From positions 1-63,921 of the forward strand of contig JALWEG010000061.1 of NCBI GenBank assembly GCA_027014155.1: a DNA stretch of 63,921 bases, written 5' to 3'. Shown one piece after another: positions 1-63,921 of this stretch (positions are counted from its first letter, which is position 1; each line of letters starts with the position of its first letter). Below the pieces are notes generated by a model. That model ran no database searches, was not told the origin of the DNA, and worked only from the letters and a program-made list of their open reading frames with translations. The position numbers and the translations under genes are program-made. Origin of the DNA: Aquificaceae bacterium (GTDB taxonomy: Bacteria; Aquificota; Aquificia; Aquificales; Aquificaceae).

Positions 1-1711
1 CCGCGAATTCCTTTATCTCATTTAGAGTTTTTGTGTTGAGCACCAGTTCCGGAACTGCCCAACCCCGCCTCGCTATGCCCACACCCAGCCTCATGTAAGG
101 CAGATGGGAAACGGCGTGGGCATCCGTCACTATGGCTATAACCACACCCTCCTCCATGCACCTCCTTACTATCTCCGGAGAGAGGTCTATCCTGAAGGTG
201 TTGACCTCAAGGGCGGTGCCCGTCTCTTTAGCCTTTGCCAGCACCGCTTCCATGTCTAAGGGGTAGCTCTTCCTGTGTCCGTAAGACTTCCCGGTGGGGT
301 GGCCTATGAGGTTCACGAAGGGACTTTCCATGGCCTTCAGGATTCTTTCGGTGTTGTCCGTCTCAAAACCCGAGTGTATGGAAGCCACTACAAAGTCAAA
401 ACCTTCAAGAATCTCGTCCGGCAAATCCAGGGAACCGTCGGCGAGGATATCCACCTCTGCACCCTTCAGTATGGTGAAACCCTTATCCGCGTAAGACTCG
501 TTGAGTTGGTCTATGAGTTCCCACTGCTCTCTATATCTATCCGGAGTGAGTCCGTTGGCAACACGCGCGCTCTGAGAGTGGTCTCCCACTACCATGTATT
601 GATAACCCATGCTGTAGCAGGCCTGAGCCATTTCTTGTAGCGTGTTTATACCGTCGCTCCAATTGGTGTGCATGTGGAAATCGCCCTTTATGTCCTTTAT
701 ATCCACCAATCTGGGAAGCTCTCCTTTGAGTGCAAGCTCTATCTCACCCCAATCTTCCCTTATCTCCGGTGGGACCCACTGCATACCTACGGCTCTATAC
801 ACTTCCTCTTCCGTCTTTCCCGCCACCTTGGTGCCATCTTTTTCTGTAAATACTCCATACTCGTTCACCTTCAGGCCTCTGTCCTTGGCTATGTCCCTCA
901 CCCTTATGTTGTGCGCCTTTGAGCCGGTAAAGTACTGGAGTGCCGCACCCCACTGGGAAGGCTCAACGGTTCTCAGGTCCACCTGCCTGCCCCCTTTCAG
1001 CACGATGCTTGACTTGGTCTCCCCCTTAGCCAGAACTTCCTGCGTGTCGGGATACCTGATAAAGTGTTCGTGGATAGCGTGCCAGTTGGTCTTTTCAGCG
1101 GATACCAGTATGTCTATATCCCCTATGGTCTCCTTCATTCTCCTGATGCTTCCGGCAACTTCCGCTTCAACCACGCTTTCGGATTCCTTTACGTAGCTGA
1201 GAACCTCCTGAGCCATGCGGTACGCCTCTATGAGGGATATCCTCTCTCTGCTCTTTTCCCAAAGGGCTATACCCTTTAGTATCTTTTCCACCTTCTTCTT
1301 TCCGAATCCCGGCAGCTCTTCCAGCGAACCCTCTTTGAGAGCTTTTATAAAGTCCTCCTTGGTTCTAACTCCCAATTTGTGGTAGGCCACGCGCAGCGTT
1401 TTGGGTCCTATACCCGGCACATCTATAAGTTCCAAAAGGTCTTGGGGAACCTTCTTCTTTAGCTCCTCATACTTCCCTATCTTGCCGGTTTTCAAGAACT
1501 CCTCCACCTTCAGCAGAGTGGAGCTCCCTATACCGGGGAACCTCTCAAGCCTGCCGCTGGCGAGGGCCTCCTCCACGTCTTCCTGAAGCTCGGATATAAC
1601 AGATGCCGCTCTGCGGTAAGCGGAAATCCTGTAAGGGCTGTCGCCCAAGAACTCTAACATGTCGGCCATGCGTTCAAATATCTCGGCCAGCTCTCTGTTT
1701 CTTTTAGACAC
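1..1711 (-). CDS. polX: PolX-family DNA polymerase with PHP domain (3' end cut by window edge)
   Basis: Bacterial family X DNA polymerase, thought to act in base-excision or gap repair. Reading the minus strand from a GTG at 1711 gives about 570 residues, so only a few C-terminal residues lie outside the window. N-terminal helix-hairpin-helix motifs are visible (LPGFGKKKVEKI-like and VPGIGPKTL), then a nucleotidyltransferase core with the metal-binding GDIDILV motif, then a PHP phosphoesterase domain beginning HMHTNWSDG. This HhH-Pol-PHP order is typical of bacterial PolX. The start is uncertain: GTG at 1711 gives VSKRNRELAEIF, but no clear ribosome binding site precedes it and a later ATG (ERMADML) is possible. 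It is divergent from the lipoprotein gene at 1852. Confidence 0.9.
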   Translation of the reverse strand, partial: MSKRNRELAEIFERMADMLEFLGDSPYRISAYRRAASVISELQEDVEEALASGRLERFPGIGSSTLLKVEEFLKTGKIGKYEELKKKVPQDLLELIDVPGIGPKTLRVAYHKLGVRTKEDFIKALKEGSLEELPGFGKKKVEKILKGIALWEKSRERISLIEAYRMAQEVLSYVKESESVVEAEVAGSIRRMKETIGDIDILVSAEKTNWHAIHEHFIRYPDTQEVLAKGETKSSIVLKGGRQVDLRTVEPSQWGAALQYFTGSKAHNIRVRDIAKDRGLKVNEYGVFTEKDGTKVAGKTEEEVYRAVGMQWVPPEIREDWGEIELALKGELPRLVDIKDIKGDFHMHTNWSDGINTLQEMAQACYSMGYQYMVVGDHSQSARVANGLTPDRYREQWELIDQLNESYADKGFTILKGAEVDILADGSLDLPDEILEGFDFVVASIHSGFETDNTERILKAMESPFVNLIGHPTGKSYGHRKSYPLDMEAVLAKAKETGTALEVNTFRIDLSPEIVRRCMEEGVVIAIVTDAHAVSHLPYMRLGVGIARRGWAVPELVLNTKTLNEIKEFA

Positions 1712-1851
1712 TATGAGAATTAATTTAGAGACCGCTAAGCAGAATTCAATATCTCGCCATTTTCTCGCTCTTTCGGAATTTTCCGCTTCCGCCTCCGAAA
1801 AGGGAAGGTTAAATTCCCCCTTAAGAAAATTTTGGAGAAAGGAGGTTAGTC

Positions 1852-2664
1852 ATGAGGGTCTTCGCACTTCTTCTATCCTTGATGGGAGCCTTAATAATAT
1901 CCTGCGGCGGCGGTGGAGGCGGTGGCTCTTCCCAACCTTCTGCCGGTACCGGCGGTGGAGGAGCCGTCCAAGACAAGGGGGACTTTGTCCTTGGAACTTA
2001 CGCCACCAACTACAATTTGAATATGAACGCCATAAGAGACATGTTCAAAATTATCGCCGATGAATTGAATGCCACCTTGAGTCTCAACAAAGATATAAAG
2101 ATAAGCTCCACGGACTGCAAGACCGTTAACGCCTTTTATTCACCTTCCAGAAGTGAGATATTTATGTGCACGGAGATGCTCCTTACCTTAATAAATTACT
2201 ATGGAAAGAAAACAACAGATGCCAATACGGCCGTTTCGTACGCCCTTTACGCATACCTGTTTATCTTCGGCCACGAGCTGGGTCATGCCCTTATAGATAA
2301 CTACTCATTGCCCGTCTTAGGGAAGGAGGAAGACGCGGCGGACGCCATCTCGGTCGTTATGCTGATAGAATCCGCGGAAGACCAGCAAGGGAGACAGGAG
2401 GGCGTGATGGCCATTCTGTTAGGTGCTTTGTTTATGGGTGAATTAACTCAAAACACACCTTACTACGCCACCCACTCAATGGGAAATGTAAGACTCGCAA
2501 ACCTCGTGTGCTGGGCTGGAGGGGCAGAACCCCAGGTTCTCCAAAAGACGTTCTTTGCAAACATATACAACCAGATGGTTAAATCCGGTAGAGACTGTGA
2601 ACGTGAGTACATGCAGCAAAGAGATTCCGTTTTCAAGCTTATGGGTCCCTATATAAAGGAGTAA
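1852..2664 (+). CDS. Putative DUF4344-type metallopeptidase lipoprotein
   Basis: Predicted exported lipoprotein of 270 aa. The N-terminus is a hydrophobic signal with a lipobox ending LIISC, followed by a Gly/Ser-rich tether. The body contains FGHELGHALIDN, an HExxH-type zinc site, and then PVLGKEEDAADAIS, which supplies a likely third ligand region. This pairing of HELGHAL and KEEDAAD is characteristic of the DUF4344 putative metallopeptidases. A strong ribosome binding site (AAAGGAGG) lies just upstream of the ATG. No protease partner or substrate is evident nearby. The family is uncharacterised, so activity is inferred from the zinc motif only. Confidence 0.75.
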   Translation: MRVFALLLSLMGALIISCGGGGGGGSSQPSAGTGGGGAVQDKGDFVLGTYATNYNLNMNAIRDMFKIIADELNATLSLNKDIKISSTDCKTVNAFYSPSRSEIFMCTEMLLTLINYYGKKTTDANTAVSYALYAYLFIFGHELGHALIDNYSLPVLGKEEDAADAISVVMLIESAEDQQGRQEGVMAILLGALFMGELTQNTPYYATHSMGNVRLANLVCWAGGAEPQVLQKTFFANIYNQMVKSGRDCEREYMQQRDSVFKLMGPYIKE

Positions 2665-2674
2665 ACTTCGGCAG

Positions 2675-2692
2675 GGGAGGGTTCACCCTCCC
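2675..2692. terminator. Possible bidirectional terminator hairpin between convergent genes
   Basis: Perfect 7-bp inverted repeat GGGAGGG-TTCA-CCCTCCC followed by TTT on the plus strand. It sits between the lipoprotein stop and the dnaJ stop codon, overlapping the latter. The T-run is short, so intrinsic termination is only plausible. Confidence 0.4.
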
Positions 2693-3768
2693 TTTAGCTT
2701 ACTTCTTAGCTTGTCCAGCATGGAGTCGCTGTAGTTAACCCCCTCCTCACCCATAAGCTTTGCCAACTTCTCTATCAGCTTCCTTTCCTTGGAGGAGATG
2801 TTCTTTGGAACCCCTATACGAAAGCTTATTATCAGATTTCCCCTGCTGCCGCCCTTAGGCAGCCCCTTACCCGGCACTACCTTGCTGGCACCGCTCTCCG
2901 TTCCCGGCTGAACGAATACCTCTATCTCCTCACCCTCAAGGGTGGGAACCTTTATGACTCCTCCCAGGGTTGCCATGGGAAAACTGATTACCCTCTCCAT
3001 CAGCAGGTCTTGGGAGTTTATAACCTTGAAGGTTGGGTGCTCTTGGAGCATGACCCTAAGGTAAAGGTCTCCGGACTTCCCCCCAAAGTAGCCAAAGTGT
3101 CCCTTTTCGGGAACCTTCAAAACCTCCCCGTCGTAGGTTTCCGGTGGGATATTTATGAGTATCTTAGAACGTTGAGTAATCCTACCCCTTCCGTAGCAGG
3201 TGGGGCAGGGATTCTTCACTATATAGCCCTTACCTTTACAGACGGAACAGGGTCGCGGGAAGCTAAAGATACCGCTAACCTTCCTCCCCTTACCGCCGCA
3301 AGCGTGGCACTTGACCTTTTCGGGTTCGCCCTTAACTCCAATACCTTCACATACAGGGCAATCCCTCCACCTGTCGTACTCAATCTCCTTTTCTCCCCCA
3401 AAGGCTGCCTCCTCAAGGGTTAAGGTAAGCTTCAGCCTTATATCCTGGCCTTTCCTCGGCCTCCTGCGCTTGGTCTTTTCTCCCTTGACTATACTCTCTA
3501 TAAACTCCTGTATGTATTCCAAAAAGTCCCTGTATCTGTTTTCGTCCCCGCTGCTGAGAATCCTGTCATACTCCGCACGCCTCTCTTCGTCTATGAGAAC
3601 GTGATACGCTTCATTTATCTCCTTAAACTTCTCCTCCGCCTCCGGCTCTGGATTCCTGTCCGGGTGATACTCCTTTGCCAGCTTCCTGTAGGATTTCTTT
3701 ATCTCCTCCGGAGAGGCTTTTCTGTCAACTCCCAGTATCTTGTAGTAATCCTTTATAGTCGTTTTCAT
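2683..3768 (-). CDS. dnaJ: DnaJ (Hsp40) co-chaperone
   Basis: J-domain co-chaperone of Hsp70 (DnaK), 361 aa, cytoplasmic. The N-terminal J domain carries the HPD motif ([10 protein letters not shown]) at about residues 34-36. The central zinc-binding domain has four CxxCxGxG-like repeats: [24 protein letters not shown] and CPTCYGRG. A complete C-terminal substrate-binding region follows. The Gly/Phe-rich linker is short and charged ([14 protein letters not shown]) rather than G/F rich, a small departure from the classical form. No dnaK or grpE is adjacent, so this may be one of several DnaJ paralogues. The ATG at 3768 starts [14 protein letters not shown], a normal DnaJ N-terminus. Confidence 0.95.
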
Positions 3769-3779
3769 GGCTTAATTAA

Positions 3780-4078
3780 ATATACCTGCACTCGGGAGAT
3801 TTGGTTATATTATTAATTCCATCGTAGGAGGACTTAGGAGCCTCCAGAGCCTTGGCAATTGAATAGGGAAAGAGCGCTTTAGGCTGCATCAAAATGCTTT
3901 GATGTTTTGATGCTTTGATGACGGCTCTTTGAACTTATTGGCTGACAACGGCTTAAGGCACCTAATTTTTGAGCCTTTTTGCAGGACTGACGATTTTCGG
4001 AAATTAACTTCATTTGCCGCACTAAAAGGTTGCATAACCAATTGATTTGCCGTATATTATAAAAAACCCCTTTTGGGG
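3780..4078 (+). promoter_or_regulatory. CRISPR leader region with long inverted repeats
   Basis: About 300 bp without a gene, between the dnaJ start and the first repeat. It is AT-rich near the array. It contains a nested hairpin: outer arms AAAGAGC (about 3870) and GCTCTTT (about 3925) enclose GCATCAAAA (3886-3894) and TTTTGATGC (3905-3913). The direct motif TTTGATG also recurs there. Degenerate repeats occur only at the far end of the array, so this end is the leader (integration) side. The region must also hold the dnaJ promoter on the other strand. Confidence 0.7.
4030..4058 (+). promoter_or_regulatory. Likely CRISPR array promoter
   Basis: TTGCAT (4030-4035), a 17-bp spacer, then TATATT (4053-4058), reading into the array. 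Transcription would start near 4065, just before the first repeat at 4079. The match to a sigma-70 promoter is fair, not perfect. Confidence 0.5.
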
Positions 4079-6620
4079 GTTCCTAATGCGCCGTGTGGAG
4101 TTGAAAGGAAACTAACAGAGGACATAAAGGGATATGAAGATGTGGTTCCTAATGCGCCGTGTGGAGTTGAAAGGAATTTATCTATTGTTCCGTCTGCCTG
4201 AATTATGATTGGTTCCTAATGCGCCGTGTGGAGTTGAAAGTCTGTCCCAATATTTAGAGCGATATTGAAAAAATGTCAGTTCCTAATGCGCCGTGTGGAG
4301 TTGAAAGAGAGAAGAGCACCTGCTCTTCCTCCTCCGCATCGGAGGTTCCTAATGCGCCGTGTGGAGTTGAAAGTGGAGTGCAGGCTTCAAAGCCTCAAAA
4401 GTATTAGGGATTGTTCCTAATGCGCCGTGTGGAGTTGAAAGTTTCTTCTTTCCTTTGGGGCATACACAGAAGCTCAATAACGCGTTCCTAATGCGCCGTG
4501 TGGAGTTGAAAGTAGCAAAATGCGCTCTGGCCTACGTATGAACCCTTCCCGTTCCTAATGCGCCGTGTGGAGTTGAAAGGCTCTTCGGGAACCTTGTTAA
4601 TAGTTCCATACACCCCGTTCCTAATGCGCCGTGTGGAGTTGAAAGTAAGGCAGGGAATTGGACTACGAGAACAGAAGGCGGAAGGTTCCTAATGCGCCGT
4701 GTGGAGTTGAAAGTTCCCCATTGAGGATATAGGCTTTCTGAAGTCTATACCCTGCTCGTTCCTAATGCGCCGTGTGGAGTTGAAAGGAAAACAGGAACTA
4801 ATTAATACAGGTATAGTAGATTTAATAGTTCCTAATGCGCCGTGTGGAGTTGAAAGGACGGCGGAAGAGAAGGAACAAGTTTATCTTAAGGTAGTGTTCC
4901 TAATGCGCCGTGTGGAGTTGAAAGAAACATTTTTGCTGTGTCCGGTTAGCAAAAACTTATGTTCCTAATGCGCCGTGTGGAGTTGAAAGTAAGTATTGTA
5001 TTGAAACTAGCTATTCAAGGTGATAGTGTTCCTAATGCGCCGTGTGGAGTTGAAAGATTATATCGATACTTTTGAAAGAGCAATTACCGATTTAAGAGAT
5101 AGGTTCCTAATGCGCCGTGTGGAGTTGAAAGTTCTGCTATCCATTGTTTAGGACATGCACAGGTATAATCAAGGTTCCTAATGCGCCGTGTGGAGTTGAA
5201 AGCTTACACCCTTCTTAACTACCTTGTCGCTCTTGCAGTTGTTCCTAATGCGCCGTGTGGAGTTGAAAGTTATAGGTGCATGGATATATAACAATTTTGT
5301 GAAGTAGGTTCCTAATGCGCCGTGTGGAGTTGAAAGTCTATCACGTAATAGATAAAATACACGTGTGCGAAAGGTTCCTAATGCGCCGTGTGGAGTTGAA
5401 AGAGCTTTGAGGGAGTTTCCCTGGAGGTTGCTCGGCGAGAGGGTTCCTAATGCGCCGTGTGGAGTTGAAAGCAACAAACCATAAAGCTCCTGCACCCAGA
5501 AGGAGTGAGGTTCCTAATGCGCCGTGTGGAGTTGAAAGTTATGGTCTGCAGGAGGGCTACAAATTCGGTAAGATTGGTTCCTAATGCGCCGTGTGGAGTT
5601 GAAAGAGTATGGATGTAATAAGTAGCTTTAGAATTACTCCTTTTAGAGTTCCTAATGCGCCGTGTGGAGTTGAAAGCTCCTCCTCCGAAGGAAGGAGAAA
5701 CGCTTGCCTCTCTAGGTTCCTAATGCGCCGTGTGGAGTTGAAAGCAACAAACCATAAAGCTCCTGCACCCAGAAGGAGTGAGGTTCCTAATGCGCCGTGT
5801 GGAGTTGAAAGGAGGTTCTACAGAGCTATATACACAGAGAGGCTGGTGGGTTCCTAATGCGCCGTGTGGAGTTGAAAGGTGGAAGTGAACGCTAACTCTA
5901 TAGAGATAGGGGGATTCTGGTTCCTAATGCGCCGTGTGGAGTTGAAAGAGGGTTTCACACGTGAAAACATACTCCCCCTTGTAAAACAGTTCCTAATGCG
6001 CCGTGTGGAGTTGAAAGCCTTCGTTTCTTGCCTGATTTTGCTTACAACTTCCTTGGTTCCTAATGCGCCGTGTGGAGTTGAAAGGTATAATAAAGAATAC
6101 CTTTATCCAAGAATAAGTCAGAGTTCCTAATGCGCCGTGTGGAGTTGAAAGTGAAAGTTTTGAAGATATACTTAATGCTTTAGGAGATGTGTTCCTAATG
6201 CGCCGTGTGGAGTTGAAAGAAGTGTAGTAAGATTAATTGATACATGTGCAAATGCAGTTCCTAATGCGCCGTGTGGAGTTGAAAGACTAAGAATATTAAA
6301 CTGTTTGAATTAAATTATATTGAGTTCCTAATGCGCCGTGTGGAGTTGAAAGATTTCTTATTCTTTTTTCTCTTATATTCAATTTTGTATGGTTCCTAAT
6401 GCGCCGTGTGGAGTTGAAAGAGATACTCCAAGAGAGCTTGAACTCTCCCCACAAGCAGTTCCTAATGCGCCGCGTGGAGTCGAAAGTAAATTTGAATGCT
6501 TTTCTCATATCTCTTACCTCCTTTGTTCCTAATGCGCTATGTGGAGTTGAAAAACTCCGACACGAGCGTTTGAGTTCTGACCAGTCTGTCTATTCCTAAT
6601 GCGCCGTGTGGAGTTGAAAG
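4079..6620 (+). CRISPR. CRISPR array, 38 repeats and 37 spacers, no adjacent cas genes
   Basis: The repeat is 29 nt, starting GTTCCTAATGCGCC and ending GGAGTTGAAAG. I count 38 copies, the first at 4079-4107 and the last at 6592-6620. Spacers are 36-46 nt, mostly 37-39. The repeats are identical except for the last three: 6458-6486 (CGCGTGGAGTCG variant), 6525-6553 (CTATG, ending AAAA) and 6592-6620 (first base A). This puts the leader on the left. The spacer at 5472-5509 is identical to that at 5745-5782, with three other spacers between. The GAAAG end suits type I-B or III systems of thermophiles. No cas gene lies in the window, so processing must be supplied from elsewhere. Confidence 0.98.
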
Positions 6621-6740
6621 CCTTCGGAAAGAGCTTAAGTTCCTCTTTTACCTCCCTGCGGTCGGAGGCTCTCTTCGTAAGGGAGGAGTGGTTGACGCAA
6701 AACAGTTCTTGTGACTTCCTCTCCTCAATGAATTGAGGAG
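6621..6740 (-). ncRNA. CRISPR trailer / IS200-IS605 right end, possible omega (re)RNA scaffold
   Basis: Non-coding stretch between the last repeat and the tnpB stop. Read on the minus strand downstream of tnpB it begins with a 9-bp hairpin spanning the stop codon (CTCCTCAAT/ATTGAGGAG, 6720-6739). Further hairpins follow: CCTCC/GGAGG near 6650-6668 and AAAGAG/CTCTTT near 6630-6650. TnpB nucleases use RNA from the 3' end of their gene and the element's right end, so a scaffold here is plausible. How much belongs to the element and how much is CRISPR trailer cannot be decided without a related copy. Confidence 0.4.
6720..6739. repeat. Right-end hairpin of the IS200/IS605 element
   Basis: Perfect dyad CTCCTCAATGAATTGAGGAG overlapping the tnpB stop codon. 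TnpA-type transposases recognise subterminal hairpins of this kind as single-stranded DNA. Confidence 0.6.
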
Positions 6741-7891
6741 CTTCCCGCTTCACAGGGAACGAATGTCCCCTCCACGGGCATTAGCTCGGGGCAGTCCACC
6801 CCTACCGCCGTTTTAAGGTAGGCGAAACCTTCTCTCAGCAAGTTTAACGTTGCGTTGTAGTCCCTATCATGCTTAGCCTTGCATACAGGACACTCCCATT
6901 CCCTCTCTGAGAGCTTCAAATCCTCTTTCTTGAACCCACACACGCTACAAAGCTTAGAGGAGGGAAAAAAGGTATCCACCTTGATTAGAACTCTTCCGTA
7001 GAGCTTTGCCTTGTATTCAAGGAACTGAACGAACCTGCTCCAGCTCGCATCCGCTATGTGCTTAGAAAAGCTCGTATTCTGGACAAGTCCTTTAACGTTC
7101 AGGTCTTCTACAATAACGGCTTGGTTATCGCCGATTATTTGCTTGCTTAACTTGTGCAGAAAATCCCTCCTTTGATTTTTTACCTTTTCGTGGAGTTTCG
7201 CTATCCTCCTCGCAAGTATCGTGAACCTCCTGCTTCCCTTCCTCTTCCTTGAAAGCTGTTTCTGGAGCTTCTTTATCCTTCGCTCTGTCTTTATCAGGTG
7301 CTTAGGGTTTTCTACCTTCTTCCCCGTAGAGAGTGTGCAAAAGTGAGTAAGTCCTACGTCTATTGCTACTGCCTTCTCTGTTTTAGGTAGAGGCTTTATC
7401 TTTCTCTCCACAAGAATGTTCAGGTAAAACTTCCCTGTCGGTGTTTTTGTTATGGAGATACTCTTTATATTTCCTTCTATCTCCCTGTGCTTTATGAACC
7501 TGATAGGAGTTCTGAGTTTTGGTATTCTCACTTTATTGCCTTCTACCTTAAAGTGCTGGGGAATTGGTACGCTGTTAGTTTTCTTTCTGCTTTTGAATTT
7601 GGGAAATCCTGATAGTCCTTTGAAGAAGTTTTTGAAAGCTCTGTCCAGCCACTTGACTGCTTCTTGCAGGGATTGGCTGTTAGCTTCTTTGAGGAATGAA
7701 AATTTCCTCTTGAGCTTAGGTAGGAGCTTTTTGTACTCGTAATAGTTCCACTTTTTGCCTTCTTGCTCGTAGTTTCTTTTTGCCATCTCAAGGAGTTTGT
7801 TGTAAACGAACCTGCAGTGTCCTATCTGTATGTTGAGGAATTTCTCTTGCTCTTTATTAGGATAGAGTCTGAACCTGTAAACGTAGTTCAT
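6725..7891 (-). CDS. tnpB: TnpB RNA-guided nuclease of IS605 type
   Basis: RuvC-like nuclease encoded by IS200/IS605 elements, ancestral to Cas12; it helps retain the transposon by cutting donor sites guided by omega RNA. From the ATG at 7891 the product is 388 aa (MNYVYRFRLYPNKEQ). The longer open frame to 7981 overlaps tnpA and is less likely, because GGAG precedes 7891 and tnpA stops 2 nt before. Catalytic motifs look intact: AIDVGLTH (Asp), VEDLNVKGL (Glu) and HDRDYNA (Asp). The zinc finger is CSVCGFKK...CPVCKAKH. A complete catalytic set suggests an active protein. Confidence 0.93.
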   Translation of the reverse strand: MNYVYRFRLYPNKEQEKFLNIQIGHCRFVYNKLLEMAKRNYEQEGKKWNYYEYKKLLPKLKRKFSFLKEANSQSLQEAVKWLDRAFKNFFKGLSGFPKFKSRKKTNSVPIPQHFKVEGNKVRIPKLRTPIRFIKHREIEGNIKSISITKTPTGKFYLNILVERKIKPLPKTEKAVAIDVGLTHFCTLSTGKKVENPKHLIKTERRIKKLQKQLSRKRKGSRRFTILARRIAKLHEKVKNQRRDFLHKLSKQIIGDNQAVIVEDLNVKGLVQNTSFSKHIADASWSRFVQFLEYKAKLYGRVLIKVDTFFPSSKLCSVCGFKKEDLKLSEREWECPVCKAKHDRDYNATLNLLREGFAYLKTAVGVDCPELMPVEGTFVPCEAGSSSIH

Positions 7892-7893
7892 GA

Positions 7894-8379
7894 TTACTCC
7901 TTCTTTTGAGCTTCTATGTATTTGCGAATCGCCTCCTCGGATATTGAGCCTATGGTCTCTATGTAGTATGAAGGATTCCACAGATGCCCTTTCCAGAGGT
8001 ATCTCTTTATGTGTGGAAACCTCAGAAAGATTTTCCTTGCGGTGATACCTTTAATCATCTTGACTATATAGGAAGGAGCTACTTTAGGGTGAGCGGATGC
8101 AAATATGTGGACATGGTCTTTTTCTCCCACTTCTACCTGAGATACTTCAAAACCTTTTTCTTGAGCTATTTCCTGAATGAGGTTTTTAAGGTATTCTTCA
8201 ATGTCTTGGGTAAGAACCTTTCTTCTATATTTAGTGGAAAATACGATATGGTAGTTGCAGTTGTAAACACAGGTTCTTGCAGTCTTGAGATTAGGCTTTG
8301 TATTTTTCTTTCCCATTACATATAGTTTAGGCTTATTCAAAGGAAAGTCAAGCTTGATTGGTATTTGAAACATGCACAT
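7894..8379 (-). CDS. tnpA: TnpA, Y1 (HUH) transposase of IS200/IS605
   Basis: Single-strand DNA transposase of the REP/IS200 Y1 family. The HUH metal motif is DHVHIF and the catalytic tyrosine lies in NPSYYIET. The remaining family features are visible (YHIVFSTKYRRKVL near the N-terminus, WGKG-like KRYLWKGHLWN). The open frame is 161 aa from 8379, but a start at 8316 (MGKKNTKPNLKT, about 140 aa) fits the usual family length better. It ends GGAGTAA, which doubles as the ribosome binding site of tnpB 2 nt downstream, so the two are translationally linked. Confidence 0.92.
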   Translation of the reverse strand: MCMFQIPIKLDFPLNKPKLYVMGKKNTKPNLKTARTCVYNCNYHIVFSTKYRRKVLTQDIEEYLKNLIQEIAQEKGFEVSQVEVGEKDHVHIFASAHPKVAPSYIVKMIKGITARKIFLRFPHIKRYLWKGHLWNPSYYIETIGSISEEAIRKYIEAQKKE

Positions 8380-8402
8380 GGTTAATGGTGCTTCGCACCA
8401 TG

Positions 8403-8442
8403 CGTCTGTATCTCTCCTTTGAAAAGGAGAGGATTAGACGCA
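8403..8442. repeat. Left-end hairpin of the IS200/IS605 element
   Basis: Imperfect palindrome of about 40 nt: outer arms GCGTCT and AGACGC, inner arms CTCTCCTTT and AAAGGAGAG, separated by small internal loops. A second dyad, ATGGTGC-TTC-GCACCAT, lies just beside it at about 8385-8401. This suits the structured left end recognised by Y1 transposases. Confidence 0.55.
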
Positions 8443-8952
8443 AATTTTTTCCTAAAAACGGAGACTAATAGGAGAATAAGCAATTCTTATTTAAATAAGA
8501 TTGCCAAAATGATACCACAGGAAGATGTATATCAAAAAATAGCAAAAAAGCACTTTATTGAAAGCGTACTTCAACCAATTCAAGATGAAAGATTGCCATT
8601 AAGAATGGCAAATAGAGCAGTTTTATTCGCACAAAAAGACCAATTTCTTAAAGCATACACACTTATATACGAAGCTATTATAGGGTGTTTCTTGAATAGG
8701 AACGAATACAATCAGGCAAATTTTAGCAAAAAACAATCTATATACAATCAAGCCAAAGAAAGATTAAAAATCTTTTTAAATAAAAATTGTGAATTAATGG
8801 AGATATGGAAAAATATACAAAGTGTGAGGAACGCCATAGCTCATGGGGACAGTCTGGGTAAAAATGAGAATGTGCTGAAGGACAGACAACTTCTCAAGCA
8901 ATACGTTTATCAAGGAAGAGATTTGGTAGTAAAAATACTTGAAGCTCAATAA
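8419..8952 (+). pseudogene. Truncated HEPN-domain protein, likely remnant of a Csx1/Csm6-like CRISPR ancillary RNase
   Basis: An AT-rich open frame of 177 codons. Its first codons, from a TTG at 8419, lie inside the IS left-end hairpin, so the true N-terminus is missing or replaced. The C-terminal part reads FLKAYTLIYEAIIG and then IWKNIQSVRNAIAHGDS. R137-N138 to H142 form the R-x4-H motif of HEPN ribonucleases. In Csx1/Csm6 and related CRISPR proteins a HEPN domain follows an N-terminal CARF sensor of about 200 residues; no such domain is present. Beside a CRISPR array, the simplest reading is a 5' truncation by the insertion element. A small stand-alone HEPN toxin is the alternative. Confidence 0.5.
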
Positions 8953-9018
8953 ATATACCGTATTATGGCAACTGTTCGCAAATCCACTTCTATCTTAGAA
9001 TAGAATAATCTAACTGCC

Positions 9019-10725
9019 ATGAAAAACTACGACGTTGTGATAGTAGGCGGTGGTGGCGCGGGACTCAGGTGTGCCATAGAGGTGGCACAGGACGGCGAGC
9101 TTAAGGTTGCCTTGGTCTCAAAGGTCTATCCCACCCGCTCCCATACGGGGGCGGCGCAGGGAGGAATGAATGCCGCTCTTGCTGTTGCGGTAGCCGAGGA
9201 CAATCCCGAAACGCACGCCTTTGACACCATAAAAGGCTCGGACTACTTGGCAGACCAAGATGCGGTCTTCTTTATGACCCAAAACGCTCCCGAGATAATC
9301 TACGAGCTTGACCGCTGGGGAGTTCCCTTCTCAAGGACGGAGGAGGGCAAGATAGCTCAAAGACCCTTCGGCGGGGCTTCCTTTCCCAGAACGGTGTTTG
9401 CGGCGGACAAGACGGGACACGTTCTCTTGCATACATTGTTTGAGCAGGCTCTTGCAAGGGATAACATAGACTTCTACAACGAGTTTTTTCTCATAGACCT
9501 GATACGGGACGAGGAGAGAGTAAAGGGCGTTTCTATATACGACATAAAGAACGGAGAGGTTATAACCCTCGGAGCCAAGGCGGTGGTTCTTGCCACCGGG
9601 GGCTTTGCGAGGATTTACTGGTTCAGAAGCACCAACGCCATAGGCAACACCGGAGACGGGCAGGCGGTAGCTCTCAGAAATGGAGTTCCCTTAAAGGACA
9701 TAGAGTTTATCCAGTTCCACCCCACCGGGCTGGCGAAGACGGGAATACTGCTCTCGGAAGCCTGCAGGGGAGAGGGAGGTTATCTCGTGAACAAGCTGGG
9801 GGAGAGGTTCATGGAGAGATACGCTCCCCAAAAGATGGAGCTGGCACCCAGGGATATGGTATCAAGGGCGATAGAGTACGAGATTATGGAGGACAGGGGC
9901 TTCGGAAAGGGAGCGAGGGCTTACGTCCACCTTGACCTCAGGCACTTGGGAGAGCAGAAGATACTGGAAAGGCTGCCGCAGGTCAGACAGCTCGCCATAG
10001 ACTTTGAGGGCGTTGACCCCGTAAAAGACCCCGTTCCCATAAGACCCACCGCTCACTACTGCATGGGGGGCGTCCACGTCTCCGATTACAGAACATCCGA
10101 GACTCCCCTGAAGGGGCTTTACGCGGTGGGAGAGTGTGCCTGCGTATCCGTTCACGGGGCCAACAGGCTGGGGGGCAACTCCCTTACGGAGCTTATAGTC
10201 TTCGGCAAGTTCGCAGGGCAGGCAATAAGGCAGATGGTCAAGGACACACCCCGGCCGGAAATCTCCGAAGCCGAAAGGAGGAAGGGAGAGGAGTTCATAG
10301 AGTCCCTCATGAGACGCGAGGGCAAAGGGAGGCTTGCAGAGGTTCGCTCCGAGATGGGAGAGATAACCTGGGCCAAGATGGGAATATTCAGGGATGAAAA
10401 ATCCTTGAAGGAGGCTTACGAGGAGCTGTCCGAGCTTCTGCAAAGGTGGGAGAGCATTCCTGTGGTTGATAAATCAAAGGTCTTTAACACCAACCTGATA
10501 GAGCTTTTAGAACTCAGGAACATGTTGGAGCTGGCGAGGGCGGTCGCCTACGCCGCACTCCACAGAAAGGAGTCAAGGGGCGGACACACGAGGGAGGATT
10601 ATCCCAAGAGGGACGATGAGAACTTTCTAAAGCACTCCCTGCTCAGGTATTCGGGAGATAGGTTAGAGCTTGATTACATACCCGTGGTTATAACCGAATA
10701 CGAACCCCAGGAGAGGAAGTACTGA
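9019..10725 (+). CDS. sdhA: Succinate dehydrogenase/fumarate reductase flavoprotein subunit
   Basis: Catalytic FAD subunit of complex II or fumarate reductase, interconverting succinate and fumarate at the membrane; in Aquificales it serves the reductive TCA cycle. The protein is 568 aa. The N-terminal FAD fold is VIVGGGGAGLRCA. RSHTGAAQGGMNAAL contains the His that carries covalent FAD in this family. FIQFHPTGL and a HGANRLGGNSL segment form the active site and FAD cap region. The iron-sulfur subunit is not adjacent but lies at 25720-26403 on the other strand. The next gene starts inside the stop codon (TGATG). Confidence 0.95.
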   Translation: MKNYDVVIVGGGGAGLRCAIEVAQDGELKVALVSKVYPTRSHTGAAQGGMNAALAVAVAEDNPETHAFDTIKGSDYLADQDAVFFMTQNAPEIIYELDRWGVPFSRTEEGKIAQRPFGGASFPRTVFAADKTGHVLLHTLFEQALARDNIDFYNEFFLIDLIRDEERVKGVSIYDIKNGEVITLGAKAVVLATGGFARIYWFRSTNAIGNTGDGQAVALRNGVPLKDIEFIQFHPTGLAKTGILLSEACRGEGGYLVNKLGERFMERYAPQKMELAPRDMVSRAIEYEIMEDRGFGKGARAYVHLDLRHLGEQKILERLPQVRQLAIDFEGVDPVKDPVPIRPTAHYCMGGVHVSDYRTSETPLKGLYAVGECACVSVHGANRLGGNSLTELIVFGKFAGQAIRQMVKDTPRPEISEAERRKGEEFIESLMRREGKGRLAEVRSEMGEITWAKMGIFRDEKSLKEAYEELSELLQRWESIPVVDKSKVFNTNLIELLELRNMLELARAVAYAALHRKESRGGHTREDYPKRDDENFLKHSLLRYSGDRLELDYIPVVITEYEPQERKY

Positions 10726-11405
10726 TGTTCTTTTACGACGATAACGGCTCACAGAGGCTCTGGATACACCTGCACGGCTTTGCCACCGACGTGAGCGGCA
10801 GCAAGATAGCTCTGCTGAGGGAACGCTTTAAAGAGGAGAAAAGCTACTCCTTCTTTGCCATGGACATGGATTACCACACCCACACCACCTCGCAGGTTCT
10901 TGAGACCCTTGAGGCTTTGGTTTGCGGATTCTCAAGGAAGTATAAGGACATAGTTATGTGTGGCAGCTCCCACGGAGCTTACGTGTCTGCAAATTACGTA
11001 AGGTTCAGAGAGCTTTGCAACCTTAAAAGATTGGTTCTCTTAGCTCCCTCTTTCAGAACCCTTGACTTGATACTGACGGAGGTAGGGCAGGAGAGGGCAA
11101 AGCCTTGGCTGGAGGGGAAAGAACCCCTCAGACTTTTAGAGGGCGATGTGGAGATAGAGATAATTCCACAGTTCGCGCGGGACATAATTGAGAAGGGCTA
11201 CGAGGTTCTGCAAGAGGGCAAGGTAAACTTTCCCAAAAATCCCCCAGTTGAGATTCTCATAGTTCACGGCAAGTTTGACGAGGTGGTTCCGATAGAGGAC
11301 ACCTACGCGTTCGTTAAAGAGGTAAAGGTGGAGAGGTTCCTTGAGGTGGAGGACGACCACTCGTTATCTATGAACTTTGAGAGCTACATATCGGAGCTGG
11401 TATGA
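10725..11405 (+). CDS. Alpha/beta hydrolase (YqiA/UPF0227-like esterase)
   Basis: Putative serine esterase of 226 aa. LHGFATDVSGSK near the N-terminus gives the oxyanion region. GSSHGAYVS supplies the nucleophile Ser, HGKFDEVVP the acid Asp, and VEDDHSL the catalytic His, so the triad is complete. The short size and HGF...GS-HG pattern resemble the YqiA/UPF0227 group. Its start codon overlaps the sdhA stop by one base and its stop overlaps smpB, so it is in the same transcript. The substrate is unknown, and linkage to sdhA may be only genomic. Confidence 0.75.
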   Translation: MFFYDDNGSQRLWIHLHGFATDVSGSKIALLRERFKEEKSYSFFAMDMDYHTHTTSQVLETLEALVCGFSRKYKDIVMCGSSHGAYVSANYVRFRELCNLKRLVLLAPSFRTLDLILTEVGQERAKPWLEGKEPLRLLEGDVEIEIIPQFARDIIEKGYEVLQEGKVNFPKNPPVEILIVHGKFDEVVPIEDTYAFVKEVKVERFLEVEDDHSLSMNFESYISELV

Positions 11406-11872
11406 GAGGTTCTAAGATAGTGCCTATAGCCGAAAACAGAGAGGCTAAGGCCAGATACGAAATCCTTGAGAGGCTTGAGGCGGGAATAGTCCTTGAAGGT
11501 TCGGAGGTTAAAGCTCTGAGGAACAAGGTTAACGTGTCTTTTAAGGATAGCTTCGTGCGTATAGAGGGGGGCGAGGCGTGGCTTCACAACCTCTACATCG
11601 CTCCCTACCGCTACGCTTCCATAAAACCGCCGGACCCCCTGAGGAAACGCAAGCTCCTGCTCCACAAGAGGGAGATACTTCGGCTCTACGGCAAGGTTCA
11701 GGAGAAGGGACTTACCCTAATTCCCACGAGGCTTTACTTCAAAAACGGCAAGGTTAAGGTGGAGATTGCGCTCGTGAAGGGGAAAAAGCTCCACGACAGG
11801 AGGCAGGAGCTAAAGGAGAGGGCAATCAAGAGGGAGCTGGAGAGGGAATTCAAAGGAAAGCTCAAGCTATGA
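11402..11872 (+). CDS. smpB: SsrA-binding protein SmpB
   Basis: Partner of tmRNA in rescue of stalled ribosomes, 156 aa. Family landmarks are clear: PIAENREAKARYEI near the start, GIVLEGSEVKALR, then LHNLYIAPY, LHKREI, TLIPTRLYFKNGKVKVEIALVKGK split over the barrel, and a basic tail (KKLHDRRQELKERAIKREL) that enters the decoding centre. The start overlaps the preceding stop as ATGA. The ssrA gene itself is not in this window. Confidence 0.97.
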   Translation: MRGSKIVPIAENREAKARYEILERLEAGIVLEGSEVKALRNKVNVSFKDSFVRIEGGEAWLHNLYIAPYRYASIKPPDPLRKRKLLLHKREILRLYGKVQEKGLTLIPTRLYFKNGKVKVEIALVKGKKLHDRRQELKERAIKRELEREFKGKLKL

Positions 11873-12393
11873 AGGTGGTTATAACCTCGGAGCCGGGCGT
11901 GGGCAAGACCACCCTCGTGAAGAAGCTCGTTCAGCACTTGGGGGATAAGGCGGTAGGCTTTTGGACGGAGGAGGTCAGGGACAAAAAGAGCAAGAGAAGA
12001 ACGGGCTTTAAGGTGGTTTCCACCGAGGGCGACTCGGAGCTTTTTGCAAGCAAGTTCTTCAGGTCTAAGAGGCTGGTAGGCTCTTACGGAGTGAACGTGG
12101 AGAGGTTTGAGAAGGTGGCGCTGCCGGTGCTGGAGAAGGCTTTAAGGTCCAAAAGGAGCGTGGCGGTCATAGACGAGGTGGGCAAGATGGAGCTGTTTTC
12201 CAAGAGGTTCAGGGACTTGGTGAAGGCTCTGGTTCACCAACCCGGCAGAGACCTAATCCTGACCATTCCTTCCAGAGACGTTCACCCCCTCGTGGCTGAG
12301 ATAAGACGTCTGCCGGACGCGGTTCTCATAGAGCTGGACAGGGAGAACAGGGACTTTATGGATAGGGAAATCCTCGGGCTTATGAGAGGTTAA
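11869..12393 (+). CDS. THEP1-type nucleoside-triphosphatase
   Basis: P-loop NTPase of 174 aa related to the thermophilic THEP1/NTPase family, known mainly from thermophilic archaea and Aquifex. Walker A is SEPGVGKTTLVKKL near the N-terminus and Walker B is AVIDEVGKMELFS, which matches the family DExG(K)MEL pattern. It hydrolyses NTPs in vitro in characterised members; the cellular role is unresolved. It overlaps smpB by 4 nt and closes the sdhA-led operon, followed after a short gap by the sulfurtransferase gene. Confidence 0.88.
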   Translation: MKVVITSEPGVGKTTLVKKLVQHLGDKAVGFWTEEVRDKKSKRRTGFKVVSTEGDSELFASKFFRSKRLVGSYGVNVERFEKVALPVLEKALRSKRSVAVIDEVGKMELFSKRFRDLVKALVHQPGRDLILTIPSRDVHPLVAEIRRLPDAVLIELDRENRDFMDREILGLMRG

Positions 12394-12414
12394 ATTATAA
12401 AGGGGGATATAGGT

Positions 12415-13326
12415 ATGCTAAAGGTTCTCTTGGCGGTTTTGGTTTTCAGCTTGAGCTCTTTCTCTCTTCCCAAGCTTCTGAGTCCGGAGAGATTGAGCAA
12501 GGAGCTGGGCAGGGACAATCTGGTGATACTGGAGTTTTCCGATACCCAGAGCTACATCATGGAGGGACACATTCCCGGAGCGGTTCTTACGGAGAAGGAA
12601 GAGTGGCGCATGATGGACAAAAAGAGCGGTGCTCTGGTTCACAGGGACATCGGATACTACGAGGAGAAGTTCAGGAGTTGGGGCATATCCAAAGACACGG
12701 ACGTGGTCATATACTACAAGGGAAACCAGACGAACGAGATACTGGGAGCGGTTTACGCCTACTGGCTGTTTCACTACTTAGGACACAAGAGGGTAAGTAT
12801 GCTGGACGGCGGTTGGAAGGCGTGGGTTGAGAAAAACCTACCGGTTGACTTTGAGGACCCCAAACCCAAAAAGGGAAGCTTCAAAGCTCGGGTTAACGAG
12901 CACCTGAAGATAGACTGGAAATACCTCAAGGAGAGTATAGGTAAGAGGCCAATAATAGACGGCAGACCCGTGGGGCACTACTTTGGAATTACCAAGTTCC
13001 CCGCGGCCAAGAAGTTCGGCCACGTTCCCTGTTCCGTTGCCTTCCCGTGGGAGTGGTGGGTCAAGAAGGATGAAAGGACTGGCAAGCTCTACATAGAGTT
13101 CCCCTTTTACGCGGAAGCGTTCTTTAAGAATCAAGGCATAGGCAAAAAGGACGAGGTCTTACTCTTTTGCTTCGGAGGAACCGGTGCGGCCTTCGTTTAC
13201 ATGGTTATGGACATGCTCGGCTACGAAGGTATGCGGGTTTACGATGCCTCAAAGAGGGAGTGGGAATACCTGAACCTTCCCCTAAACAGGTTCGTGTGGG
13301 AAACCTTTAAGGACTGCAAACCCTAA
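12415..13326 (+). CDS. Exported two-domain rhodanese (thiosulfate/3-mercaptopyruvate sulfurtransferase)
   Basis: Tandem rhodanese of 303 aa with an N-terminal signal peptide (MLKVLLAVLVFSLSSFSLP), so probably periplasmic. The first domain is inactive-like (EFSDTQSYIMEGHIPGAVLT; GGWKAW). The second has the catalytic loop LLFCFGGTGAAF, with Cys in the CxGGxGA context typical of sulfurtransferases. It moves a sulfane sulfur from thiosulfate or mercaptopyruvate to a thiol acceptor, fitting a sulfur-oxidising lifestyle. GGGGG lies just upstream of the ATG at 12415. It converges with the GGDEF-EAL gene, overlapping by 4 nt. Confidence 0.85.
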   Translation: MLKVLLAVLVFSLSSFSLPKLLSPERLSKELGRDNLVILEFSDTQSYIMEGHIPGAVLTEKEEWRMMDKKSGALVHRDIGYYEEKFRSWGISKDTDVVIYYKGNQTNEILGAVYAYWLFHYLGHKRVSMLDGGWKAWVEKNLPVDFEDPKPKKGSFKARVNEHLKIDWKYLKESIGKRPIIDGRPVGHYFGITKFPAAKKFGHVPCSVAFPWEWWVKKDERTGKLYIEFPFYAEAFFKNQGIGKKDEVLLFCFGGTGAAFVYMVMDMLGYEGMRVYDASKREWEYLNLPLNRFVWETFKDCKP

Positions 13327-15800
13327 GAAATCAGGTCTATAAAGTCCTCAACGGGCATAGGTTGATAGAAGAGGTATCCCTGCTGCATATCGCAGCCCAG
13401 TTCTCTGAGTATATCCATCTGAACTTCTGTCTCCACACCTTCTGCTATCGTCTCCATATCCAAGGCGTGGGACATATCTATTATGGTCTTTACGATGGCC
13501 TCGTCTTTGTCGTCGTAGGGCATGTCTCTGACGTAGGATATATCTATCTTCACCCTGTCAAGGGGAAAGAGGCGCAGGTAATTTAAGGAAGAGTATCCCG
13601 TTCCGAAGTCGTCTATGGCCAGCTTAAAGCCGAAGCTCTTCAGTTTCAGCAGAAGCTTCAGGGCTTCTTTCTCGTCCCTTACAAACACGTTCTCCGTTAT
13701 CTCCAAGGTTATCCTTCCGGGGTCTATCCTCAGCTCACGGCAGATAGACGTAATTCTGTCGTAAAAGTCCTTAGACATCAGTTGCACCGGCGAGACGTTA
13801 ACCGAAAGCTCTAAGCCGTCCTTCAGCTTCTTAAGGAGCTCCCCCGACTTACGCATTACGCCGTCGCCGACTCTGTTTATGAGCTTGGTATCTTCCAAAA
13901 TGGGTATGAACTTGGCGGGTGATACGAGACCCAGGTCCTCGCTGTTCCACCGCAGAAGAACCTCCGCACCTACAATCTCCCTGGTCTTGGTATCAACGTA
14001 AGGCTGCAGGTATATGACGAACTCGTCCCTGTCCGCGGCCTTGAGCAGGTGTTTGGAAAGGAGCATGAATTCCACGGCCTTGGTGTTCATATCGGGAGCG
14101 TAGAACTGGTAGTTGTTCCTGCCCAGCTCTTTGGCCTGTATCAGAGCGAGTTCCGCATTCTTCATAAGGGTTGAGGCTTCCTCTCCATCTTCGGGATACT
14201 TGGATACACCTATGCTGGCGGTTATAACTACGTCCTCCTCTCCCAGCTTTATGGGACGGGAAATTTCCTGTAGAAGTTCCTCCAAGAAGAGGGTTATGGC
14301 CTCCTCCGTGTCCTGAGCTATCAGGAGTGCGAACTCGTCGCTCCCGAGCCGTGCGGCTAAGGAATCACTATCTAAGATTGAGCTAATCCTGCTCGCTATC
14401 TCCTTCAATACCTCGTCGCCCACGTAAGGGGAGTAGGTCTCGTTCAGGAACTTGAGCCTGTCCAAGTCCATTATGGCTATACCGAAGGGTTTGTGCCTGC
14501 TTTTTAGAATCTCCGAGAGCCTCTCCATAAATAGGTTCCTGTTCGGAAGACCTGTCAGAGTGTCGTAGTAGGCGAGCCTGTATATCCTGTCCTCGTATAT
14601 CTTAGACTCGGTGATGTCTTTGCCCGTAGAGATGAACTTAACTATGTTTCCGTCTTTATCCCTAACCGGCGTTATGGTCTGGTCTAAGTAGAATATCTCC
14701 CCGTCCTTTCTTCTGTTTATGAAGATAGACCTGTAAGGCTTGCCCGAGAGTATGCTCTTCCAGAGGTTCTCAAAGAACTTTATGTTATGCCTACCCGACT
14801 TCCATATACGGGGCGTGTTGCCCACTATCTCCTCTCTGGAAAAGCCCGTTATCTTCTCCACGGCCCTGTTTACGTACTCTATCCTACCGCTCCTGTCCGC
14901 TATCACCACCCAGTCCGGAGTTTGCTCTATGGCTATGCTCAAGTTCTCAAGCTTTTCCTCGTAGACCTTATGCTTTATTATGCTGGCTATGGTCTTGCAC
15001 ACCGCCTCAAGGAAGCTTACCTCGTACTGGGAATAAGGGTGTCCCGGTTTCAGGTACAGGCTGAGGACTCCCACCAGCTCCCTTTCAAAGATTATGGGCA
15101 AGGCGTAATGTCCGTGGTCTGCCATGCCCTCAAACCTTATCTCGTGTTCGTGGTTTACGTGGTTCACGAATACCAGCGAACCCCTCTGTGCCGCCTTCCC
15201 GCATATACACTTTCCGAGTTCTAAGCTGCCGCAGGTTTGAATTATGTAAGGTGGCATATTCCTGTGGGCGGCCATCTTGAGCCTGTTGGATTTCTTATCA
15301 AATAGGAAGATAACTCCCGCTCCACCCTCAGGCAGCCAGGGAGCCTGCAAGAGCCTGTCCAGTATGTCCTGAATGACCTCCTTGAGAGGTTTGTCTTGGA
15401 AGGCCACCTCCAGTATGCCGTTCATTATCCTTTGACACTCTAAAGTGGTTCCCATAATCTCCGCATCGCAGGTCTTGGTCAATATGGAGAAGGCGAACAC
15501 CTTTCCTTCCACAGAAATGCGCACCAGCTCCTCTTTGACCTCTATATAACTCTTACCGTCTGGGGATTGAAATCTGTAGGTTAGACTGACGTTGTCCCGT
15601 CCGTTGAGAAAGTCTGCCACGGCTTGCTTGTACGAGGAGATGTCTTCTTTGTGAATCTTCCTCTCCCAACTGCTTTCCTTTAGAACCTGAGATTCTATGG
15701 ATATGAAGCTCTCCTCGCTGAGGTTGAGTACGCGTATGACGCCCCTGTCAAAGTCCCTCAGCAGGTAAACCCCGAAACCTTTGCCCCTTTCCTGAGCCAT
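13323..15800 (-). CDS. GAF-PAS-GGDEF-EAL cyclic-di-GMP signalling protein
   Basis: Large soluble sensor of 825 aa that makes or degrades cyclic di-GMP. Order: N-terminal PAS-like segment, GAF domain (about 120-290), PAS domain (about 300-420, VNRAVEKITGFSREEIVG), GGDEF domain with signature RLGSDEFALL, and EAL domain (about 590-825). GSDEF departs from GGDEF, which often lowers cyclase activity. The EAL part keeps EVLLRW, EITENVF, DDFGTGYSS, AEGVET and QGYLFYQP, so phosphodiesterase activity looks likely. No transmembrane segments are seen. The GAF domain contains GKCICGKAA, a Cys pair that could be redox active. Confidence 0.9.
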   Translation of the reverse strand: MAQERGKGFGVYLLRDFDRGVIRVLNLSEESFISIESQVLKESSWERKIHKEDISSYKQAVADFLNGRDNVSLTYRFQSPDGKSYIEVKEELVRISVEGKVFAFSILTKTCDAEIMGTTLECQRIMNGILEVAFQDKPLKEVIQDILDRLLQAPWLPEGGAGVIFLFDKKSNRLKMAAHRNMPPYIIQTCGSLELGKCICGKAAQRGSLVFVNHVNHEHEIRFEGMADHGHYALPIIFERELVGVLSLYLKPGHPYSQYEVSFLEAVCKTIASIIKHKVYEEKLENLSIAIEQTPDWVVIADRSGRIEYVNRAVEKITGFSREEIVGNTPRIWKSGRHNIKFFENLWKSILSGKPYRSIFINRRKDGEIFYLDQTITPVRDKDGNIVKFISTGKDITESKIYEDRIYRLAYYDTLTGLPNRNLFMERLSEILKSRHKPFGIAIMDLDRLKFLNETYSPYVGDEVLKEIASRISSILDSDSLAARLGSDEFALLIAQDTEEAITLFLEELLQEISRPIKLGEEDVVITASIGVSKYPEDGEEASTLMKNAELALIQAKELGRNNYQFYAPDMNTKAVEFMLLSKHLLKAADRDEFVIYLQPYVDTKTREIVGAEVLLRWNSEDLGLVSPAKFIPILEDTKLINRVGDGVMRKSGELLKKLKDGLELSVNVSPVQLMSKDFYDRITSICRELRIDPGRITLEITENVFVRDEKEALKLLLKLKSFGFKLAIDDFGTGYSSLNYLRLFPLDRVKIDISYVRDMPYDDKDEAIVKTIIDMSHALDMETIAEGVETEVQMDILRELGCDMQQGYLFYQPMPVEDFIDLIS

Positions 15801-15907
15801 TTTTTCCTATAGTTATGAATGTAAGGTTAATATCCTTCTTGAGCTACTTTTGTTTCAAATCTCTTATGGGGTTATAAGCATTGATAAGTGCCCTCACTCA
15901 GGCCTTC

Positions 15908-15935
15908 TTGACTTTTCCGTTTTAGAGGGTATAAT
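15908..15935 (+). promoter_or_regulatory. Promoter of tRNA-Glu (and possibly modABC)
   Basis: TTGACT (15908-15913), 16-bp spacer, TATAAT (15930-15935). The expected start near 15942 lies 13 bp before the tRNA. ModA begins only 15 bp after the tRNA, so the mod operon may be read from here. Confidence 0.7.
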
Positions 15936-15954
15936 ATTCCTCGTTTTGGTAGCA

Positions 15955-16029
15955 GCCCCCATCGTCTAGCCCGGCCTAGGACGCCGGCCTTTCACGCCGG
16001 AAACGCGGGTTCGAATCCCGCTGGGGGTG
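15955..16029 (+). tRNA. tRNA-Glu (UUC anticodon)
   Basis: 75-nt cloverleaf. Acceptor arms GCCCCCA and TGGGGGT (first pair G-U), anticodon stem CCGGC/GCCGG with loop CTTTCAC giving anticodon TTC, and T arm CGCGGGTTCGAATCCCG. The discriminator is G and CCA is not encoded. Confidence 0.95.
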
Positions 16030-16044
16030 CTTTAAAATTTTTTC

Positions 16045-16761
16045 ATGCTTTTCCCTCTCGTTTTACTGCTTACCCTGAGCCTTTCCTTTGGCCAAACCCT
16101 CTACGTAGCCGCAGCGTCAAGCCTTCAGAGGTTAATGCCACAGCTGGTAGAGGAGTTTAAGTCCTACTACCCGGGAGTAAAGGTTAAGGTTTCCTTTGCC
16201 TCCTCGGGACACCTTTACGCTCAGATAGCCGGAGGCGCGCCTTACCACGTTTTCGTGTCCGCAGACAGCTTTTATACGAAGAAACTTATCAGACGCAAGA
16301 AGGCTCTAAAGGACTCCTACACCGAGTACGCCAAAGGTCTTTTGGCCCTTTATGGAAACCTTAAGGGTAGTGATATAAAGCGAACGCTTGAGGAGGCCAA
16401 GAGGGTGGCCGTAGCTAACCCGAGACATGCGCCCTACGGGAAGGCCGCTGTGCAGGCTTTGAAAAGTTTGGGACTTTACGAGAGGCTCAGGAGGAAGCTG
16501 GTTTACGGAGCTAACGTTTCTCAAGCGCTGCAGTTCGTTCACTCGGGTGGAGCAGATGTGGGTATAGTCGCCCTGTCTCTGGTAGTCGGCAGGGATAGGT
16601 ACATAACCCTGTCTGAAGAACTCTACAGGCCGGTAATTCACTCGGCCGTGATTACTCTCAAGGGCAAAGACAGCGAACCCGCTAAGGAGTTCATAAACTT
16701 TTTAACTTCCCAGAAGGCTAAGGAAGTTCTAAAGAGGTTCGGGTTCAAGGTAGAATGGTAG
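16045..16761 (+). CDS. modA: Molybdate ABC transporter substrate-binding protein
   Basis: Periplasmic molybdate/tungstate-binding protein, 238 aa. The signal peptide is MLFPLVLLLTLSLSFGQ. The mature part opens LYVAAASSLQRLMPQLVEEF, the ModA signature, followed by SFASSGHLYAQI and the oxyanion-binding Ser positions. The ATG is 15 bp after tRNA-Glu and no strong Shine-Dalgarno is seen. It overlaps modB by 7 nt. Confidence 0.94.
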   Translation: MLFPLVLLLTLSLSFGQTLYVAAASSLQRLMPQLVEEFKSYYPGVKVKVSFASSGHLYAQIAGGAPYHVFVSADSFYTKKLIRRKKALKDSYTEYAKGLLALYGNLKGSDIKRTLEEAKRVAVANPRHAPYGKAAVQALKSLGLYERLRRKLVYGANVSQALQFVHSGGADVGIVALSLVVGRDRYITLSEELYRPVIHSAVITLKGKDSEPAKEFINFLTSQKAKEVLKRFGFKVEW

Positions 16762-17411
16762 AAGCCCTCTTTGTAAGTCTCAAGCTTTCCTTCGCCACCA
16801 CCTTTATAACCCTAATCATCGTTTTCCCGTTAGCTCTTGCTCTCGCCTACGGGAGCTTTAAGGGAAAGCTCATACTTGAAGCCCTCTTGACATTGCCCCT
16901 TCTGCTACCACCCACCGTTCTGGGTTTCTATCTAATACTGGCTTTCAGCCCCAACTCACCTGTAGGAGGCTTACTGGAAGAGCTATTTGGCACCACGCCC
17001 CTGTTCAACTTCTGGGGCCTTCTTCTGGGTTCGGTGATTTACTCCCTACCCTTTGGTGCGTTTCCCATAAGGGACGCCCTCAGGTCGGTGGACAGGAGGT
17101 ATATATACACCTCTTACCTCTTTGGCTACTCTAAGTTGGAGACCCTTTTCAGGGTGATAATTCCCAACGCAAAGGAAGGAATAATAACCGCGGCAGCTCT
17201 GGTCTTCGCTCACACGATGGGAGAGTTCGGAGTTGTGCTTATGGTAGGGGGGAACATTCCCGGGGAGACCAGAACCCTTTCCGTCTATGTCTACGATGAG
17301 GTGCAAGCTCTAAACTACTCGCAGGCTTATAGAGCCTCTTTAACCCTCTTGGCCGTTTCCGTGCTCTCCTTGAGCCTAATACTTCTGCTCAGGAGAAGGG
17401 TAAGGAGATGA
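16755..17411 (+). CDS. modB: Molybdate ABC transporter permease
   Basis: Inner-membrane permease of 218 aa with about five hydrophobic helices. The conserved EAA loop is recognisable (RSVDRRYIYTSYLFGYSK leading to LFRVIIPNAKEGI), which docks on the ATPase. PLLLPPTVLGFYLI and THTMGEFGVVLMVGG-like segments match ModB. It lies between modA and modC with short overlaps on both sides, so the transporter is complete. Confidence 0.94.
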   Translation: MVEALFVSLKLSFATTFITLIIVFPLALALAYGSFKGKLILEALLTLPLLLPPTVLGFYLILAFSPNSPVGGLLEELFGTTPLFNFWGLLLGSVIYSLPFGAFPIRDALRSVDRRYIYTSYLFGYSKLETLFRVIIPNAKEGIITAAALVFAHTMGEFGVVLMVGGNIPGETRTLSVYVYDEVQALNYSQAYRASLTLLAVSVLSLSLILLLRRRVRR

Positions 17412-18088
17412 TAGAGGTTAGCTTTACCCAAAGGTATCCGAAAATAAAGATAGAGGTCAGCCTCAGCCTTCAAAGGGGTTTTAACTTCATCTTGGGACCT
17501 TCGGGTTGCGGCAAGACCACCGTAATCAAGACCGTATCGGGCCTGCTGAAACCCGACGAGGGCCTGGTCAAGTGCTGCGATGAGGTATTTCTTGATACCC
17601 GGAAGGATATATTCCTGCCACCCCAAAGGAGGAGGATAGGCGTTGTGTTCCAGGAACACGGCCTTTTACCCCACCTGAAGGTCAGGGAAAACTTAAGCTT
17701 CGCGGTTGGTAAGGTTAGGCAGGTGAGGTTCAGACCCGAAGAGCTTTTGGAAAGGTTTGGCCTGAAGGGATTGGAGAACAGATACCCGGACGAGCTTTCC
17801 GGGGGACAGAAACAGAGGGTGGCGGTGGTCATGGCGCTCGCCTTCAATCCGAGGGCCCTGCTCATGGACGAACCTTTTTCTTCTCTGGACGTGGACACCA
17901 AGCTGGAAATAATAGAGTTCCTGAAGGAGTTGGAGCTAAACATACCGGTGCTGGTAGTGTCCCACGACCCAGTGGAGGCACTCCTCTTGGCGGACAGGGT
18001 CTTCATCATGAGAGAGGGCAGGATAATTAGGCAGGGAGGTAAGGAGGTGCTCGGCGAGCTTTTAGATAAGCTCTACGGCGGAAAGTAG
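17408..18088 (+). CDS. modC: Molybdate ABC transporter ATPase
   Basis: ATP-binding subunit of 226 aa. Walker A GPSGCGKTT, signature LSGGQKQRVAV, Walker B ALLMDEPFSSL and switch His VVSHDP are all present. It lacks the C-terminal MOP regulatory domain found in long ModC proteins (about 350 aa), so molybdate sensing must lie elsewhere. It overlaps modB by 4 nt and is followed 16 bp later by nadC. Confidence 0.92.
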   Translation: MIEVSFTQRYPKIKIEVSLSLQRGFNFILGPSGCGKTTVIKTVSGLLKPDEGLVKCCDEVFLDTRKDIFLPPQRRRIGVVFQEHGLLPHLKVRENLSFAVGKVRQVRFRPEELLERFGLKGLENRYPDELSGGQKQRVAVVMALAFNPRALLMDEPFSSLDVDTKLEIIEFLKELELNIPVLVVSHDPVEALLLADRVFIMREGRIIRQGGKEVLGELLDKLYGGK

Positions 18089-18104
18089 TAAACTACTTCT
18101 GCCT

Positions 18105-18929
18105 ATGGATAGGCTCTTTGTAAGGAGAAGGCTTGAGGAGTTCCTGATAGAGGACGTTGGCACGGGTGATATAACCTCAGAGAGCGTATGTACCGAGGAG
18201 AGAGTAAAAGCGCAGGTGGTTGCCAAGAAGGGAGGAGTTTTCGCCGGAGGGGTGTTCCTTGAGGAGCTATTTTCAATACTGGGTGGTGTCAGCGTATTCG
18301 TTAGAAAAGAAGAGGGTCAAAGGTTTACAGAGGGCGAAGTTCTCGTGGAGCTACAAGGGCAAGCCCTGAGCATACTCAAGGGTGAGAGGCTGTGTCTGAA
18401 TATACTCCAGAGACTCTCGGGCGTAGCTACGAGAACAAGGGAGTTTGTAAGGGCTCTGGAGGGGACGGGGGTGAAGATACTGGACACGAGAAAGACCACC
18501 CCCGGCTTCAGGACCTTTGAGAAGTATGCGGTTAGGGTGGGAGGTGGCCACAACCACAGATTTGCCCTTTACGACATGGTTCTCATTAAGGACAACCACA
18601 AGAGGGTGGCCGGCGGGCTGAAAGAGGCGGTGCGTCGTGTTAAGGAGTCGTTGAGTCCGGTTTACAAGGTGGAGGTGGAGGTGGAATCCTTGGAGGAAGT
18701 GGAGGAAGCCCTGGAGCTGGGTGTTGACATCATAATGCTGGACAACTTCACCCCCCAACGGGTAAAGGAGGCCGTAGACGTGGTTAAGGGAAGGATTCCT
18801 CTGGAAGTTTCGGGCAATATAACCTTAGAGAACGTGAGGGAGTTTGCCCTTAAGGGTATAGACTACATATCTTCGGGTTCTATCATTTACGCCGCTCCCT
18901 GGATTGACCTCTCCTTGAGGGTTTTGTGA
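18105..18929 (+). CDS. nadC: Nicotinate-nucleotide pyrophosphorylase (carboxylating)
   Basis: Quinolinate phosphoribosyltransferase of de novo NAD synthesis, 274 aa. DVGTGDITSESV at the N-terminus, LNILQRLSGVAT, LDTRKTTPGFR, GGGHNHRF and IMLDNFTP are family hallmarks, covering the PRPP and quinolinate sites. It follows modC closely and probably shares its transcript. Its 3' end overlaps the convergent ftsL-like gene by 47 bp. Confidence 0.96.
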   Translation: MDRLFVRRRLEEFLIEDVGTGDITSESVCTEERVKAQVVAKKGGVFAGGVFLEELFSILGGVSVFVRKEEGQRFTEGEVLVELQGQALSILKGERLCLNILQRLSGVATRTREFVRALEGTGVKILDTRKTTPGFRTFEKYAVRVGGGHNHRFALYDMVLIKDNHKRVAGGLKEAVRRVKESLSPVYKVEVEVESLEEVEEALELGVDIIMLDNFTPQRVKEAVDVVKGRIPLEVSGNITLENVREFALKGIDYISSGSIIYAAPWIDLSLRVL

Positions 18930-19179
18930 ACCTATCAAGAACGAACTTCTCCCAATCAAAGGGCTTGTAGCCATGTCTCAGAGCCCACCTCTTGAAGCCC
19001 TCTATATCCAGCATGCTCTCTATTTCGGCTTTCAGCCTCAGGTTTTCCTCTTTAAGCCTTTTAAGCTCAGTAAGCTTCCGGGCGTGCTCTTTGGAGACCT
19101 TCAGAGCATAGGAAGAGTAAAGCAGGCCGGCTAAGAGGAAGGCCAGTCCCATAAACAGCATAGCGAAGAAAGCTCTCAT
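18883..19179 (-). CDS. ftsL: FtsL-like cell-division protein
   Basis: Small bitopic protein of 98 aa: one N-terminal transmembrane helix ([19 protein letters not shown]), then a charged coiled coil ([19 protein letters not shown]), then a basic tail. Sequence identity to FtsL cannot be claimed, but size, topology and position immediately after rsmH (4-nt ATGA overlap) are the classical context of ftsL in the division cluster. The rest of the dcw cluster does not follow, because nadC lies convergent and overlaps by 47 bp. Confidence 0.65.
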
Positions 19180-20054
19180 GGCAACCTCTCTCCCGCTCTG
19201 AGCTTCGCGCTCCTTGAGGGCGGATTTAGAGCCACCTCTCTCTCGGAAGGTCGCAGGGGTTTTTTTGTCAACACCTTGAGCCGATGGGCGTTCTCTTTCA
19301 TGAACCTCTTGACTATTCTGTCCTCAAGGGAGTGGAAGGATATGACCACAAGCCTGCCTCCCACTTTCAGGTGGCTCAGCGCCTTGCCGAGCGCCGCCTG
19401 CAGACTTCCCAGCTCGTCGTTGACCTCAATCCTTATAGCTTGGAATACCCTCGTGGCAGGGTGTATCCTTCCGTGTCTGTACTTCGGGGGGACCGCGTCC
19501 CAAACCACCTGTGCCAGCTCTCTGCTGCTCTCTATCCTCTTCTTCCTCCTGTATCTGTCTATCGCTTTGGCTATCCTGCCGGCAAAGCGTTCCTCTCCGT
19601 ATTCCTTGAATATCTTTACCAGCCTCTCTAAGGGATACTCGTTTACCACCTTATCAGCTCTGAGGGAGCTGCTTGTGTCCATTCGCATGTCCAAGGAGGT
19701 GTCTTCTAAGAAGGAAAATCCCCTGTCTCCCTTAATCTGATACATGGACACTCCGAGATCAAAGAGAAAGCCGTCCACCGACCTCAGACCCTCTTGAGAG
19801 AGAACCTCGTCCAAGTGGGAGAAGTTTGCTCTGTATAAGGAGTAGCGCCCCTCAAACTCCTCCAAGTTCTCCTGCGCTCTCTTTAAGGCCTCCTCGTCCC
19901 TGTCTATCCCTATCACGAAGGCGTTAGGAAGCTTTTCCAAAACCCTCCTCGCGTGCCCGCCCCCTCCGACGGTGCAGTCCACGTAAACTTCCCCTCCGCT
20001 CTCTACGAGTATGTCGGTTGCCTCCTCAAGCATTACGGGGTAGTGCTTTACCAT
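19176..20054 (-). CDS. rsmH: 16S rRNA (cytosine-N4) methyltransferase RsmH
   Basis: SAM-dependent enzyme that methylates C1402 of 16S rRNA, also called MraW. From ATG 20054 it is 292 aa; a TTG at 20060 would add two residues. The N-terminus [16 protein letters not shown] is typical. SAM motif [27 protein letters not shown] and the C-terminal [16 protein letters not shown] are clear. It is the first gene of a two-gene unit with the ftsL-like gene and is divergent from miaA. Confidence 0.96.
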
Positions 20055-20088
20055 TCCCAAGCTTGAATTTTAGCACCTGCCGTGAGGT

Positions 20089-21021
20089 TTGCAGTGTAGA
20101 ATTCTCATTGATTTGAGTGAGCCGATAGTTATATACGCACCTACGGCTACCGGAAAATCCGAGTTCTCCGTCTGCCTGGCGCTCAAGTTGGGAGGGGAGA
20201 TAGTTAGCGCCGACTCCATGAGCGTGTACAGGTGTATGAACATAGGAACGGCGAAGCCGTTGGATTACTTAAATATAGTGAGGCACCACTTAATAGACAT
20301 AGTTGAGCCGGGCGATTACTACGACGCCAAGAGGTTTGAGGAAGATGCTCTCAGAAGTGTGGAGTTGATAAAGAGCGGAGGTAAGCTTCCGCTGGTGGTG
20401 GGCGGCTCCTACCTGTATCTGCAATCCTTACTCTACGGCCTTGCTCAGACGCCGGAGCCAAATTGGACTCTCAGGGAAAGGCTCTACGGGATAGGAAAGC
20501 TCAAAGGTAGCGGATACCTGTACAGAAAGCTGGCCTGCATAGACAGGAATTACGCTCGCAAGATTCACGAGAACGACCTGAGGAGGATAGTTCGCGCCCT
20601 TGAGGTCTTCATAGAGTCGGGCAGACCCTTTTCCTCCTTTCACCGCTGGGGGGAGCCTAAGCTAAGGTGCAGAGGCTTTTACCTCTACAGAAGTTGGGAA
20701 AGCTTATCGGAGAGGATTGAGAGGAGGGTAGAGGATATGTTCAAAAAGGGACTTGTGGAGGAGGTGGAGGGACTCCTGCTTATGGGCTTTAAGAGCTTCC
20801 TGACTTCCTCTCAGGCCATAGGCTACAAGGAGGTTATCCCATACTTAGAGGGGAAGATAAGCTTGGAGGAAGCCAAGGCCCGGGTGGTAAGAAACACCAA
20901 AAAGCTTGCTAAGCGCCAAATCAGGTGGGCGAAGGGTGAGGACTTTGAGATTATAGACTTGGACGCAATGGGTGTAAGGGGCGGAGTGCAGGCGGTTATC
21001 GGCCGGCTCGGCGGTCTCTGA
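20089..21021 (+). CDS. miaA: tRNA dimethylallyltransferase
   Basis: Adds the isopentenyl group to A37 of tRNAs reading UNN codons. 310 aa from a TTG at 20089; a TTG at 20113 (LSEPIVIYAPTAT) may be the real start because homologues begin just before the P-loop. The P-loop APTATGKSEF replaces the usual GPTASGKT. SADSMSVYRCMNIGTAKP, HHLIDIVEPGDYYDA and VVGGSYLYLQSL are diagnostic. RNTKKLAKRQIRW near the C-terminus is the expected tRNA-binding motif. The 3' end overlaps the convergent rusA-like gene by 26 bp. Confidence 0.93.
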   Translation: MQCRILIDLSEPIVIYAPTATGKSEFSVCLALKLGGEIVSADSMSVYRCMNIGTAKPLDYLNIVRHHLIDIVEPGDYYDAKRFEEDALRSVELIKSGGKLPLVVGGSYLYLQSLLYGLAQTPEPNWTLRERLYGIGKLKGSGYLYRKLACIDRNYARKIHENDLRRIVRALEVFIESGRPFSSFHRWGEPKLRCRGFYLYRSWESLSERIERRVEDMFKKGLVEEVEGLLLMGFKSFLTSSQAIGYKEVIPYLEGKISLEEAKARVVRNTKKLAKRQIRWAKGEDFEIIDLDAMGVRGGVQAVIGRLGGL

Positions 21022-21370
21022 ACCTCTTGAGCCTGACCACGACGCCCTCTTGGCCCTTCTCAACCCTCTTTACCGTCTTGACCCTGTATATCTGGTTGTC
21101 GTTCTTTATCACCCCGGCCCTTTCCAGTATGTCCCACAGGCTCTTTAGCATGTTGTCTATGTCCCTCTTCCTGTGGTTGGGCAGTATCAGCTCTATCTCA
21201 ACGGAGAGCTTGTACTCTAAAGGCTCTCCCTTATACTGGGAGGTTATTTCCCACATGGCTCTCGCTTCCCAATTTCTTACCCGCGGAGGCTTAAAGACTT
21301 TGCCTCCCTTAGTTCTTATGTAGCGGTTGCTCTTGGGAACGGGTATCTGGGACAGCCTGAGCTCTATCAT
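20996..21370 (-). CDS. rusA: RusA-family Holliday junction resolvase
   Basis: Endodeoxyribonuclease of 124 aa. The motif KRDIDNMLKSLWDILERAG followed by NDNQI carries the acidic metal ligands of RusA (D-x-DN-x-K-x-D-x(n)-D-x-Q). RusA genes are usually found in prophages, but Aquificales are known to have a chromosomal copy. No other phage gene is nearby, so a housekeeping recombination role is likely. The start overlaps the membrane-protein gene upstream by 4 nt. Confidence 0.85.
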   Translation of the reverse strand: MIELRLSQIPVPKSNRYIRTKGGKVFKPPRVRNWEARAMWEITSQYKGEPLEYKLSVEIELILPNHRKRDIDNMLKSLWDILERAGVIKNDNQIYRVKTVKRVEKGQEGVVVRLKRFRDRRAGR

Positions 21371-21765
21371 CGCCTCAGCAGGATTATCACCTCAATAAAC
21401 ACGAGGAGTAAGAGGGCAAGGTTCATTGCCATAGAGATGCCATGGTACTTGAGAAAAGCCTGATAATCGGTCTGCTTGAGGGAATGGGATACGGGAAGTA
21501 TGTAAAACTCAAGTATCAGCAGTATTACGAGAGCAAGGACGAGCAGTACGTAGGGGAGCTTTCCGATACCTGAAATGAACCCCAAAAGGAGGGATACGAG
21601 AGTTATCCCTATCCCTATGCCAAAGTATATCGGAAAAAGTCTCTCCACCACACCACCGGCTTGAGCCTTGTCCAGGACTCTGAATAGGGTCGGAGCCACG
21701 ACAAAGCTAAAGAAGGTTCCGAGTCCCAAGTAGGCGGAGAGCAAGGAGAGAAGGAGTTTATCCAT
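21367..21765 (-). CDS. DUF4149-type membrane protein
   Basis: Hydrophobic protein of 132 aa with about four transmembrane helices: LLLSLLSAYLGLGTFFSFVV, IYFGIGIGITLVSLLLGFI, LPYVLLVLALVILLILEFY and MAMNLALLLLVFIEVIILL. FFSFVVAPTLFRVL near the start fits the DUF4149 family, whose function is unknown. It heads a two-gene unit with rusA. Confidence 0.65.
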   Translation of the reverse strand: MDKLLLSLLSAYLGLGTFFSFVVAPTLFRVLDKAQAGGVVERLFPIYFGIGIGITLVSLLLGFISGIGKLPYVLLVLALVILLILEFYILPVSHSLKQTDYQAFLKYHGISMAMNLALLLLVFIEVIILLRR

Positions 21766-21818
21766 GGGACATATATTGTATAATCGTTAAGTCCACACCT
21801 GTGTAGGAGGTTGCGCGA

Positions 21819-22106
21819 ATGGCTGTTGTAGTTAGAGTTCCCACACCTCTGAGAAGGCTCACCAACGGGCAGGGAGAGATAGAGGTAGAGGCCGGAACGA
21901 TAAGAGAGGCTATTGAGAAGCTTGAGGAGCAGTATCCCGGCTTCAAGGAGAGATTGCTGGACGAGAACGGTGAGGTCAGGAGGTTTGTAAACCTATACCT
22001 GAACGATGAGGATATCAGGTTTCTGAAGGGCGTAGATACCGAGTTAAAGGACGGGGATACATTATCCATCGTTCCCGCAATAGCTGGCGGTAAACTCAGA
22101 GTGTAG
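21819..22106 (+). CDS. MoaD/ThiS-family sulfur carrier with C-terminal extension
   Basis: Ubiquitin-like protein of 95 aa (VVVRVPTPLRRLTNGQGEI, then GTIREAIEKLEEQYPG, then LKDGDTLSIVPAIAGG). MoaD, ThiS and CysO carriers act as C-terminal glycyl thiocarboxylates, but here four residues (KLRV) follow the Gly-Gly. Such extensions in QbsE-like carriers are removed by a JAMM peptidase. The core resembles MoaD/CysO-type carriers of sulfur assimilation. RBS GGAGG precedes the ATG. The last 45 bp overlap the convergent gdhA. Confidence 0.8.
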   Translation: MAVVVRVPTPLRRLTNGQGEIEVEAGTIREAIEKLEEQYPGFKERLLDENGEVRRFVNLYLNDEDIRFLKGVDTELKDGDTLSIVPAIAGGKLRV

Positions 22107-23273
22107 TTTCCGCAAGGAGGTGAGATAGTAGAACCTTCTCAGCCCTCTAAGCGTATCCTGTGAAGCCGCGGCCACCAATCGGGAGATTTTATCTTCCAAG
22201 GCTTTCCTTATTCTCTCTTCCTCAACTTCCTCCCCCTTTGACTTCAGCCACTCGTAGTAGCTGACGAAGGCTCCCCCCGCGTTGGCAAGTATGTCGGGAA
22301 CCACTATCGCTCCCTTAGACTTTAGAATCTCCTCCGCCTCATGGGTTATAGGCATATTGGCACCCTCCACCAAAAGCTTTGCCTTTACGGAGCCGGCGTT
22401 TTTGGAGTTGATTACCCCCTCCTTAGAGGCCAGCACCAGAGCGTCAAAGGGATAAGCTAAAAACTCATCGCCCTTTACGACTTTGCTCGGGTGATACACC
22501 ACCGAGCCTTTATTCCTTTTGGTAAGTATCACCTCCTCCACCGCCAACCCCCTCTCCGAGATTACACCCCCGGAGGAATCGGAAACGCCCACTACCTCAA
22601 AGCCCATTTTCTCTAAGGTCAAGGCGGCGTGAATGCCCACCTTTCCAAAACCGTGAATGCCTACCTTTGTAATTCCCAAGGAGAACCTTTTATTGAACTC
22701 GTGCAGCGTGTACGCAACCCCGTAGCCGGTGGAACTCCTTCGGAAAGCTACACCGCCTTTACTTTGAGACTTACCCACCACCGTGCTCGCAGAGCTGGAA
22801 CCCTTTATGCGAGCCAGGCTCTCTAATATGGCGTCCATAAGCTCCTGGTCCATTCCCATGTCGGGAGCTATTATGTCTCTCTCCATATCGCAGGCGAACC
22901 TCTCAACGAAGGAGGCCATGAGGTTTCTCATTTCTTTCCTGCCTGCGAGTCTGCGGTCAAAGCTCATTCCCCCCTTGGCACCGCCGAAGGGTAGCTCGTA
23001 AAGGGAGTGCTTCAAACTCATCAGGAGCGCCAGCTCTTGCAGAACTTCAAGGGATACGGAAGGCAGTATCCTGAAACCTCCCTTATATCTACCCTCTCTG
23101 GCCTTGTGCTGGACGCGGAAGGCCTTTACCATCTCAAAGCCGCGCGAGCTTTTAAAACCAAGGGAAGCAGATATCACCTTGTCAGGTTGCATTACGTATT
23201 TGTAGAAAGCCTCCTTTTCCGCAAACTCTTCTCCCTTTATTAAGCTGCCCACGTAGCCGTGAACTCCCCTCAT
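22062..23273 (-). CDS. gdhA: Glutamate dehydrogenase
   Basis: Glu/Leu/Phe/Val dehydrogenase of 403 aa converting 2-oxoglutarate and ammonia to glutamate. The glutamate-binding segment is KGGFRILP, the catalytic Lys lies in LPFGGAKGGM, and the nucleotide-binding fold is KVGIHGFGKVGIHAA. VEGANMPIT and ILANAGGAFVSYYEW are typical. The product is slightly shorter than usual (about 415-420 aa), and its last residues (TASYCGNDG) come from sequence shared with the convergent moaD-like gene. A tiny gap separates it from the upstream hypothetical gene, so they are co-transcribed. Confidence 0.93.
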   Translation of the reverse strand: MRGVHGYVGSLIKGEEFAEKEAFYKYVMQPDKVISASLGFKSSRGFEMVKAFRVQHKAREGRYKGGFRILPSVSLEVLQELALLMSLKHSLYELPFGGAKGGMSFDRRLAGRKEMRNLMASFVERFACDMERDIIAPDMGMDQELMDAILESLARIKGSSSASTVVGKSQSKGGVAFRRSSTGYGVAYTLHEFNKRFSLGITKVGIHGFGKVGIHAALTLEKMGFEVVGVSDSSGGVISERGLAVEEVILTKRNKGSVVYHPSKVVKGDEFLAYPFDALVLASKEGVINSKNAGSVKAKLLVEGANMPITHEAEEILKSKGAIVVPDILANAGGAFVSYYEWLKSKGEEVEEERIRKALEDKISRLVAAASQDTLRGLRRFYYLTSLRKLHSEFTASYCGNDG

Positions 23274-23275
23274 AT

Positions 23276-23719
23276 CTACTCTTCCTCCATGTATTGCCTT
23301 ATCTTATCTACGGCGAAGTTCAAATCCTGCTTATTGCTGAACTTTATGGTGAGTCTGTCTATGCCTGAAAAGTGGAGGATAAGAATATTACTGTCTTTAA
23401 CCTCCAGGAAGTTTATCCTGCTTATGGGTATTATGTAGTAGCTGTTGCCCGTGAAGTATCTAATTATTCCCCCCTCCACAAAGAAGTCAATATCTTCCTC
23501 GCTCGCCTCTTCCCTTTCAGAGACCGAGGTCAAGGCCGTCTGTCTGTTCGCCAGCTCCTTAAATAGGTGAATACTCTGCTTCTCAGAGAGTATGCCCATT
23601 CTAACCAGGGTGACGAATATGTCCTCGTTCTCAAGCTTCTCTTCCAGCAGAGTGGGCACGTCCTCCTGCCTGATGATGCCCCTTTTTATCAGCTCGTTTA
23701 TGACGAATTCTTCGTCCAT
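23276..23719 (-). CDS. Hypothetical protein, GspE-N-like helical repeats plus PH-like C-terminus
   Basis: Protein of 147 aa that I do not recognise by name. The first 60 residues contain two similar helical units (LIKRGIIRQEDVPTLLEE and LVRMGILSEKQSIHLFKE), like the N-terminal fold of type II secretion and type IV pilus ATPases (MshEN/GspE-N), which can bind cyclic di-GMP. The C-terminal half (IRYFTGNSYYIIPISRI to the end) looks beta-rich. It sits 2 bp ahead of gdhA and 6 bp after the methyltransferase gene. Confidence 0.5.
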   Translation of the reverse strand: MDEEFVINELIKRGIIRQEDVPTLLEEKLENEDIFVTLVRMGILSEKQSIHLFKELANRQTALTSVSEREEASEEDIDFFVEGGIIRYFTGNSYYIIPISRINFLEVKDSNILILHFSGIDRLTIKFSNKQDLNFAVDKIRQYMEEE

Positions 23720-23725
23720 ATCTCT

Positions 23726-24355
23726 TTACAGACCGGGAGGAATCTTAAAGGGTATATCGTGGAGAGGGTTTTCCTCTTCCTGGGGTATTACTGCGTACAC
23801 CCCGTAGCAGTACTTACCTATCTCCACCACTCGCCCTACGCGAATGCCCGAGTCGTCAAGTATAAGTCCCACCTCCCACTCTGAGGGCACCTCCTCCGGA
23901 GGGGGACCCTTGTCCCTCTCCTCCTTTTTCCACTCTATTATTCCCAAAAGCCCGAAGGGCTTGGATACCCTCTTTAGCTCCTTGGCGAACTCCTTAGGGT
24001 CCTCCAACTCGTGAAAGGTGAATACCATAAGGGTAAAGTCCACCGAGCTGTCGGGAAGTGGTATACGATTTTCCTCAGACTTGATAAGCTCAACGTTCTC
24101 AAGCTTGTGCTCTTTGACCTTCTTTTCGGCAAGCTTGAGCATCTCCTCCTGAATGTCAACCCCGTAAACCTTTCCCTTCTCCCCCACGAGTTTTGAGAGA
24201 TAGGGCAGGAAGAAACCCGTTCCCGTTCCCAGGTCTAAGACCGTCAACCCTTCCCTTATCCCGAACTCCCTAAGGGTCTTTTCCGGCTCAAACAGCTCCA
24301 GCCTTGAGGGGTCTTCCAGTTTATGGGCGTTCTCCGGATTGAATTTATGCGCCAT
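23726..24355 (-). CDS. Class I SAM-dependent methyltransferase
   Basis: 209 aa with a standard Rossmann methyltransferase core: TVLDLGTGTGFFLPYL (motif I), KVYGVDIQEEML (motif II) and FTLMVFTFHEL (motif IV). It belongs to the broad UbiE/ArsM-like group; the substrate cannot be told. The N-terminal AHKFNPENAHKLEDPSR resembles a subgroup often found beside metal or stress genes. It is first in a three-gene run with the hypothetical gene and gdhA. Confidence 0.8.
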   Translation of the reverse strand: MAHKFNPENAHKLEDPSRLELFEPEKTLREFGIREGLTVLDLGTGTGFFLPYLSKLVGEKGKVYGVDIQEEMLKLAEKKVKEHKLENVELIKSEENRIPLPDSSVDFTLMVFTFHELEDPKEFAKELKRVSKPFGLLGIIEWKKEERDKGPPPEEVPSEWEVGLILDDSGIRVGRVVEIGKYCYGVYAVIPQEEENPLHDIPFKIPPGL

Positions 24356-24395
24356 AGTTTATGCCTCCTTGAAAACTCAAGTTGTTAATATACCC

Positions 24396-25727
24396 TCAGA
24401 AGAGTAAATCTACAACCTCGCCCACGGAGGATACGGAGAATACCTCCATACCCTCCACTCCCATCTCCGCACCTTTGGGGACTATAGCCCTTTTGAAGCC
24501 GAACCTCTTTGCCTCCTTCAGTCTTATATCTCCAAAGTGAACCGCTCTAACCTCTCCCCCCAAACCGAGCTCTCCGAATACGACGAGGTCCTCCCAAACC
24601 TTTGAGTCCTTTTTGGAAGAGGCTATGGCAACGGCAACGGCCAAGTCAACGGCGGGTTCTTTTACCGTAAGTCCTCCGGCAACGTTCACGAACACGTCCG
24701 AATCCCTCGTAAATATGTTGGCCTCCTTCTCAAGTATGGCGAGGATTAGGGATAGCCTGTTGACGTCAAAGCCCTGAGTCTTCCTCTGAGGGGTGGTGTA
24801 GAGTGCAGGCAGAACTAAGGCTTGAACTTCCAACAGTATGGGCTTGCTACCTTCCGTATGGGGAAACACCACGCTTCCGGGGGAGCTCCTCCTTTCGGAT
24901 ATGAAGAAGGCGGAAGGCTCTTCTACCTCTTCAAGTCCCCTGTCTCCCATCTTAAAGACCGCCACCTCTCCCGTGGAACCGAAGCGATTCTTTACCACCT
25001 TAACTACCCTGTAGAAGTTAAACCTCTCCCCCTCAAACTGGAGAACCGTATCTACGATGTGTTCCAAAACCTTGGGACCCGCGATGTTGCCCTCTTTTGT
25101 AATCTGGCCCACGATGAATACGGGCAGGCCTTTGCTTTTGCATATCTCCGTTATCCTGTAAGCCACCTCCCTGACCTGGGATACGGAACCGGAGGAGGAC
25201 TCCAGCTTATCGGAGTAGATTGTTTGAACCGAGTCAAGAACCAGCAGGTCCGGGTCGTTGCTCTCCAATACTTCCTCTATCCTCTCAAGGTTGGTTTCCG
25301 GATATATCACTATGTCCCGCTTCCCTATTCCAAGCCGGCTGCCTCTGACCGCTATCTGGGTGCCCGACTCTTCCCCCGATACGTAAAGCACCTTGCCAGA
25401 GAACCTGTCGGATACCTGAAGCAGGAGCGTGGACTTACCTATTCCCGGCTGCCCCGCTATGAGGACGACCTGACCGGGCACAAGTCCACCGCCTAAGGCG
25501 GCGTCAAGGTTGGCAAACCCGGTTCCTACTCTGGCGCTGTCCTCCTTGCTCCACTCTCCTATGGGTTTGGCTACGGATTGGAATGGTGCTCTTACACCGC
25601 CACTGCTCTTTTGGAGTGTCTCTTCCACAAAGGAGTTCCACTCGCCGCAAGAGGGGCACCTCCCCAACCATCTGACCGATACGTAGCCGCAAGACTGGCA
25701 AACGTGCCTTGTGGAAGGCTTAGCCAT
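24396..25727 (-). CDS. radA: DNA repair protein RadA (Sms)
   Basis: RecA-like helicase for branch migration in recombination, 443 aa. N-terminal zinc finger CQSCGYVSVRWLGRCPSC, Walker A AGQPGIGKST, the RadA-specific KNRFG motif (VKNRFGSTGEV), and a C-terminal Lon-protease-like domain (VNVAGGLTVKEPAVDLAVAV). All parts are complete. It overlaps the end of sdhB by 8 bp and is probably co-transcribed with it. Confidence 0.97.
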   Translation of the reverse strand: MAKPSTRHVCQSCGYVSVRWLGRCPSCGEWNSFVEETLQKSSGGVRAPFQSVAKPIGEWSKEDSARVGTGFANLDAALGGGLVPGQVVLIAGQPGIGKSTLLLQVSDRFSGKVLYVSGEESGTQIAVRGSRLGIGKRDIVIYPETNLERIEEVLESNDPDLLVLDSVQTIYSDKLESSSGSVSQVREVAYRITEICKSKGLPVFIVGQITKEGNIAGPKVLEHIVDTVLQFEGERFNFYRVVKVVKNRFGSTGEVAVFKMGDRGLEEVEEPSAFFISERRSSPGSVVFPHTEGSKPILLEVQALVLPALYTTPQRKTQGFDVNRLSLILAILEKEANIFTRDSDVFVNVAGGLTVKEPAVDLAVAVAIASSKKDSKVWEDLVVFGELGLGGEVRAVHFGDIRLKEAKRFGFKRAIVPKGAEMGVEGMEVFSVSSVGEVVDLLF

Positions 25728-26403
25728 CTTTGAAAACCATCAGCTCTCTTATAAGGGTGGCGGGCTCCACCTCTTTGGGACAGACATTATTGCACTTGTT
25801 GCAGGAAAGGCAGTGGTAAAGGTTGCCCATCTCCAAAGCCTCTTTGAGCCTGAACTCCCTCTGTCCGTCTCTGGGGTCCGCAAGCAGGCGGTGCAGCTTG
25901 GCAAAGAAGAGGGGCCCGGCGTAGCCAGATTCCAATACCTGCGGGCAGTAAGACTGGCATGCGGAGCAGAGTATACAGTCCGCACCTTTCTCTATCAGCC
26001 TGTTTATCTCCGGAGGGATAGAGACCTCTTTCTGCACACCCCTGACCCAAGTTCGGAAGCTTCTCATGCGTTCAATTACGGCCTCGTTGTCAACCACCAA
26101 ATCCTTTATGACCTCAAAGTTGGCCAAGGGTTCAATCACCACCTCGTTGGAAAAAAGCACGTAAGGCAAGACCTGTTCCTTACAGGCGAGCTTGGGAAAG
26201 CCGTTAACCATAACCGTACAGGTTCCGCATATTCCCGCTCGGCAAAAGTGCCTGAAAGAAAAGCTCTCATCGTACTTTTCCTTTATGAGGTGGAACGCTC
26301 GCAGGAAGGTCATTCCTTCCTCGTAGTGGAGCTTGTATTCCTTAAACTCCGGAGCCTCATCTCTCTGGGGGTCGTACCTGAAAACCTTAATCTTCAGTTC
26401 CAT
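25720..26403 (-). CDS. sdhB: Succinate dehydrogenase/fumarate reductase iron-sulfur subunit
   Basis: Iron-sulfur subunit of complex II or fumarate reductase, 227 aa. The 2Fe-2S site is CRAGICGTCTVMVNG with a later Cys (KLAC). Two ferredoxin-type sites follow: CILCSACQSYCP and CLSCNKCNNVCPKEV. The second Cys-rich site has all Cys of a 3Fe-4S/4Fe-4S arrangement. It pairs with sdhA at 9019-10725. No membrane anchor subunit is next to either gene. Confidence 0.93.
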   Translation of the reverse strand: MELKIKVFRYDPQRDEAPEFKEYKLHYEEGMTFLRAFHLIKEKYDESFSFRHFCRAGICGTCTVMVNGFPKLACKEQVLPYVLFSNEVVIEPLANFEVIKDLVVDNEAVIERMRSFRTWVRGVQKEVSIPPEINRLIEKGADCILCSACQSYCPQVLESGYAGPLFFAKLHRLLADPRDGQREFRLKEALEMGNLYHCLSCNKCNNVCPKEVEPATLIRELMVFKDG

Positions 26404-26499
26404 CGGCGGTAATAATTATAACTGCAGATTGCTACCCTACCACCGATTGCGTAGATTAAACTTATACTTTAAGTAAATCTTTACCAGGGGGTCCTGAAG

Positions 26500-26721
26500 A
26501 TGACGAGAGAAGAGATAGCAAAAAAGCTCTACCAAGAAAGTCCGGAGTTCAGGGAGGTAAAGGACAAGCACGACGAGCTTGATAAGAAGATAGCTAAGCT
26601 GGAAAAACACTTTCCCATGACCCACGATTTGGAGCTTGAGATAGAGCGGCTGAAGAAGGAAAAGCTCTACCTTAAAGACCGAATGGAGGAGATGATTCAA
26701 GAGGCTCTAAAGGCGAGCTAA
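26500..26721 (+). CDS. DUF465 (YdcH-like) small coiled-coil protein
   Basis: 73-aa charged helical protein (FREVKDKHDELDKKIAKLEK, then LEIERLKKEKLYLKDRMEEM). The H-x-x-LD-x-x-I-x-x-LE pattern and KKEKLxLKD are typical of DUF465/YdcH. Function is unknown. It stands alone, with a GGGG ribosome binding site and intergenic regions on both sides. Confidence 0.8.
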   Translation: MTREEIAKKLYQESPEFREVKDKHDELDKKIAKLEKHFPMTHDLELEIERLKKEKLYLKDRMEEMIQEALKAS

Positions 26722-26818
26722 ACTGATTACCCCTTACTTCCCTCTCTTCTTCATCAGCTTTCCCAGGGTTTATAATAGTCTCTACCCTGTGAAGAATATC
26801 TCGTAGGAGGTTCGGTTT

Positions 26819-27985
26819 ATGGGTTTTGAGTTCTCACAAAGGCTGAAGGCACTTCCCCCTTACCTGTTTGCGGAGCTGGACAGAAAGAAGCAGGAGAAGA
26901 TAGCCCAAGGGGTTGACGTTATAGATTTAGGGGTAGGAGACCCGGATTTGCCGACGCCCCAGCCTATAGTGGAAGCCGGCAAAAGGGCCATGGAGAAGTC
27001 CGAAAATCACAGGTATCCCTCGTACGTAGGCATGCTCTCTTATAGAAAGGCCGTCAGCGATTGGTATAAGAGGAGGTTTGGCGTAGAGCTTGACCCCGAG
27101 AGGGAGGTTATAGCCCTTATAGGCTCAAAGGAGGGCGTTGCTCACTTTCCATTGGCGTTCGTAAATCCCGGAGACGTGGTTATATGCCCCGACCCTGCCT
27201 ATCCCGTTTATAAGATAGGCACCATGTTCGCCGGCGGGACACCTTACACGGTTCCTCTGAAGGAAGAGAACGACTTTCTGCCCGACTTGGGCTCAATACC
27301 TCAAGATGTGGTGGATAAGGCCAAGATTATATGGGTAAACTATCCCAACAACCCCACCTCGGCAGACGCCACGGAGGAGTTCTACAGGGACCTGATAAGT
27401 TGGGCTAAGAAGCACAACATAATAATTGCTTCAGATAACGCTTACTCGGAGATATACTTGGGAGATAGGAAGCCCATATCCATACTCCAGGTGGAGGGTG
27501 CCAAAGATGTGGCCATAGAGTTTCACTCCCTCTCCAAGACTTACAACATGACCGGCTGGCGTATAGGTATGGCGGTAGGGAACGAGGAACTGGTCAAGGG
27601 TTTGGGTAAGGTAAAGACCAACGTGGACAGCGGACAGTTCAACGCCGTGCAAGAAGCCGGTATAGCGGCTCTGAACCTGCCCGAAGAAGAGCTGGACAAG
27701 CTCAGAGGCATCTACAGGGAGAGGAGGGAGGTAATGAGCCAGGCTTTGAGAAAGATAGGCTTGGAGCCTTTGGACTCGGACGTGACCTTCTACCTCTGGA
27801 TAAAGGTGCCCGAGGGCTACACCTCTTCCGAGTTCGTCTCAAGGCTTCTGGACGAGGCGGGAATAGTCTGCACGCCGGGCAACGGCTTTGGAGATGCGGG
27901 CGAAGGCTACTTCAGGATATCGCTCACCTTGCCCACCGATAGGCTCGTGGAGGCGGCCAAGCGCATAGAGAGCCTGAAGTTATGA
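26819..27985 (+). CDS. dapL: LL-diaminopimelate aminotransferase
   Basis: PLP enzyme of 388 aa that makes LL-diaminopimelate directly from tetrahydrodipicolinate, for lysine and peptidoglycan. Family landmarks: INLGVGDPD-like VIDLGVGDPDLPTP, NYPNNPTSA, SDNAYSEIY and the PLP-lysine motif SLSKTYNMTGWRIG. The DapL route replaces the acyl-blocked branch in Aquificales. A TATAAT-like box (about 26772) and AGGAGG precede the ATG. It overlaps the CBS-domain gene by 4 nt. Confidence 0.93.
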   Translation: MGFEFSQRLKALPPYLFAELDRKKQEKIAQGVDVIDLGVGDPDLPTPQPIVEAGKRAMEKSENHRYPSYVGMLSYRKAVSDWYKRRFGVELDPEREVIALIGSKEGVAHFPLAFVNPGDVVICPDPAYPVYKIGTMFAGGTPYTVPLKEENDFLPDLGSIPQDVVDKAKIIWVNYPNNPTSADATEEFYRDLISWAKKHNIIIASDNAYSEIYLGDRKPISILQVEGAKDVAIEFHSLSKTYNMTGWRIGMAVGNEELVKGLGKVKTNVDSGQFNAVQEAGIAALNLPEEELDKLRGIYRERREVMSQALRKIGLEPLDSDVTFYLWIKVPEGYTSSEFVSRLLDEAGIVCTPGNGFGDAGEGYFRISLTLPTDRLVEAAKRIESLKL

Positions 27986-29277
27986 AGCAGGAAGATATAG
28001 ACATCTTGGAACTTGCTTTGAGCGTTCCTTCCATGCCCCACACCCTCAGCGTGGGGGACGCTCGCAGAATATTTGAGGAACAGAAGTTCTACTCCTACCT
28101 CGTGGTGGTCAACGAGGGCAAGGCGGTAGGGATAATAAGCAGGGAGAAGGTATTTAAGTTAAAGAATAAGGACCTCGCCGTAGGCGAGGTGGTTTCTATA
28201 GTTCCCAGAGTAAAGAGCTTTAAGACCAATCCCCACAAGCTTGCGGGTATATTTGATGTGCTACCCATAAACAGGCAACCCGCCATAATTACCGACAAAA
28301 GGGGAGCCTACTTAGGTGTTCTGACCTACGACGTGGTTCTGTATTACCTGGCAAAGAACAAGGTGTATCACGTGCCCGTGGCTCAGCAGATAGCCACCTG
28401 CTTCGGGAGCAAGAAGTTTTTCCTTTCCTTCGGGATAAAGGGCCTGAAGCGATTCAGAGACATCTTCGGAGTTCAGAAGCAGGAGAGCTTGCTGAAGGTT
28501 TTGAGGGAGGACGTTCACGATATATTCGGAAAGGAGCCCTCTTACGTTCCCGAGAGCGGGGAGTTCTGGGTGGTGTTGGACAGGCAACCTACCAAGGAAG
28601 AGGTCAAGGAGCTATTTAAGGAGTTCCACAAGGAGTACGTTCTGCTCTTTGGAGAGTATCAGGAGCTGTCCCTCTACGGCTTTTGTATAGACCTTTCCAG
28701 GATAGAGGGGCACAACCAATTTCAGGACAGGATAAAGGAACTCAAAGAGAGGGTGTCCCGTATAGAGGGCTACGTGTTCATCTTCAGGGGACTACAACCC
28801 ACCTTGATTCTCTTTGACCCCGGTAAGCAGAAGATAATAAGCAACATAAAGAAGAAGATTCTCAAGGACTTTGAGCTGATACTTGATAAGGTCAGAATGG
28901 CCCCCAAGGACTCATGGGAGTACGTTCTCTACGACGCCTTTGATGATTTCCCCTACTTTGAGCTTTTCTACGTCATAGGCGAGAGGGGTCTTCAGATAAC
29001 CAACAACGTGGTCAATCCCAAGATAGATTACTTCGTGGCCCAGGGGAAAAAGGGCAGCGACCGCTCGGACAGACCTTACTTTAAAAAGAGCCTTTCCGAG
29101 GGAGTTTACATATCCGACGTTTATCTGTCCCAGGCCACCGACGATTTCTGTCTGACCGTAGCCCGTAAGTTTCAACAGGGGGATAGAAATTACATACTGG
29201 CGGGGGATATAAACTTCAAGCAGATACACAGGCTCATAAAGGGCTCCCAGGAGCAGAGCGAGGCTTCCTTGGCTTAA
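27982..29277 (+). CDS. CBS-domain protein fused to a degenerate GGDEF-like and a Cache-like sensor domain
   Basis: 431-aa soluble protein. Residues 1-125 form a CBS pair (SVGDARRIFEEQKFYSYLVV, then IITDKRGAYLGVLTYDVV), which normally bind adenine nucleotides. Residues 130-270 resemble a GGDEF fold (FFLSFGIKGLKRFRDIFG) without the GGDEF signature. The C-terminal 120 residues contain DRSDRPYFKKSLSEGVYISD, the DR-x-YF...G-x-YISD pattern of Cache/PDC sensors, here without flanking membrane helices. A cytoplasmic signalling role is likely. It overlaps dapL by 4 nt and is 6 bp before an IclR gene. Confidence 0.6.
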   Translation: MKQEDIDILELALSVPSMPHTLSVGDARRIFEEQKFYSYLVVVNEGKAVGIISREKVFKLKNKDLAVGEVVSIVPRVKSFKTNPHKLAGIFDVLPINRQPAIITDKRGAYLGVLTYDVVLYYLAKNKVYHVPVAQQIATCFGSKKFFLSFGIKGLKRFRDIFGVQKQESLLKVLREDVHDIFGKEPSYVPESGEFWVVLDRQPTKEEVKELFKEFHKEYVLLFGEYQELSLYGFCIDLSRIEGHNQFQDRIKELKERVSRIEGYVFIFRGLQPTLILFDPGKQKIISNIKKKILKDFELILDKVRMAPKDSWEYVLYDAFDDFPYFELFYVIGERGLQITNNVVNPKIDYFVAQGKKGSDRSDRPYFKKSLSEGVYISDVYLSQATDDFCLTVARKFQQGDRNYILAGDINFKQIHRLIKGSQEQSEASLA

Positions 29278-29283
29278 CGAGTT

Positions 29284-29943
29284 ATGAGGTCTATAGAGAA
29301 GGCGCTCAGCGTTATAGAGTTTATGATGGAAAGGGGCCAGTGCGGCGTCACGGAGATAAGCACTTCCCTGAACCTAAACAAGAACAACGTCTTTAGAATC
29401 CTGATAACCTTGGAGAAGCACAAGATAGTTGAGAAGGACGAGCTAACGGACAGATACCACCTATCCACCGGAGCCGTGGTTTTGGGCTACGGATTCATAC
29501 AGAAGCACCCACTCGTTAAGCTGTCTTCTCCCCTGCTCAAGACCCTGAGGATAGAGATAAACGAGACCGTAAACCTATGCATGCTGGACGACACCCAGGA
29601 CTATATAACCTACGTGGCTCAGGAGGAAACCCTCAAGTCCGTTAGGGTGAAGTCCCGTCTCGGTAAAAGGTTCTTTATAAAGGAGAACTTGAGCTCTGCT
29701 AAGGCTCTAAGGCGAGCCCTGGAAGGTGAGGGGGGATTTGTGTACGATTACGAATACGATACCGAGACCGGCGTGGCCGGAGCCTCTTGCGTGATAAGGG
29801 ATTACAAGGGAAGACCCTTGGGTGCTGTAGAGGTGATAGCACCCCTCTACAGGCTAAGCCTTGAGAGTATAAAGGGAGATTTAAAGAAGACCTTGGAAAA
29901 CTATGCTCTTGACATATCTCTCAAGCTGGGCTATTGGGATTAA
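29284..29943 (+). CDS. IclR-family transcriptional regulator
   Basis: 219 aa. N-terminal winged helix (ALSVIEFMMERGQCGVTEIS, then LNLNKNNVFRILITLEKH) and C-terminal effector-binding domain (VNLCMLDDTQDYITYVAQEE, later GVAGASCVIRDYKGRPLGAV). IclR proteins sense small organic acids. It lies downstream of the CBS protein in the dapL unit and converges, with a 4-bp overlap, on a second IclR gene. Confidence 0.88.
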   Translation: MRSIEKALSVIEFMMERGQCGVTEISTSLNLNKNNVFRILITLEKHKIVEKDELTDRYHLSTGAVVLGYGFIQKHPLVKLSSPLLKTLRIEINETVNLCMLDDTQDYITYVAQEETLKSVRVKSRLGKRFFIKENLSSAKALRRALEGEGGFVYDYEYDTETGVAGASCVIRDYKGRPLGAVEVIAPLYRLSLESIKGDLKKTLENYALDISLKLGYWD

Positions 29944-30710
29944 AGCTTTCCCAGCTTTTTAGAAAGCTCCTCCGAAGCTTTGAGTAAGACCTCCTTGAAC
30001 TTGGTTTCCAGCAAAGAAGAGGAAACCCTAAAGAGGGGGAAGACCACGCTCACGGCGTAATTGACCTTGCCTCCGTAATCAAAGACCGGAGCGGCCACGC
30101 TCCCCACGTCCTCTTCGTACTCACCCAGGCTTACGGCGTATCCGGCATCCCTTATGCCTTTTAAGTCTCCTTTCAGCTCCTCAGGCCTTTTTGTTTTATC
30201 GGTGTATTTGAACCACCTGGTCGTTTTAATGAACTCTTCAACCTCTTCCTCGGACATGTAGGACAGAAACACCTTGCCTGCGGCGGACACATATAGGGGC
30301 AAAGCCTTGCCGAACCTTGAGGCTACGCCTACCGCTCTATCCACCTCGTTCTTCTCTATGTATAGAACCTCGTAGCCTACGCGGGAAACGAGGTACGTAT
30401 TCTCGCCGATGCTATCGGACACGGACTTAAGCAGCGGCTTTGCTAAGCTCCTAACGTCTAAGTGTTCAAAGTATGCTCTACCCAGCTCAAAGTTCTTAAC
30501 CCCCGGGATAATCTTTCCGCTCTCTTGGTCAAGGCTGAGCCATTCTCGGTTTACCAAGGTTCTGACTATTCTTCTTACTCTATCTTCTCTCAAGTTCAGG
30601 GATTGGGTCAGTTCCCTCAGGGTTCTCGGGCTCTCTTCCACCATAAAGAGAATCTTGAGGGCTATATCAAGGTTCTGAATCAGGTATAGGCTTTTCTCTC
30701 TGTGCACCAT
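29940..30710 (-). CDS. IclR-family transcriptional regulator (second)
   Basis: 256 aa. The DNA-binding domain is NLDIALKILFMVEESPRTLR with LNLREDRVRRIVRTLVNRE; the effector domain contains VLYIEKNEVDRAVGVASRFG and YAVSLGEYEEDVGSVAAPVF, typical of IclR. It is divergent from the radical SAM gene at 30764; a palindromic TATAATTATA lies between them and could serve both promoters. Control of the divergent gene is a reasonable guess. Confidence 0.88.
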   Translation of the reverse strand: MVHREKSLYLIQNLDIALKILFMVEESPRTLRELTQSLNLREDRVRRIVRTLVNREWLSLDQESGKIIPGVKNFELGRAYFEHLDVRSLAKPLLKSVSDSIGENTYLVSRVGYEVLYIEKNEVDRAVGVASRFGKALPLYVSAAGKVFLSYMSEEEVEEFIKTTRWFKYTDKTKRPEELKGDLKGIRDAGYAVSLGEYEEDVGSVAAPVFDYGGKVNYAVSVVFPLFRVSSSLLETKFKEVLLKASEELSKKLGKL

Positions 30711-30763
30711 CTTGTAAGAAACTATAATTATAAGCTACGACTCATTTAGCAGGAGGTCGCCGA

Positions 30764-31759
30764 ATGGTTGATATAGATGTTGATATAGACAGAGAGCTTG
30801 AGGAAAGATTGAGGGAGGGTTTGGAGATAAGGCTGAGAAATTTCGGCAGGAAGGTCTTCTTTCACAGCCCCGGCTTTAAACACTACGAAGTGGACGACTT
30901 TCACATAGACAGCCCTCCCAAGTTTGTGGACATATCCATAACCGGCAGGAACTGCGAACTTATGTGCGACCACTGTGCCAGCAAGATACTCTGGCACATG
31001 ATTCCCGCAACCACACCCCAGGAACTAAAGAGGGTAGGCCGGGAGCTTAAAGAGAAGGGTGTTGACGGGATACTCATATCCGGAGGCTCCAACAAAGATG
31101 GCGTGGTAGAGCTGTACGAGTTCTTGGACACCATGAGATACCTCAAGGAAGAGCTGGGTATGATGGTAACCTGCCATGTGGGACTGGTGGACGAGGAGCT
31201 TGCAAAGGGTCTCAAAGAGGCGGGGACGGACGCGGTTCTGCTTGACATAATAGGGGACGACGAGACTATAAGGGAGGTTTACAAGCTCCCCCACAAATCG
31301 GTGAAGGACTACGACGAGTCAATGAGGCTCTTGAGGAAATACGGCCTCAGAATAGTCCCCCACATAATAGTGGGACTCCACTACGGGAAGATAAAGGGTG
31401 AGTATAACGCTCTGGACATGATTGCCAAGTATAAACCCGAAACCTTGGTGATAGTGGTGATAATGCCCTATTACGGAAAGGCTAAGTTCCAGCTTCTGCC
31501 TCCACCCAGTCCCGAGGAGAGCGCGGACGTATTCCTGTATGCCAGGAAGAAGATGCCCGACTCACCCATAATGGTGGGCTGTGCAAGACCCGCGGGAGCG
31601 GATAGAACAAAGCTTGATATATACGCAATTCTGGCAGGCGTCAACGGCATCGCCTTTCCCGCGGAGGGGGTGCTCACTTACTCCAAGAGCATAGGCCTTG
31701 AGCCTGTGGTGTCTCCCAGCTGCTGTTCAACGGTGTTCTACGCTATAGAGGGGGTGTAG
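30764..31759 (+). CDS. Radical SAM protein, COG1856-like (possible LipS2-type lipoyl synthase)
   Basis: 331-aa radical SAM enzyme. The cluster motif CELMCDHC lies in DISITGRNCELMCDHCASK. SPGFKHYEVDDF upstream and ILISGGSNKDG downstream match the uncharacterised biotin-synthase-like COG1856 proteins. Two-part lipoyl synthases (LipS1/LipS2) of thermophilic prokaryotes include a protein of this type, so LipS2 is a candidate role; I do not see LipS1 in the window. The C-terminal SPSCCSTVF may hold an auxiliary cluster ligand. It stands just upstream of the sigma-54 controlled DUF2173 genes. Confidence 0.6.
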   Translation: MVDIDVDIDRELEERLREGLEIRLRNFGRKVFFHSPGFKHYEVDDFHIDSPPKFVDISITGRNCELMCDHCASKILWHMIPATTPQELKRVGRELKEKGVDGILISGGSNKDGVVELYEFLDTMRYLKEELGMMVTCHVGLVDEELAKGLKEAGTDAVLLDIIGDDETIREVYKLPHKSVKDYDESMRLLRKYGLRIVPHIIVGLHYGKIKGEYNALDMIAKYKPETLVIVVIMPYYGKAKFQLLPPPSPEESADVFLYARKKMPDSPIMVGCARPAGADRTKLDIYAILAGVNGIAFPAEGVLTYSKSIGLEPVVSPSCCSTVFYAIEGV

Positions 31760-31773
31760 TTCGCGACCCTTTC

Positions 31774-31801
31774 TGTTGCAACATTGTTGCAACATGCAAC
31801 A
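31774..31801 (+). promoter_or_regulatory. Tandem palindromic upstream activator sites
   Basis: Two perfect 10-bp palindromes TGTTGCAACA at 31774-31783 and 31785-31794, exactly 11 bp apart, followed by a half site TGCAACA (31795-31801). They lie about 85-110 bp upstream of the predicted transcript start, where sigma-54 activators usually bind. Confidence 0.65.
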
Positions 31802-31857
31802 TAGAGAGGTTTCCGCTAAATTTCCGTAATTGTTTGACAAAACGTATCTTTTAAGTT

Positions 31858-31873
31858 TGGCACTGTATATGCA
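31858..31873 (+). promoter_or_regulatory. Sigma-54 (RpoN) promoter
   Basis: TGGCAC-TGTAT-ATGCA with the invariant GG (31859-31860) and GC (31871-31872) 12 bp apart, as required for -24/-12 promoters. Only one conserved base differs (A for T in TTGCA). Start of transcription is expected near 31884. A TTGACA at 31834 has no good -10 partner at normal spacing. Confidence 0.7.
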
Positions 31874-31899
31874 TATAAGAATAATGTGATGCGGTTAAG

Positions 31900-31990
31900 G
31901 AGCGTCCAAAAGCCGCCTGCCGGAGGTATGGACGCTCTTAAAAGGGCGGGGTAGAAATACGCCGGCACCGGGCTGAAGGTTTAGGCTCGG
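31900..31990 (+). ncRNA. Structured 5' leader RNA element 1 (novel pseudoknot motif)
   Basis: Leader of the first DUF2173 gene. P1 is a perfect 8-bp helix GAGCGTCC (31900-31907) with GGACGCTC (31930-31937). Its 22-nt loop contains CCGCC (31913-31917) and TGCCGG (31918-31923), which complement GGCGG (31945-31949) and CCGGCA (31962-31967) downstream. A further hairpin P4 is formed by CCGGGCT (31968-31974) and GGCTCGG (31984-31990). The Shine-Dalgarno GGGAGGT begins 6-8 nt later. The same design recurs before the second DUF2173 gene with compensating changes. I do not match it to a known riboswitch or ribozyme. Confidence 0.6.
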
Positions 31991-32007
31991 GATAGAGGGA
32001 GGTCATT

Positions 32008-32349
32008 ATGGCTACCCTAAGCAAGCTCAAGGAGCTTATGTCGCTTCCTGGAGCCGTCGCCGCGGGAGAGTTTTCGGACGACGGCAAGCTGCTGGCCTAC
32101 TACGGCGACATAGACGAGAAGGCGGCGGAGATTGCAGCGCTGATGTGTGCCGCCAACAAGGCCATGGGCAACATGCAGGCCAAGGGCTGGAGTGCCTACA
32201 CGGGGCAAGGCGGATTCTTCCCCGTCGTGGGATTTGCCGTTGCCGGAGGCAAGTATGCCGCCTGCATAATGGGCAACGTAGGCGTGTTCGTTGAAATGGA
32301 CAAGGCCGACTTTGATAAGACCTTTGAAACCCTGTCCAAGTACATCTAA
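32008..32349 (+). CDS. DUF2173 protein, copy 1
   Basis: Small cytoplasmic protein of 113 aa: LSKLKELMSLPGAVAAGEFS, DGKLLAYYGD, AALMCAANKAMGNMQAKGW, then a beta-rich half (VVGFAVAGGKYAACIMGNVG) and FDKTFETLSKYI. These blocks match the DUF2173 family of chemolithotrophs and thermophiles, of unknown function; the size and PG-x-VAAG-x-F-x-DG opening recall Roadblock-like folds. A conserved Cys lies in ALMCAAN. Strong ribosome binding site (GGGAGGT). Probably sigma-54 dependent, as first gene of the unit. Two stop codons in tandem (TAATAA) end the frame. Confidence 0.8.
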   Translation: MATLSKLKELMSLPGAVAAGEFSDDGKLLAYYGDIDEKAAEIAALMCAANKAMGNMQAKGWSAYTGQGGFFPVVGFAVAGGKYAACIMGNVGVFVEMDKADFDKTFETLSKYI

Positions 32350-32353
32350 TAAG

Positions 32354-32601
32354 GAGATTGTGCAAAAGGAGGCAAGGAGTGCAAGGAAGCGGACTGTGTA
32401 AGCATGGGACGGTGCTCCGGCTGCCGAAGGAAGGAACCGGAGTGCTGCGGTGTTCCTCCTTGAGGACACTGTACAATCTCATGCAAGTGCAGTCCGTAGC
32501 GGGGCTAACCGCCCTCCTCCCTGACTCTCAGGAGAATCCAGGAGAGGGTCTCCCTCTAAGTGAGGGACGTGGGAGGAACCCCATAAAGGGGCGTGAGTTC
32601 C
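32354..32601 (+). ncRNA. Densely paired intergenic RNA between the two DUF2173 genes
   Basis: About 250 nt with no convincing gene but many long complementarities. GAGATTGTGCA (32354-32364) pairs with TGTACAATCTC (32470-32480). CGGACTG (32390-32396) pairs with CAGTCCG (32490-32496), crossing the former. Others: CTCCGG/CCGGAG (32415-32420/32437-32442), TCCTCCC/GGGAGGA (32515-32521/32571-32577), TCCCTC/GAGGGA (32551-32556/32562-32567) and CCCC/GGGG (32579-32582/32588-32591). With element 2 it forms a leader or intercistronic RNA of about 380 nt. Function unknown; an independent ncRNA or a processing element is possible. Confidence 0.5.
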
Positions 32602-32607
32602 TACGAC

Positions 32608-32730
32608 CTGGGGTAGGGACTATGGCTGGGGAAATAGCGCCTGCCGGGATTATCCCCAGTCTGAAGAGGCGCAATACAAGTAGCCCGGCACCTGAGCTGT
32701 GCAAGGTTGCACAGTTTGGGTAATCAGGTG
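32608..32730 (+). ncRNA. Structured leader RNA element 2 (same motif as 31900-31990)
   Basis: P1 is CTGGGGA (32626-32632) with TCCCCAG (32653-32659). Its 20-nt loop holds GCGCCT (32637-32642) and TGCCGG (32642-32647), matching AGGCGC (32667-32672) and CCGGCA (32685-32690). Loop and downstream strand align closely with element 1, while P1 is wholly different yet still paired. P4 is CACCTGA with TCAGGTG (32724-32730) enclosing CTGTGCAA/TTGCACAG. The P4 3' arm contains AGGTG, the only Shine-Dalgarno of the next gene, so P4 would hide it. A second CTGGGG at 32608-32613 could replace the P1 5' arm, suggesting switching. Confidence 0.6.
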
Positions 32731-32736
32731 TGAAAG

Positions 32737-33069
32737 ATGGCGAACCTTGACAAGCTCTTGGAAGTGAAAGGCGTTTGGGCCGCCGGAGAGTTTAACGATG
32801 ACGGCACCTTGGTAGCTTACAAGGGAGACATATCCGAAGAGCATGCCGCTATGGCCGCTCAGATGTGTGCTGCCAACAACGCGATGGCCAAGATGCAGTG
32901 CGACGGCTACACCGCCTTCTCGGGACAGGAGTGGACTCCCTTGATAGGCTGGGCGCTAACGGGTCCCAAGTATTCCGTGTGCGTTGTCGGTAATGTGGGC
33001 GTGTTTGTAAACAACGACGAGGTATCTTTCAACGAGGTGTTCCAAGCTCTCAGAGAAGCCCAGTCTTGA
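32737..33069 (+). CDS. DUF2173 protein, copy 2
   Basis: 110 aa, a paralogue of the product of 32008-32349: LDKLLEVKGVWAAGEFNDDG, KGDISEEHAAMAAQMCAANN, AMAKMQCDGYTAFSGQE, LIGWALTGPKYSVCVVGNVG and VFVNNDEVSFNEVFQAL. The Cys in QMCAANN is shared with copy 1; two more Cys (KMQCDG, SVCVVG) are not. The ATG at 32737 follows AGGTG by six bases, and that site lies in a stem. Function unknown; the duplicated gene plus duplicated RNA element suggests whole-unit duplication with divergence. Confidence 0.8.
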   Translation: MANLDKLLEVKGVWAAGEFNDDGTLVAYKGDISEEHAAMAAQMCAANNAMAKMQCDGYTAFSGQEWTPLIGWALTGPKYSVCVVGNVGVFVNNDEVSFNEVFQALREAQS

Positions 33070-33106
33070 GAAGGCTTTGCCCTTCCCCCTTTCCTTCCTT
33101 TTTTTT
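33070..33106 (+). terminator. Weak possible terminator or attenuator
   Basis: Short hairpin GAAGG (33070-33074) with CCTTC (33081-33085), then a pyrimidine-rich stretch ending in eight T. The stem is short and imperfect, so partial read-through into the next gene is likely. Confidence 0.3.
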
Positions 33107-33122
33107 CACGGAGGTGAGTGCG

Positions 33123-33512
33123 ATGTACAAATTCCTTTCCGAGGAATGGATAAAGGCCTACATGGAGGAGTGGAACAAAAACGATAATCTCAAAGAGGGG
33201 CTTAAGAAGTTTTCCGCTTCAATCAAATACTTCATAGACGGCAAGGAAGACGAAGCGGTGGAGCTTATAGTGGAAAGGGGAGAAGCTAAGTCTGCCGGCA
33301 AGGCTAACGCCCACAAGTACGACTTTGAGATGTGGGCTACTCCGGAGAACTGGAAAATCCTTGCCACGGGCCAGATGGGTCCAAAGGCCGCCATGCTTAC
33401 AAAGAAGCTGAAGTTTAAGGGTTCTATGATAACCGCTATGAGGTATATGGGGGCCTTTGAAGAGTCCCTGAGAATGATGGGTAGGGTTCCCACCGATTGG
33501 GAAGGCGTGTAG
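33123..33512 (+). CDS. SCP2 sterol-carrier-like domain protein
   Basis: 129 aa from ATG 33123, which has a good GGAGGTG ribosome binding site; longer frames start inside the intergenic pyrimidine tract. LSEEWIKAYMEEWNKNDNLK at the N-terminus and the C-terminal PKAAMLTKKLKFKGSMITAM resemble SCP2-type hydrophobic-ligand carriers. Bacterial members occur with acyl or lipid metabolism genes. It lies between the DUF2173 genes and the sigma-54 activator and is probably part of that unit. Confidence 0.6.
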   Translation: MYKFLSEEWIKAYMEEWNKNDNLKEGLKKFSASIKYFIDGKEDEAVELIVERGEAKSAGKANAHKYDFEMWATPENWKILATGQMGPKAAMLTKKLKFKGSMITAMRYMGAFEESLRMMGRVPTDWEGV

Positions 33513-33524
33513 ATTTATCTTTAA

Positions 33525-35096
33525 ATGGACTTCTCCGTATTTGATTCCCTGTTTGATAGCGTCTTAGTTATAAACGAGGAGAGGAGGGTTATCTACTTCA
33601 ACGCCTCGGCAAAGGCCATACTGCCTCAGCTGCAGATAGGTATGCCTTGCCGGGGTTTGTTCTCTCTTTGCAACAGATGTCCTATGGATTTTGTAATGGA
33701 AGAGAGAAAAGGAGTGCAGATATACGATGTGGAGATAAAGGATACCAACGTTCATGTCTGCCACAGCATGACCCCTGTGTTTGAAGGTGATAGGTTTGTA
33801 GGCGTAGTTGAGATATTCAAAGACGTTAGCAGGGTTATATATCTAATGGAGGAGGTTAACCGCCAGAAGGAGTTTGTTGAGGTGGTTTTAGATTCCATAG
33901 TTGAGGCGGTTTTGATACTTGATGCGGAAGGAAAGGTTATAAACCACAACACCATAGCCAAGAGAATGCTCTGTAGAGAAGATGAGACTCTGGTAGGCAA
34001 AAGCCTATCGCAGCTTATAAACCTCTCCTTGGAGGACTTGGACATAGGTGAGAGGAGCGATTTTTACATAGAGACCCCCTGCGGGAAGCAGAAGGCTTCC
34101 TTGCTCCTTTCCAAGCTAAAGCGGGGTGAGGGGTATGTCCTTTCCCTTTACGTCGTCCCAGATGTGAACGTTTACAACATGGAAGAAGGGAGTTTCATAG
34201 TCAAGAGCAAATCCCTGTCCCGTGTCTTAGACACGGTCAAGTCCATAGCCGAGTATAACGTCAACGTCCTGATAGAGGGGGAGACAGGCACGGGTAAGAG
34301 CTTAATAGCCAAGTACATACATAACCTATCCCCCAGAAGACACGAACCTTTTGTAAAGGTCAACTGTGCCGCAATACCTGAAAACCTTTTAGAGGCCGAG
34401 CTATTCGGTTATGTGAAGGGTGCCTTTACCGGAGCGGTGAAGGACAAGCCGGGCAAGGTGGAGGTGGCCGAAGGGGGAACACTATTCTTGGACGAGATTT
34501 CCGAACTTCCCCTACACCTGCAGGCCAAGATTCTACATTTGGTTCAAGAGAAAGAATACGAGAGGGTAGGAGATATAAAGACCCGTAAAGCCAACGTGAG
34601 GATAGTTGCCGCTACCAACAGAGACTTGAGACTCTTGGTGTCTCAGGGAAAGTTCAGAGAAGACCTGTACTACAGGTTGAACGTCGTCAGGATAGAGCTG
34701 CCCCCTCTGAGGGCGAGAAGAGAGGATATACCTGTGCTGGTCAACCACTTTATAGAGAGATTTAACAGCATTCACAACAAGCGTATTAAAGGGGTGTCCG
34801 CTGAGGCCCTTGAGGTGCTGATGGAGTATCCATATCCCGGAAACGTTAGAGAGCTTGAGAACATAGTGGAGAGGGCGGTTATAGTGTGCACGGGCGCATA
34901 CATAAAGAGGGAAGACCTACCCGAGGAGGTCAAAAGGAGGGAAATCCTCTGCGAGGAAGGGCAGGAGTGCGATGAGGCTCAGCTTATAAGAGAAGCCTTA
35001 GAAAAGGCCGGAGGGAACAAATCCCTCGCAGCCAAGATTCTCGGCATTCACAGGACCACCCTGTGGAGGAAGATGAAAGAATACGGCTTAGGTTGA
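33525..35096 (+). CDS. PAS-domain sigma-54-dependent activator (NtrC family)
   Basis: 523-aa enhancer-binding protein. Two PAS domains: DFSVFDSLFDSVLVINEERR and, after RQKEFVEVVLDSIVEAVL, a second. The first has a Cys cluster (GMPCRGLFSLCNRCPMDF) that could bind a metal or sense redox. AAA+ core: Walker A GETGTGKSLIAKYI, sigma-54-contacting GAFTGA (YVKGAFTGAVKDK), LFLDEISELP. C-terminal Fis-type helix-turn-helix SLAAKILGIHRTTLWRKMKE. Its place directly after the DUF2173/SCP2 genes suggests that it activates their sigma-54 promoter at 31858, through the palindromes at 31774-31801. Confidence 0.92.
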   Translation: MDFSVFDSLFDSVLVINEERRVIYFNASAKAILPQLQIGMPCRGLFSLCNRCPMDFVMEERKGVQIYDVEIKDTNVHVCHSMTPVFEGDRFVGVVEIFKDVSRVIYLMEEVNRQKEFVEVVLDSIVEAVLILDAEGKVINHNTIAKRMLCREDETLVGKSLSQLINLSLEDLDIGERSDFYIETPCGKQKASLLLSKLKRGEGYVLSLYVVPDVNVYNMEEGSFIVKSKSLSRVLDTVKSIAEYNVNVLIEGETGTGKSLIAKYIHNLSPRRHEPFVKVNCAAIPENLLEAELFGYVKGAFTGAVKDKPGKVEVAEGGTLFLDEISELPLHLQAKILHLVQEKEYERVGDIKTRKANVRIVAATNRDLRLLVSQGKFREDLYYRLNVVRIELPPLRARREDIPVLVNHFIERFNSIHNKRIKGVSAEALEVLMEYPYPGNVRELENIVERAVIVCTGAYIKREDLPEEVKRREILCEEGQECDEAQLIREALEKAGGNKSLAAKILGIHRTTLWRKMKEYGLG

Positions 35097-36401
35097 GGCC
35101 TCTTCCTCTTTACCTTCCTCCTCTTCTTCCTGCTTTGCCTCAACCTCCCTTATGTTAGCCTTTGAGACTATGTCCTCCAGAGCCTTCCTGCGCCTTGCAT
35201 CTTCCTTTACCACGTTCATCATATTTTCCTTCTCAAAGTAGGCCTTTAACTCTTCCTTGGTGGAGCCGCTCTGCTGTGCCAGAAGCTCCAGCTCCTCTTC
35301 TATATCCTCGTCCGTGGCTTCTATGCCGTGTACCTGGGCATACTTGTCCAGTATGTATCTGAGCTTTATATTGGCCTCCGCCTGGGGTTTGAGTTCCTCC
35401 GCCATCTTTTTGAAGTCCAAGTATTTCCTGTCTATCCCGTACTCTTCCCACCGCTGAGCCTTCTTATCTATCAGGAAAGAGAGCTCCCTTGAGAGCAGGG
35501 TTTTTGGAACCTCAAACTCGTGCATGCTGAGGAGCTTATCGGCCACCCTGTCCTCTATGAGCGTTTTTCTAACGTTCTCTACCGTCTCCTTTACGTCTTT
35601 CTCTATGTTCTTGAGGGCCTCCTCCCAGTTTTCGTATCCCAGCTCTTTGGCAAAGTCGTCGCCGGGTTCGGGAAGAACCTTTTCCTTAATCTCCTTTACC
35701 TCTATCTTCAGGTTCGCCTTGCCCACCTCGTTGCCCTTCTCGTCGTAGAGGGGAAGCTCTTTTATCTCAAACTCGTCCCCCACCTTCTTTCCTATAAGTT
35801 CCTTATCCACTTCCGGCCTGAACATGTCGCGTCCCACTATACCTGAGGTGTCTCCGCTTACCTTTTCTCCGTCTTGGATTGCCTCTACCTCGTATCCTAT
35901 GAGTACCATATCTCCTTCTTTTACCTCTCTATCTTCAACAGGTTCCCAAACGGCGTGCTGTTCTCTGAGGGCGTCTATCCTCTGTTGGAGGAGTTTCTCG
36001 TTGAACTCCACCTTGGGAGCTTCTATCTCAATGCCCTCAACATCTTTAAGCTCAAAGTCCGGAGCCACCTCAAAGATGACTGTGTAAGACACCTTCGGCG
36101 TCTTGTCGTCCAGCTCAACCTTATCAAGGAATATGTCCGCTACGGGTCTTAGTCCGCTCTCGTCTATAGCTTCCTTTAGGGTGCTGTTTGCCACCTTTTT
36201 ACCCACTTCCTCCTCAATATGTTCCTTGAACTTTGCCTTTATGAGCCACAGGGGAGCCTGTCCCTTCCTAAAGCCCTTTATCTCTGCGTTCTTCTTCAGC
36301 TGCTCGTAAACCTCTTCTAAGGAGCTTTTGACCAGCTCTCCCTCTACCTCTACGGACAGTGCCTTAAGGAGTCCTTCCCTATCCTCTACGCTGACCTTCA
36401 T
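35088..36401 (-). CDS. tig: Trigger factor
   Basis: Ribosome-associated chaperone with prolyl isomerase domain, 437 aa from ATG 36401 (GGAGG seven bases upstream; a TTG at 36404 adds one residue). The ribosome-binding signature is GFRKGQAPLWLIKAKF. The PPIase segment (VKEGDMVLIGYEVEA to KVGDEFEIKELPLYDEKG) and the long helical C-terminal arms follow. The tail is strongly acidic (EEEEEGKEEE). Its 3' end overlaps the sigma-54 activator by 9 bp. Confidence 0.95.
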   Translation of the reverse strand: MKVSVEDREGLLKALSVEVEGELVKSSLEEVYEQLKKNAEIKGFRKGQAPLWLIKAKFKEHIEEEVGKKVANSTLKEAIDESGLRPVADIFLDKVELDDKTPKVSYTVIFEVAPDFELKDVEGIEIEAPKVEFNEKLLQQRIDALREQHAVWEPVEDREVKEGDMVLIGYEVEAIQDGEKVSGDTSGIVGRDMFRPEVDKELIGKKVGDEFEIKELPLYDEKGNEVGKANLKIEVKEIKEKVLPEPGDDFAKELGYENWEEALKNIEKDVKETVENVRKTLIEDRVADKLLSMHEFEVPKTLLSRELSFLIDKKAQRWEEYGIDRKYLDFKKMAEELKPQAEANIKLRYILDKYAQVHGIEATDEDIEEELELLAQQSGSTKEELKAYFEKENMMNVVKEDARRRKALEDIVSKANIREVEAKQEEEEEGKEEEAST

Positions 36402-36420
36402 CAAAAACCTCCGTTTTTGG

Positions 36421-36504
36421 TGCGGGTGGAGGGAGTTGAACCCTCACGTCCGAAAGGACACCGGATCCTAAGTCCGGCGCGTCTGCCAGTTCCGCCACAC
36501 CCGC
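36421..36504 (-). tRNA. tRNA-Leu (UAG anticodon)
   Basis: 84-nt class II tRNA. Acceptor arms GCGGGTG and CACCCGC, anticodon stem CCGGA/TCCGG with loop CTTAGGA giving TAG, long variable arm TGTCCTTTCGGACG, T loop GTTCAACTC. Discriminator A; CCA not encoded. It lies just ahead of tig on the same strand. Confidence 0.96.
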
Positions 36505-36553
36505 TTAAATCGTATATTATAACCCTTATATTGTGTCAAAATAATACCTATCA

Positions 36554-38083
36554 ATGGACTGCAAGGTAGAGCTTGAGACTCTATACGAGGTTAGTAAGCT
36601 CCTGTCGGGTTCCCTCAATCTGGAATCAACCCTACCTTACGTGTTTAGACTCCTGAGGAAGCTTACGGGATTTGAGAGGATAACCTTGACGATATACGAC
36701 CCCTCCACGGACCAAATCGTGGTCAGAGCGACCTCCTCCGGTAAGTTTCCCAAGGAAGGTTTTAAGAAGGGGGAGGGTATAACCGGCAAGGTGTGGAAAC
36801 ACGGAGTTCCCATCGTGGTGCCGGACATCTCCCAGGAGCCGGAGTTTCTGAACAAGCTCTGGAAACGCAAGCAACTCAAGGGTAAGAAGATAGCCTTTAT
36901 AGCGGTTCCCATAAAGAGTGCGGGCAAGGTGGTGGGCGTTTTGAGTGCGGACAAGAAGGTGTCGGGAAGGGAGTCCTTGGACGAGCTTACCAAGTTCCTC
37001 AACATGGTAGCCACCCTGATATCCAACAGCTTCTCCCTTGAGAAAAAGGTTCAAGAGGAGAAGAATACCTTGGAGAGTGAGAAAAGAGCCTTGGAGGTGG
37101 AGATAAAGAGGCTCTATAAGGACCTGCACGTAGAGGGAATTGTAGGCAGGAGCAAGGATATACTTGAGGTCTTAGACCTCGTGCACAGGGTAGCTCCCAC
37201 CAACGCCACTGTCCTTTTAAGGGGCGAGAGCGGTGTAGGTAAGGAGGTGTTCGCAAGGGCGATACACTTCTTGAGTCCTCGTTCCAACAGAGCCTTTATA
37301 ACCGTCAACTGCGCAGCCATACCGGAGAATCTCTTGGAGGCCGAGCTTTTCGGATACGAGAAGGGAGCTTTCACCGGAGCTTACACCTCTAAGAAGGGCA
37401 AGTTTGAGCTGGCGGACGGTGGAACCATATTCCTTGACGAGGTGGGAGACCTGCCCCTGTCCCTGCAGGTAAAGCTTCTTAGGGTTCTGCAGGAAAAGGA
37501 GATAGAGAGGCTCGGTTCAAACAAACCTGTAAAGGTGGACGTTCGGGTGATATCTGCCACCAACAGAAACTTAGAGCAGATGATAAGGGAGGGCACATTC
37601 AGGGAGGACCTCTACTACAGGCTTAACGTGGTTCCTATCCGTATACCCCCCTTGAGGGAGAGAAGAGAGGACATTCCGGCACTGACGCATCACTTCGTTG
37701 AAACCTTCAGCAGGGAATACGGCAAGAAGGTGAACATATCTCAAGAGGTTATGGACGCCTTCATGTCCTACGAGTGGAAGGGGAACGTTAGAGAGCTTCA
37801 AAACGTGATAGAGAGAATGATAATACTGGATACGGACGGAGTGCTCGGCTACGATGACCTACCGGCGGAGATTAGAAGCTCTGACAGAAAGGGAAACAAA
37901 CCCGAGCCTAATAAACTTCCTGAACCTACGGAAGGCTCTATATGGGACATAGAAAAGAAATTAATAGAGGAGGCTCTCAAAGAGAGCAATTACGTAATAA
38001 AAGAAGCCGCAAAGAAGCTGGGAATGACGCCCCGTCAGGTGAGCTACAGGGTGCAGAAGTACAACATAAGGTTGCCCAAATGA
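36554..38083 (+). CDS. GAF-domain sigma-54-dependent activator (NifA-like)
   Basis: 509-aa enhancer-binding protein. N-terminal GAF sensor ([20 protein letters not shown] to about residue 165), coiled linker, AAA+ domain with [29 protein letters not shown] and [11 protein letters not shown], and C-terminal helix-turn-helix [19 protein letters not shown]. This is the NifA/FhlA-like layout. No nif genes are nearby and NifA is only the best structural analogue. It overlaps the MOSC gene by 4 nt (ATGA). It is an alternative candidate for the sigma-54 promoter at 31858. Confidence 0.92.
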
Positions 38084-38823
38084 GGATAGCTAAGATACTC
38101 ATCTACCCGATAAAGGGACTTGACCCGGTGGAGGTTCAAGAGAGCCGAACCGTAGAGAAAGGTTCCTTAGAGGGGGACAGGAGGCTTGCCCTATTTGATG
38201 CCGAAGGGAAGGTGGTGAGCGGCAAAAGGGAGAAGAAAATCCATCGGATAAGGGCCAGCTACCTTTTGGAGGAAAACAGGGTTCTACTCAGAGCTCCCGA
38301 TTCAGAAGGCGAGTTCTACATGGAGGAGCTCAAAAAGATGAGCGAGTGGTTTTCCGAGGTTCTGGGATACAGAGTCTTCCTCAAGTGCTCCCAGGAGGGG
38401 GGCTTTCCCGACGATACAAAAGCTCACGGTCCCACCTTGGTAAGCACCGCCACCTTAGAGTTTATGTCCGAAAGCCTGGGCATACCCTTGGAGGAGACCA
38501 GGCTCAGATTCAGAACCAACGTTGAGATTTTGCACGAGGAACCCTTCTGGGAAGACGTACTCGTAGGAAAGAGGTTTAAATTGGGCGAGGCTACGCTGAA
38601 GGGCGAAGGTGTATCAAAGAGGTGCCCCGTTCCTACAAGGAATCCCTTTACTGGAGAGGTATACAAAGACTTTGTAAAGAGGTTTATAGAAATTCGTAAG
38701 AGGAACCTGCCCCCCTGGTCCGACAGAGAGATTTTTAAGGATACCTTTTATAGACTCTGTATAAACACCAACACCTTAAAGGGTGGAAGGCTGAGGGTCG
38801 GAGACGAGCTTTATCTCCTATAA
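38080..38823 (+). CDS. MOSC domain protein
   Basis: 247 aa from ATG 38080 ([19 protein letters not shown]). The open frame runs further upstream, but that part is inside the activator gene. The N-terminal beta-barrel segment ([20 protein letters not shown]) and the MOSC half ([20 protein letters not shown]) with its conserved Cys indicate a molybdenum-cofactor sulfurase C-terminal-like protein. Such proteins bind Moco or transfer sulfur, and may form mARC-type reductases. Translationally coupled to the activator. Confidence 0.85.
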
Positions 38824-38831
38824 TATTCCCT

Positions 38832-39008
38832 ATGGCTAAAGGAGTCAGTTTAAAGGTAAACGACAAGGAGATAAGGCTTAAGGACTTCCCCATGAGAGCT
38901 TTGAAGAACACCATCTTGGGATACATCAAGAGTCTGAACCTTGAAGAGGAACCTAAGGATATAAAGATTCACATATCCCTTGATGAGGAAGATAAGGGAG
39001 GAGCTTAG
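38832..39008 (+). CDS. Small hypothetical protein, 58 aa
   Basis: Short frame between the MOSC gene and rluD: starts MAKGVSLKVNDKEIRLKDFP, ends HISLDEEDKGGA. The first part is beta-rich and the middle helical, with codon use like its neighbours. It begins 8 bp after the MOSC stop and overlaps the rluD start by 26 bp, filling an otherwise empty gap exactly, which supports a real gene. No family is recognised. Confidence 0.55.
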   Translation: MAKGVSLKVNDKEIRLKDFPMRALKNTILGYIKSLNLEEEPKDIKIHISLDEEDKGGA

Positions 39009-39951
39009 CTTCCGCGTTCCCGCCGAGCTTTCCGGGAGCAGGATAGATTACTTCCTATCCAAGAGCTACCCCGAGCTATCAAGAACCTACATCAGCAAGC
39101 TGATAAAGGAAGGCTACGTTTTTCTGAACGGCCAGCGGGTGCGCAAGCCCTCAAGCAAGGTCAAGGAGGGAGACCCGGTTCTGCTCTGCGTTCCCGAACC
39201 CGAAAGCCTTGAAGTTAAGCCCCAAGGCATACCCCTGGAAATAGTTTACGAAGATGAAGATATACTTGTGCTGATAAAGCCCTGCGGGCTTGTGGTTCAC
39301 CCCTCTCCGGGATACACCACCGGCACCCTCGTTAACGCCCTGCTTTACCACGTGAAGAATCTCTCCTCCATAGGCGGGGTAGAAAGGCCCGGCATAGTTC
39401 ACAGGCTTGATAAGGATACCGCAGGCCTTATGGTTGTAGCAAAAAACGACGAGGCTCATAGGAGCCTCGTAAGTCAATTTCAAGAGAGGAAAACCGAAAA
39501 GTTATACATGGCGCTGGTCAAGGGAATACCTGCCCAGAAATACGCACTCATAGACTCCCCCATAGGAAGGCACCCCGTTGATAGAAAGCGCTTTGCCGTA
39601 AGACAGAAGCAGTCCAAGAAGGCCATAACCGAGTTCTGGCTTGAGGAGACATTCAAGTCCGTTGGCGTCTCCCTTTTAAAGCTCAAGATACACACGGGGA
39701 GAACCCACCAGATAAGGGTTCACCTCTCCTCGCTGGGACTCCCCATACTGGGAGACATCACCTACGGTTTTAAGAGAAGCTCCATTCCCAAGCAGATAAA
39801 CCTCATGTTGGAAGACTGCAACATGCTGGTGGCTTACAGGCTGGGCTTTTACCACCCTGCGGGCGGCAAATGGCTGAGCTTTGAGATAGAACCACCTTCT
39901 CCCTTCAAGGAGGTGCTGGATTACCTGCGCACGTGGAAAGGTTCACGCTGA
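38983..39951 (+). CDS. rluD: RluA/RluD-family pseudouridine synthase
   Basis: Modifies uridines in 23S rRNA. 322 aa from ATG 38983 (a TTG at 38980 adds one). N-terminal S4 domain (RTYISKLIKEGYVFLNGQRV), catalytic motif HRLDKDTAGLMVVAK with the Asp, and C-terminal LKIHTGRTHQIRVHLSSLGLP split around the conserved RTHQIRVH. Complete. The 3' end overlaps the convergent restriction helicase gene by 9 bp. The exact target site is not decidable from sequence. Confidence 0.9.
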   Translation: MRKIREELSFRVPAELSGSRIDYFLSKSYPELSRTYISKLIKEGYVFLNGQRVRKPSSKVKEGDPVLLCVPEPESLEVKPQGIPLEIVYEDEDILVLIKPCGLVVHPSPGYTTGTLVNALLYHVKNLSSIGGVERPGIVHRLDKDTAGLMVVAKNDEAHRSLVSQFQERKTEKLYMALVKGIPAQKYALIDSPIGRHPVDRKRFAVRQKQSKKAITEFWLEETFKSVGVSLLKLKIHTGRTHQIRVHLSSLGLPILGDITYGFKRSSIPKQINLMLEDCNMLVAYRLGFYHPAGGKWLSFEIEPPSPFKEVLDYLRTWKGSR

Positions 39952-41943
39952 GCCGGAGGACAAATGGTCTGCCAGCCTTTTTATTAAATTTATGGGTTCC
40001 TTAAATATCCTTTTACTGCTTATCTTTACGGCTCTGTTGGGATTTATCAAGGCAGTCTTTAATTTCTTTACGGTTTCTAAATCCCTATCTATTAACAAAG
40101 AAAGCACGGCGTTGGAAGGAATATTTTTTACCAAAGCTTTGGCCTCCGCGTAATCTTCTTTTCCTACATGGAAGGTTGAGCGGGTTTTCAGGCTGGCTTT
40201 AGAGGTTTTATCTGTGGAAGCGGGTAGCCTCCTGCTCTCGGGCATATGCCGTTCCTTTTTACCTTCACCCTTTAGAGTTCTATTGATAACCGATAGAACT
40301 TCTCTTTTATTTACAGCGAATACATATAAGGTCTCCAGAGCCTTTATAAAGTCTTGCCTTTTTCTATGTTCAGCACCGTTTTCACTTATCTTTACTCTTA
40401 CCCCTCTTCCGAGGGATTGGAGAACGAACTTCTGAGCATCTTTGCTTCCTATGTTTATATAGGCTATGACGTTAGGTCTTGGACTATCCCACCCTTCGTA
40501 AAAGCTTCTTGAGCCGACAAGCAAACTTATATACTCTTTCTCATCTATATTTAGAAAGTAATCTTCAAGTTCAAAAAGTTCACGGGATATAAAGTTTTGG
40601 GATAGGGTCTTTAACCAGTTTCTTATGTCCCCTATCCTTATTATAGCGAACGGTTTGCTCGCATTTTTTAGTTGGAAGGCTATCTCCTGTTTGTTTTCTG
40701 AATGGTAGATTACTTCTACCTCCGAAGGTCCGGAAGCGGAGAATAAGTACTTGTAAAAATCCATATATGTAAAATCTTTAAGTTTCCTTACTTCCTTATC
40801 GCTTAGCTTTTCTTCCTCCACCCAGAACTCAATCTCATTTAACTCGTTAAGAAGTTCATTCCTCAATCGTATAAAAGTCCTTTCATCAATACTCTCCTTA
40901 GCTATCCGGAAAAGTTCTCTGAAGAAGAGCTTCAGGTCTGCATCTTCGGTGTTAACGGTGTTCACAAGGATTACCGCCAACGGAGAAGGGTATCTCTCGT
41001 CCCTCAATTTTCTGAGGAAACCTGTAAGAATAAGCAGTTTGACGATTACCTCTCTCTTTTCCTCATCGGTGTATTCCGGACTTCTTTCTCTGAAAGCCGT
41101 CGTTTGAGTCTCCATAACGGCAATATGCTTTCCGTAGCCTTGTCGGACAAAGTCTGCCAGGTTAAACCTGAAAATCGTGCTCGCTTTATCAAATTCATCG
41201 GTGAAGGTTGCAGAGAAGTTGAAAAGAAAGCCGTTTTTTGTGAATACGTTGAATATCTGCTTTCTCTTACTTTCCTCGTTGTCTCCTTTATGCGCCTCAT
41301 CAAGTATGAGATACCAGTTGCCATTGTTGTGGTAGTTCCCGTAATGCAGTATCTTCTCTCCCCTTCTGTCTGATATAAGGTCGGCTCTGTAGTAGAAGAC
41401 AAGGATATTCTCCCTATCGTAAAGCTGTGGGTTTGCCTTCCTTTGATTGAAGTTTTTGAGTTCTTCAAGGACTACCTTTTTATATCTGCCTTGATTGTAT
41501 TCCTCCGCGTGTTTTTTAAAGGACTTTATAAGGTCGTCTCTCTGCGTCAGGAAGAGGATATCTTTCTGAGGTATGACCGCTTCCCTCATTAGATAGTCAA
41601 GGAGCTCTATGAGCTTTACTATTACGAGCGTCTTTCCGCTGCCTGTTGCCATCCAAAAGCTCGCTCTGTTGACGAAGGTTTTGTAATTTATCTCCGATTC
41701 CTTGAAGTGCAGCTTGAGTATTTCGGAGTTCCCTTCCCAGCTTTTATCAAAGCCCCTTTTAATATACTCTTCCCAAAGCTTATCCTTATCCTCTGATACT
41801 TCCACGTAGTAGTAGTGAAGGAGTCGGTAAGTATTCCTGAGTGCATTCCGTTGGTAATCGTAAAGCCTTTTCCTTGGAGAAAAATACCCGGGGTCGGTAG
41901 GATACTCAAGAAGGGAAAGGGATTCTATAAAGTCCTGGAGCAT
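39943..41943 (-). CDS. Type III restriction helicase (Res), lacking a nuclease domain
   Basis: 666-aa superfamily 2 translocase of a type III restriction system. N-terminal YDYQRNALRNTYRLLH (Q-motif-like), Walker A MATGSGKTLVIVKL (about 98-110), DEAH box YLILDEAHKGD (about 215), motif III FNFSATF (about 243), and motif VI QSLGRGVRVK (about 515). Full Res subunits are about 900-1000 aa and end in a PD-(D/E)XK nuclease; only about 130 residues follow the helicase core here and I see no such motif. The nuclease candidate is encoded just upstream (41949-42719). AT-richer than the surrounding genes, suggesting transfer. Confidence 0.85.
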   Translation of the reverse strand: MLQDFIESLSLLEYPTDPGYFSPRKRLYDYQRNALRNTYRLLHYYYVEVSEDKDKLWEEYIKRGFDKSWEGNSEILKLHFKESEINYKTFVNRASFWMATGSGKTLVIVKLIELLDYLMREAVIPQKDILFLTQRDDLIKSFKKHAEEYNQGRYKKVVLEELKNFNQRKANPQLYDRENILVFYYRADLISDRRGEKILHYGNYHNNGNWYLILDEAHKGDNEESKRKQIFNVFTKNGFLFNFSATFTDEFDKASTIFRFNLADFVRQGYGKHIAVMETQTTAFRERSPEYTDEEKREVIVKLLILTGFLRKLRDERYPSPLAVILVNTVNTEDADLKLFFRELFRIAKESIDERTFIRLRNELLNELNEIEFWVEEEKLSDKEVRKLKDFTYMDFYKYLFSASGPSEVEVIYHSENKQEIAFQLKNASKPFAIIRIGDIRNWLKTLSQNFISRELFELEDYFLNIDEKEYISLLVGSRSFYEGWDSPRPNVIAYINIGSKDAQKFVLQSLGRGVRVKISENGAEHRKRQDFIKALETLYVFAVNKREVLSVINRTLKGEGKKERHMPESRRLPASTDKTSKASLKTRSTFHVGKEDYAEAKALVKNIPSNAVLSLLIDRDLETVKKLKTALINPNRAVKISSKRIFKEPINLIKRLADHLSSGSA

Positions 41944-41948
41944 GTCGT

Positions 41949-42719
41949 TTATCCTCTTAATACCTTTATAAACTCTTCGGACGTTAAAACTTTATCCAGA
42001 TGGATATAAACTCCACTACCCCAACCCTTAAGATATACCCTATCTGCAGGAATCCCTTTATCGAATTCCCTTAAGAAAAACCTACTCCTATCTTCGGGAG
42101 TGTGCACGATAAGTATGTGCGCTTCCGGTCTTAGGATATCTTCCCTCAGTTCCTTGAGCGAGTAAAACTGCCCCGAGCCTAAATATACCTTCGCTCCCTT
42201 GTGGTCTTGCTTGAAAAAGGTTTTTTCCTCCAAGAAACATCCAGATGCAGGTATAAAGAAATCCATGTCCGTTATGGATACGGATTTTCCCAGATTTTCC
42301 CTAAAGAACCTGCTCAACGGTGTTGCTTGGGAACTACCTCTGGCCGAGGACATTTTAAACTTGCAATCTAATGACTTCAATAGTAATGTTCTGAACTCTG
42401 AATAGCTGTAAGTGGAGATTTCATCTCCCCGCAGGACTTTAATCTTCCTTTTCTCTTCATTCACATAGCAACCCCGTACCCTCTTTTTCATAAAATCCTT
42501 TAGAACGTTGGATATAGCTTTTATAGCATTGCTATGCATTTCTTCTTCGCTTAAGAATTCCTTGAATATAATATACCTGCTGAAGATATTCCCGTTAAAC
42601 TCTTTTCTACACGTAATTACGAAGATGTTTTTCTCGTAATGTATGTTGTTTTTCTTTAAAAAGGGTTCCAATACAGAAGGTCTGCTGCCGAACTTTTCCT
42701 CCTTCACTTCAACGGCCAT
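41949..42719 (-). CDS. Stand-alone PD-(D/E)XK nuclease candidate of the type III R-M operon
   Basis: 256-aa protein without a family name I recognise. Near the C-terminus, SITDMDFFIPASGCFLEEKT carries a PD-(D/E)XK-like pattern: D151/D153, a short loop, then E164-E165-K166, followed by GSGQFYSLKEL (Q184) and a hydrophobic strand HILIVHT. The spacing and the following helix suit a restriction-type nuclease core. It is 4 bp after mod and 5 bp before the helicase gene. Helicase (666 aa) plus this protein (256 aa) equals the length of one normal Res. I infer that the cleavage domain is a separate polypeptide. Confidence 0.6.
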   Translation of the reverse strand: MAVEVKEEKFGSRPSVLEPFLKKNNIHYEKNIFVITCRKEFNGNIFSRYIIFKEFLSEEEMHSNAIKAISNVLKDFMKKRVRGCYVNEEKRKIKVLRGDEISTYSYSEFRTLLLKSLDCKFKMSSARGSSQATPLSRFFRENLGKSVSITDMDFFIPASGCFLEEKTFFKQDHKGAKVYLGSGQFYSLKELREDILRPEAHILIVHTPEDRSRFFLREFDKGIPADRVYLKGWGSGVYIHLDKVLTSEEFIKVLRG

Positions 42720-42723
42720 CTTT

Positions 42724-45213
42724 TCACCTCCACCACAGAGCAGGAGATATATCCCTCAGTTCAACTTTTCCATCGGTGAAAATAACCGTATCCCCGTTTT
42801 CAAACTCTACAAGTTCTTCGGTTATTCTCTTTATCCTGAATCCTCTTAAGCACGATATAGTTTCGGCGAGGTCTATGTCCCTGTTAGGGTACAACTTTTT
42901 AGGATTGAAGTACAGCCTCTTGTTCTCTTCTTCTACACTATAAAGGAGTTTCTCATCAATCGTGAAAAGGTAATCTTCGGGGAAATGCTCCCGTTCCTCT
43001 TTTACATCGTTATATCTTATCACCTTCAGTATTTCTTCATACTGCTCAAGCTCAAAGTACTTAAAGAATCCCCCCGCATTGTCCCCGTTATATTTCTCCT
43101 TGACGTCTTTCTCTTTGCTTATGCCGGTCCTGTCGTAGGCCAATACTTTCTTCATTCTTGGCAGAACTACCGTATAAAAGTGCTCTCCCATCTCAATCCC
43201 CACCCACCTTCTCCTCAACTTATGGGCCACCGCAGTTGTAGTTCCAGAACCGAGGAAGAAGTCCAGTATCAGGTCTCCCTCGTCAGAGGTTGATTCTATA
43301 ACACGCTTGAGAAGTATTTCAGAGTTTTCCGTTGAGAAACCATGACCCTGTGAGTATCCCGGTATATCGGTCCAGTTGGAATCAAGAAGCTCTTCCTCAC
43401 CCGTTAGATACTGTGGCATTCCCTTGACCCTATTTCCGAGCATGTCTATATACTCGGCGTCTTCATTTATCCGTATCCTTCCCTGCCTTTCCAGTTCCAG
43501 GATTCTTTCTTGGACGAAGGTCCAATGCCTTCCTTTGGGAGGGTAGAATACTCTTCCCAGAATAGTTCTTTCCGGAGGTTTCCTTTCTCCGGGAGAGTGC
43601 ATATTCAGCCACTTTTGCTTTTTTTCCCGTTTTTTATAAACCGGATGGAAGGTAAAGTCGTCGGTTTTTGTGTAAAAGAAGAGACTATCGTTTGCGACGT
43701 TGTACCCCTTAACCCCCACAAATATCTTCTTTGTTCTACTTACCACTATCTCATTCCTGAAGTTCTCTTGGCCGAATATCTCGTTTAAGAGCAACCTCAC
43801 GTACATATTCCCGTTGTAGTCGCACCTTACGAAGATACTTCCCTTATCGTTCAATAAATCCCTCCCAAGCCGTATCCTGTTTTCAAGCATGGTTATCCAT
43901 GTAGAATCTTTGTAGTCCACGAGGTAGTGATAGTCCGCATCTTGACCCTTGTTAAAGGGTGGGTCTATGTATATGGTTTGAACCTTTTCTCTGAACTTGG
44001 GCAATACGGTGTTAAGAGCTTGAAAGTTCTCACTCCTTATTAGCCACCCGTCAAGCTCAGCATCAAGATTGTCAAATAGGGAGAGAAGCTTGAGCTCAAG
44101 GTCTTTAAAGTATTTCGTATCTACAGGAAGGAACCTATATTTGGGGTTAACTTTAACCCCTTGCGAGCCGTTGATTAGAACTTCTTCCTTGTTGAAGCTG
44201 TCATCTACTATCTTTAGCTCCTTCCATTCTCTAATTTGGCTCTCTATACCCGGGTGTAAGAGTATGTTCTCTATGATTTCAAGTCCACCTTCTTTTTGCT
44301 CTATTCTGTCCAATGTAATAACGTAATTGGAGTTAAAAACAAAGCGCGGCTTTAGCCATATCTTAAGAAGCTCATTCTCAAAGAGAGCTATCCAGTCTAT
44401 TACTCTGTAAGCTACCTCTTTAAGAGCCTTAAGCTGTTTGATTCTCTCCTCTGTCCATAATGTATCATCTTCATACCCAACTAAACCGTAAACATACTGG
44501 TATATCCACAGGTCAAATTGTTCTTTAAGGAACACCTTTGCGTCTTTACAGATAAAGTAATCAACCTTTTGTTGCTTTTCAAATTCCGCTATAGCCTTTT
44601 TGATTGTATCTTCAGAAGGCAGTTCCTTCGTATATCTATTCAATCCAAGCTTTCTCTTGATTTCCTTTCTTATCTCCCCAATTTTGGTTTCCCTATTGCC
44701 TTCTTTGTAGAGGACTTTAAGTATGAGTTTTCTCTGGTCTTTTAAAAACTCTTGATATTTGTATATCAAAGTTTTCTTTTCGTTGCCTTTTTTATATTCT
44801 AAGGAAGACACATCAAAGGATACCTTGAACCCATCTACCTCTATCTCCATACTCCTTAAAATCCTGTCCGATTTGATGTAGTAATGCCTGGAAGTTTTCC
44901 AATAAAGCTTCACATCTCCTTCACCATAGATGCGGTCAAAGACGCTTGAGTAGTAAGGTGTCAATCCCACAAGAGGCGTTCCGGTCTCATTCATATATTT
45001 GTGAAAAAAATCATAAAGTTTATCAAGAAGCTCATCCCTGAACCCGGGGAACTCGGAGGTTTTACTCTCTATCAGGCCTTCAAGCTCTGGTTTTACCCTT
45101 TTATTGAAGAACCTACTCTTTACCTTTAAAAGGTTTACGTATCCTCCTTCTCCTTCAATCTTTTCTCCAACGAAGACATCTTCCAGGACCTCAAAAAATT
45201 TGTGCCTTCCCAT
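42724..45213 (-). CDS. Type III restriction-modification methyltransferase (Mod)
   Basis: 829-aa beta-class N6-adenine DNA methyltransferase; recognises the target and methylates it. Catalytic motif IV TIYIDPPFNKGQD at about 417-420 precedes the SAM motif ILDFFLGSGTTTAVA at about 653-660, the beta-class order. About 400 residues precede the catalytic core, far more than in EcoP15I-like Mod (motif IV near residue 120), as in a longer Mod subgroup. The segment between the motifs presumably includes target recognition. First gene of the mod-nuclease-helicase operon, AT-rich relative to flanks. Confidence 0.9.
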   Translation of the reverse strand: MGRHKFFEVLEDVFVGEKIEGEGGYVNLLKVKSRFFNKRVKPELEGLIESKTSEFPGFRDELLDKLYDFFHKYMNETGTPLVGLTPYYSSVFDRIYGEGDVKLYWKTSRHYYIKSDRILRSMEIEVDGFKVSFDVSSLEYKKGNEKKTLIYKYQEFLKDQRKLILKVLYKEGNRETKIGEIRKEIKRKLGLNRYTKELPSEDTIKKAIAEFEKQQKVDYFICKDAKVFLKEQFDLWIYQYVYGLVGYEDDTLWTEERIKQLKALKEVAYRVIDWIALFENELLKIWLKPRFVFNSNYVITLDRIEQKEGGLEIIENILLHPGIESQIREWKELKIVDDSFNKEEVLINGSQGVKVNPKYRFLPVDTKYFKDLELKLLSLFDNLDAELDGWLIRSENFQALNTVLPKFREKVQTIYIDPPFNKGQDADYHYLVDYKDSTWITMLENRIRLGRDLLNDKGSIFVRCDYNGNMYVRLLLNEIFGQENFRNEIVVSRTKKIFVGVKGYNVANDSLFFYTKTDDFTFHPVYKKREKKQKWLNMHSPGERKPPERTILGRVFYPPKGRHWTFVQERILELERQGRIRINEDAEYIDMLGNRVKGMPQYLTGEEELLDSNWTDIPGYSQGHGFSTENSEILLKRVIESTSDEGDLILDFFLGSGTTTAVAHKLRRRWVGIEMGEHFYTVVLPRMKKVLAYDRTGISKEKDVKEKYNGDNAGGFFKYFELEQYEEILKVIRYNDVKEEREHFPEDYLFTIDEKLLYSVEEENKRLYFNPKKLYPNRDIDLAETISCLRGFRIKRITEELVEFENGDTVIFTDGKVELRDISPALWWR

Positions 45214-45272
45214 GTATGAAATGATAACCGTGAACCTTTATCCCTTACAAAGGGAGCTTTCGGTAAGGATTA

Positions 45273-46229
45273 CTACGCGAACTTTACGAAAACCGTATAA
45301 AAGCTTTTATTGAACCTTTTGTAGAACCTGCCTCCTTCGGTCTCTAAGAGGTATCTGGCTAAGGTCTCTCCCAGTCCGCTGCCTTTGGAAAGGGGGCCTA
45401 TGTCGTTCCTGATTATTAAGGTGGCTCCTTCTTTTGAGCACAGCTTCACGTGAACGAAGCTCTTAGAGTAAAAGAAGGCATTCTCTATCAGTGGAAAGAG
45501 CATATTTTCAAGCTTTACTCTGTTTGTATAGACATATACCTCCCTACCGCTCAGAAGCACCCTCTTTCTTCTACCGGTTTCCTCAAGGGTTCCGAGTATC
45601 TCCTTGACGACCTCAAGCAGGTTGATGCGCTCTTTCCTCTCTTCCAAAGTGCTCAGCCTTTTAAGAGCTTTGGTGGTGTTCTTTAGGTCTTTTTCCATCA
45701 TGGAGTGGGCAGATACAAGCCTGTTTAGGTATGGATTCTCCCCGTAGGTGTCCTTTAACATCTGCAGATTTAGCTTTTGCGTGGACAGGAAGTTCCCCAT
45801 CTTGTGAGAGAGGCTCAGGGTTATGACCTCAAAGAGCCTCTCAAACTCCCTCTTTTTCTTTATATACCTGATTATGGATAGGTAAAGTATGTAGTTCAAA
45901 GAGAGCACCAGAGCTATCTCCCAGAGGAAGAGCAGGGATATGAACCTCAGCAGCTTGTCTTTGATGTAGTCCTCTTTGACCAGAACGAACTTACCTCCGG
46001 TTGTGCCCACCTCTACGAATCCCTCGGCTTTTTTGTCCGAGACCTTGATGTAATCCGGGAATCTGTAGGACTTTATGAAGGCGCTCAGGTTTCTGTGCAT
46101 GACTCCTTCTCTGTAGAGGCTTTCCTCCAGCAGGACTTTGTAAAAGAGCAGAGAGACCAGATTTATTGCGGAGAAGCCTATCACGAGGATTGAGGTGAAG
46201 ACCAGCATAATCTTGGTTTCAAACTTCAT
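45273..46229 (-). CDS. Membrane sensor histidine kinase (orphan)
   Basis: 318 aa. Two transmembrane helices (IMLVFTSILVIGFSAINLVS and LLFLWEIALVLSLNYILYLS) flank a small extracytoplasmic sensor of about 75 residues. The H-box is SLSHKMGNFLSTQKL. The ATPase part has an N-box PLIENAFFYS and a G-box KGSGLGETLARYL. It is compact, and the H-box Met-Gly replaces the usual E-F/L-R, so phosphotransfer may be unusual. No response regulator is adjacent. It is divergent from the small secreted protein and PilY1 genes, with a direct-repeat box between. Confidence 0.8.
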   Translation of the reverse strand: MKFETKIMLVFTSILVIGFSAINLVSLLFYKVLLEESLYREGVMHRNLSAFIKSYRFPDYIKVSDKKAEGFVEVGTTGGKFVLVKEDYIKDKLLRFISLLFLWEIALVLSLNYILYLSIIRYIKKKREFERLFEVITLSLSHKMGNFLSTQKLNLQMLKDTYGENPYLNRLVSAHSMMEKDLKNTTKALKRLSTLEERKERINLLEVVKEILGTLEETGRRKRVLLSGREVYVYTNRVKLENMLFPLIENAFFYSKSFVHVKLCSKEGATLIIRNDIGPLSKGSGLGETLARYLLETEGGRFYKRFNKSFYTVFVKFA

Positions 46230-46238
46230 TTGGGTATA

Positions 46239-46260
46239 TTTTCACAAAATTTTCACGAAA
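46239..46260 (+). promoter_or_regulatory. Tandem 11-bp direct repeat, OmpR/PhoB-type box
   Basis: TTTTCACAAAA directly followed by TTTTCACGAAA, one mismatch, period 11 bp. This is the arrangement bound by dimers of winged-helix response regulators. It lies between the divergent histidine kinase gene and the pilus operon, just upstream of a TATAGT-like -10 (about 46275). Confidence 0.5.
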
Positions 46261-46306
46261 GGGGATTAAGGTATATAGTGAAGCGTAAGTAAGAGGGGGT
46301 TGTGAT

Positions 46307-46630
46307 ATGAGGAGTGCGATTTTGGTGGCAGCTTTGGCCTTTATAGGAACGGGGGTTGCCTTTCCCGGTGAGATTAAAGTGGAGAGCTTTTTCCCTTGCA
46401 AGTACGAGGAGTTTGTCTCTTCTGACTTGGCCGAGAGCTTTCACTATCACGAGGGAGAAGTGGTAAAGGTGGAAAACGGATACTCTTACGTGGGAACCTA
46501 TGAAAATGGGAAACCTTTTACAATTTTGCTGAAGAATATGTGTCCTAAAAAACCGTGTCTGAAAGAGGGGGATTACGTAAGACTGTTTATAGACCCGAAA
46601 ACCGGAAGAGCCTGTGTTGTGCGTAAGTAG
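46307..46630 (+). CDS. Small secreted protein, unknown function
   Basis: 107 aa with signal peptide MRSAILVAALAFIGTGVAFP. The mature part is beta-rich (GEVVKVENGYSYVGTYENGK) and has four Cys (FFPCKYEE, NMCPKKPCLKEG, RACVVRK) that could form two disulfides. It resembles small OB-fold periplasmic proteins in general outline only. It lies 12 bp before pilY1 and is probably the first gene of the pilus operon. Confidence 0.6.
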   Translation: MRSAILVAALAFIGTGVAFPGEIKVESFFPCKYEEFVSSDLAESFHYHEGEVVKVENGYSYVGTYENGKPFTILLKNMCPKKPCLKEGDYVRLFIDPKTGRACVVRK

Positions 46631-46642
46631 GAGGTATTAGCC

Positions 46643-49600
46643 ATGAGACATTTGAGCTTGTTGATAACGACCTTTGTTTTGATAAGCTTTAACCTATTCG
46701 GTGCTCCGCCTGAGAATCTCAATGAGGCAAGAGATGCTTACTGCGTGATTCCACCTTTCTTACAGAAAGACACCTACGCCAACGTTATGCTCGTTATTGA
46801 CTCCAGCGGAAGTATGAAAAGCGATGCTTATAAGGGAAGTTATAATAAAAATAAGATATACAAAGGTATATTCAAGCATGACGCCTACTACGCATGCTGG
46901 AATGCGTCTCATGGCTATTACTACAATTATCAAACTTCGTGCCAACCCAGCTGGTTTGATACAAAGTACTGGAAAATCGTAAAGAGTAATGTGTCAAAGC
47001 CTTATAAGAAGTACAAGAAGGTGTCAGGCGTATGGGCAACAAGCGGCAACTATCTGAACTACCTGCGAATGAAGCGGGTAGATGTTATAAGGTGGGTCTT
47101 AACCGGAGGGTATGTTGAGACGGTAAGCAGGCCGCACGGTGGTTCCGCTAAGGTTGTTAGGTTCTATTACGGACAGGCCATATACTACAAGGATGTGACC
47201 AGTTATAACCCGGAGACCGACCAGGTGGAAGGTATTTTACAGAAAATCCAGAGGCTAAAGAAGAGGCCGAGGATAGGAGCTTACTTCTTCCAAAATTCGT
47301 CCATAACTAAAAGGGTTAAACCCGACTACGACTACGACTCACTGATATATGCCATCAACACGAAAAGCATGTACGGTGCTACCCCTACAAAGTATGCTCT
47401 TAAGGATACTAAGAGGTATTTCTCAAGGGAAAATGGCTCGCATGGTGGCTTTCCTATAAATAGCTCCACCGACCCGTATAAGTTTGAGATAGACAGCGGT
47501 GTAGTAACGGTGTCCTGTGCTAAAAACTTCGCCATTTTGCTTACTGACGGAGAATGGAATACCGGAGGAGACCCTATTGGAGAAGCGTATAACATGTGGA
47601 AGGGTGGAACTGCGGACTTGGTCAGTTCGTTGAATGGAAATCAGAACGCAAAACTGTACTCAATAGCGCTGTTCTTAGATGATGGACCGGGAAAGAACGC
47701 GGTTCAACACTTAGCCATATTCGGCGGATACGAGAACAGGGACAGCAGTGAGTGGCCGTGCGCTTACAGCGGATTGGTGTATTCCAAAGATCCTATACAA
47801 GATATAACAAAACCAACTTATGCTTCTTGTAGAGAGGAGTGGGATGCGGATTATGACGCTTTGCCGGATACGTTCGCTTCCGGAGAGGACCCAGAGAAGG
47901 TTAAAAACGCTTTAGAGAAGGTGTTTAGAAAAATCCTTGATGAGGTGGCATCTGGCAGTTCGGTGTCTATGCTATCTGAGAAGGATAAGGCCGGTGCATT
48001 GTTGACGCAGGCGGTATTCTATCCGCAGAAGACCTTTGCAGACGGCTCAAACGAATACAGGGTAAAGTGGATTGGGGAGCTCTTCTCTTACTGGTTCCTG
48101 AACACTGTTAAAGCACAGAACATCAGAGAGGACACAAACGCAGATAAGAAGCTCGGGATATTGGACGATAAGATACTGCAGTTTAAGATAAGCGGCACTA
48201 CGGGTAAGCTCAGGATAGATATATGCGCCTCTGACAGCGACGGAAAGCCAACCTCCAGCTGCTCCTTTACGGATAAGCTTGAGGACTTGAAATATCTGTG
48301 GGAGGCCGGAGAGGAGCTTAAGAATAGAAGTCCCTCGGATAGAACTCTCTATACTGTAGGCCAGGATAACACCTTGGTGGAGTTCAACACGGCTAACCTA
48401 TCCCAAATACAGCATTTCTTGGGTACGGATTCCGATTTCTTCCCCAATTGTCTTGTAAAGAGCGGGGGACAGATAGACTACATATCTCTGATAAACTACG
48501 TAAAAGGACAGGATATAAGCGGATGTAGAAGCAGGGTTGTGGATAACAGCGGAAATACGTGGAAGCTCGGAGACATAATATACTCAACGCCGAGGCTCGT
48601 AAAGTACAACGATTACTCGGTGGTGTTTACCGCTTCCAATGACGGAATACTGCACGCCTTCAAGGTTGGGAAGCTGGAGAAGCCTTCCTCCAAGGACTAT
48701 CTTGCCGAACTTACCGGGACGAATTTGGGTAAAGAGCTTTGGGGCTTTATCCCCAAAAACGCACTGCCGTATCTTAGGTTCCTCGCCGACCCCGAATACT
48801 GCCACCTCTACATACACGACCTGAGTCCCTTCATATTTAAAGCGGATTACGACAACGACGGAACCGAAGAGCTTGTTCTAATAGGCGGTATGAGGTTGGG
48901 TGGAGGATGTATAAACTCCTCAACCGTAAATCCGCCAAAGGATACCTGTCCTAACCTGGGTGAATGCTTCGGGTTGTCCGCATACTACGCTCTTGATATA
49001 ACCAATCCCACATCTCCCCAGTTTCTCTGGGAGTTTACCGATAAAGACCTCGGGTTTTCCTTCTCCGGACCCGCTATAGTGAAAAGGCAATCGTTGGGAG
49101 ATTGGAACTATTTCGTGATTTTCGCTTCTGGACCCACCGACCATAAAGGATTTTCCAATCAGAAGTTGCACATATTCGTCTTGAACCTTGCCGATGGGAA
49201 CGTTGTCCTTAAGAAGGATATGGGAAGCGAGTTTAGGAATAGCTTTGGAGGCAGATTGTTTACCGAGGGCCTTGATGTGAACGGAGACGGACAGACGGAC
49301 TTTGTCTTCTTGGGCTACACAGGTAGGCAGAGTGATTCCTCTCCGTGGCACGGCGGTGTGATTAAAATATGGACCGGCGATTCCGACCCCAATAACTGGG
49401 AGTTCAACCCCAACCTGCTCAATCTGGCTAAAGAACCTATAACGACGAAGGTAAAGACCGCTCAGTGCTTCGGTAGATGGTATCTCTTCTTTGGTACGGG
49501 ACGATACTTCTTTAAAGAGGACGTAGGAAATACGACTAACTATCTCTACGGTGTTCCCTTCCAATGCGATGAAAACAACAACTGCTCTACCGCGACTGTA

Positions 49601-50068
49601 AACCAGGCTCACAGTGCAGGCTCGGTTCCTTGCAACAAAGTCGGTACTATGTCTCAAGGTGCTTGGAAGATACAGCTTGATGGTAGTACAAGCTCCTACT
49701 TCCCCGAGAGAAATATATCAGACCCCTCTTCCTTGGGAGATATAGCCTTCTTCGTGACGTCTCAACCTACGGCCGACGTTTGTGGGTACGGAGGTAGGAG
49801 CAGAGCGTGGGCTCTCAACTGTGCTCTGGGTGAGGCAGTCTCTTCCACGAGGTGTCCCGCCTATACGGTGCAGAACAACGACGTAATTTACATAGTCCAG
49901 CGCACGGGTGGTGATATAACGAGTTATAAGGGTTCGGATTTCACCGAAGAAGGCGGTCGGGCAACCGAGTATTCACAAGGCCTGGCTCCCGAAGAGGGCG
50001 GAATACCTGCGCAGCCTTCAAGCGCCTTGACTAAGAAAGGCACTATACTATTATGGATAGAGAAATGA
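46643..50068 (+). CDS. pilY1: PilY1-like type IV pilus tip adhesin
   Basis: 1141-aa exported protein, signal peptide MRHLSLLITTFVLISFNLFG. The N-terminal von Willebrand A domain has the MIDAS VMLVIDSSGSMKSD and ILLTDGEWN. The C-terminal PilY1 beta-propeller begins GDIIYSTPRLVKYN and includes FTASNDGILHAFK, KELWGFIPKNALPYL and LVLIGGMRLGGG. Two calcium-loop motifs, DYDNDGTEEL and DVNGDGQTDF, are present. Cys-rich throughout, suggesting disulfides. Followed by four minor pilin genes, the classical fimU-pilV-pilW-pilX-pilY1 set in altered order. Confidence 0.93.
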   Translation: MRHLSLLITTFVLISFNLFGAPPENLNEARDAYCVIPPFLQKDTYANVMLVIDSSGSMKSDAYKGSYNKNKIYKGIFKHDAYYACWNASHGYYYNYQTSCQPSWFDTKYWKIVKSNVSKPYKKYKKVSGVWATSGNYLNYLRMKRVDVIRWVLTGGYVETVSRPHGGSAKVVRFYYGQAIYYKDVTSYNPETDQVEGILQKIQRLKKRPRIGAYFFQNSSITKRVKPDYDYDSLIYAINTKSMYGATPTKYALKDTKRYFSRENGSHGGFPINSSTDPYKFEIDSGVVTVSCAKNFAILLTDGEWNTGGDPIGEAYNMWKGGTADLVSSLNGNQNAKLYSIALFLDDGPGKNAVQHLAIFGGYENRDSSEWPCAYSGLVYSKDPIQDITKPTYASCREEWDADYDALPDTFASGEDPEKVKNALEKVFRKILDEVASGSSVSMLSEKDKAGALLTQAVFYPQKTFADGSNEYRVKWIGELFSYWFLNTVKAQNIREDTNADKKLGILDDKILQFKISGTTGKLRIDICASDSDGKPTSSCSFTDKLEDLKYLWEAGEELKNRSPSDRTLYTVGQDNTLVEFNTANLSQIQHFLGTDSDFFPNCLVKSGGQIDYISLINYVKGQDISGCRSRVVDNSGNTWKLGDIIYSTPRLVKYNDYSVVFTASNDGILHAFKVGKLEKPSSKDYLAELTGTNLGKELWGFIPKNALPYLRFLADPEYCHLYIHDLSPFIFKADYDNDGTEELVLIGGMRLGGGCINSSTVNPPKDTCPNLGECFGLSAYYALDITNPTSPQFLWEFTDKDLGFSFSGPAIVKRQSLGDWNYFVIFASGPTDHKGFSNQKLHIFVLNLADGNVVLKKDMGSEFRNSFGGRLFTEGLDVNGDGQTDFVFLGYTGRQSDSSPWHGGVIKIWTGDSDPNNWEFNPNLLNLAKEPITTKVKTAQCFGRWYLFFGTGRYFFKEDVGNTTNYLYGVPFQCDENNNCSTATVNQAHSAGSVPCNKVGTMSQGAWKIQLDGSTSSYFPERNISDPSSLGDIAFFVTSQPTADVCGYGGRSRAWALNCALGEAVSSTRCPAYTVQNNDVIYIVQRTGGDITSYKGSDFTEEGGRATEYSQGLAPEEGGIPAQPSSALTKKGTILLWIEK

Positions 50069-50523
50069 GGGGGTTCAGCTTGATAGAGCTTCTGGTGGTG
50101 TTTGCGATAATAGCCATCTTGATAGGCTCCGTTTTTACCGTAAGAAACAGGGTGGAAACTTACAGGATAGAGTCAGATGCGCGGAGCATACACGGACTCT
50201 TGCAAAGATACAGGGCGGTTGCCTTCAGCGAGAAGAGAGAGTTCTACGTCCGGTTTGATGACTGCACCGGCTCGGCCGTATCTTCCGGCTCCGAGCTGTG
50301 TATCTGTGAGGTGGGTACCGGCAATACGGAAAAGTGCATAGAGCTGTACCGCCAATGGAACTGGAAAGATGCTTCTTCCGAGATAACCATATCCGATAGG
50401 GGAACGGCGACGCAAAACTCTTTGTATTATGACTCGGAAGCCAAACTTGACTGCGTCGCCGTCAGCCTCACGAGAGTCAGGTTAGGTAAGTGGGATGGCA
50501 ATGATACATGTGAAGTTAGGTAA
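50065..50523 (+). CDS. GspH/FimT-type minor pseudopilin
   Basis: 152 aa from ATG 50065, giving the short leader MRG before FSLIELLVVFAIIAILIGSV, the prepilin N-terminus with Glu5. An ATG at 50053 is possible, but 50065 makes the usual ATGA junction with pilY1. The globular part (SDARSIHGLLQRYRAVAFSE) matches the GspH/FimU group, which starts minor pilin complexes. Two Cys pairs are visible. Confidence 0.88.
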   Translation: MRGFSLIELLVVFAIIAILIGSVFTVRNRVETYRIESDARSIHGLLQRYRAVAFSEKREFYVRFDDCTGSAVSSGSELCICEVGTGNTEKCIELYRQWNWKDASSEITISDRGTATQNSLYYDSEAKLDCVAVSLTRVRLGKWDGNDTCEVR

Positions 50524-50932
50524 TAAAGGCTTCACGCTTGTAGAAGTGCTGGTTGCCATGATTGTGTTCTCACTTACGTTGATACTCATACTGCAGGGCT
50601 ATCTGTTCGCCTACAGATTGAACCTTCAGAGCTTGATTAAGAACGAGGCTGTGAAGATAGCGCAGGAGGAGATAGAGAAGCTCAGGAATTTACCCTTCAG
50701 CAGTATAAGCTCAAGGTGCGGAGCTACGTGCGACCCCAACTCTACGGGTACGAACTGTAAAGTCAGCAGAAAGATAAGGAACGTCAACGTTAACTTTGGA
50801 CTCAGGATTAACGTGGTGAGTGATACCAATTTCAAGACCGTAACGGTTGAGGTGTGCACCGATAGAAAGGCGGTGGGAGGCAAGAACATATCCTACAGCT
50901 TTACCAGCATAATAGCTAGGAGGGGGACTTAG
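50495..50932 (+). CDS. PilV-like minor pilin
   Basis: 145 aa. Leader MAMIHVKLGNKG then FTLVEVLVAMIVFSLTLILI, a type IV prepilin helix with Glu5. VKIAQEEIEKLRNLPF follows, as in PilV/GspI-type proteins. It overlaps the preceding pilin gene by 29 bp; the ATG at 50501 is an alternative start. Four Cys in the globular domain. Confidence 0.85.
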   Translation: MAMIHVKLGNKGFTLVEVLVAMIVFSLTLILILQGYLFAYRLNLQSLIKNEAVKIAQEEIEKLRNLPFSSISSRCGATCDPNSTGTNCKVSRKIRNVNVNFGLRINVVSDTNFKTVTVEVCTDRKAVGGKNISYSFTSIIARRGT

Positions 50933-50935
50933 GCC

Positions 50936-51910
50936 ATGAGAAAGGGGTTTTCCTTAATTGAGCTTCTCGTAACCCTCGTGATAGTTTCTATTCTTATGCT
51001 GGCGGTTTATTACACCTACACCTCTGTGGTGGCGAAGACGAAAACTTCCTTTGAGTCCATAGAGCTGAATATAGAAAAAAGCATAGGTCTTGAGCTTCTT
51101 AGATTGGATTTAGAGCATGTAGGGTACGGTGTTGCGGCGGACGCAGATGCGAAGATAATAGAATGGAACGAAGGTAGTGGGCCCGAAGACCGCTCTTTAA
51201 CCATACGCTCCGTGCTCAACAACACGGATTCGGAGACGATAGGCTGGCAATTGTGCAGCGGCGGAACTCCTCTTCTGTCGCTGAGCACCAGCAGTATCGT
51301 TTACGTGGATATAACGGCAGAAACTTATGCGGGGTTGGGTGCCGCTTGTCCTTCTGCAAGCGGTATTTATGTGGGCTTTCCTTACGATGGCAGTGCTACC
51401 GAATGCGAGTATAGTGGTACAAACGTTTGCTCAACCATAATTTACGAGCTTTCCGACAGCAACCTGCCTTCCCACTGCCACCCTGATACCTACAACCTCT
51501 TGAGAAAGGTAAACGGCGGGAGTGGAAGTCCCATTCTTTCGTGCGTGGCGGACTTCAAGGTCAGGTTTGATTTGGACGAGGATGGCGATGGATATGTGGA
51601 TTGCTCCGGCGGAACGGATATTTGTTGGGTTGCGGACCTCAGCTCTTTGGGCTCTACGGTAGCGGATTACAACGCCAACGTTAGAAGCAAGCTAAGGAAT
51701 ATACACGTTTATATATTGGCACAGGAGAGCGGAAAGGGCAGGGGTATCAGGTATGTGGGGAGTGGTACCTTCAGCGTTGACGAGACTTTGACTTCCAACG
51801 TGGTAGGTCTGGAACTGCCCGCCGACCATGAGAACTTCTCGTGGAAGATTTACAAGCTTACAGTTAATCCGACGGGTATGTTTGGAGGTCTGAAGGTTGA
51901 AACGGAGTAA
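50936..51910 (+). CDS. PilW-like minor pilin
   Basis: 324 aa. Leader MRKG and FSLIELLVTLVIVSILMLAV. A large globular domain with several Cys and an acidic loop FDLDEDGDGYVDCSGG that resembles a calcium-binding turn. Size and position match PilW/GspJ. Its last 14 bp overlap the pilX-like gene. Confidence 0.85.
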   Translation: MRKGFSLIELLVTLVIVSILMLAVYYTYTSVVAKTKTSFESIELNIEKSIGLELLRLDLEHVGYGVAADADAKIIEWNEGSGPEDRSLTIRSVLNNTDSETIGWQLCSGGTPLLSLSTSSIVYVDITAETYAGLGAACPSASGIYVGFPYDGSATECEYSGTNVCSTIIYELSDSNLPSHCHPDTYNLLRKVNGGSGSPILSCVADFKVRFDLDEDGDGYVDCSGGTDICWVADLSSLGSTVADYNANVRSKLRNIHVYILAQESGKGRGIRYVGSGTFSVDETLTSNVVGLELPADHENFSWKIYKLTVNPTGMFGGLKVETE

Positions 51911-52304
51911 AGAAAAGGGCTTTGTGTTGATAACCACCATACTCATAAGCGTGATAGCCTTGGCGGCCATAGGAGCTTTCACGATGTATTCAGTATACTC
52001 TGAGAAAGTCTATGGAAAGCACAAAAGATACACCACGGCTCTGGAAGCCGCTAAGGGTATGGCGGACTACGTAATAAGGGGTTTGGTAAGCGGGGATATA
52101 ACGCTCTCCTCGTGCACTGCTAACTGCATCTTAACCTCTTTACCCTCTATAAGCGGATATAACGTATCCGCCACGGTCTTGCAGGTGGCCATTCAACCTT
52201 CCGTCGCGGGAGACATAAGCGTTTATGCCGTTAGGATAAGTTCCCAGAAGGCTTCCAACCCGGTGGAAAAGTCAACCGTAGAGTTCGTTCTGAAAGTGGA
52301 GTGA
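51897..52304 (+). CDS. PilX-like minor pilin
   Basis: 135 aa from TTG 51897, preceded by GGAGGT. N-terminus MKRSKEKGFVLITTILISVI: the cleavage Gly and hydrophobic helix are there, but Glu5 is replaced (FVLITT), as in PilX/GspK-type pilins that lack Glu5 and seed the complex. AALEAAKG-like ALEAAKGMADYVIRG follows. Last gene of the pilus operon. Confidence 0.8.
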   Translation: MKRSKEKGFVLITTILISVIALAAIGAFTMYSVYSEKVYGKHKRYTTALEAAKGMADYVIRGLVSGDITLSSCTANCILTSLPSISGYNVSATVLQVAIQPSVAGDISVYAVRISSQKASNPVEKSTVEFVLKVE

Positions 52305-52390
52305 AGCTTTACAACTCCTTGAAAAAGCCACCTTGAGAGTATATCTTTTAATTGAGCTTTGAGGAAGTTCTCAGGAGGTTGTCTGATACT

Positions 52391-54280
52391 ATGATGAAGA
52401 GCTTTTTTATATGGATACTGATAATAGGCGCGATGGTTCTTGCCTTTAACGTCTTTGAACACAGCCGGGACACGGCTACAAAAACACCCCTAAACAGCTT
52501 TATGCAACTGGTGGAGGAGGGAAAAGTTAGAGAGGTGAAGGTGATAGGCCAGAGGATAGTGGCCTTTACACAGGACGGCCAGAAGATAGAGACGGCCATA
52601 CCTTTGGGTTCCACCGTGGTAGATAAGATAATGGAAAAGGGAGTAAGGGTGGAGGTCAGCACCATGGACACCAATTCGGGATGGCTCATAAATCTTCTCA
52701 TATCTTGGCTTCCCATACTGCTCTTTATAGGTATATGGATAGCTCTGATGAGGCAGATGAGCGGCGGTGCCGGAGGACCCGGCGGAGCGGGTAGAGCTTT
52801 CTCCTTCGGTAAGAGCAAGGCCAAGGTTTACGTTGAGGAGAAACCCGACGTCACCTTTGAGAAGGTGGCGGGGATAGACGAGGTAAAGGAAGAGGTAAAG
52901 GAGCTTATAGAGTACTTAAAGGACCCGGTTAAGTTCCAGAAGCTGGGCGGAAGACCACCCAAGGGAGTTCTGCTTTACGGAGAACCCGGTGTAGGTAAGA
53001 CCCTTTTGGCCAAGGCTATAGCCGGAGAGGCACACGTGCCCTTTATAACGGTTTCGGGTTCCGACTTTGTGGAGATGTTCGTAGGTGTAGGAGCTGCGAG
53101 GGTTAGAGACCTCTTTGAGACGGCAAAAAAGTACGCTCCCTGTATAGTTTTCATAGACGAGATAGACGCCGTAGGAAGAGCGAGGGGAGCGCTCAACTTG
53201 GGCGGCGGGCACGATGAGAGGGAGCAGACCCTAAACCAACTTCTGGTTGAGATGGACGGCTTTGATACCTCGGAGGGCATAATAGTGGTTGCCGCCACCA
53301 ATAGACCGGACATACTGGACCCGGCGCTTCTAAGACCGGGAAGGTTTGATAGACAGATATTCATACCCAAACCCGACGTCAAAGGCAGATACGAGATACT
53401 CAAGGTTCACGCAAAGAATAAGAAGCTGGCTCCGGACGTTGACCTTGAGGTGGTGGCCAGAGCCACTCCCGGGTTTACCGGCGCGGATTTAGAAAACCTG
53501 CTCAACGAGGCCGCTCTGCTGGCGGCGAGAAAAGGTAAAGAAGAGATACACATGGAGGAGATAGAGGAGGCCGTAGATAGAATCACTATGGGACTTGAGC
53601 GCAAAGGTATGGCCATATCTCCCAAAGAGAAGGAGAAAATCGCCTATCACGAGGCCGGACACGCCCTCATGGGCATAATGACGGAAAACGCGGACCCGGT
53701 GCACAAGGTATCTATAATTCCCAGAGGTATGGCCTTGGGCGTGACCCAACAGCTTCCCATAGACGACAAACATATATACGATAAGAAAGACCTCATAAAC
53801 AGAATCCTCGTTCTGATGGGCGGAAGAGCCGCGGAAGAGGTGTTCTACGGCAAGGAGGGCATAACCACCGGTGCGGAGAACGACCTTCAGAAGGCCACAG
53901 AGCTGGCCTACAGAATGGTCTCCATGTGGGGAATGAGCGACAGGGTAGGGCCCGTTGCCATAAGGAGGGTGTCCAACCCCTTCTTGGGAGGCATGACCAA
54001 CTCGGTGGACACCAGTCAGGAGCTTTTAAAGGACATAGACGAGGAAGTTAAAAGGATTCTCTCGGAGGCCTACGCGGAGGCCGTAAATATGGTAGAGACC
54101 TACAAGGAACCTCTGAAGGCCGTTGTAAACAAGCTCCTTGAGAAGGAGACCATAAGCTGTGAGGAGCTTGTAGAGACCATGGAGCTTTACGGCGTAGAGG
54201 TAAAGAACAAGTGCAAAAAGGAGGAGCTAAAATCGGATAAATCTGACGTAGAAGAAGAAAAGAAGGAGGTAGTTGGCTGA
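52391..54280 (+). CDS. ftsH: ATP-dependent zinc metalloprotease FtsH
   Basis: Membrane AAA+ protease, 629 aa from ATG 52391, chosen because AGGAGG lies 12 bp upstream. A longer frame from a TTG at 52352 would pass through that site. Two transmembrane helices ([36 protein letters not shown]) flank a periplasmic segment. AAA+ core [34 protein letters not shown] region [10 protein letters not shown]; zinc site HEAGH. Complete, and followed by leuC with a TGATG junction. Confidence 0.97.
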
Positions 54281-55563
54281 TGGGTATGACGATAACCGAG
54301 AAGATTCTTGCGGCTCACTCGGGAAGGTCCGAAGTCCGTCCGGGGGACCTCATAACCGCAAAGATAGACCTCGCCATGGCCAACGACGTGACGGCTCCGT
54401 TGGCTATAAAGATTCTTGAGAAGCACGGCATAGATAAGGTCTTTGACCCCAACAGGATAGCCTTGGTGCTGTCCCACTTCGTTCCTGCCAAGGATATAAA
54501 GTCGGCCGAGCAGGCTAAGCTGGTAAGGGAGTTCGTAAGAAAGCACGGCATAAAGTACTTCTTTGAAGAAGGAGAGGGGATAGAGCACACCATACTGCCG
54601 GAAAAGGGCATAGTGGTTCCCGGAGACCTCGTCGTGGGGGCGGATTCGCACACCTGTACATACGGGGGCATAGGTGCCTTTGCCACCGGCGTAGGTTCCA
54701 CCGATATAGCTTACGCCATGGCCACGGGAGAGATATGGCTCAGGGTTCCCGAGTCCATGAAATTTATCTTTTACGGCAAGCTAAGGCCTTGGGTAAGTGG
54801 CAAAGACCTTATCCTGCATACCATAGGCCAGATAGGTGTTGACGGTGCTCTATACAGAGCCATGGAGTTTGAAGGAGAAACCATAAGGGAGCTATCTATA
54901 GAACAGAGGCTAACTATAGCCAACATGGCCATAGAGGCGGGTGGAAAGAGCGGAATAATAGCTCCCGACGAGAAGACCATAGAGTATGTAAAGCAGAGGG
55001 CTCAGAGGGAGTGGAAGGTATACGAGAGCGACCCGGATGCGGAGTATCACTCGGTCTACGAGTGGGACGCGAGCAAGATAGAGCCTCTGGTGGCGTGGCC
55101 TTACCTACCCTCAAACGTGCACCCGGTATCCGAATCCACCCATATAGAGATAGACCAGGCCTTTATAGGCTCGTGCACCAACGGGAGGATTGAGGACCTG
55201 AGGATTGCCGCAAAGATTCTCAAGGGTCGCAAGGTTCACCCCAACGTTAGGTGCATCGTGATACCTGCTTCCAAGGGCGTTTACATGCAAGCCATGAAGG
55301 AGGGCTTGATAGACATATTTATGGAGGCCGGTTGTGCCGTTTCAACCTCTACCTGTGGTCCCTGTTTGGGCGGGCACATGGGAGTCCTGGCCCAGGGTGA
55401 GAGGTGTATATCCACGTCCAATAGAAACTTCCCCGGTAGAATGGGGCACCCCAAGTCCGAATCCTACTTGGCCAACCCGGCGGTGGTGGCCGCAAGTGCC
55501 GTCCTGGGTAGGATTGCCCACCCCGAGGAGGTGGTCAGGGAAGAAGAGCTTGTGGGTGCGTGA
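54280..55563 (+). CDS. leuC: 3-isopropylmalate dehydratase large subunit (archaeal-type LeuC)
   Basis: 427-aa aconitase-family enzyme of leucine synthesis. Cluster ligands: IGSCTNGRIEDL (first Cys), and STCGPCLGGH (two Cys). GADSHTCTYGGIGAFATGVG and SNRNFPGRMGHP are typical. The length (about 420 rather than 466) and TITEKILAAHSG start match the shorter archaeal/thermophile LeuC-HacA group. Methanogen relatives act as homoaconitase, so substrate range is not certain. The small subunit is not adjacent. Confidence 0.88.
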   Translation: MGMTITEKILAAHSGRSEVRPGDLITAKIDLAMANDVTAPLAIKILEKHGIDKVFDPNRIALVLSHFVPAKDIKSAEQAKLVREFVRKHGIKYFFEEGEGIEHTILPEKGIVVPGDLVVGADSHTCTYGGIGAFATGVGSTDIAYAMATGEIWLRVPESMKFIFYGKLRPWVSGKDLILHTIGQIGVDGALYRAMEFEGETIRELSIEQRLTIANMAIEAGGKSGIIAPDEKTIEYVKQRAQREWKVYESDPDAEYHSVYEWDASKIEPLVAWPYLPSNVHPVSESTHIEIDQAFIGSCTNGRIEDLRIAAKILKGRKVHPNVRCIVIPASKGVYMQAMKEGLIDIFMEAGCAVSTSTCGPCLGGHMGVLAQGERCISTSNRNFPGRMGHPKSESYLANPAVVAASAVLGRIAHPEEVVREEELVGA

Positions 55564-55631
55564 ACCGTCCTCGGTCATTTTTCCTCTCCACACTCGCTCT
55601 TACAGATGGGGTGGCGGCTGGCTTCATATTC

Positions 55632-55666
55632 ATTTAAGTTATGTTTATATAATAATAAACTTAAAT
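55632..55666. promoter_or_regulatory. Dyad operator over the lpd promoter
   Basis: Inverted repeat ATTTAAGTT (55632-55640) and AACTTAAAT (55658-55666), perfect 9-bp arms, enclosing a TATAAT box (55648-55653) and an inner GTTTAT/ATAAAC dyad. A repressor here would block the promoter of the dihydrolipoyl dehydrogenase gene. The rest of 55564-55689 holds no gene. Confidence 0.5.
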
Positions 55667-55689
55667 TGGAATAACTCAGGAGGATTTTT

Positions 55690-57084
55690 ATGGAGTTTGA
55701 CCTCGTAATTCTGGGTGCAGGAAGCGGAGGCTACGAAGCGGCTCTTTACGCGGTCAGGAGAGGTATGAAGACCGCTCTCGTTGAGTTGAATCCCGCGAGC
55801 GTTGGGGGTAATTGCCTAAATAAAGGCTGTATTCCTTCCAAGTATATGAGATACGGTGCATTTTTGGTGGACAGGTTTAAGGTGATGCCCCGCTACGGGA
55901 TAACGCCTCAGGGATACGTTCTCAATTACCAAAGACTGAGGGAGGGTAGGGACGATGTTGTAATAACCATTAGGGAGAACTTCAAGAAGTTCGCTCAACA
56001 TATAAAGCTTCCCATAATATACGGCAGGGGTGTGCTAAGGGATAGAAATACTATATACGTTGAGGGTGCCAACGAGACCCTAAAGGCCAAGTACGTGCTT
56101 CTTGCAACCGGTTCTCACCCGGCGGCGGTGGGCGATTTACAGCCCGACGGCAAGCACGTCCTTGATACAGACCAGATTTGGGAGATAGAAGACTTTCCGA
56201 AAAGGGTACTCATAGTGGGAGGAGGTGCGGTAGGGGTTGAGTTTGCATACATATTCAAGAGCTACGGCTCCGATGTTATCTTGGTGGAGCTCAAAGATAG
56301 GGTTCTGCCCTCGGACGATATACCGGAGGATTCCGCACGATTTTTGGGCAGGAAGCTCAAGAAGTTGGGTGTAGATATAAGGACCAAGACCTCGGTGGAG
56401 TCCTGGGAATCCGTTCCCGAGGGTGTGAAGGTAAGCCTTACAGACGGAACGGAGGTTATAGCGGACTTTATCCTGCTGGCCGTAGGAAGGAGACCGAACA
56501 CCGATAATCTCGGACTGAAGGAAGTGGGCGTTGAGGTAAATGATAAGGGCTTTGTGAAGGTAAACGACTTTGCTCAGACCTCTGTTGAAAACATATACGC
56601 CTGCGGCGACATCACCTCACCCCTTATGCTCGCTCACAAGGCCATGTACGAAGGTAAGATAGCGGTGAACCACATGCTGGGAGGTCAAGACCTGAAAAGA
56701 AACGAGAGGATAATTCCCAAGATAATCTACTCGGCCGTAGAGGTTGCCTCTGTGGGACTGACGGAGGACCAAGCGGAGGATTTGGACTACGAAGTTAGCG
56801 TGGGAACCACCTCTTTTACCACCAATCCGAAGGCTATGGATGACGGGGAGAACGAGGGCTTCGTTAGAATAGTGGCCGATGAAGATACCGGTGAGGTTCT
56901 TGGGTGCCACATAATAGGACCGTACGCCGGGGAGCTTATACACCAGGTCGTGCACCTGATAAGAGACGGCAAGGACGTGGAATTCCTCTCCAAAAACATG
57001 TACTCTCATCCATCTCTATCCGAGGCCATAGGCCAGAGCGCTTCCGAAATATACTACGGTCCTATAACGTGGGTTAAGAGGTAA
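55690..57084 (+). CDS. lpd: Dihydrolipoyl dehydrogenase
   Basis: 464-aa FAD disulfide oxidoreductase that reoxidises protein-bound dihydrolipoamide with NAD+. FAD motif VILGAGSGGYEAAL, redox pair GGNCLNKGCIPSKYM, NAD motif VLIVGGGAVGVEFAY, second FAD motif IYACGDITSP, and the C-terminal HPSLSEAIGQSA with the catalytic His-Glu. All complete. It could serve glycine cleavage, a 2-oxoacid dehydrogenase or lipoate-based sulfur oxidation. AGGAGG precedes the ATG. Confidence 0.95.
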   Translation: MEFDLVILGAGSGGYEAALYAVRRGMKTALVELNPASVGGNCLNKGCIPSKYMRYGAFLVDRFKVMPRYGITPQGYVLNYQRLREGRDDVVITIRENFKKFAQHIKLPIIYGRGVLRDRNTIYVEGANETLKAKYVLLATGSHPAAVGDLQPDGKHVLDTDQIWEIEDFPKRVLIVGGGAVGVEFAYIFKSYGSDVILVELKDRVLPSDDIPEDSARFLGRKLKKLGVDIRTKTSVESWESVPEGVKVSLTDGTEVIADFILLAVGRRPNTDNLGLKEVGVEVNDKGFVKVNDFAQTSVENIYACGDITSPLMLAHKAMYEGKIAVNHMLGGQDLKRNERIIPKIIYSAVEVASVGLTEDQAEDLDYEVSVGTTSFTTNPKAMDDGENEGFVRIVADEDTGEVLGCHIIGPYAGELIHQVVHLIRDGKDVEFLSKNMYSHPSLSEAIGQSASEIYYGPITWVKR

Positions 57085-57199
57085 GGAATCCGGGTATTTT
57101 GCAAACTACCTCGCATCGCTACCGTTAATTTCCTCTTGACAACTTGATAATAACGGACTAATATAATTTATAGAAAAAACTATAAAGGAGGTGGTTAAG

Positions 57200-57631
57200 A
57201 TGAGAAGAGGATTGGCGGTATGGAGCCCCTTTGCGGAGCTGGATAGAATTAGGAGAGAGTTTGATAAGCTCTTGGAGGAGATGGTGCCGGCAGGCAACGG
57301 AGAAAAGATACTGGCACCGCCGGTTGATATTTATGAGACGGACGGCGAGGTGGTCATAAAGGCCGAGCTTCCCGGTGTCAAGAAGGAGGACATAGACGTA
57401 ACCATCAAAGAGAACGCCGTCCACATAAAGGCCGAAAGGAAAGAGGAAAGGGAAGAGAAAACGGAGAACGTTCATAGGGTGGAGAGGTTCTACGGAAGGA
57501 TAGAGAGGGTCGTTCCCCTGCCGGTGGACGTCAAGGCGGAGAAGGCCAAGGCCGAGTATAAGGACGGCGTGTTAGAGGTCAGGATTCCTAAGGAGAAGGT
57601 ATCCAAAGAGGCAAAGGTTAAAATCGCCTAA
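57200..57631 (+). CDS. Small heat shock protein Hsp20
   Basis: 143-aa alpha-crystallin chaperone. The ATG at 57200 is chosen because the GTG at 57191 is part of the Shine-Dalgarno AAAGGAGGTGG. Alpha-crystallin domain from PPVDIYETDGEVVIKAELPG to the end, with GVLEVRIPK; the C-terminal I-x-I-type anchor is represented by VKIA only. Upstream lie TTGACA (57134) and TATAAT (about 57160), spaced more widely than normal. 4-bp overlap with convergent murA. Confidence 0.92.
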   Translation: MRRGLAVWSPFAELDRIRREFDKLLEEMVPAGNGEKILAPPVDIYETDGEVVIKAELPGVKKEDIDVTIKENAVHIKAERKEEREEKTENVHRVERFYGRIERVVPLPVDVKAEKAKAEYKDGVLEVRIPKEKVSKEAKVKIA

Positions 57632-58917
57632 ATCCCTTCACCTTGGAGCCTTTGGATTGAGGCTCCAAGGCTTCTGAGTTTCTCGTCTATCCGTTCGTAC
57701 CCTCTGTCCAAGTGGTATATATCCCTTATTACGGTAGTTCCCTCGGCTATCAGACCTGCGAGGACCAAGCTGGCGGAGGCCCTCAGGTCTGTTGAGAACA
57801 CCTCGGTGCCGTAGAGCCTTTCTACTCCCCTAACGACGGCGGTCTTGCCGTGTATGCTGATGTTGGCTCCCATTCTCGTCAGCTCTGCGGCATGCTGGAA
57901 TCTGTTCTCAAAGATGTTTTCCGTTATCTCGGAGGTGCCGCGAGCTACAGACAGTAAGCTCATGAATTGGGCCTGCATATCGGTGGGAAAGCCCGGATAC
58001 TCTTGAGTGTTCACGTTGGTAGGGTAAATCTCTGAGCTTGACCTGAAGACCCTCACGCTGCCGTCGGGGAGTTCCTCTATACCGGCTCCGCACTCGGAAA
58101 GCTTGGAACACACGGAAGCTAAGTGTTCCAGATTTACGTTCTCTAAGGTAATGTCTCCGTCCGTCATGAGAGAGGCTACCATGAAGGTTCCCGCCTCTAT
58201 TCTGTCCGGTATGACCTTATGGTGAAAGCCCCTCAAAAAGGGAGTGCCCTCTATCTCAAGGGTTCTGTCGGAAAGCTCTATACGAGCACCCATTTTTTTC
58301 AAGACCTCTATCAGGTCCAAAACTTCAGGCTCTATGGCAACGTTCCTGAGAATGCTTCTTCCTTCCACGGCACTAAGGAGCAAGAGGGCGTTCTCCGTGC
58401 CGGTAACGGTTATTATGTCAAAGTCAAACTCTACAGGTTTTAGGCTCTTTGCGCTGAGATGTATGTAGCCGTGTCTTACGCTTACGTCCGCGCCGGCCTT
58501 TTCAAAGAGCTTTACGTGCTGGTCAACGGGACGGAGTCCTATGGAGCAGCCCCCCGGCATGGATACCACCGCCCTCTTAAATCTCGCCAGCAGCGGTCCC
58601 ATACTCAGTATGGAAGCCCTCATCTTACGGACTATCTCGTGGGGAGCTTCATAACTGACGAGTCTCTCCGAGCTAAGGTAAACGCTTTCGCTCACCCTGT
58701 AGCTTTCCGTGCCTAAGTGCCTCAGGAGGCTGAGAGCGTTGGTTATGTCTAAAAGCTCCGGCACTCCTTCCACCGAGCAGGGTTCACGGGTCAGCAAAGT
58801 GGCAAAGAGTATGGGTAAAGAGGAATTCTTAGAGCCCGATATCCTGACCCTACCTTTGAGCCTCGCACCCCCTTCTATAACGTAGGAATCAGAGGAAGAG
58901 GAGATTATGCTCTTCAT
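57628..58917 (-). CDS. murA: UDP-N-acetylglucosamine 1-carboxyvinyltransferase
   Basis: First committed enzyme of peptidoglycan synthesis, 429 aa. SGSKNSSLPILFATLL at the N-terminus holds the substrate Lys-Asn; the catalytic Cys loop is SMPGGCSIGLRPVDQH; YPGFPTDMQAQFM and LRASASLVLAGL are also conserved. The Cys makes it fosfomycin-sensitive in principle. Its 5' end overlaps the small hypothetical gene by 29 bp. Confidence 0.96.
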   Translation of the reverse strand: MKSIISSSSDSYVIEGGARLKGRVRISGSKNSSLPILFATLLTREPCSVEGVPELLDITNALSLLRHLGTESYRVSESVYLSSERLVSYEAPHEIVRKMRASILSMGPLLARFKRAVVSMPGGCSIGLRPVDQHVKLFEKAGADVSVRHGYIHLSAKSLKPVEFDFDIITVTGTENALLLLSAVEGRSILRNVAIEPEVLDLIEVLKKMGARIELSDRTLEIEGTPFLRGFHHKVIPDRIEAGTFMVASLMTDGDITLENVNLEHLASVCSKLSECGAGIEELPDGSVRVFRSSSEIYPTNVNTQEYPGFPTDMQAQFMSLLSVARGTSEITENIFENRFQHAAELTRMGANISIHGKTAVVRGVERLYGTEVFSTDLRASASLVLAGLIAEGTTVIRDIYHLDRGYERIDEKLRSLGASIQRLQGEGI

Positions 58918-59062
58918 CTTTCGGAATAATGATTTTCACTATGTCCCCCTTCCTTGATAGGAAGAGGATTATCCCGTCGTCCTCCTCTTGGGATACTGCC
59001 TCTTCGTCGGAATATATGACTATTATTCTGTCTTTTTCCTCTATCACTTTGGGGTAGTTCAT
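58889..59062 (-). CDS. Small hypothetical protein, 57 aa
   Basis: Minus-strand frame MNYPKVIEEKDRIIVIYSDE ... GIILFLSRKGDIVKIIIPKD. ATG 59062 overlaps the stop of the AsnC-like gene as ATGA, and the frame runs into murA by 29 bp. Two beta-rich segments flank an acidic loop (SQEEDDG). The tight coupling supports a real gene. No family is recognised. Confidence 0.55.
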   Translation of the reverse strand: MNYPKVIEEKDRIIVIYSDEEAVSQEEDDGIILFLSRKGDIVKIIIPKDEEHNLLFL

Positions 59063-59358
59063 ATCCTGACCACCACGCAGGTTAGGGCTTCCTTTACACC
59101 CTCAAGGGAGTGTATCTTGTTTATCACCAGCCTTCCCAGCTCGTCTTGGTTGGGAAGTTCGCAGAAGACTATTATGTCGTAAGGTCCTGTTACCACGTCG
59201 GCCGTCTTAACGCCCTCAAAGGTGGACAGGGCGAGCATTATGCTGGGTATCTCTCTGGGGTCCGCTTTTATGAGAATGTAAGCTCTTATAGCGTTCTCGG
59301 CTTCAAGCTCCATCAGCTCTGTTATAGACATGGGATAGCTCTTCTCTTCTATGGACAT
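59059..59358 (-). CDS. Lrp/AsnC ligand-binding (RAM) domain protein without DNA-binding domain
   Basis: 99 aa: AIRAYILIKADPREIPSIML, VKTADVVTGPYDIIVFCELP, LGRLVINKIHSLEGVKEALT. This is the RAM fold of Lrp/AsnC regulators alone, a common stand-alone form that may bind amino acids or partner proteins. ATG 59358 has GGAGG upstream but lies inside the end of hemA, overlapping by 56 bp; 59313 is an alternative start. Confidence 0.8.
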   Translation of the reverse strand: MSIEEKSYPMSITELMELEAENAIRAYILIKADPREIPSIMLALSTFEGVKTADVVTGPYDIIVFCELPNQDELGRLVINKIHSLEGVKEALTCVVVRI

Positions 59359-60535
59359 TACCTTTAACCTCCTCGGAGAATATTTTAAGCATAAGAGGTG
59401 CGATTTCCGGGTTTCTTTTGATTTCCTTAAAGGCTTTGAATAGAACCCTTCTCAGATACGGACTTTCCCTTTCGTGTTCTCTGACGCTGTCCTTGATTTT
59501 CAGTATGACGGGTTCTACCTTAAGTCCCTCAAACCACCTCATAAACTTATTAACCTCATCCCAAACTATTATTTCTCCCTTTTGCGCCTCCCTCTTCCTA
59601 TCCCTTAGGTTGCTCTCTACCACCTGTTTGAGGTCGTCTATATCGTAGAGGAATACCTCCTCTATCTGACCTACCGCCGGCTCTACGTTCCGTGGAACGG
59701 ATATATCTATGATAAACATGGGCTCGTAGGAGCGCCTCTTCATGACATCTTCCATCAGTTCCGATGTCAAGAGGTGATGCCTCGCACCGGTGGATACCAG
59801 CACGATGTCCATGTCAACCAAGTAATCGGACATCTCCTCAAAGCGTAGAGCGTTGCCCTCAAGGTTCTGGGCGAGTTTTAGAGCTTTTTCGTAGGTTCTG
59901 TTGGTTATGTAGAGCTTGGCCCCCAGCCTCTTTAGATAATTGGCCGCCAGCTCACCCATCTCCCCGGCACCTACCAGAAGAACCCTTGCCTTTTTTATAT
60001 CTCCGAATATCCTCTTGGCGAGTTCTACGGCCGCGTAGCTTATGGATACTGCGTTCCTGCTTATGCCAGTCTCCGTTCTGACCCTCTTGGAAGTTCTCAG
60101 AGCCTTATCAAACACCCTGTTGAGAATCTTTCCGGTAGTTCCCAGCTCCTTGGCGATGCGGAAGGAGCTTTTAAACTGGGAGACGATTTGTGGCTCGCCC
60201 ACCACCATAGAGTCCAAGCTGGCCGCAACCTTGAATATGTGGAACACGGCCTTATCGTTTTTCAGCAGGAAGCTCTGTTTATCCAGGCTACCCTTTCTTA
60301 AACCTTTCATCTCTCCGAAGGTATCAATCAAGGCTCTTACGTCCCCCTCTTTCTCTGAGAAGGCGTAAAGCTCAACCCTGTTGCAGGTGGACAGAAGGCA
60401 CAGCTCTTGGACTCCAGAGGACTCTTTCAGGAGGGGGAGTATGTGGTAAAGCTCTTCTTCCTTGCAGGCGAGCCTCTCCCTCAGCTCTACGGGGGCGGTT
60501 TTAAAGTTAAGTCCGAAGGCGTATATGTCCCCCAT
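59303..60535 (-). CDS. hemA: Glutamyl-tRNA reductase
   Basis: First enzyme of C5 tetrapyrrole synthesis, 410 aa. Catalytic Cys in LLSTCNRVELYAF, VGEPQIVSQFK, NADPH site LLVGAGEMGELAANYL, FIIDISVPRNVEP, and a C-terminal dimerisation helix. Complete. It uses Glu-tRNA(Glu), a tRNA encoded at 15955. It precedes, in the same direction, the RAM-domain, small hypothetical and murA genes, with overlaps throughout. Confidence 0.96.
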   Translation of the reverse strand: MGDIYAFGLNFKTAPVELRERLACKEEELYHILPLLKESSGVQELCLLSTCNRVELYAFSEKEGDVRALIDTFGEMKGLRKGSLDKQSFLLKNDKAVFHIFKVAASLDSMVVGEPQIVSQFKSSFRIAKELGTTGKILNRVFDKALRTSKRVRTETGISRNAVSISYAAVELAKRIFGDIKKARVLLVGAGEMGELAANYLKRLGAKLYITNRTYEKALKLAQNLEGNALRFEEMSDYLVDMDIVLVSTGARHHLLTSELMEDVMKRRSYEPMFIIDISVPRNVEPAVGQIEEVFLYDIDDLKQVVESNLRDRKREAQKGEIIVWDEVNKFMRWFEGLKVEPVILKIKDSVREHERESPYLRRVLFKAFKEIKRNPEIAPLMLKIFSEEVKGNVHRREELSHVYNRADGA

Positions 60536-60579
60536 ACTGATTTAAATTATATACCTTGAGGTGAGCTTTGTTATTTTTC

Positions 60580-61575
60580 TTATTTTTCTATGATGCTCTC
60601 TTCTACCTTCATGCCGAAGTGGCGTCCGGCCTCCTCTATGTATCCGAGGACTACGTCCCCCTCTTTGATTTCCGCCACCGATATGGGTGTTCCATCGGGT
60701 TTTGTTAGCCTTATAGTTTCCGCATTCTGGAGTATGCAGCTGAGCTTTTTACCTTCGTGCCTGGCCTCTATGAGAAGCATAGGGCGCCTCTCCACCTTTG
60801 AGCGTCCCACGTAAACGGTGCGTCCCTTTCCGGTATAGTCGTAGGCCATAACCCTGTCTCCGGCGTTTAGCTCACACAGGTACTTCGTCTTGTTGTTGGG
60901 GGTTCTTATATACATGTGAACGGCTCCCGCGTTAACCCTGAAAGGTCTCGCGGCCACGTAGGGGTTTTCTTCGGTCTCGGCGTGGACTAAGAACATACCG
61001 CCGGAGGAGTTTCCCACCAGCATACCCTCACCGCGCCTGAGGAGAGAGACCGTGTCCACACAAACCCTGTCTCCCAGACCTAAGGGAAGAACCTTCGTAA
61101 TCTCAACCTCAACCAAGTTTAGCCTTTCCTCTCCCTCCTCCATAACCTTAGCTACCCTCTTTATCTCGTTTATGTCGTCGGTCTTCAGGACTATACCTTT
61201 TACTCCCTTTTCAAGGGTCTGCAGGGCTACCTCTGCCTCGTGGGCGTTTTTGACCACCGCGTAGAGTTCTTCTCTCTGGGCTATCAGGTTCTCAAGGGGT
61301 ATTACCGTCCAATCGGTGGTTTCCACGATAACCTTAACGTGAGGCGGGTAGGCCGCAGCCTTCTCCTCTTCCTCTTTACCCTCTATGAGGATATAGACCA
61401 CCTCCTCTCCCAGCTTAGGTTGGGAGTCGGGGGCGATTACGCTTATCCTGCCGAGCTTTTTGACCTCCTGTGCCTTCCCCTCTTGGGGAATCACCACGGC
61501 GGTGGCACCGGACTCCAAGGCGGTGGTTATCAGCTTCTTGTCGTAAGGCTCTACCCAGACCCAGAACTCTTTCAT
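60580..61575 (-). CDS. 3-dehydroquinate synthase II (archaeal type)
   Basis: 331-aa enzyme that converts 2-amino-3,7-dideoxy-hept-6-ulosonate to 3-dehydroquinate, replacing AroB. VWVEPYDKKLITTALESGA, GIVLKTDDINEI, GLGDRVCVDTVSLLRRGEGM, VGNSSGGMFLVHAE and ARPFRVNAGAVHMYI are family-specific. It occurs in archaea and in Aquificales. The partner ADH synthase is not in the window. Confidence 0.93.
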   Translation of the reverse strand: MKEFWVWVEPYDKKLITTALESGATAVVIPQEGKAQEVKKLGRISVIAPDSQPKLGEEVVYILIEGKEEEEKAAAYPPHVKVIVETTDWTVIPLENLIAQREELYAVVKNAHEAEVALQTLEKGVKGIVLKTDDINEIKRVAKVMEEGEERLNLVEVEITKVLPLGLGDRVCVDTVSLLRRGEGMLVGNSSGGMFLVHAETEENPYVAARPFRVNAGAVHMYIRTPNNKTKYLCELNAGDRVMAYDYTGKGRTVYVGRSKVERRPMLLIEARHEGKKLSCILQNAETIRLTKPDGTPISVAEIKEGDVVLGYIEEAGRHFGMKVEESIIEK

Positions 61576-61620
61576 AGCGGAAGTATTTTAAACCAATTGT
61601 GGATAAAATATATCAATCAA

Positions 61621-62388
61621 ATGCTGTTTTTGGGTTTGAGCGCCTTTCTCTACCTGCTCGCCTCGGTTGCCTTCTTCTTGAAAACCTTTAAGGGTGTAGG
61701 AAAGAGGCCTATACTTCAGGCTCTAACCGGTTCGGCTTTGGCCAGTTATATAGTTTATCTGCTCATTAGCTACTTCCGTGTCGGGAGCTTTCCGGTGGGG
61801 GACTTTCACGGGACCGCAGCGCTGATAGGCAACTTCCTAATGGGAGTGTTCTTGATAATGCTTACCGTGCTCAAGAGGCGGGTTGAAGACTTCGGGTTTC
61901 TGATAACCTTCGTAGGCTTTCTAACAACCCTTCTGGGTCTGCCCGCCACCAAAAGCGGCTTTGGCCACCCCCTCTTTATACTGCATCTGGTATCGGCCGC
62001 GGGCTCCTACGCCTTTATAATACTGGGTGGCATAACCTCCTTCCTAAAGATTTTCATAGAGCAGAGGCTCAAGCACAAACGCGTCTCTTCCATATTTTTA
62101 CCTCTCAACATCTTGAAAAAGACGGAAAGGATTTCCGTGAACCTGAGCTTCATCTTTCTGACCCTCACTTTGATTTTCGGTAGCCTATGGACTAAGGACT
62201 TTCTTGGAAGACACTGGATTAACGACCCCAAGCTCATATTCACCCTCGTGCTGTGGCTTTACTATGCGGTGATGGCTCATCTGAACATAGTGAAGGGCAT
62301 AAAACCCTCAAAGTTTTCCTACATGACCATAGCCGGACTGATTCTCTCTATGGGGGGGATACTGCTCATAAGGCATACGGCGGTTTGA
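61621..62388 (+). CDS. CcsA/CcmC-family cytochrome c assembly (HemX-like) membrane protein
   Basis: 255 aa from ATG 61621; the longer frame upstream is the antisense of the dehydroquinate synthase gene. Eight hydrophobic helices. GHPLFILHLVSAAGSYAFII and the AHLNIV near the end give the conserved His pair; GSLWTKDFLGRHWINDPK replaces the tryptophan-rich WWDPK core. CcsA handles haem for cytochrome c maturation; HemX near hemA controls glutamyl-tRNA reductase. The short form and the hemA neighbourhood fit HemX or CcsA. Confidence 0.8.
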   Translation: MLFLGLSAFLYLLASVAFFLKTFKGVGKRPILQALTGSALASYIVYLLISYFRVGSFPVGDFHGTAALIGNFLMGVFLIMLTVLKRRVEDFGFLITFVGFLTTLLGLPATKSGFGHPLFILHLVSAAGSYAFIILGGITSFLKIFIEQRLKHKRVSSIFLPLNILKKTERISVNLSFIFLTLTLIFGSLWTKDFLGRHWINDPKLIFTLVLWLYYAVMAHLNIVKGIKPSKFSYMTIAGLILSMGGILLIRHTAV

Positions 62389-62421
62389 TTGTGGTGCCTT
62401 GTGTAGTATCCTTATAGAAAG

Positions 62422-63378
62422 ATGAGGGGCACAAAACTAATCTATCTGGGATTCCTTCTGCTACTCGGCTCCTGCACACCGGCAGTTAAAGAGGCGGTGA
62501 TGCCAGAGGCTCAAGTTGAGGTCGTCAAGAAGGGAAAGTTTTACTTCTCAGAGGAGGAAAAAAGATACATACTTAAAGAGGCCAAGAAGTTCGGGATAGA
62601 GGTCCCCGACAGGGAAGAGATAAAGAGGTTCATCAGGTTTTACCTAAGAAGGAAGAAGAGCTTAGAGGCCGCTCTGAGGAGAGCCAAGCTCTACGAGCCT
62701 TACATAGCACCTATTTTAAAAAAGTACGGTCTTCCGGAAGAGCTGCTCCTGCTGCCGGTGGTAGAGAGCAGCTTTAATCCCTTTGCCGTGTCCCGTTCCG
62801 GGGCGGCAGGAATATGGCAGTTTATACCCTCCACCGCAAAGAGGTACGGTCTGAAGATTAATTCCTTGGTGGACGAGCGTTTTGATGTGCTAAAGTCCAC
62901 CCACGCCGCGGCCAAGTATCTCAGAGACCTATATCAGATGTTCGGGAACTGGGAGCTGGCTCTGGCGGCCTACAACTGCGGGGAGGGCTGTGTTCAAAGG
63001 CGAACCGACGGTAGGGACTTCTGGCTCAACCAGAACAGGCTACCCAAGGAAACCAAGAACTACGTACCCTCCTTCTTTGCCGTCTTGCTGATAGCCCGCA
63101 ACCCTTCCAAGTACGGCCTAAGTTTAGAGCCGTGGGACATGGGAATGAAAAGGCTTCTGGTAAAGAAGAGGACCAGCGTGCGCGAGTTTGTCCGAAGCCA
63201 CGGCGTATCGGAGAGTGCCTTCAGGGATTCCAATCTCCACATAAAGGGCAGCGTTATACCCGCGGGTACCTACGTGTATCTACCCACCTACGAAAGGGAG
63301 AAGGTTAAGGGTACAAGTAGTGAGTTTACACGAATCATAACCCTTGAGAACGGCGCCAAAGTCTATATTAAAGATTGA
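62422..63378 (+). CDS. Lytic transglycosylase lipoprotein (MltD-like) with LysM
   Basis: 318 aa. Lipoprotein signal GFLLLLGSC. SLT domain: LPEELLLLPVVESSFNPFAV with the catalytic Glu in VVES, SGAAGIWQFIPSTAKRYG and ALAAYNCGEGCV. The C-terminal 60 residues (TSVREFVRSHGVSESAFRDS, then GTYVYLP) look like one LysM repeat. It cleaves peptidoglycan at the outer-membrane face. Stop and mobA start overlap as TGATG. Confidence 0.9.
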   Translation: MRGTKLIYLGFLLLLGSCTPAVKEAVMPEAQVEVVKKGKFYFSEEEKRYILKEAKKFGIEVPDREEIKRFIRFYLRRKKSLEAALRRAKLYEPYIAPILKKYGLPEELLLLPVVESSFNPFAVSRSGAAGIWQFIPSTAKRYGLKINSLVDERFDVLKSTHAAAKYLRDLYQMFGNWELALAAYNCGEGCVQRRTDGRDFWLNQNRLPKETKNYVPSFFAVLLIARNPSKYGLSLEPWDMGMKRLLVKKRTSVREFVRSHGVSESAFRDSNLHIKGSVIPAGTYVYLPTYEREKVKGTSSEFTRIITLENGAKVYIKD

Positions 63379-63921
63379 TGAGATGTTATGTATTGGCGGG
63401 GGGACAGAGTCGCCGGTTTGGAGAGGATAAGCTCCTTTACAAATTAAAGGGTAAAACTACCGTAGAACGCACACTGGAGGCCGTAATCCGAGCGGGTCTT
63501 GAGCCTTATCTGGTTGCTAAGGACTCGGATAAGTTTAAAAATCTTCAAGGCATAGGTGTGGTGGAAGACCTTTTGCAGATGCAAACTCCCCTGGTAGGTT
63601 TATACACCGCCATGAGGCACTGCGATGAAGACAGCTTTCTCCTGCTGGCCGGGGACATGCCCCTCGTTAAACCTTCCGTTATAGAGTTCTTGGTCAGCTC
63701 CTACGAGCCGCCCATAACCGTTTTGAGCGTAAAGGCCAAGCTCTACCCTACCTTCTGCGTCTATTCCACGTCTTTACTTGATGCCCTTGAGGACTACATG
63801 GACGCGGGACATACGAGCCTGAAGGGATTCCTTCGTCGGGTGGGGTTTAAGGAGGTCATAGAAAGCGATATAGCACCGTTGGACCCGAACCTTATCTCTC
63901 TGCTGAACATGAACACGAAGG
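63378..63921 (+). CDS. mobA: Molybdenum cofactor guanylyltransferase MobA (3' end cut by window edge)
   Basis: Partial, about 181 residues. Opens MRCYVLAGGQSRRFGEDKLL, the nucleotidyltransferase signature LAGGxSxRxGxDK. LLLAGDMPLVKPS has the catalytic metal Asp. Adds GMP to molybdopterin. It joins modABC and the MOSC protein as molybdenum genes in this window. Start overlaps the stop of the transglycosylase by 1 nt. Confidence 0.9.
   Translation, partial: MRCYVLAGGQSRRFGEDKLLYKLKGKTTVERTLEAVIRAGLEPYLVAKDSDKFKNLQGIGVVEDLLQMQTPLVGLYTAMRHCDEDSFLLLAGDMPLVKPSVIEFLVSSYEPPITVLSVKAKLYPTFCVYSTSLLDALEDYMDAGHTSLKGFLRRVGFKEVIESDIAPLDPNLISLLNMNTK

Follow-up and report, generated by a model that had tools for sequence, protein, structure and literature searches.

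The window, that is the whole 63,921-nucleotide stretch of Aquificaceae DNA that was analysed, holds two genes coding for DUF2173 proteins, and in front of each lies a structured RNA element, here called E1 and E2. The features of the locus are given below (SD, Shine-Dalgarno sequence).

31774-31801, + strand: repeated TGTTGCAACA palindromes, direct repeats 5' of the promoter; candidate sigma-54 activator site
31857-31872, + strand: predicted sigma-54-type promoter (GG-N10-GC) of gene 1, predicted start at about 31884; from the consensus in the window and relatives
31895-31902, + strand: TTAAGGAG, putative remnant of the ancestral SD, overlapped by the 5' end of E1 P1
31900-31908/31929-31937, + strand: P1 hairpin of E1, seen in the sequence
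31913-31917 (CCGCC) with 31945-31949 (GGCGG), + strand: helix A of E1, from sequence and covariation
31918-31923 (TGCCGG) with 31962-31967 (CCGGCA), + strand: helix B of E1, from sequence and covariation
31950-31960, + strand: conserved 11-nt linker of E1, from the alignment
31968-31990, + strand: P4 hairpin of E1, from the sequence and comparison of orthologous leaders
31997-32003, + strand: GGGAGGT, SD now used by gene 1, preceding ATG 32008
32008-32349, + strand: DUF2173 gene 1 (PF09941, E 1.8e-39), downstream of E1
32351-32356, + strand: AAGGAG, left SD half of the gene 2 site, adjoining the left end of the element
32357-32728, + strand: non-autonomous IS607-type element in the SD of gene 2, left end shortened
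32430-32702, + strand: 3' reading-frame remnant of tnpB, matching TnpB residues 392-487 and overlapping the RNA domain
32607-32611 (CCTGG) with 32724-32728 (TCAGG), + strand: terminal pseudoknot of E2, putative guide-RNA scaffold
32624-32690, + strand: core of E2 (P1, A, linker, B)
32624-32632/32653-32661, + strand: P1 of E2
32637-32641 (GCGCC) with 32668-32672 (GGCGC), + strand: helix A of E2
32642-32648 (TGCCGGG) with 32684-32690 (CCCGGCA), + strand: helix B of E2
32673-32683, + strand: linker of E2
32690-32721, + strand: P4 hairpin of E2, directly 5' of the right end AATCAGG
32737-33069, + strand: DUF2173 gene 2 (PF09941, E 2.7e-41), downstream of E2

The first-pass annotation had placed E1 at 31900-31990 and E2 at 32608-32730 and described a common pseudoknotted architecture. 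Both elements lie at these positions, every helix which it named is present in both, and the change from C-G to G-C which it quoted between them is real. The terminal pseudoknot is absent in E1; in E2 the right end AATCAGG is the SD for the ATG of gene 2 at 32737. The RNAfold z-scores of E1 and E2 say little because RNAfold works without pseudoknots. Rfam 15 has no match to the element: at gathering score only two tRNAs were found in the window, a permissive search of the window region, run up to E 5, gave none, and on 11 further loci nothing relevant was seen up to E 1 (one meaningless match at E 0.5). A known RNA family was rejected on these cmscan results at gathering and permissive E-values. 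A twister or HDV-like ribozyme was also rejected, Rfam being silent; the strand order and conserved bases of these ribozymes differ from those of the element.

A covariance model was built from 23 copies and used for a census of 136 Aquificota genomes. The same element was found in 83 of them, far beyond chance, with 16 copies in the window genome, 18 in G018 and 35 in G051. In all 143 copies were extracted, and those examined closely are the best-scoring ones. A start codon lies 3-14 nt downstream, in sense, in 131 of 139 testable copies; the proportion is 12.5% at random sites, and on the antisense side 4 of 135 have one. About one third of the copies keep a transposon context, and the rest are short (94 by a simple text pattern, which misplaces a few copies between the two classes). 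The layout of a short copy is P1, loop, A', linker, B' and usually P4, followed by SD and ATG; these copies are often intra-operonic, 57 of the 94 lying within 140 nt after the stop codon of an upstream sense gene. The downstream genes, named by inspecting the sequences, include rpoA, rpsK, infC, tsf, fusA, rpmF, rpsU, rho, two hfq types and ftsH, and further mreB, ftsZ, acpP, trx, ndk, ppa, glnA and ilvC. Their functions are mixed (ribosomal, RNA polymerase, chaperone, lipid, energy and cell division) and mostly housekeeping, with no single pathway; ftsH, hfq, acpP, mreB, rho and ppa recur across genera. Outside Aquificota there was no match to plasmid DNA, and no viral contig matched the exact consensus pattern.

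The claim of a pseudoknotted RNA with compensatory changes was borne out on 89 distinct sequences. In these, P1, helices A and B and the fourth hairpin P4 have 96.7% of cells paired and two-sided changes in 24 of 30 pairs, counts which lean to P1 and P4 because the covariance model was fitted on them, helices A and B being outside the model. The covariation score is 0.474 against 0.144 for shuffled alignments, none of 500 shuffles reached the observed value on any of five measures, and with the partner moved by one column only 42-45% of cells remain paired. In P1, 99.0% paired, all nine pairs have two-sided change, and P4 is about 90% paired with every pair covarying. Helix A is 100% paired and near-invariant apart from one covarying pair (C-G in 62, G-C in 27); in helix B, where pairing is 98.3%, five pairs covary. 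The RNA thus has a conserved structured core with covariation, as riboswitch aptamers do.

P1, A and B each cross the other two, and it had been proposed that crossing helices may be alternatives, as in a switch. This is not favoured. All 90 aligned copies have a spacer of exactly 11 nt between A' and B', which contains the near-invariant motif UANAARUA (UA-N-AA-R-UA); a linker of fixed length with near-invariant bases suggests one fold in which A and B form at once, with the spacer along the joint helix, an ABCABC pseudotrefoil. Two separate alternative pseudoknots are weakened by the same fixed linker, the length of which could also be caused by a ligand site. The ABCABC pattern was found in 51 sequences compared with 1688 simple ABAB pseudoknots in one survey (PMC3390330); the Aquificota RNA likewise has three all-crossing helices but is a new sequence family.

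E2 forms the 3' end of an IS607-type element without TnpB that has inserted in the SD of gene 2. This copy has no tnpA, nearly all of tnpB is gone and the first part of the left end is lost. A DNA search with 32350-32736 gave a second full copy, 96% identical, in the same genome (G000:C17:24617-24989), as well as partial copies, and full-length copies 75-80% identical in other genera. The empty site in relatives reads TAA...AAGGAGGT...ATG, and when the junctions of E2 are compared with relatives the insertion is at GG without target duplication, and the two ends fit a single GG exchange. E1, a short remnant, lies between the sigma-54-type promoter and gene 1. It is probably an older, internally deleted copy which has been kept as leader of that gene, and E2 a TnpB-less copy with shortened left end; E1 and E2 are probably two copies of one mobile-element-derived RNA.

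The longer relatives code for a TnpB of about 490 amino acids, the reading frame of which continues through the RNA domain (TIGR01765, E 3.9e-22; TIGR01766, E 4e-17; the score with the NF040570 guided_TnpB model was below cut-off). The RuvC D-E-D triad is invariant in 15 of 15 aligned TnpB proteins, and zinc-ribbon cysteines are absent from the Aquificota TnpB sequences inspected; the Aquificota family (L240-L260 and others) apparently has no zinc ribbon. Similar TnpB-related proteins are common on Thermus plasmids. One complete element, L254, consists of a left end with the junction AAGGAGG/TAGGCAACAGTTG, TnpA, TnpB, the RNA and a right end TTTACCAGG directly 5' of an ATG; its TnpA is of the IS607 type (MerR PF00376, E 1.1e-10; Resolvase PF00239, E 6.6e-26). 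The left ends adjoin GGAGG (junction GGAGG/T) in L254 and further loci, and at the rpoA site the empty sequence TAAGGAGGAACAGATG of G052 corresponds to TGACGGAGGTTTT(core...)TAGATAGGTGAATCTTTATG in its genus mate G051. Insertion of IS607 takes place at GG and leaves no duplication (PMC6188088), the TAM AGGAG is used by 18 of 22 strains with IS607 TnpBs (PMC11061315), and GGAGG is the SD of Aquificales (PMC4227106); landing in SDs is therefore predicted in Aquificales genomes.

Of 52 IS-class copies, 49 form a terminal pseudoknot of 5 bp in which CCTGG or CTTGG pairs with CCAGG, and in L260 it is compensated by the exchanged pair CCAGGTCA/TGACCTGG. The right-end RNA has the anatomy of a TnpB guide-RNA scaffold and would function as one. 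ISFba1-type IS607 transposons with a reRNA derived from RAGATH-18 (PMC11061315) likewise have a serine-recombinase TnpA, a RuvC TnpB, a 3' RNA with pseudoknots, an AGGAG-like left motif and a GG target. Unlike these, the Aquificota RNA lacks the RAGATH-18 motif, judged from the absence of an Rfam match (window region up to E 5, 11 further loci up to E 1), the TnpB belongs to a TnpB-related branch without zinc ribbon, and the elements add the pseudotrefoil core, cluster at SDs and leave stand-alone leaders. The omega-RNA of ISDra2 TnpB is likewise a scaffold beside TnpB in which guide-adjacent terminal nucleotides pair with an upstream strand; according to the accessible part of that paper (PMC10097598) it has other stems and no P1/A/B core, and host-leader copies are not reported there.

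The first-pass annotation took the RNA as a leader specific for DUF2173 genes, and both window copies do stand 5' of such genes. A profile search with PF09941 in the 136 Aquificota genomes speaks against it. In nearly all genomes having both genes these are neighbours about 18 nt apart, the gap holding a plain SD AAGGAGGT and the ATG. In the relatives gene 1 is preceded by TTGCAACA repeats and a promoter of sigma-54 type (GG-N10-GC), and its leader, which holds the SD before the ATG, is short. The extra 100 nt or so between the promoter and the start of gene 1 are found only in the window genome (E1) and a sister of the same genus (L038), and the 388-nt intergenic gap which holds E2 only in the window genome. 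E1 and L038 probably descend from one insertion, because they have common loop and linker states which differ from the rest of the RNA family. Homologous leaders at the DUF2173 genes of relatives are thus limited to this sister, about 40 relatives are without the element, and dozens of unrelated genes carry it. The proposed link to DUF2173 is contradicted by this distribution, and we give it practically no credence. That both copies stand before DUF2173 genes follows from the insertion of a mobile-element family at SDs throughout the genome.

Several findings bear on how the core relates to the transposons. A TnpB-related element from a plasmid of Thermus thermophilus has a right end built of CCTGG, a hairpin and GACCAGG, the same skeleton without the core, and the covariance model matched neither this element nor two further Thermus loci; in L260 the core is absent and the rest kept. 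L133 of G051 consists of a left end TTGGCAACCGTTGAAAAGTG, the core and a right end AACCAGG without genes, and L224 is a shorter remnant; both are intermediates from transposon to leader. An SD-like AGGAG/GGAGG stands directly 5' of P1 in 17 of 91 short copies, compared with 4 in a control stretch, and the origin by insertion is therefore evident for some short copies and presumed for the rest. Orthologous leaders of mreB, rpmF and tatA keep the core while the flanks diverge. Compensation is seen in the fusA leaders of one genus, where a G-C of P1 has become A-T (P4 is missing from them), in the acpP leaders, where P4 covaries, and between E1 and L038, where P1 and P4 are re-paired with different sequence. 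Within one genus fusA, ftsH and acpP carry the element in each species; repeated independent insertion is possible at some orthologous pairs. The core is kept with compensation before genes, also in TnpB-free genomes, and therefore probably works for the host gene.

We think it rather probable, from comparison of the copies, that the RNA is a transposon-delivered, cis-acting translation-initiation leader in Aquificota. The comparison shows that an IS607-type lineage with a TnpA serine recombinase and TnpB inserts in SDs, with its left end after AGGAGG and its right end reading ..AACCAG/G, such that an AGG at the right end substitutes for the SD; the copies therefore lie in sense directly 5' of start codons. 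The right end has the anatomy of the TnpB guide-RNA scaffold, with the terminal pseudoknot CCTGG/CCAGG beside the guide and, inside, a core of about 70 nt made of the three mutually crossing helices, which is missing in the Thermus relative. The core also persists without tnpA and tnpB before many genes, conserved with compensation while the flanks diverge. At translation initiation the knot and P4 may stack 5' of the SD, hold it open and insulate it from upstream sequence; perhaps the core also stabilises mRNA in hyperthermophiles. A cis-acting translation leader is favoured because the element adjoins the SD whatever the promoter, operon position or gene function, and because it replaces the SD context which insertion destroys.

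The main rival is a regulated translational switch, because the unpaired bases are near-invariant; this is more constancy than a passive spacer calls for, and it would fit a switch bound by a ligand or protein. The UANAARUA linker and an AAA loop would bind a metabolite or protein, P4 and the SD would form the expression platform, and the transposons would have copied the RNA to leave control over their insertions with the host. The constancy of these bases and of the 11-nt linker across class-level divergence, a core conserved while P4 varies, and the recurrence of hfq, rho, ftsH, acpP and mreB across genera all fit such a switch. Translational riboswitches of the preQ1 and SAM-II type have a pseudoknot next to the SD, a conserved core and a variable outer hairpin. 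The Aquificota RNA resembles them in all three respects; it differs in its three mutually crossing helices, mixed gene set, mobile distribution and lack of a known ligand. With a gene set of no coherent pathway, no Rfam relative, a frequently intra-operonic position, and 35 copies in G051 against none in its genus mate G053, which is unlike a fixed regulon, we regard the switch as a tentative and rather unlikely reading. It has also to be considered that TnpB binding conserves the core, the short copies being decaying remnants or guide donors in trans. In IS607 TnpB elements that have a terminal pseudoknot the core does occupy the place of the guide RNA, and pseudoknots are present in known TnpB/reRNA scaffolds (PMC10097598, PMC11061315). 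However, the strand needed for the terminal pseudoknot is missing from the short copies, G018 with its 18 copies and G063 both host the core and gave no TnpB match, the Thermus relative and L260 do without the core, and orthologous short copies show compensatory change. Dependence on TnpB only is weakened by the TnpB-free genomes, a pure guide role for the short copies is unlikely, and as an account of the whole family we find the scaffold improbable. G051 has only five TnpBs, none of which was found with a core-type protein as query.

The transposon-delivered leader leads to a wider proposal, to which we give about an even chance. The IS607 lineage would land in SDs, the pseudotrefoil within its guide-RNA scaffold would take over translation initiation, and stripped copies would have been selected before dozens of housekeeping genes, as a new class of exapted RNA that controls or enhances translation. 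If this is true, a transposon offsets the harm done to its host by landing in a ribosome binding site in that it supplies a structured replacement, and a transposon RNA has become a reusable, selected leader before ribosomal, polymerase and cell-division genes. It would also connect the guide RNAs of TnpB-type systems with leaders that act in translation, and the rare ABCABC topology would gain an example backed by covariation. Whether knotted leaders raise translation at high temperature, or regulate it, could then readily be tested.

Some further observations were made. The TTGCAACA repeats, seen in nearly all of about 40 relatives 5' of the sigma-54-type promoter that serves the DUF2173 pair, are likely to bind an activator, for which the PAS/sigma-54 activator coded at 33525-35096 is a possible candidate. 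A DUF2173 protein 88% identical to the window protein is coded on a contig (isolate J001, locus L044) whose label, Acidobacteria, looks wrong. The 35 copies of G051 compare with none detected in six genus mates (G052-G057), each of which has at least one wider-family TnpB match. Genomes of genus g9 have two hfq-like genes each (L120, L157, L123, L125, L146; L270-L281), and hfq-type genes 3' of the element recur in three genera. The ilvC gene of the window genome (L068, G000:C36) has its own short leader copy.
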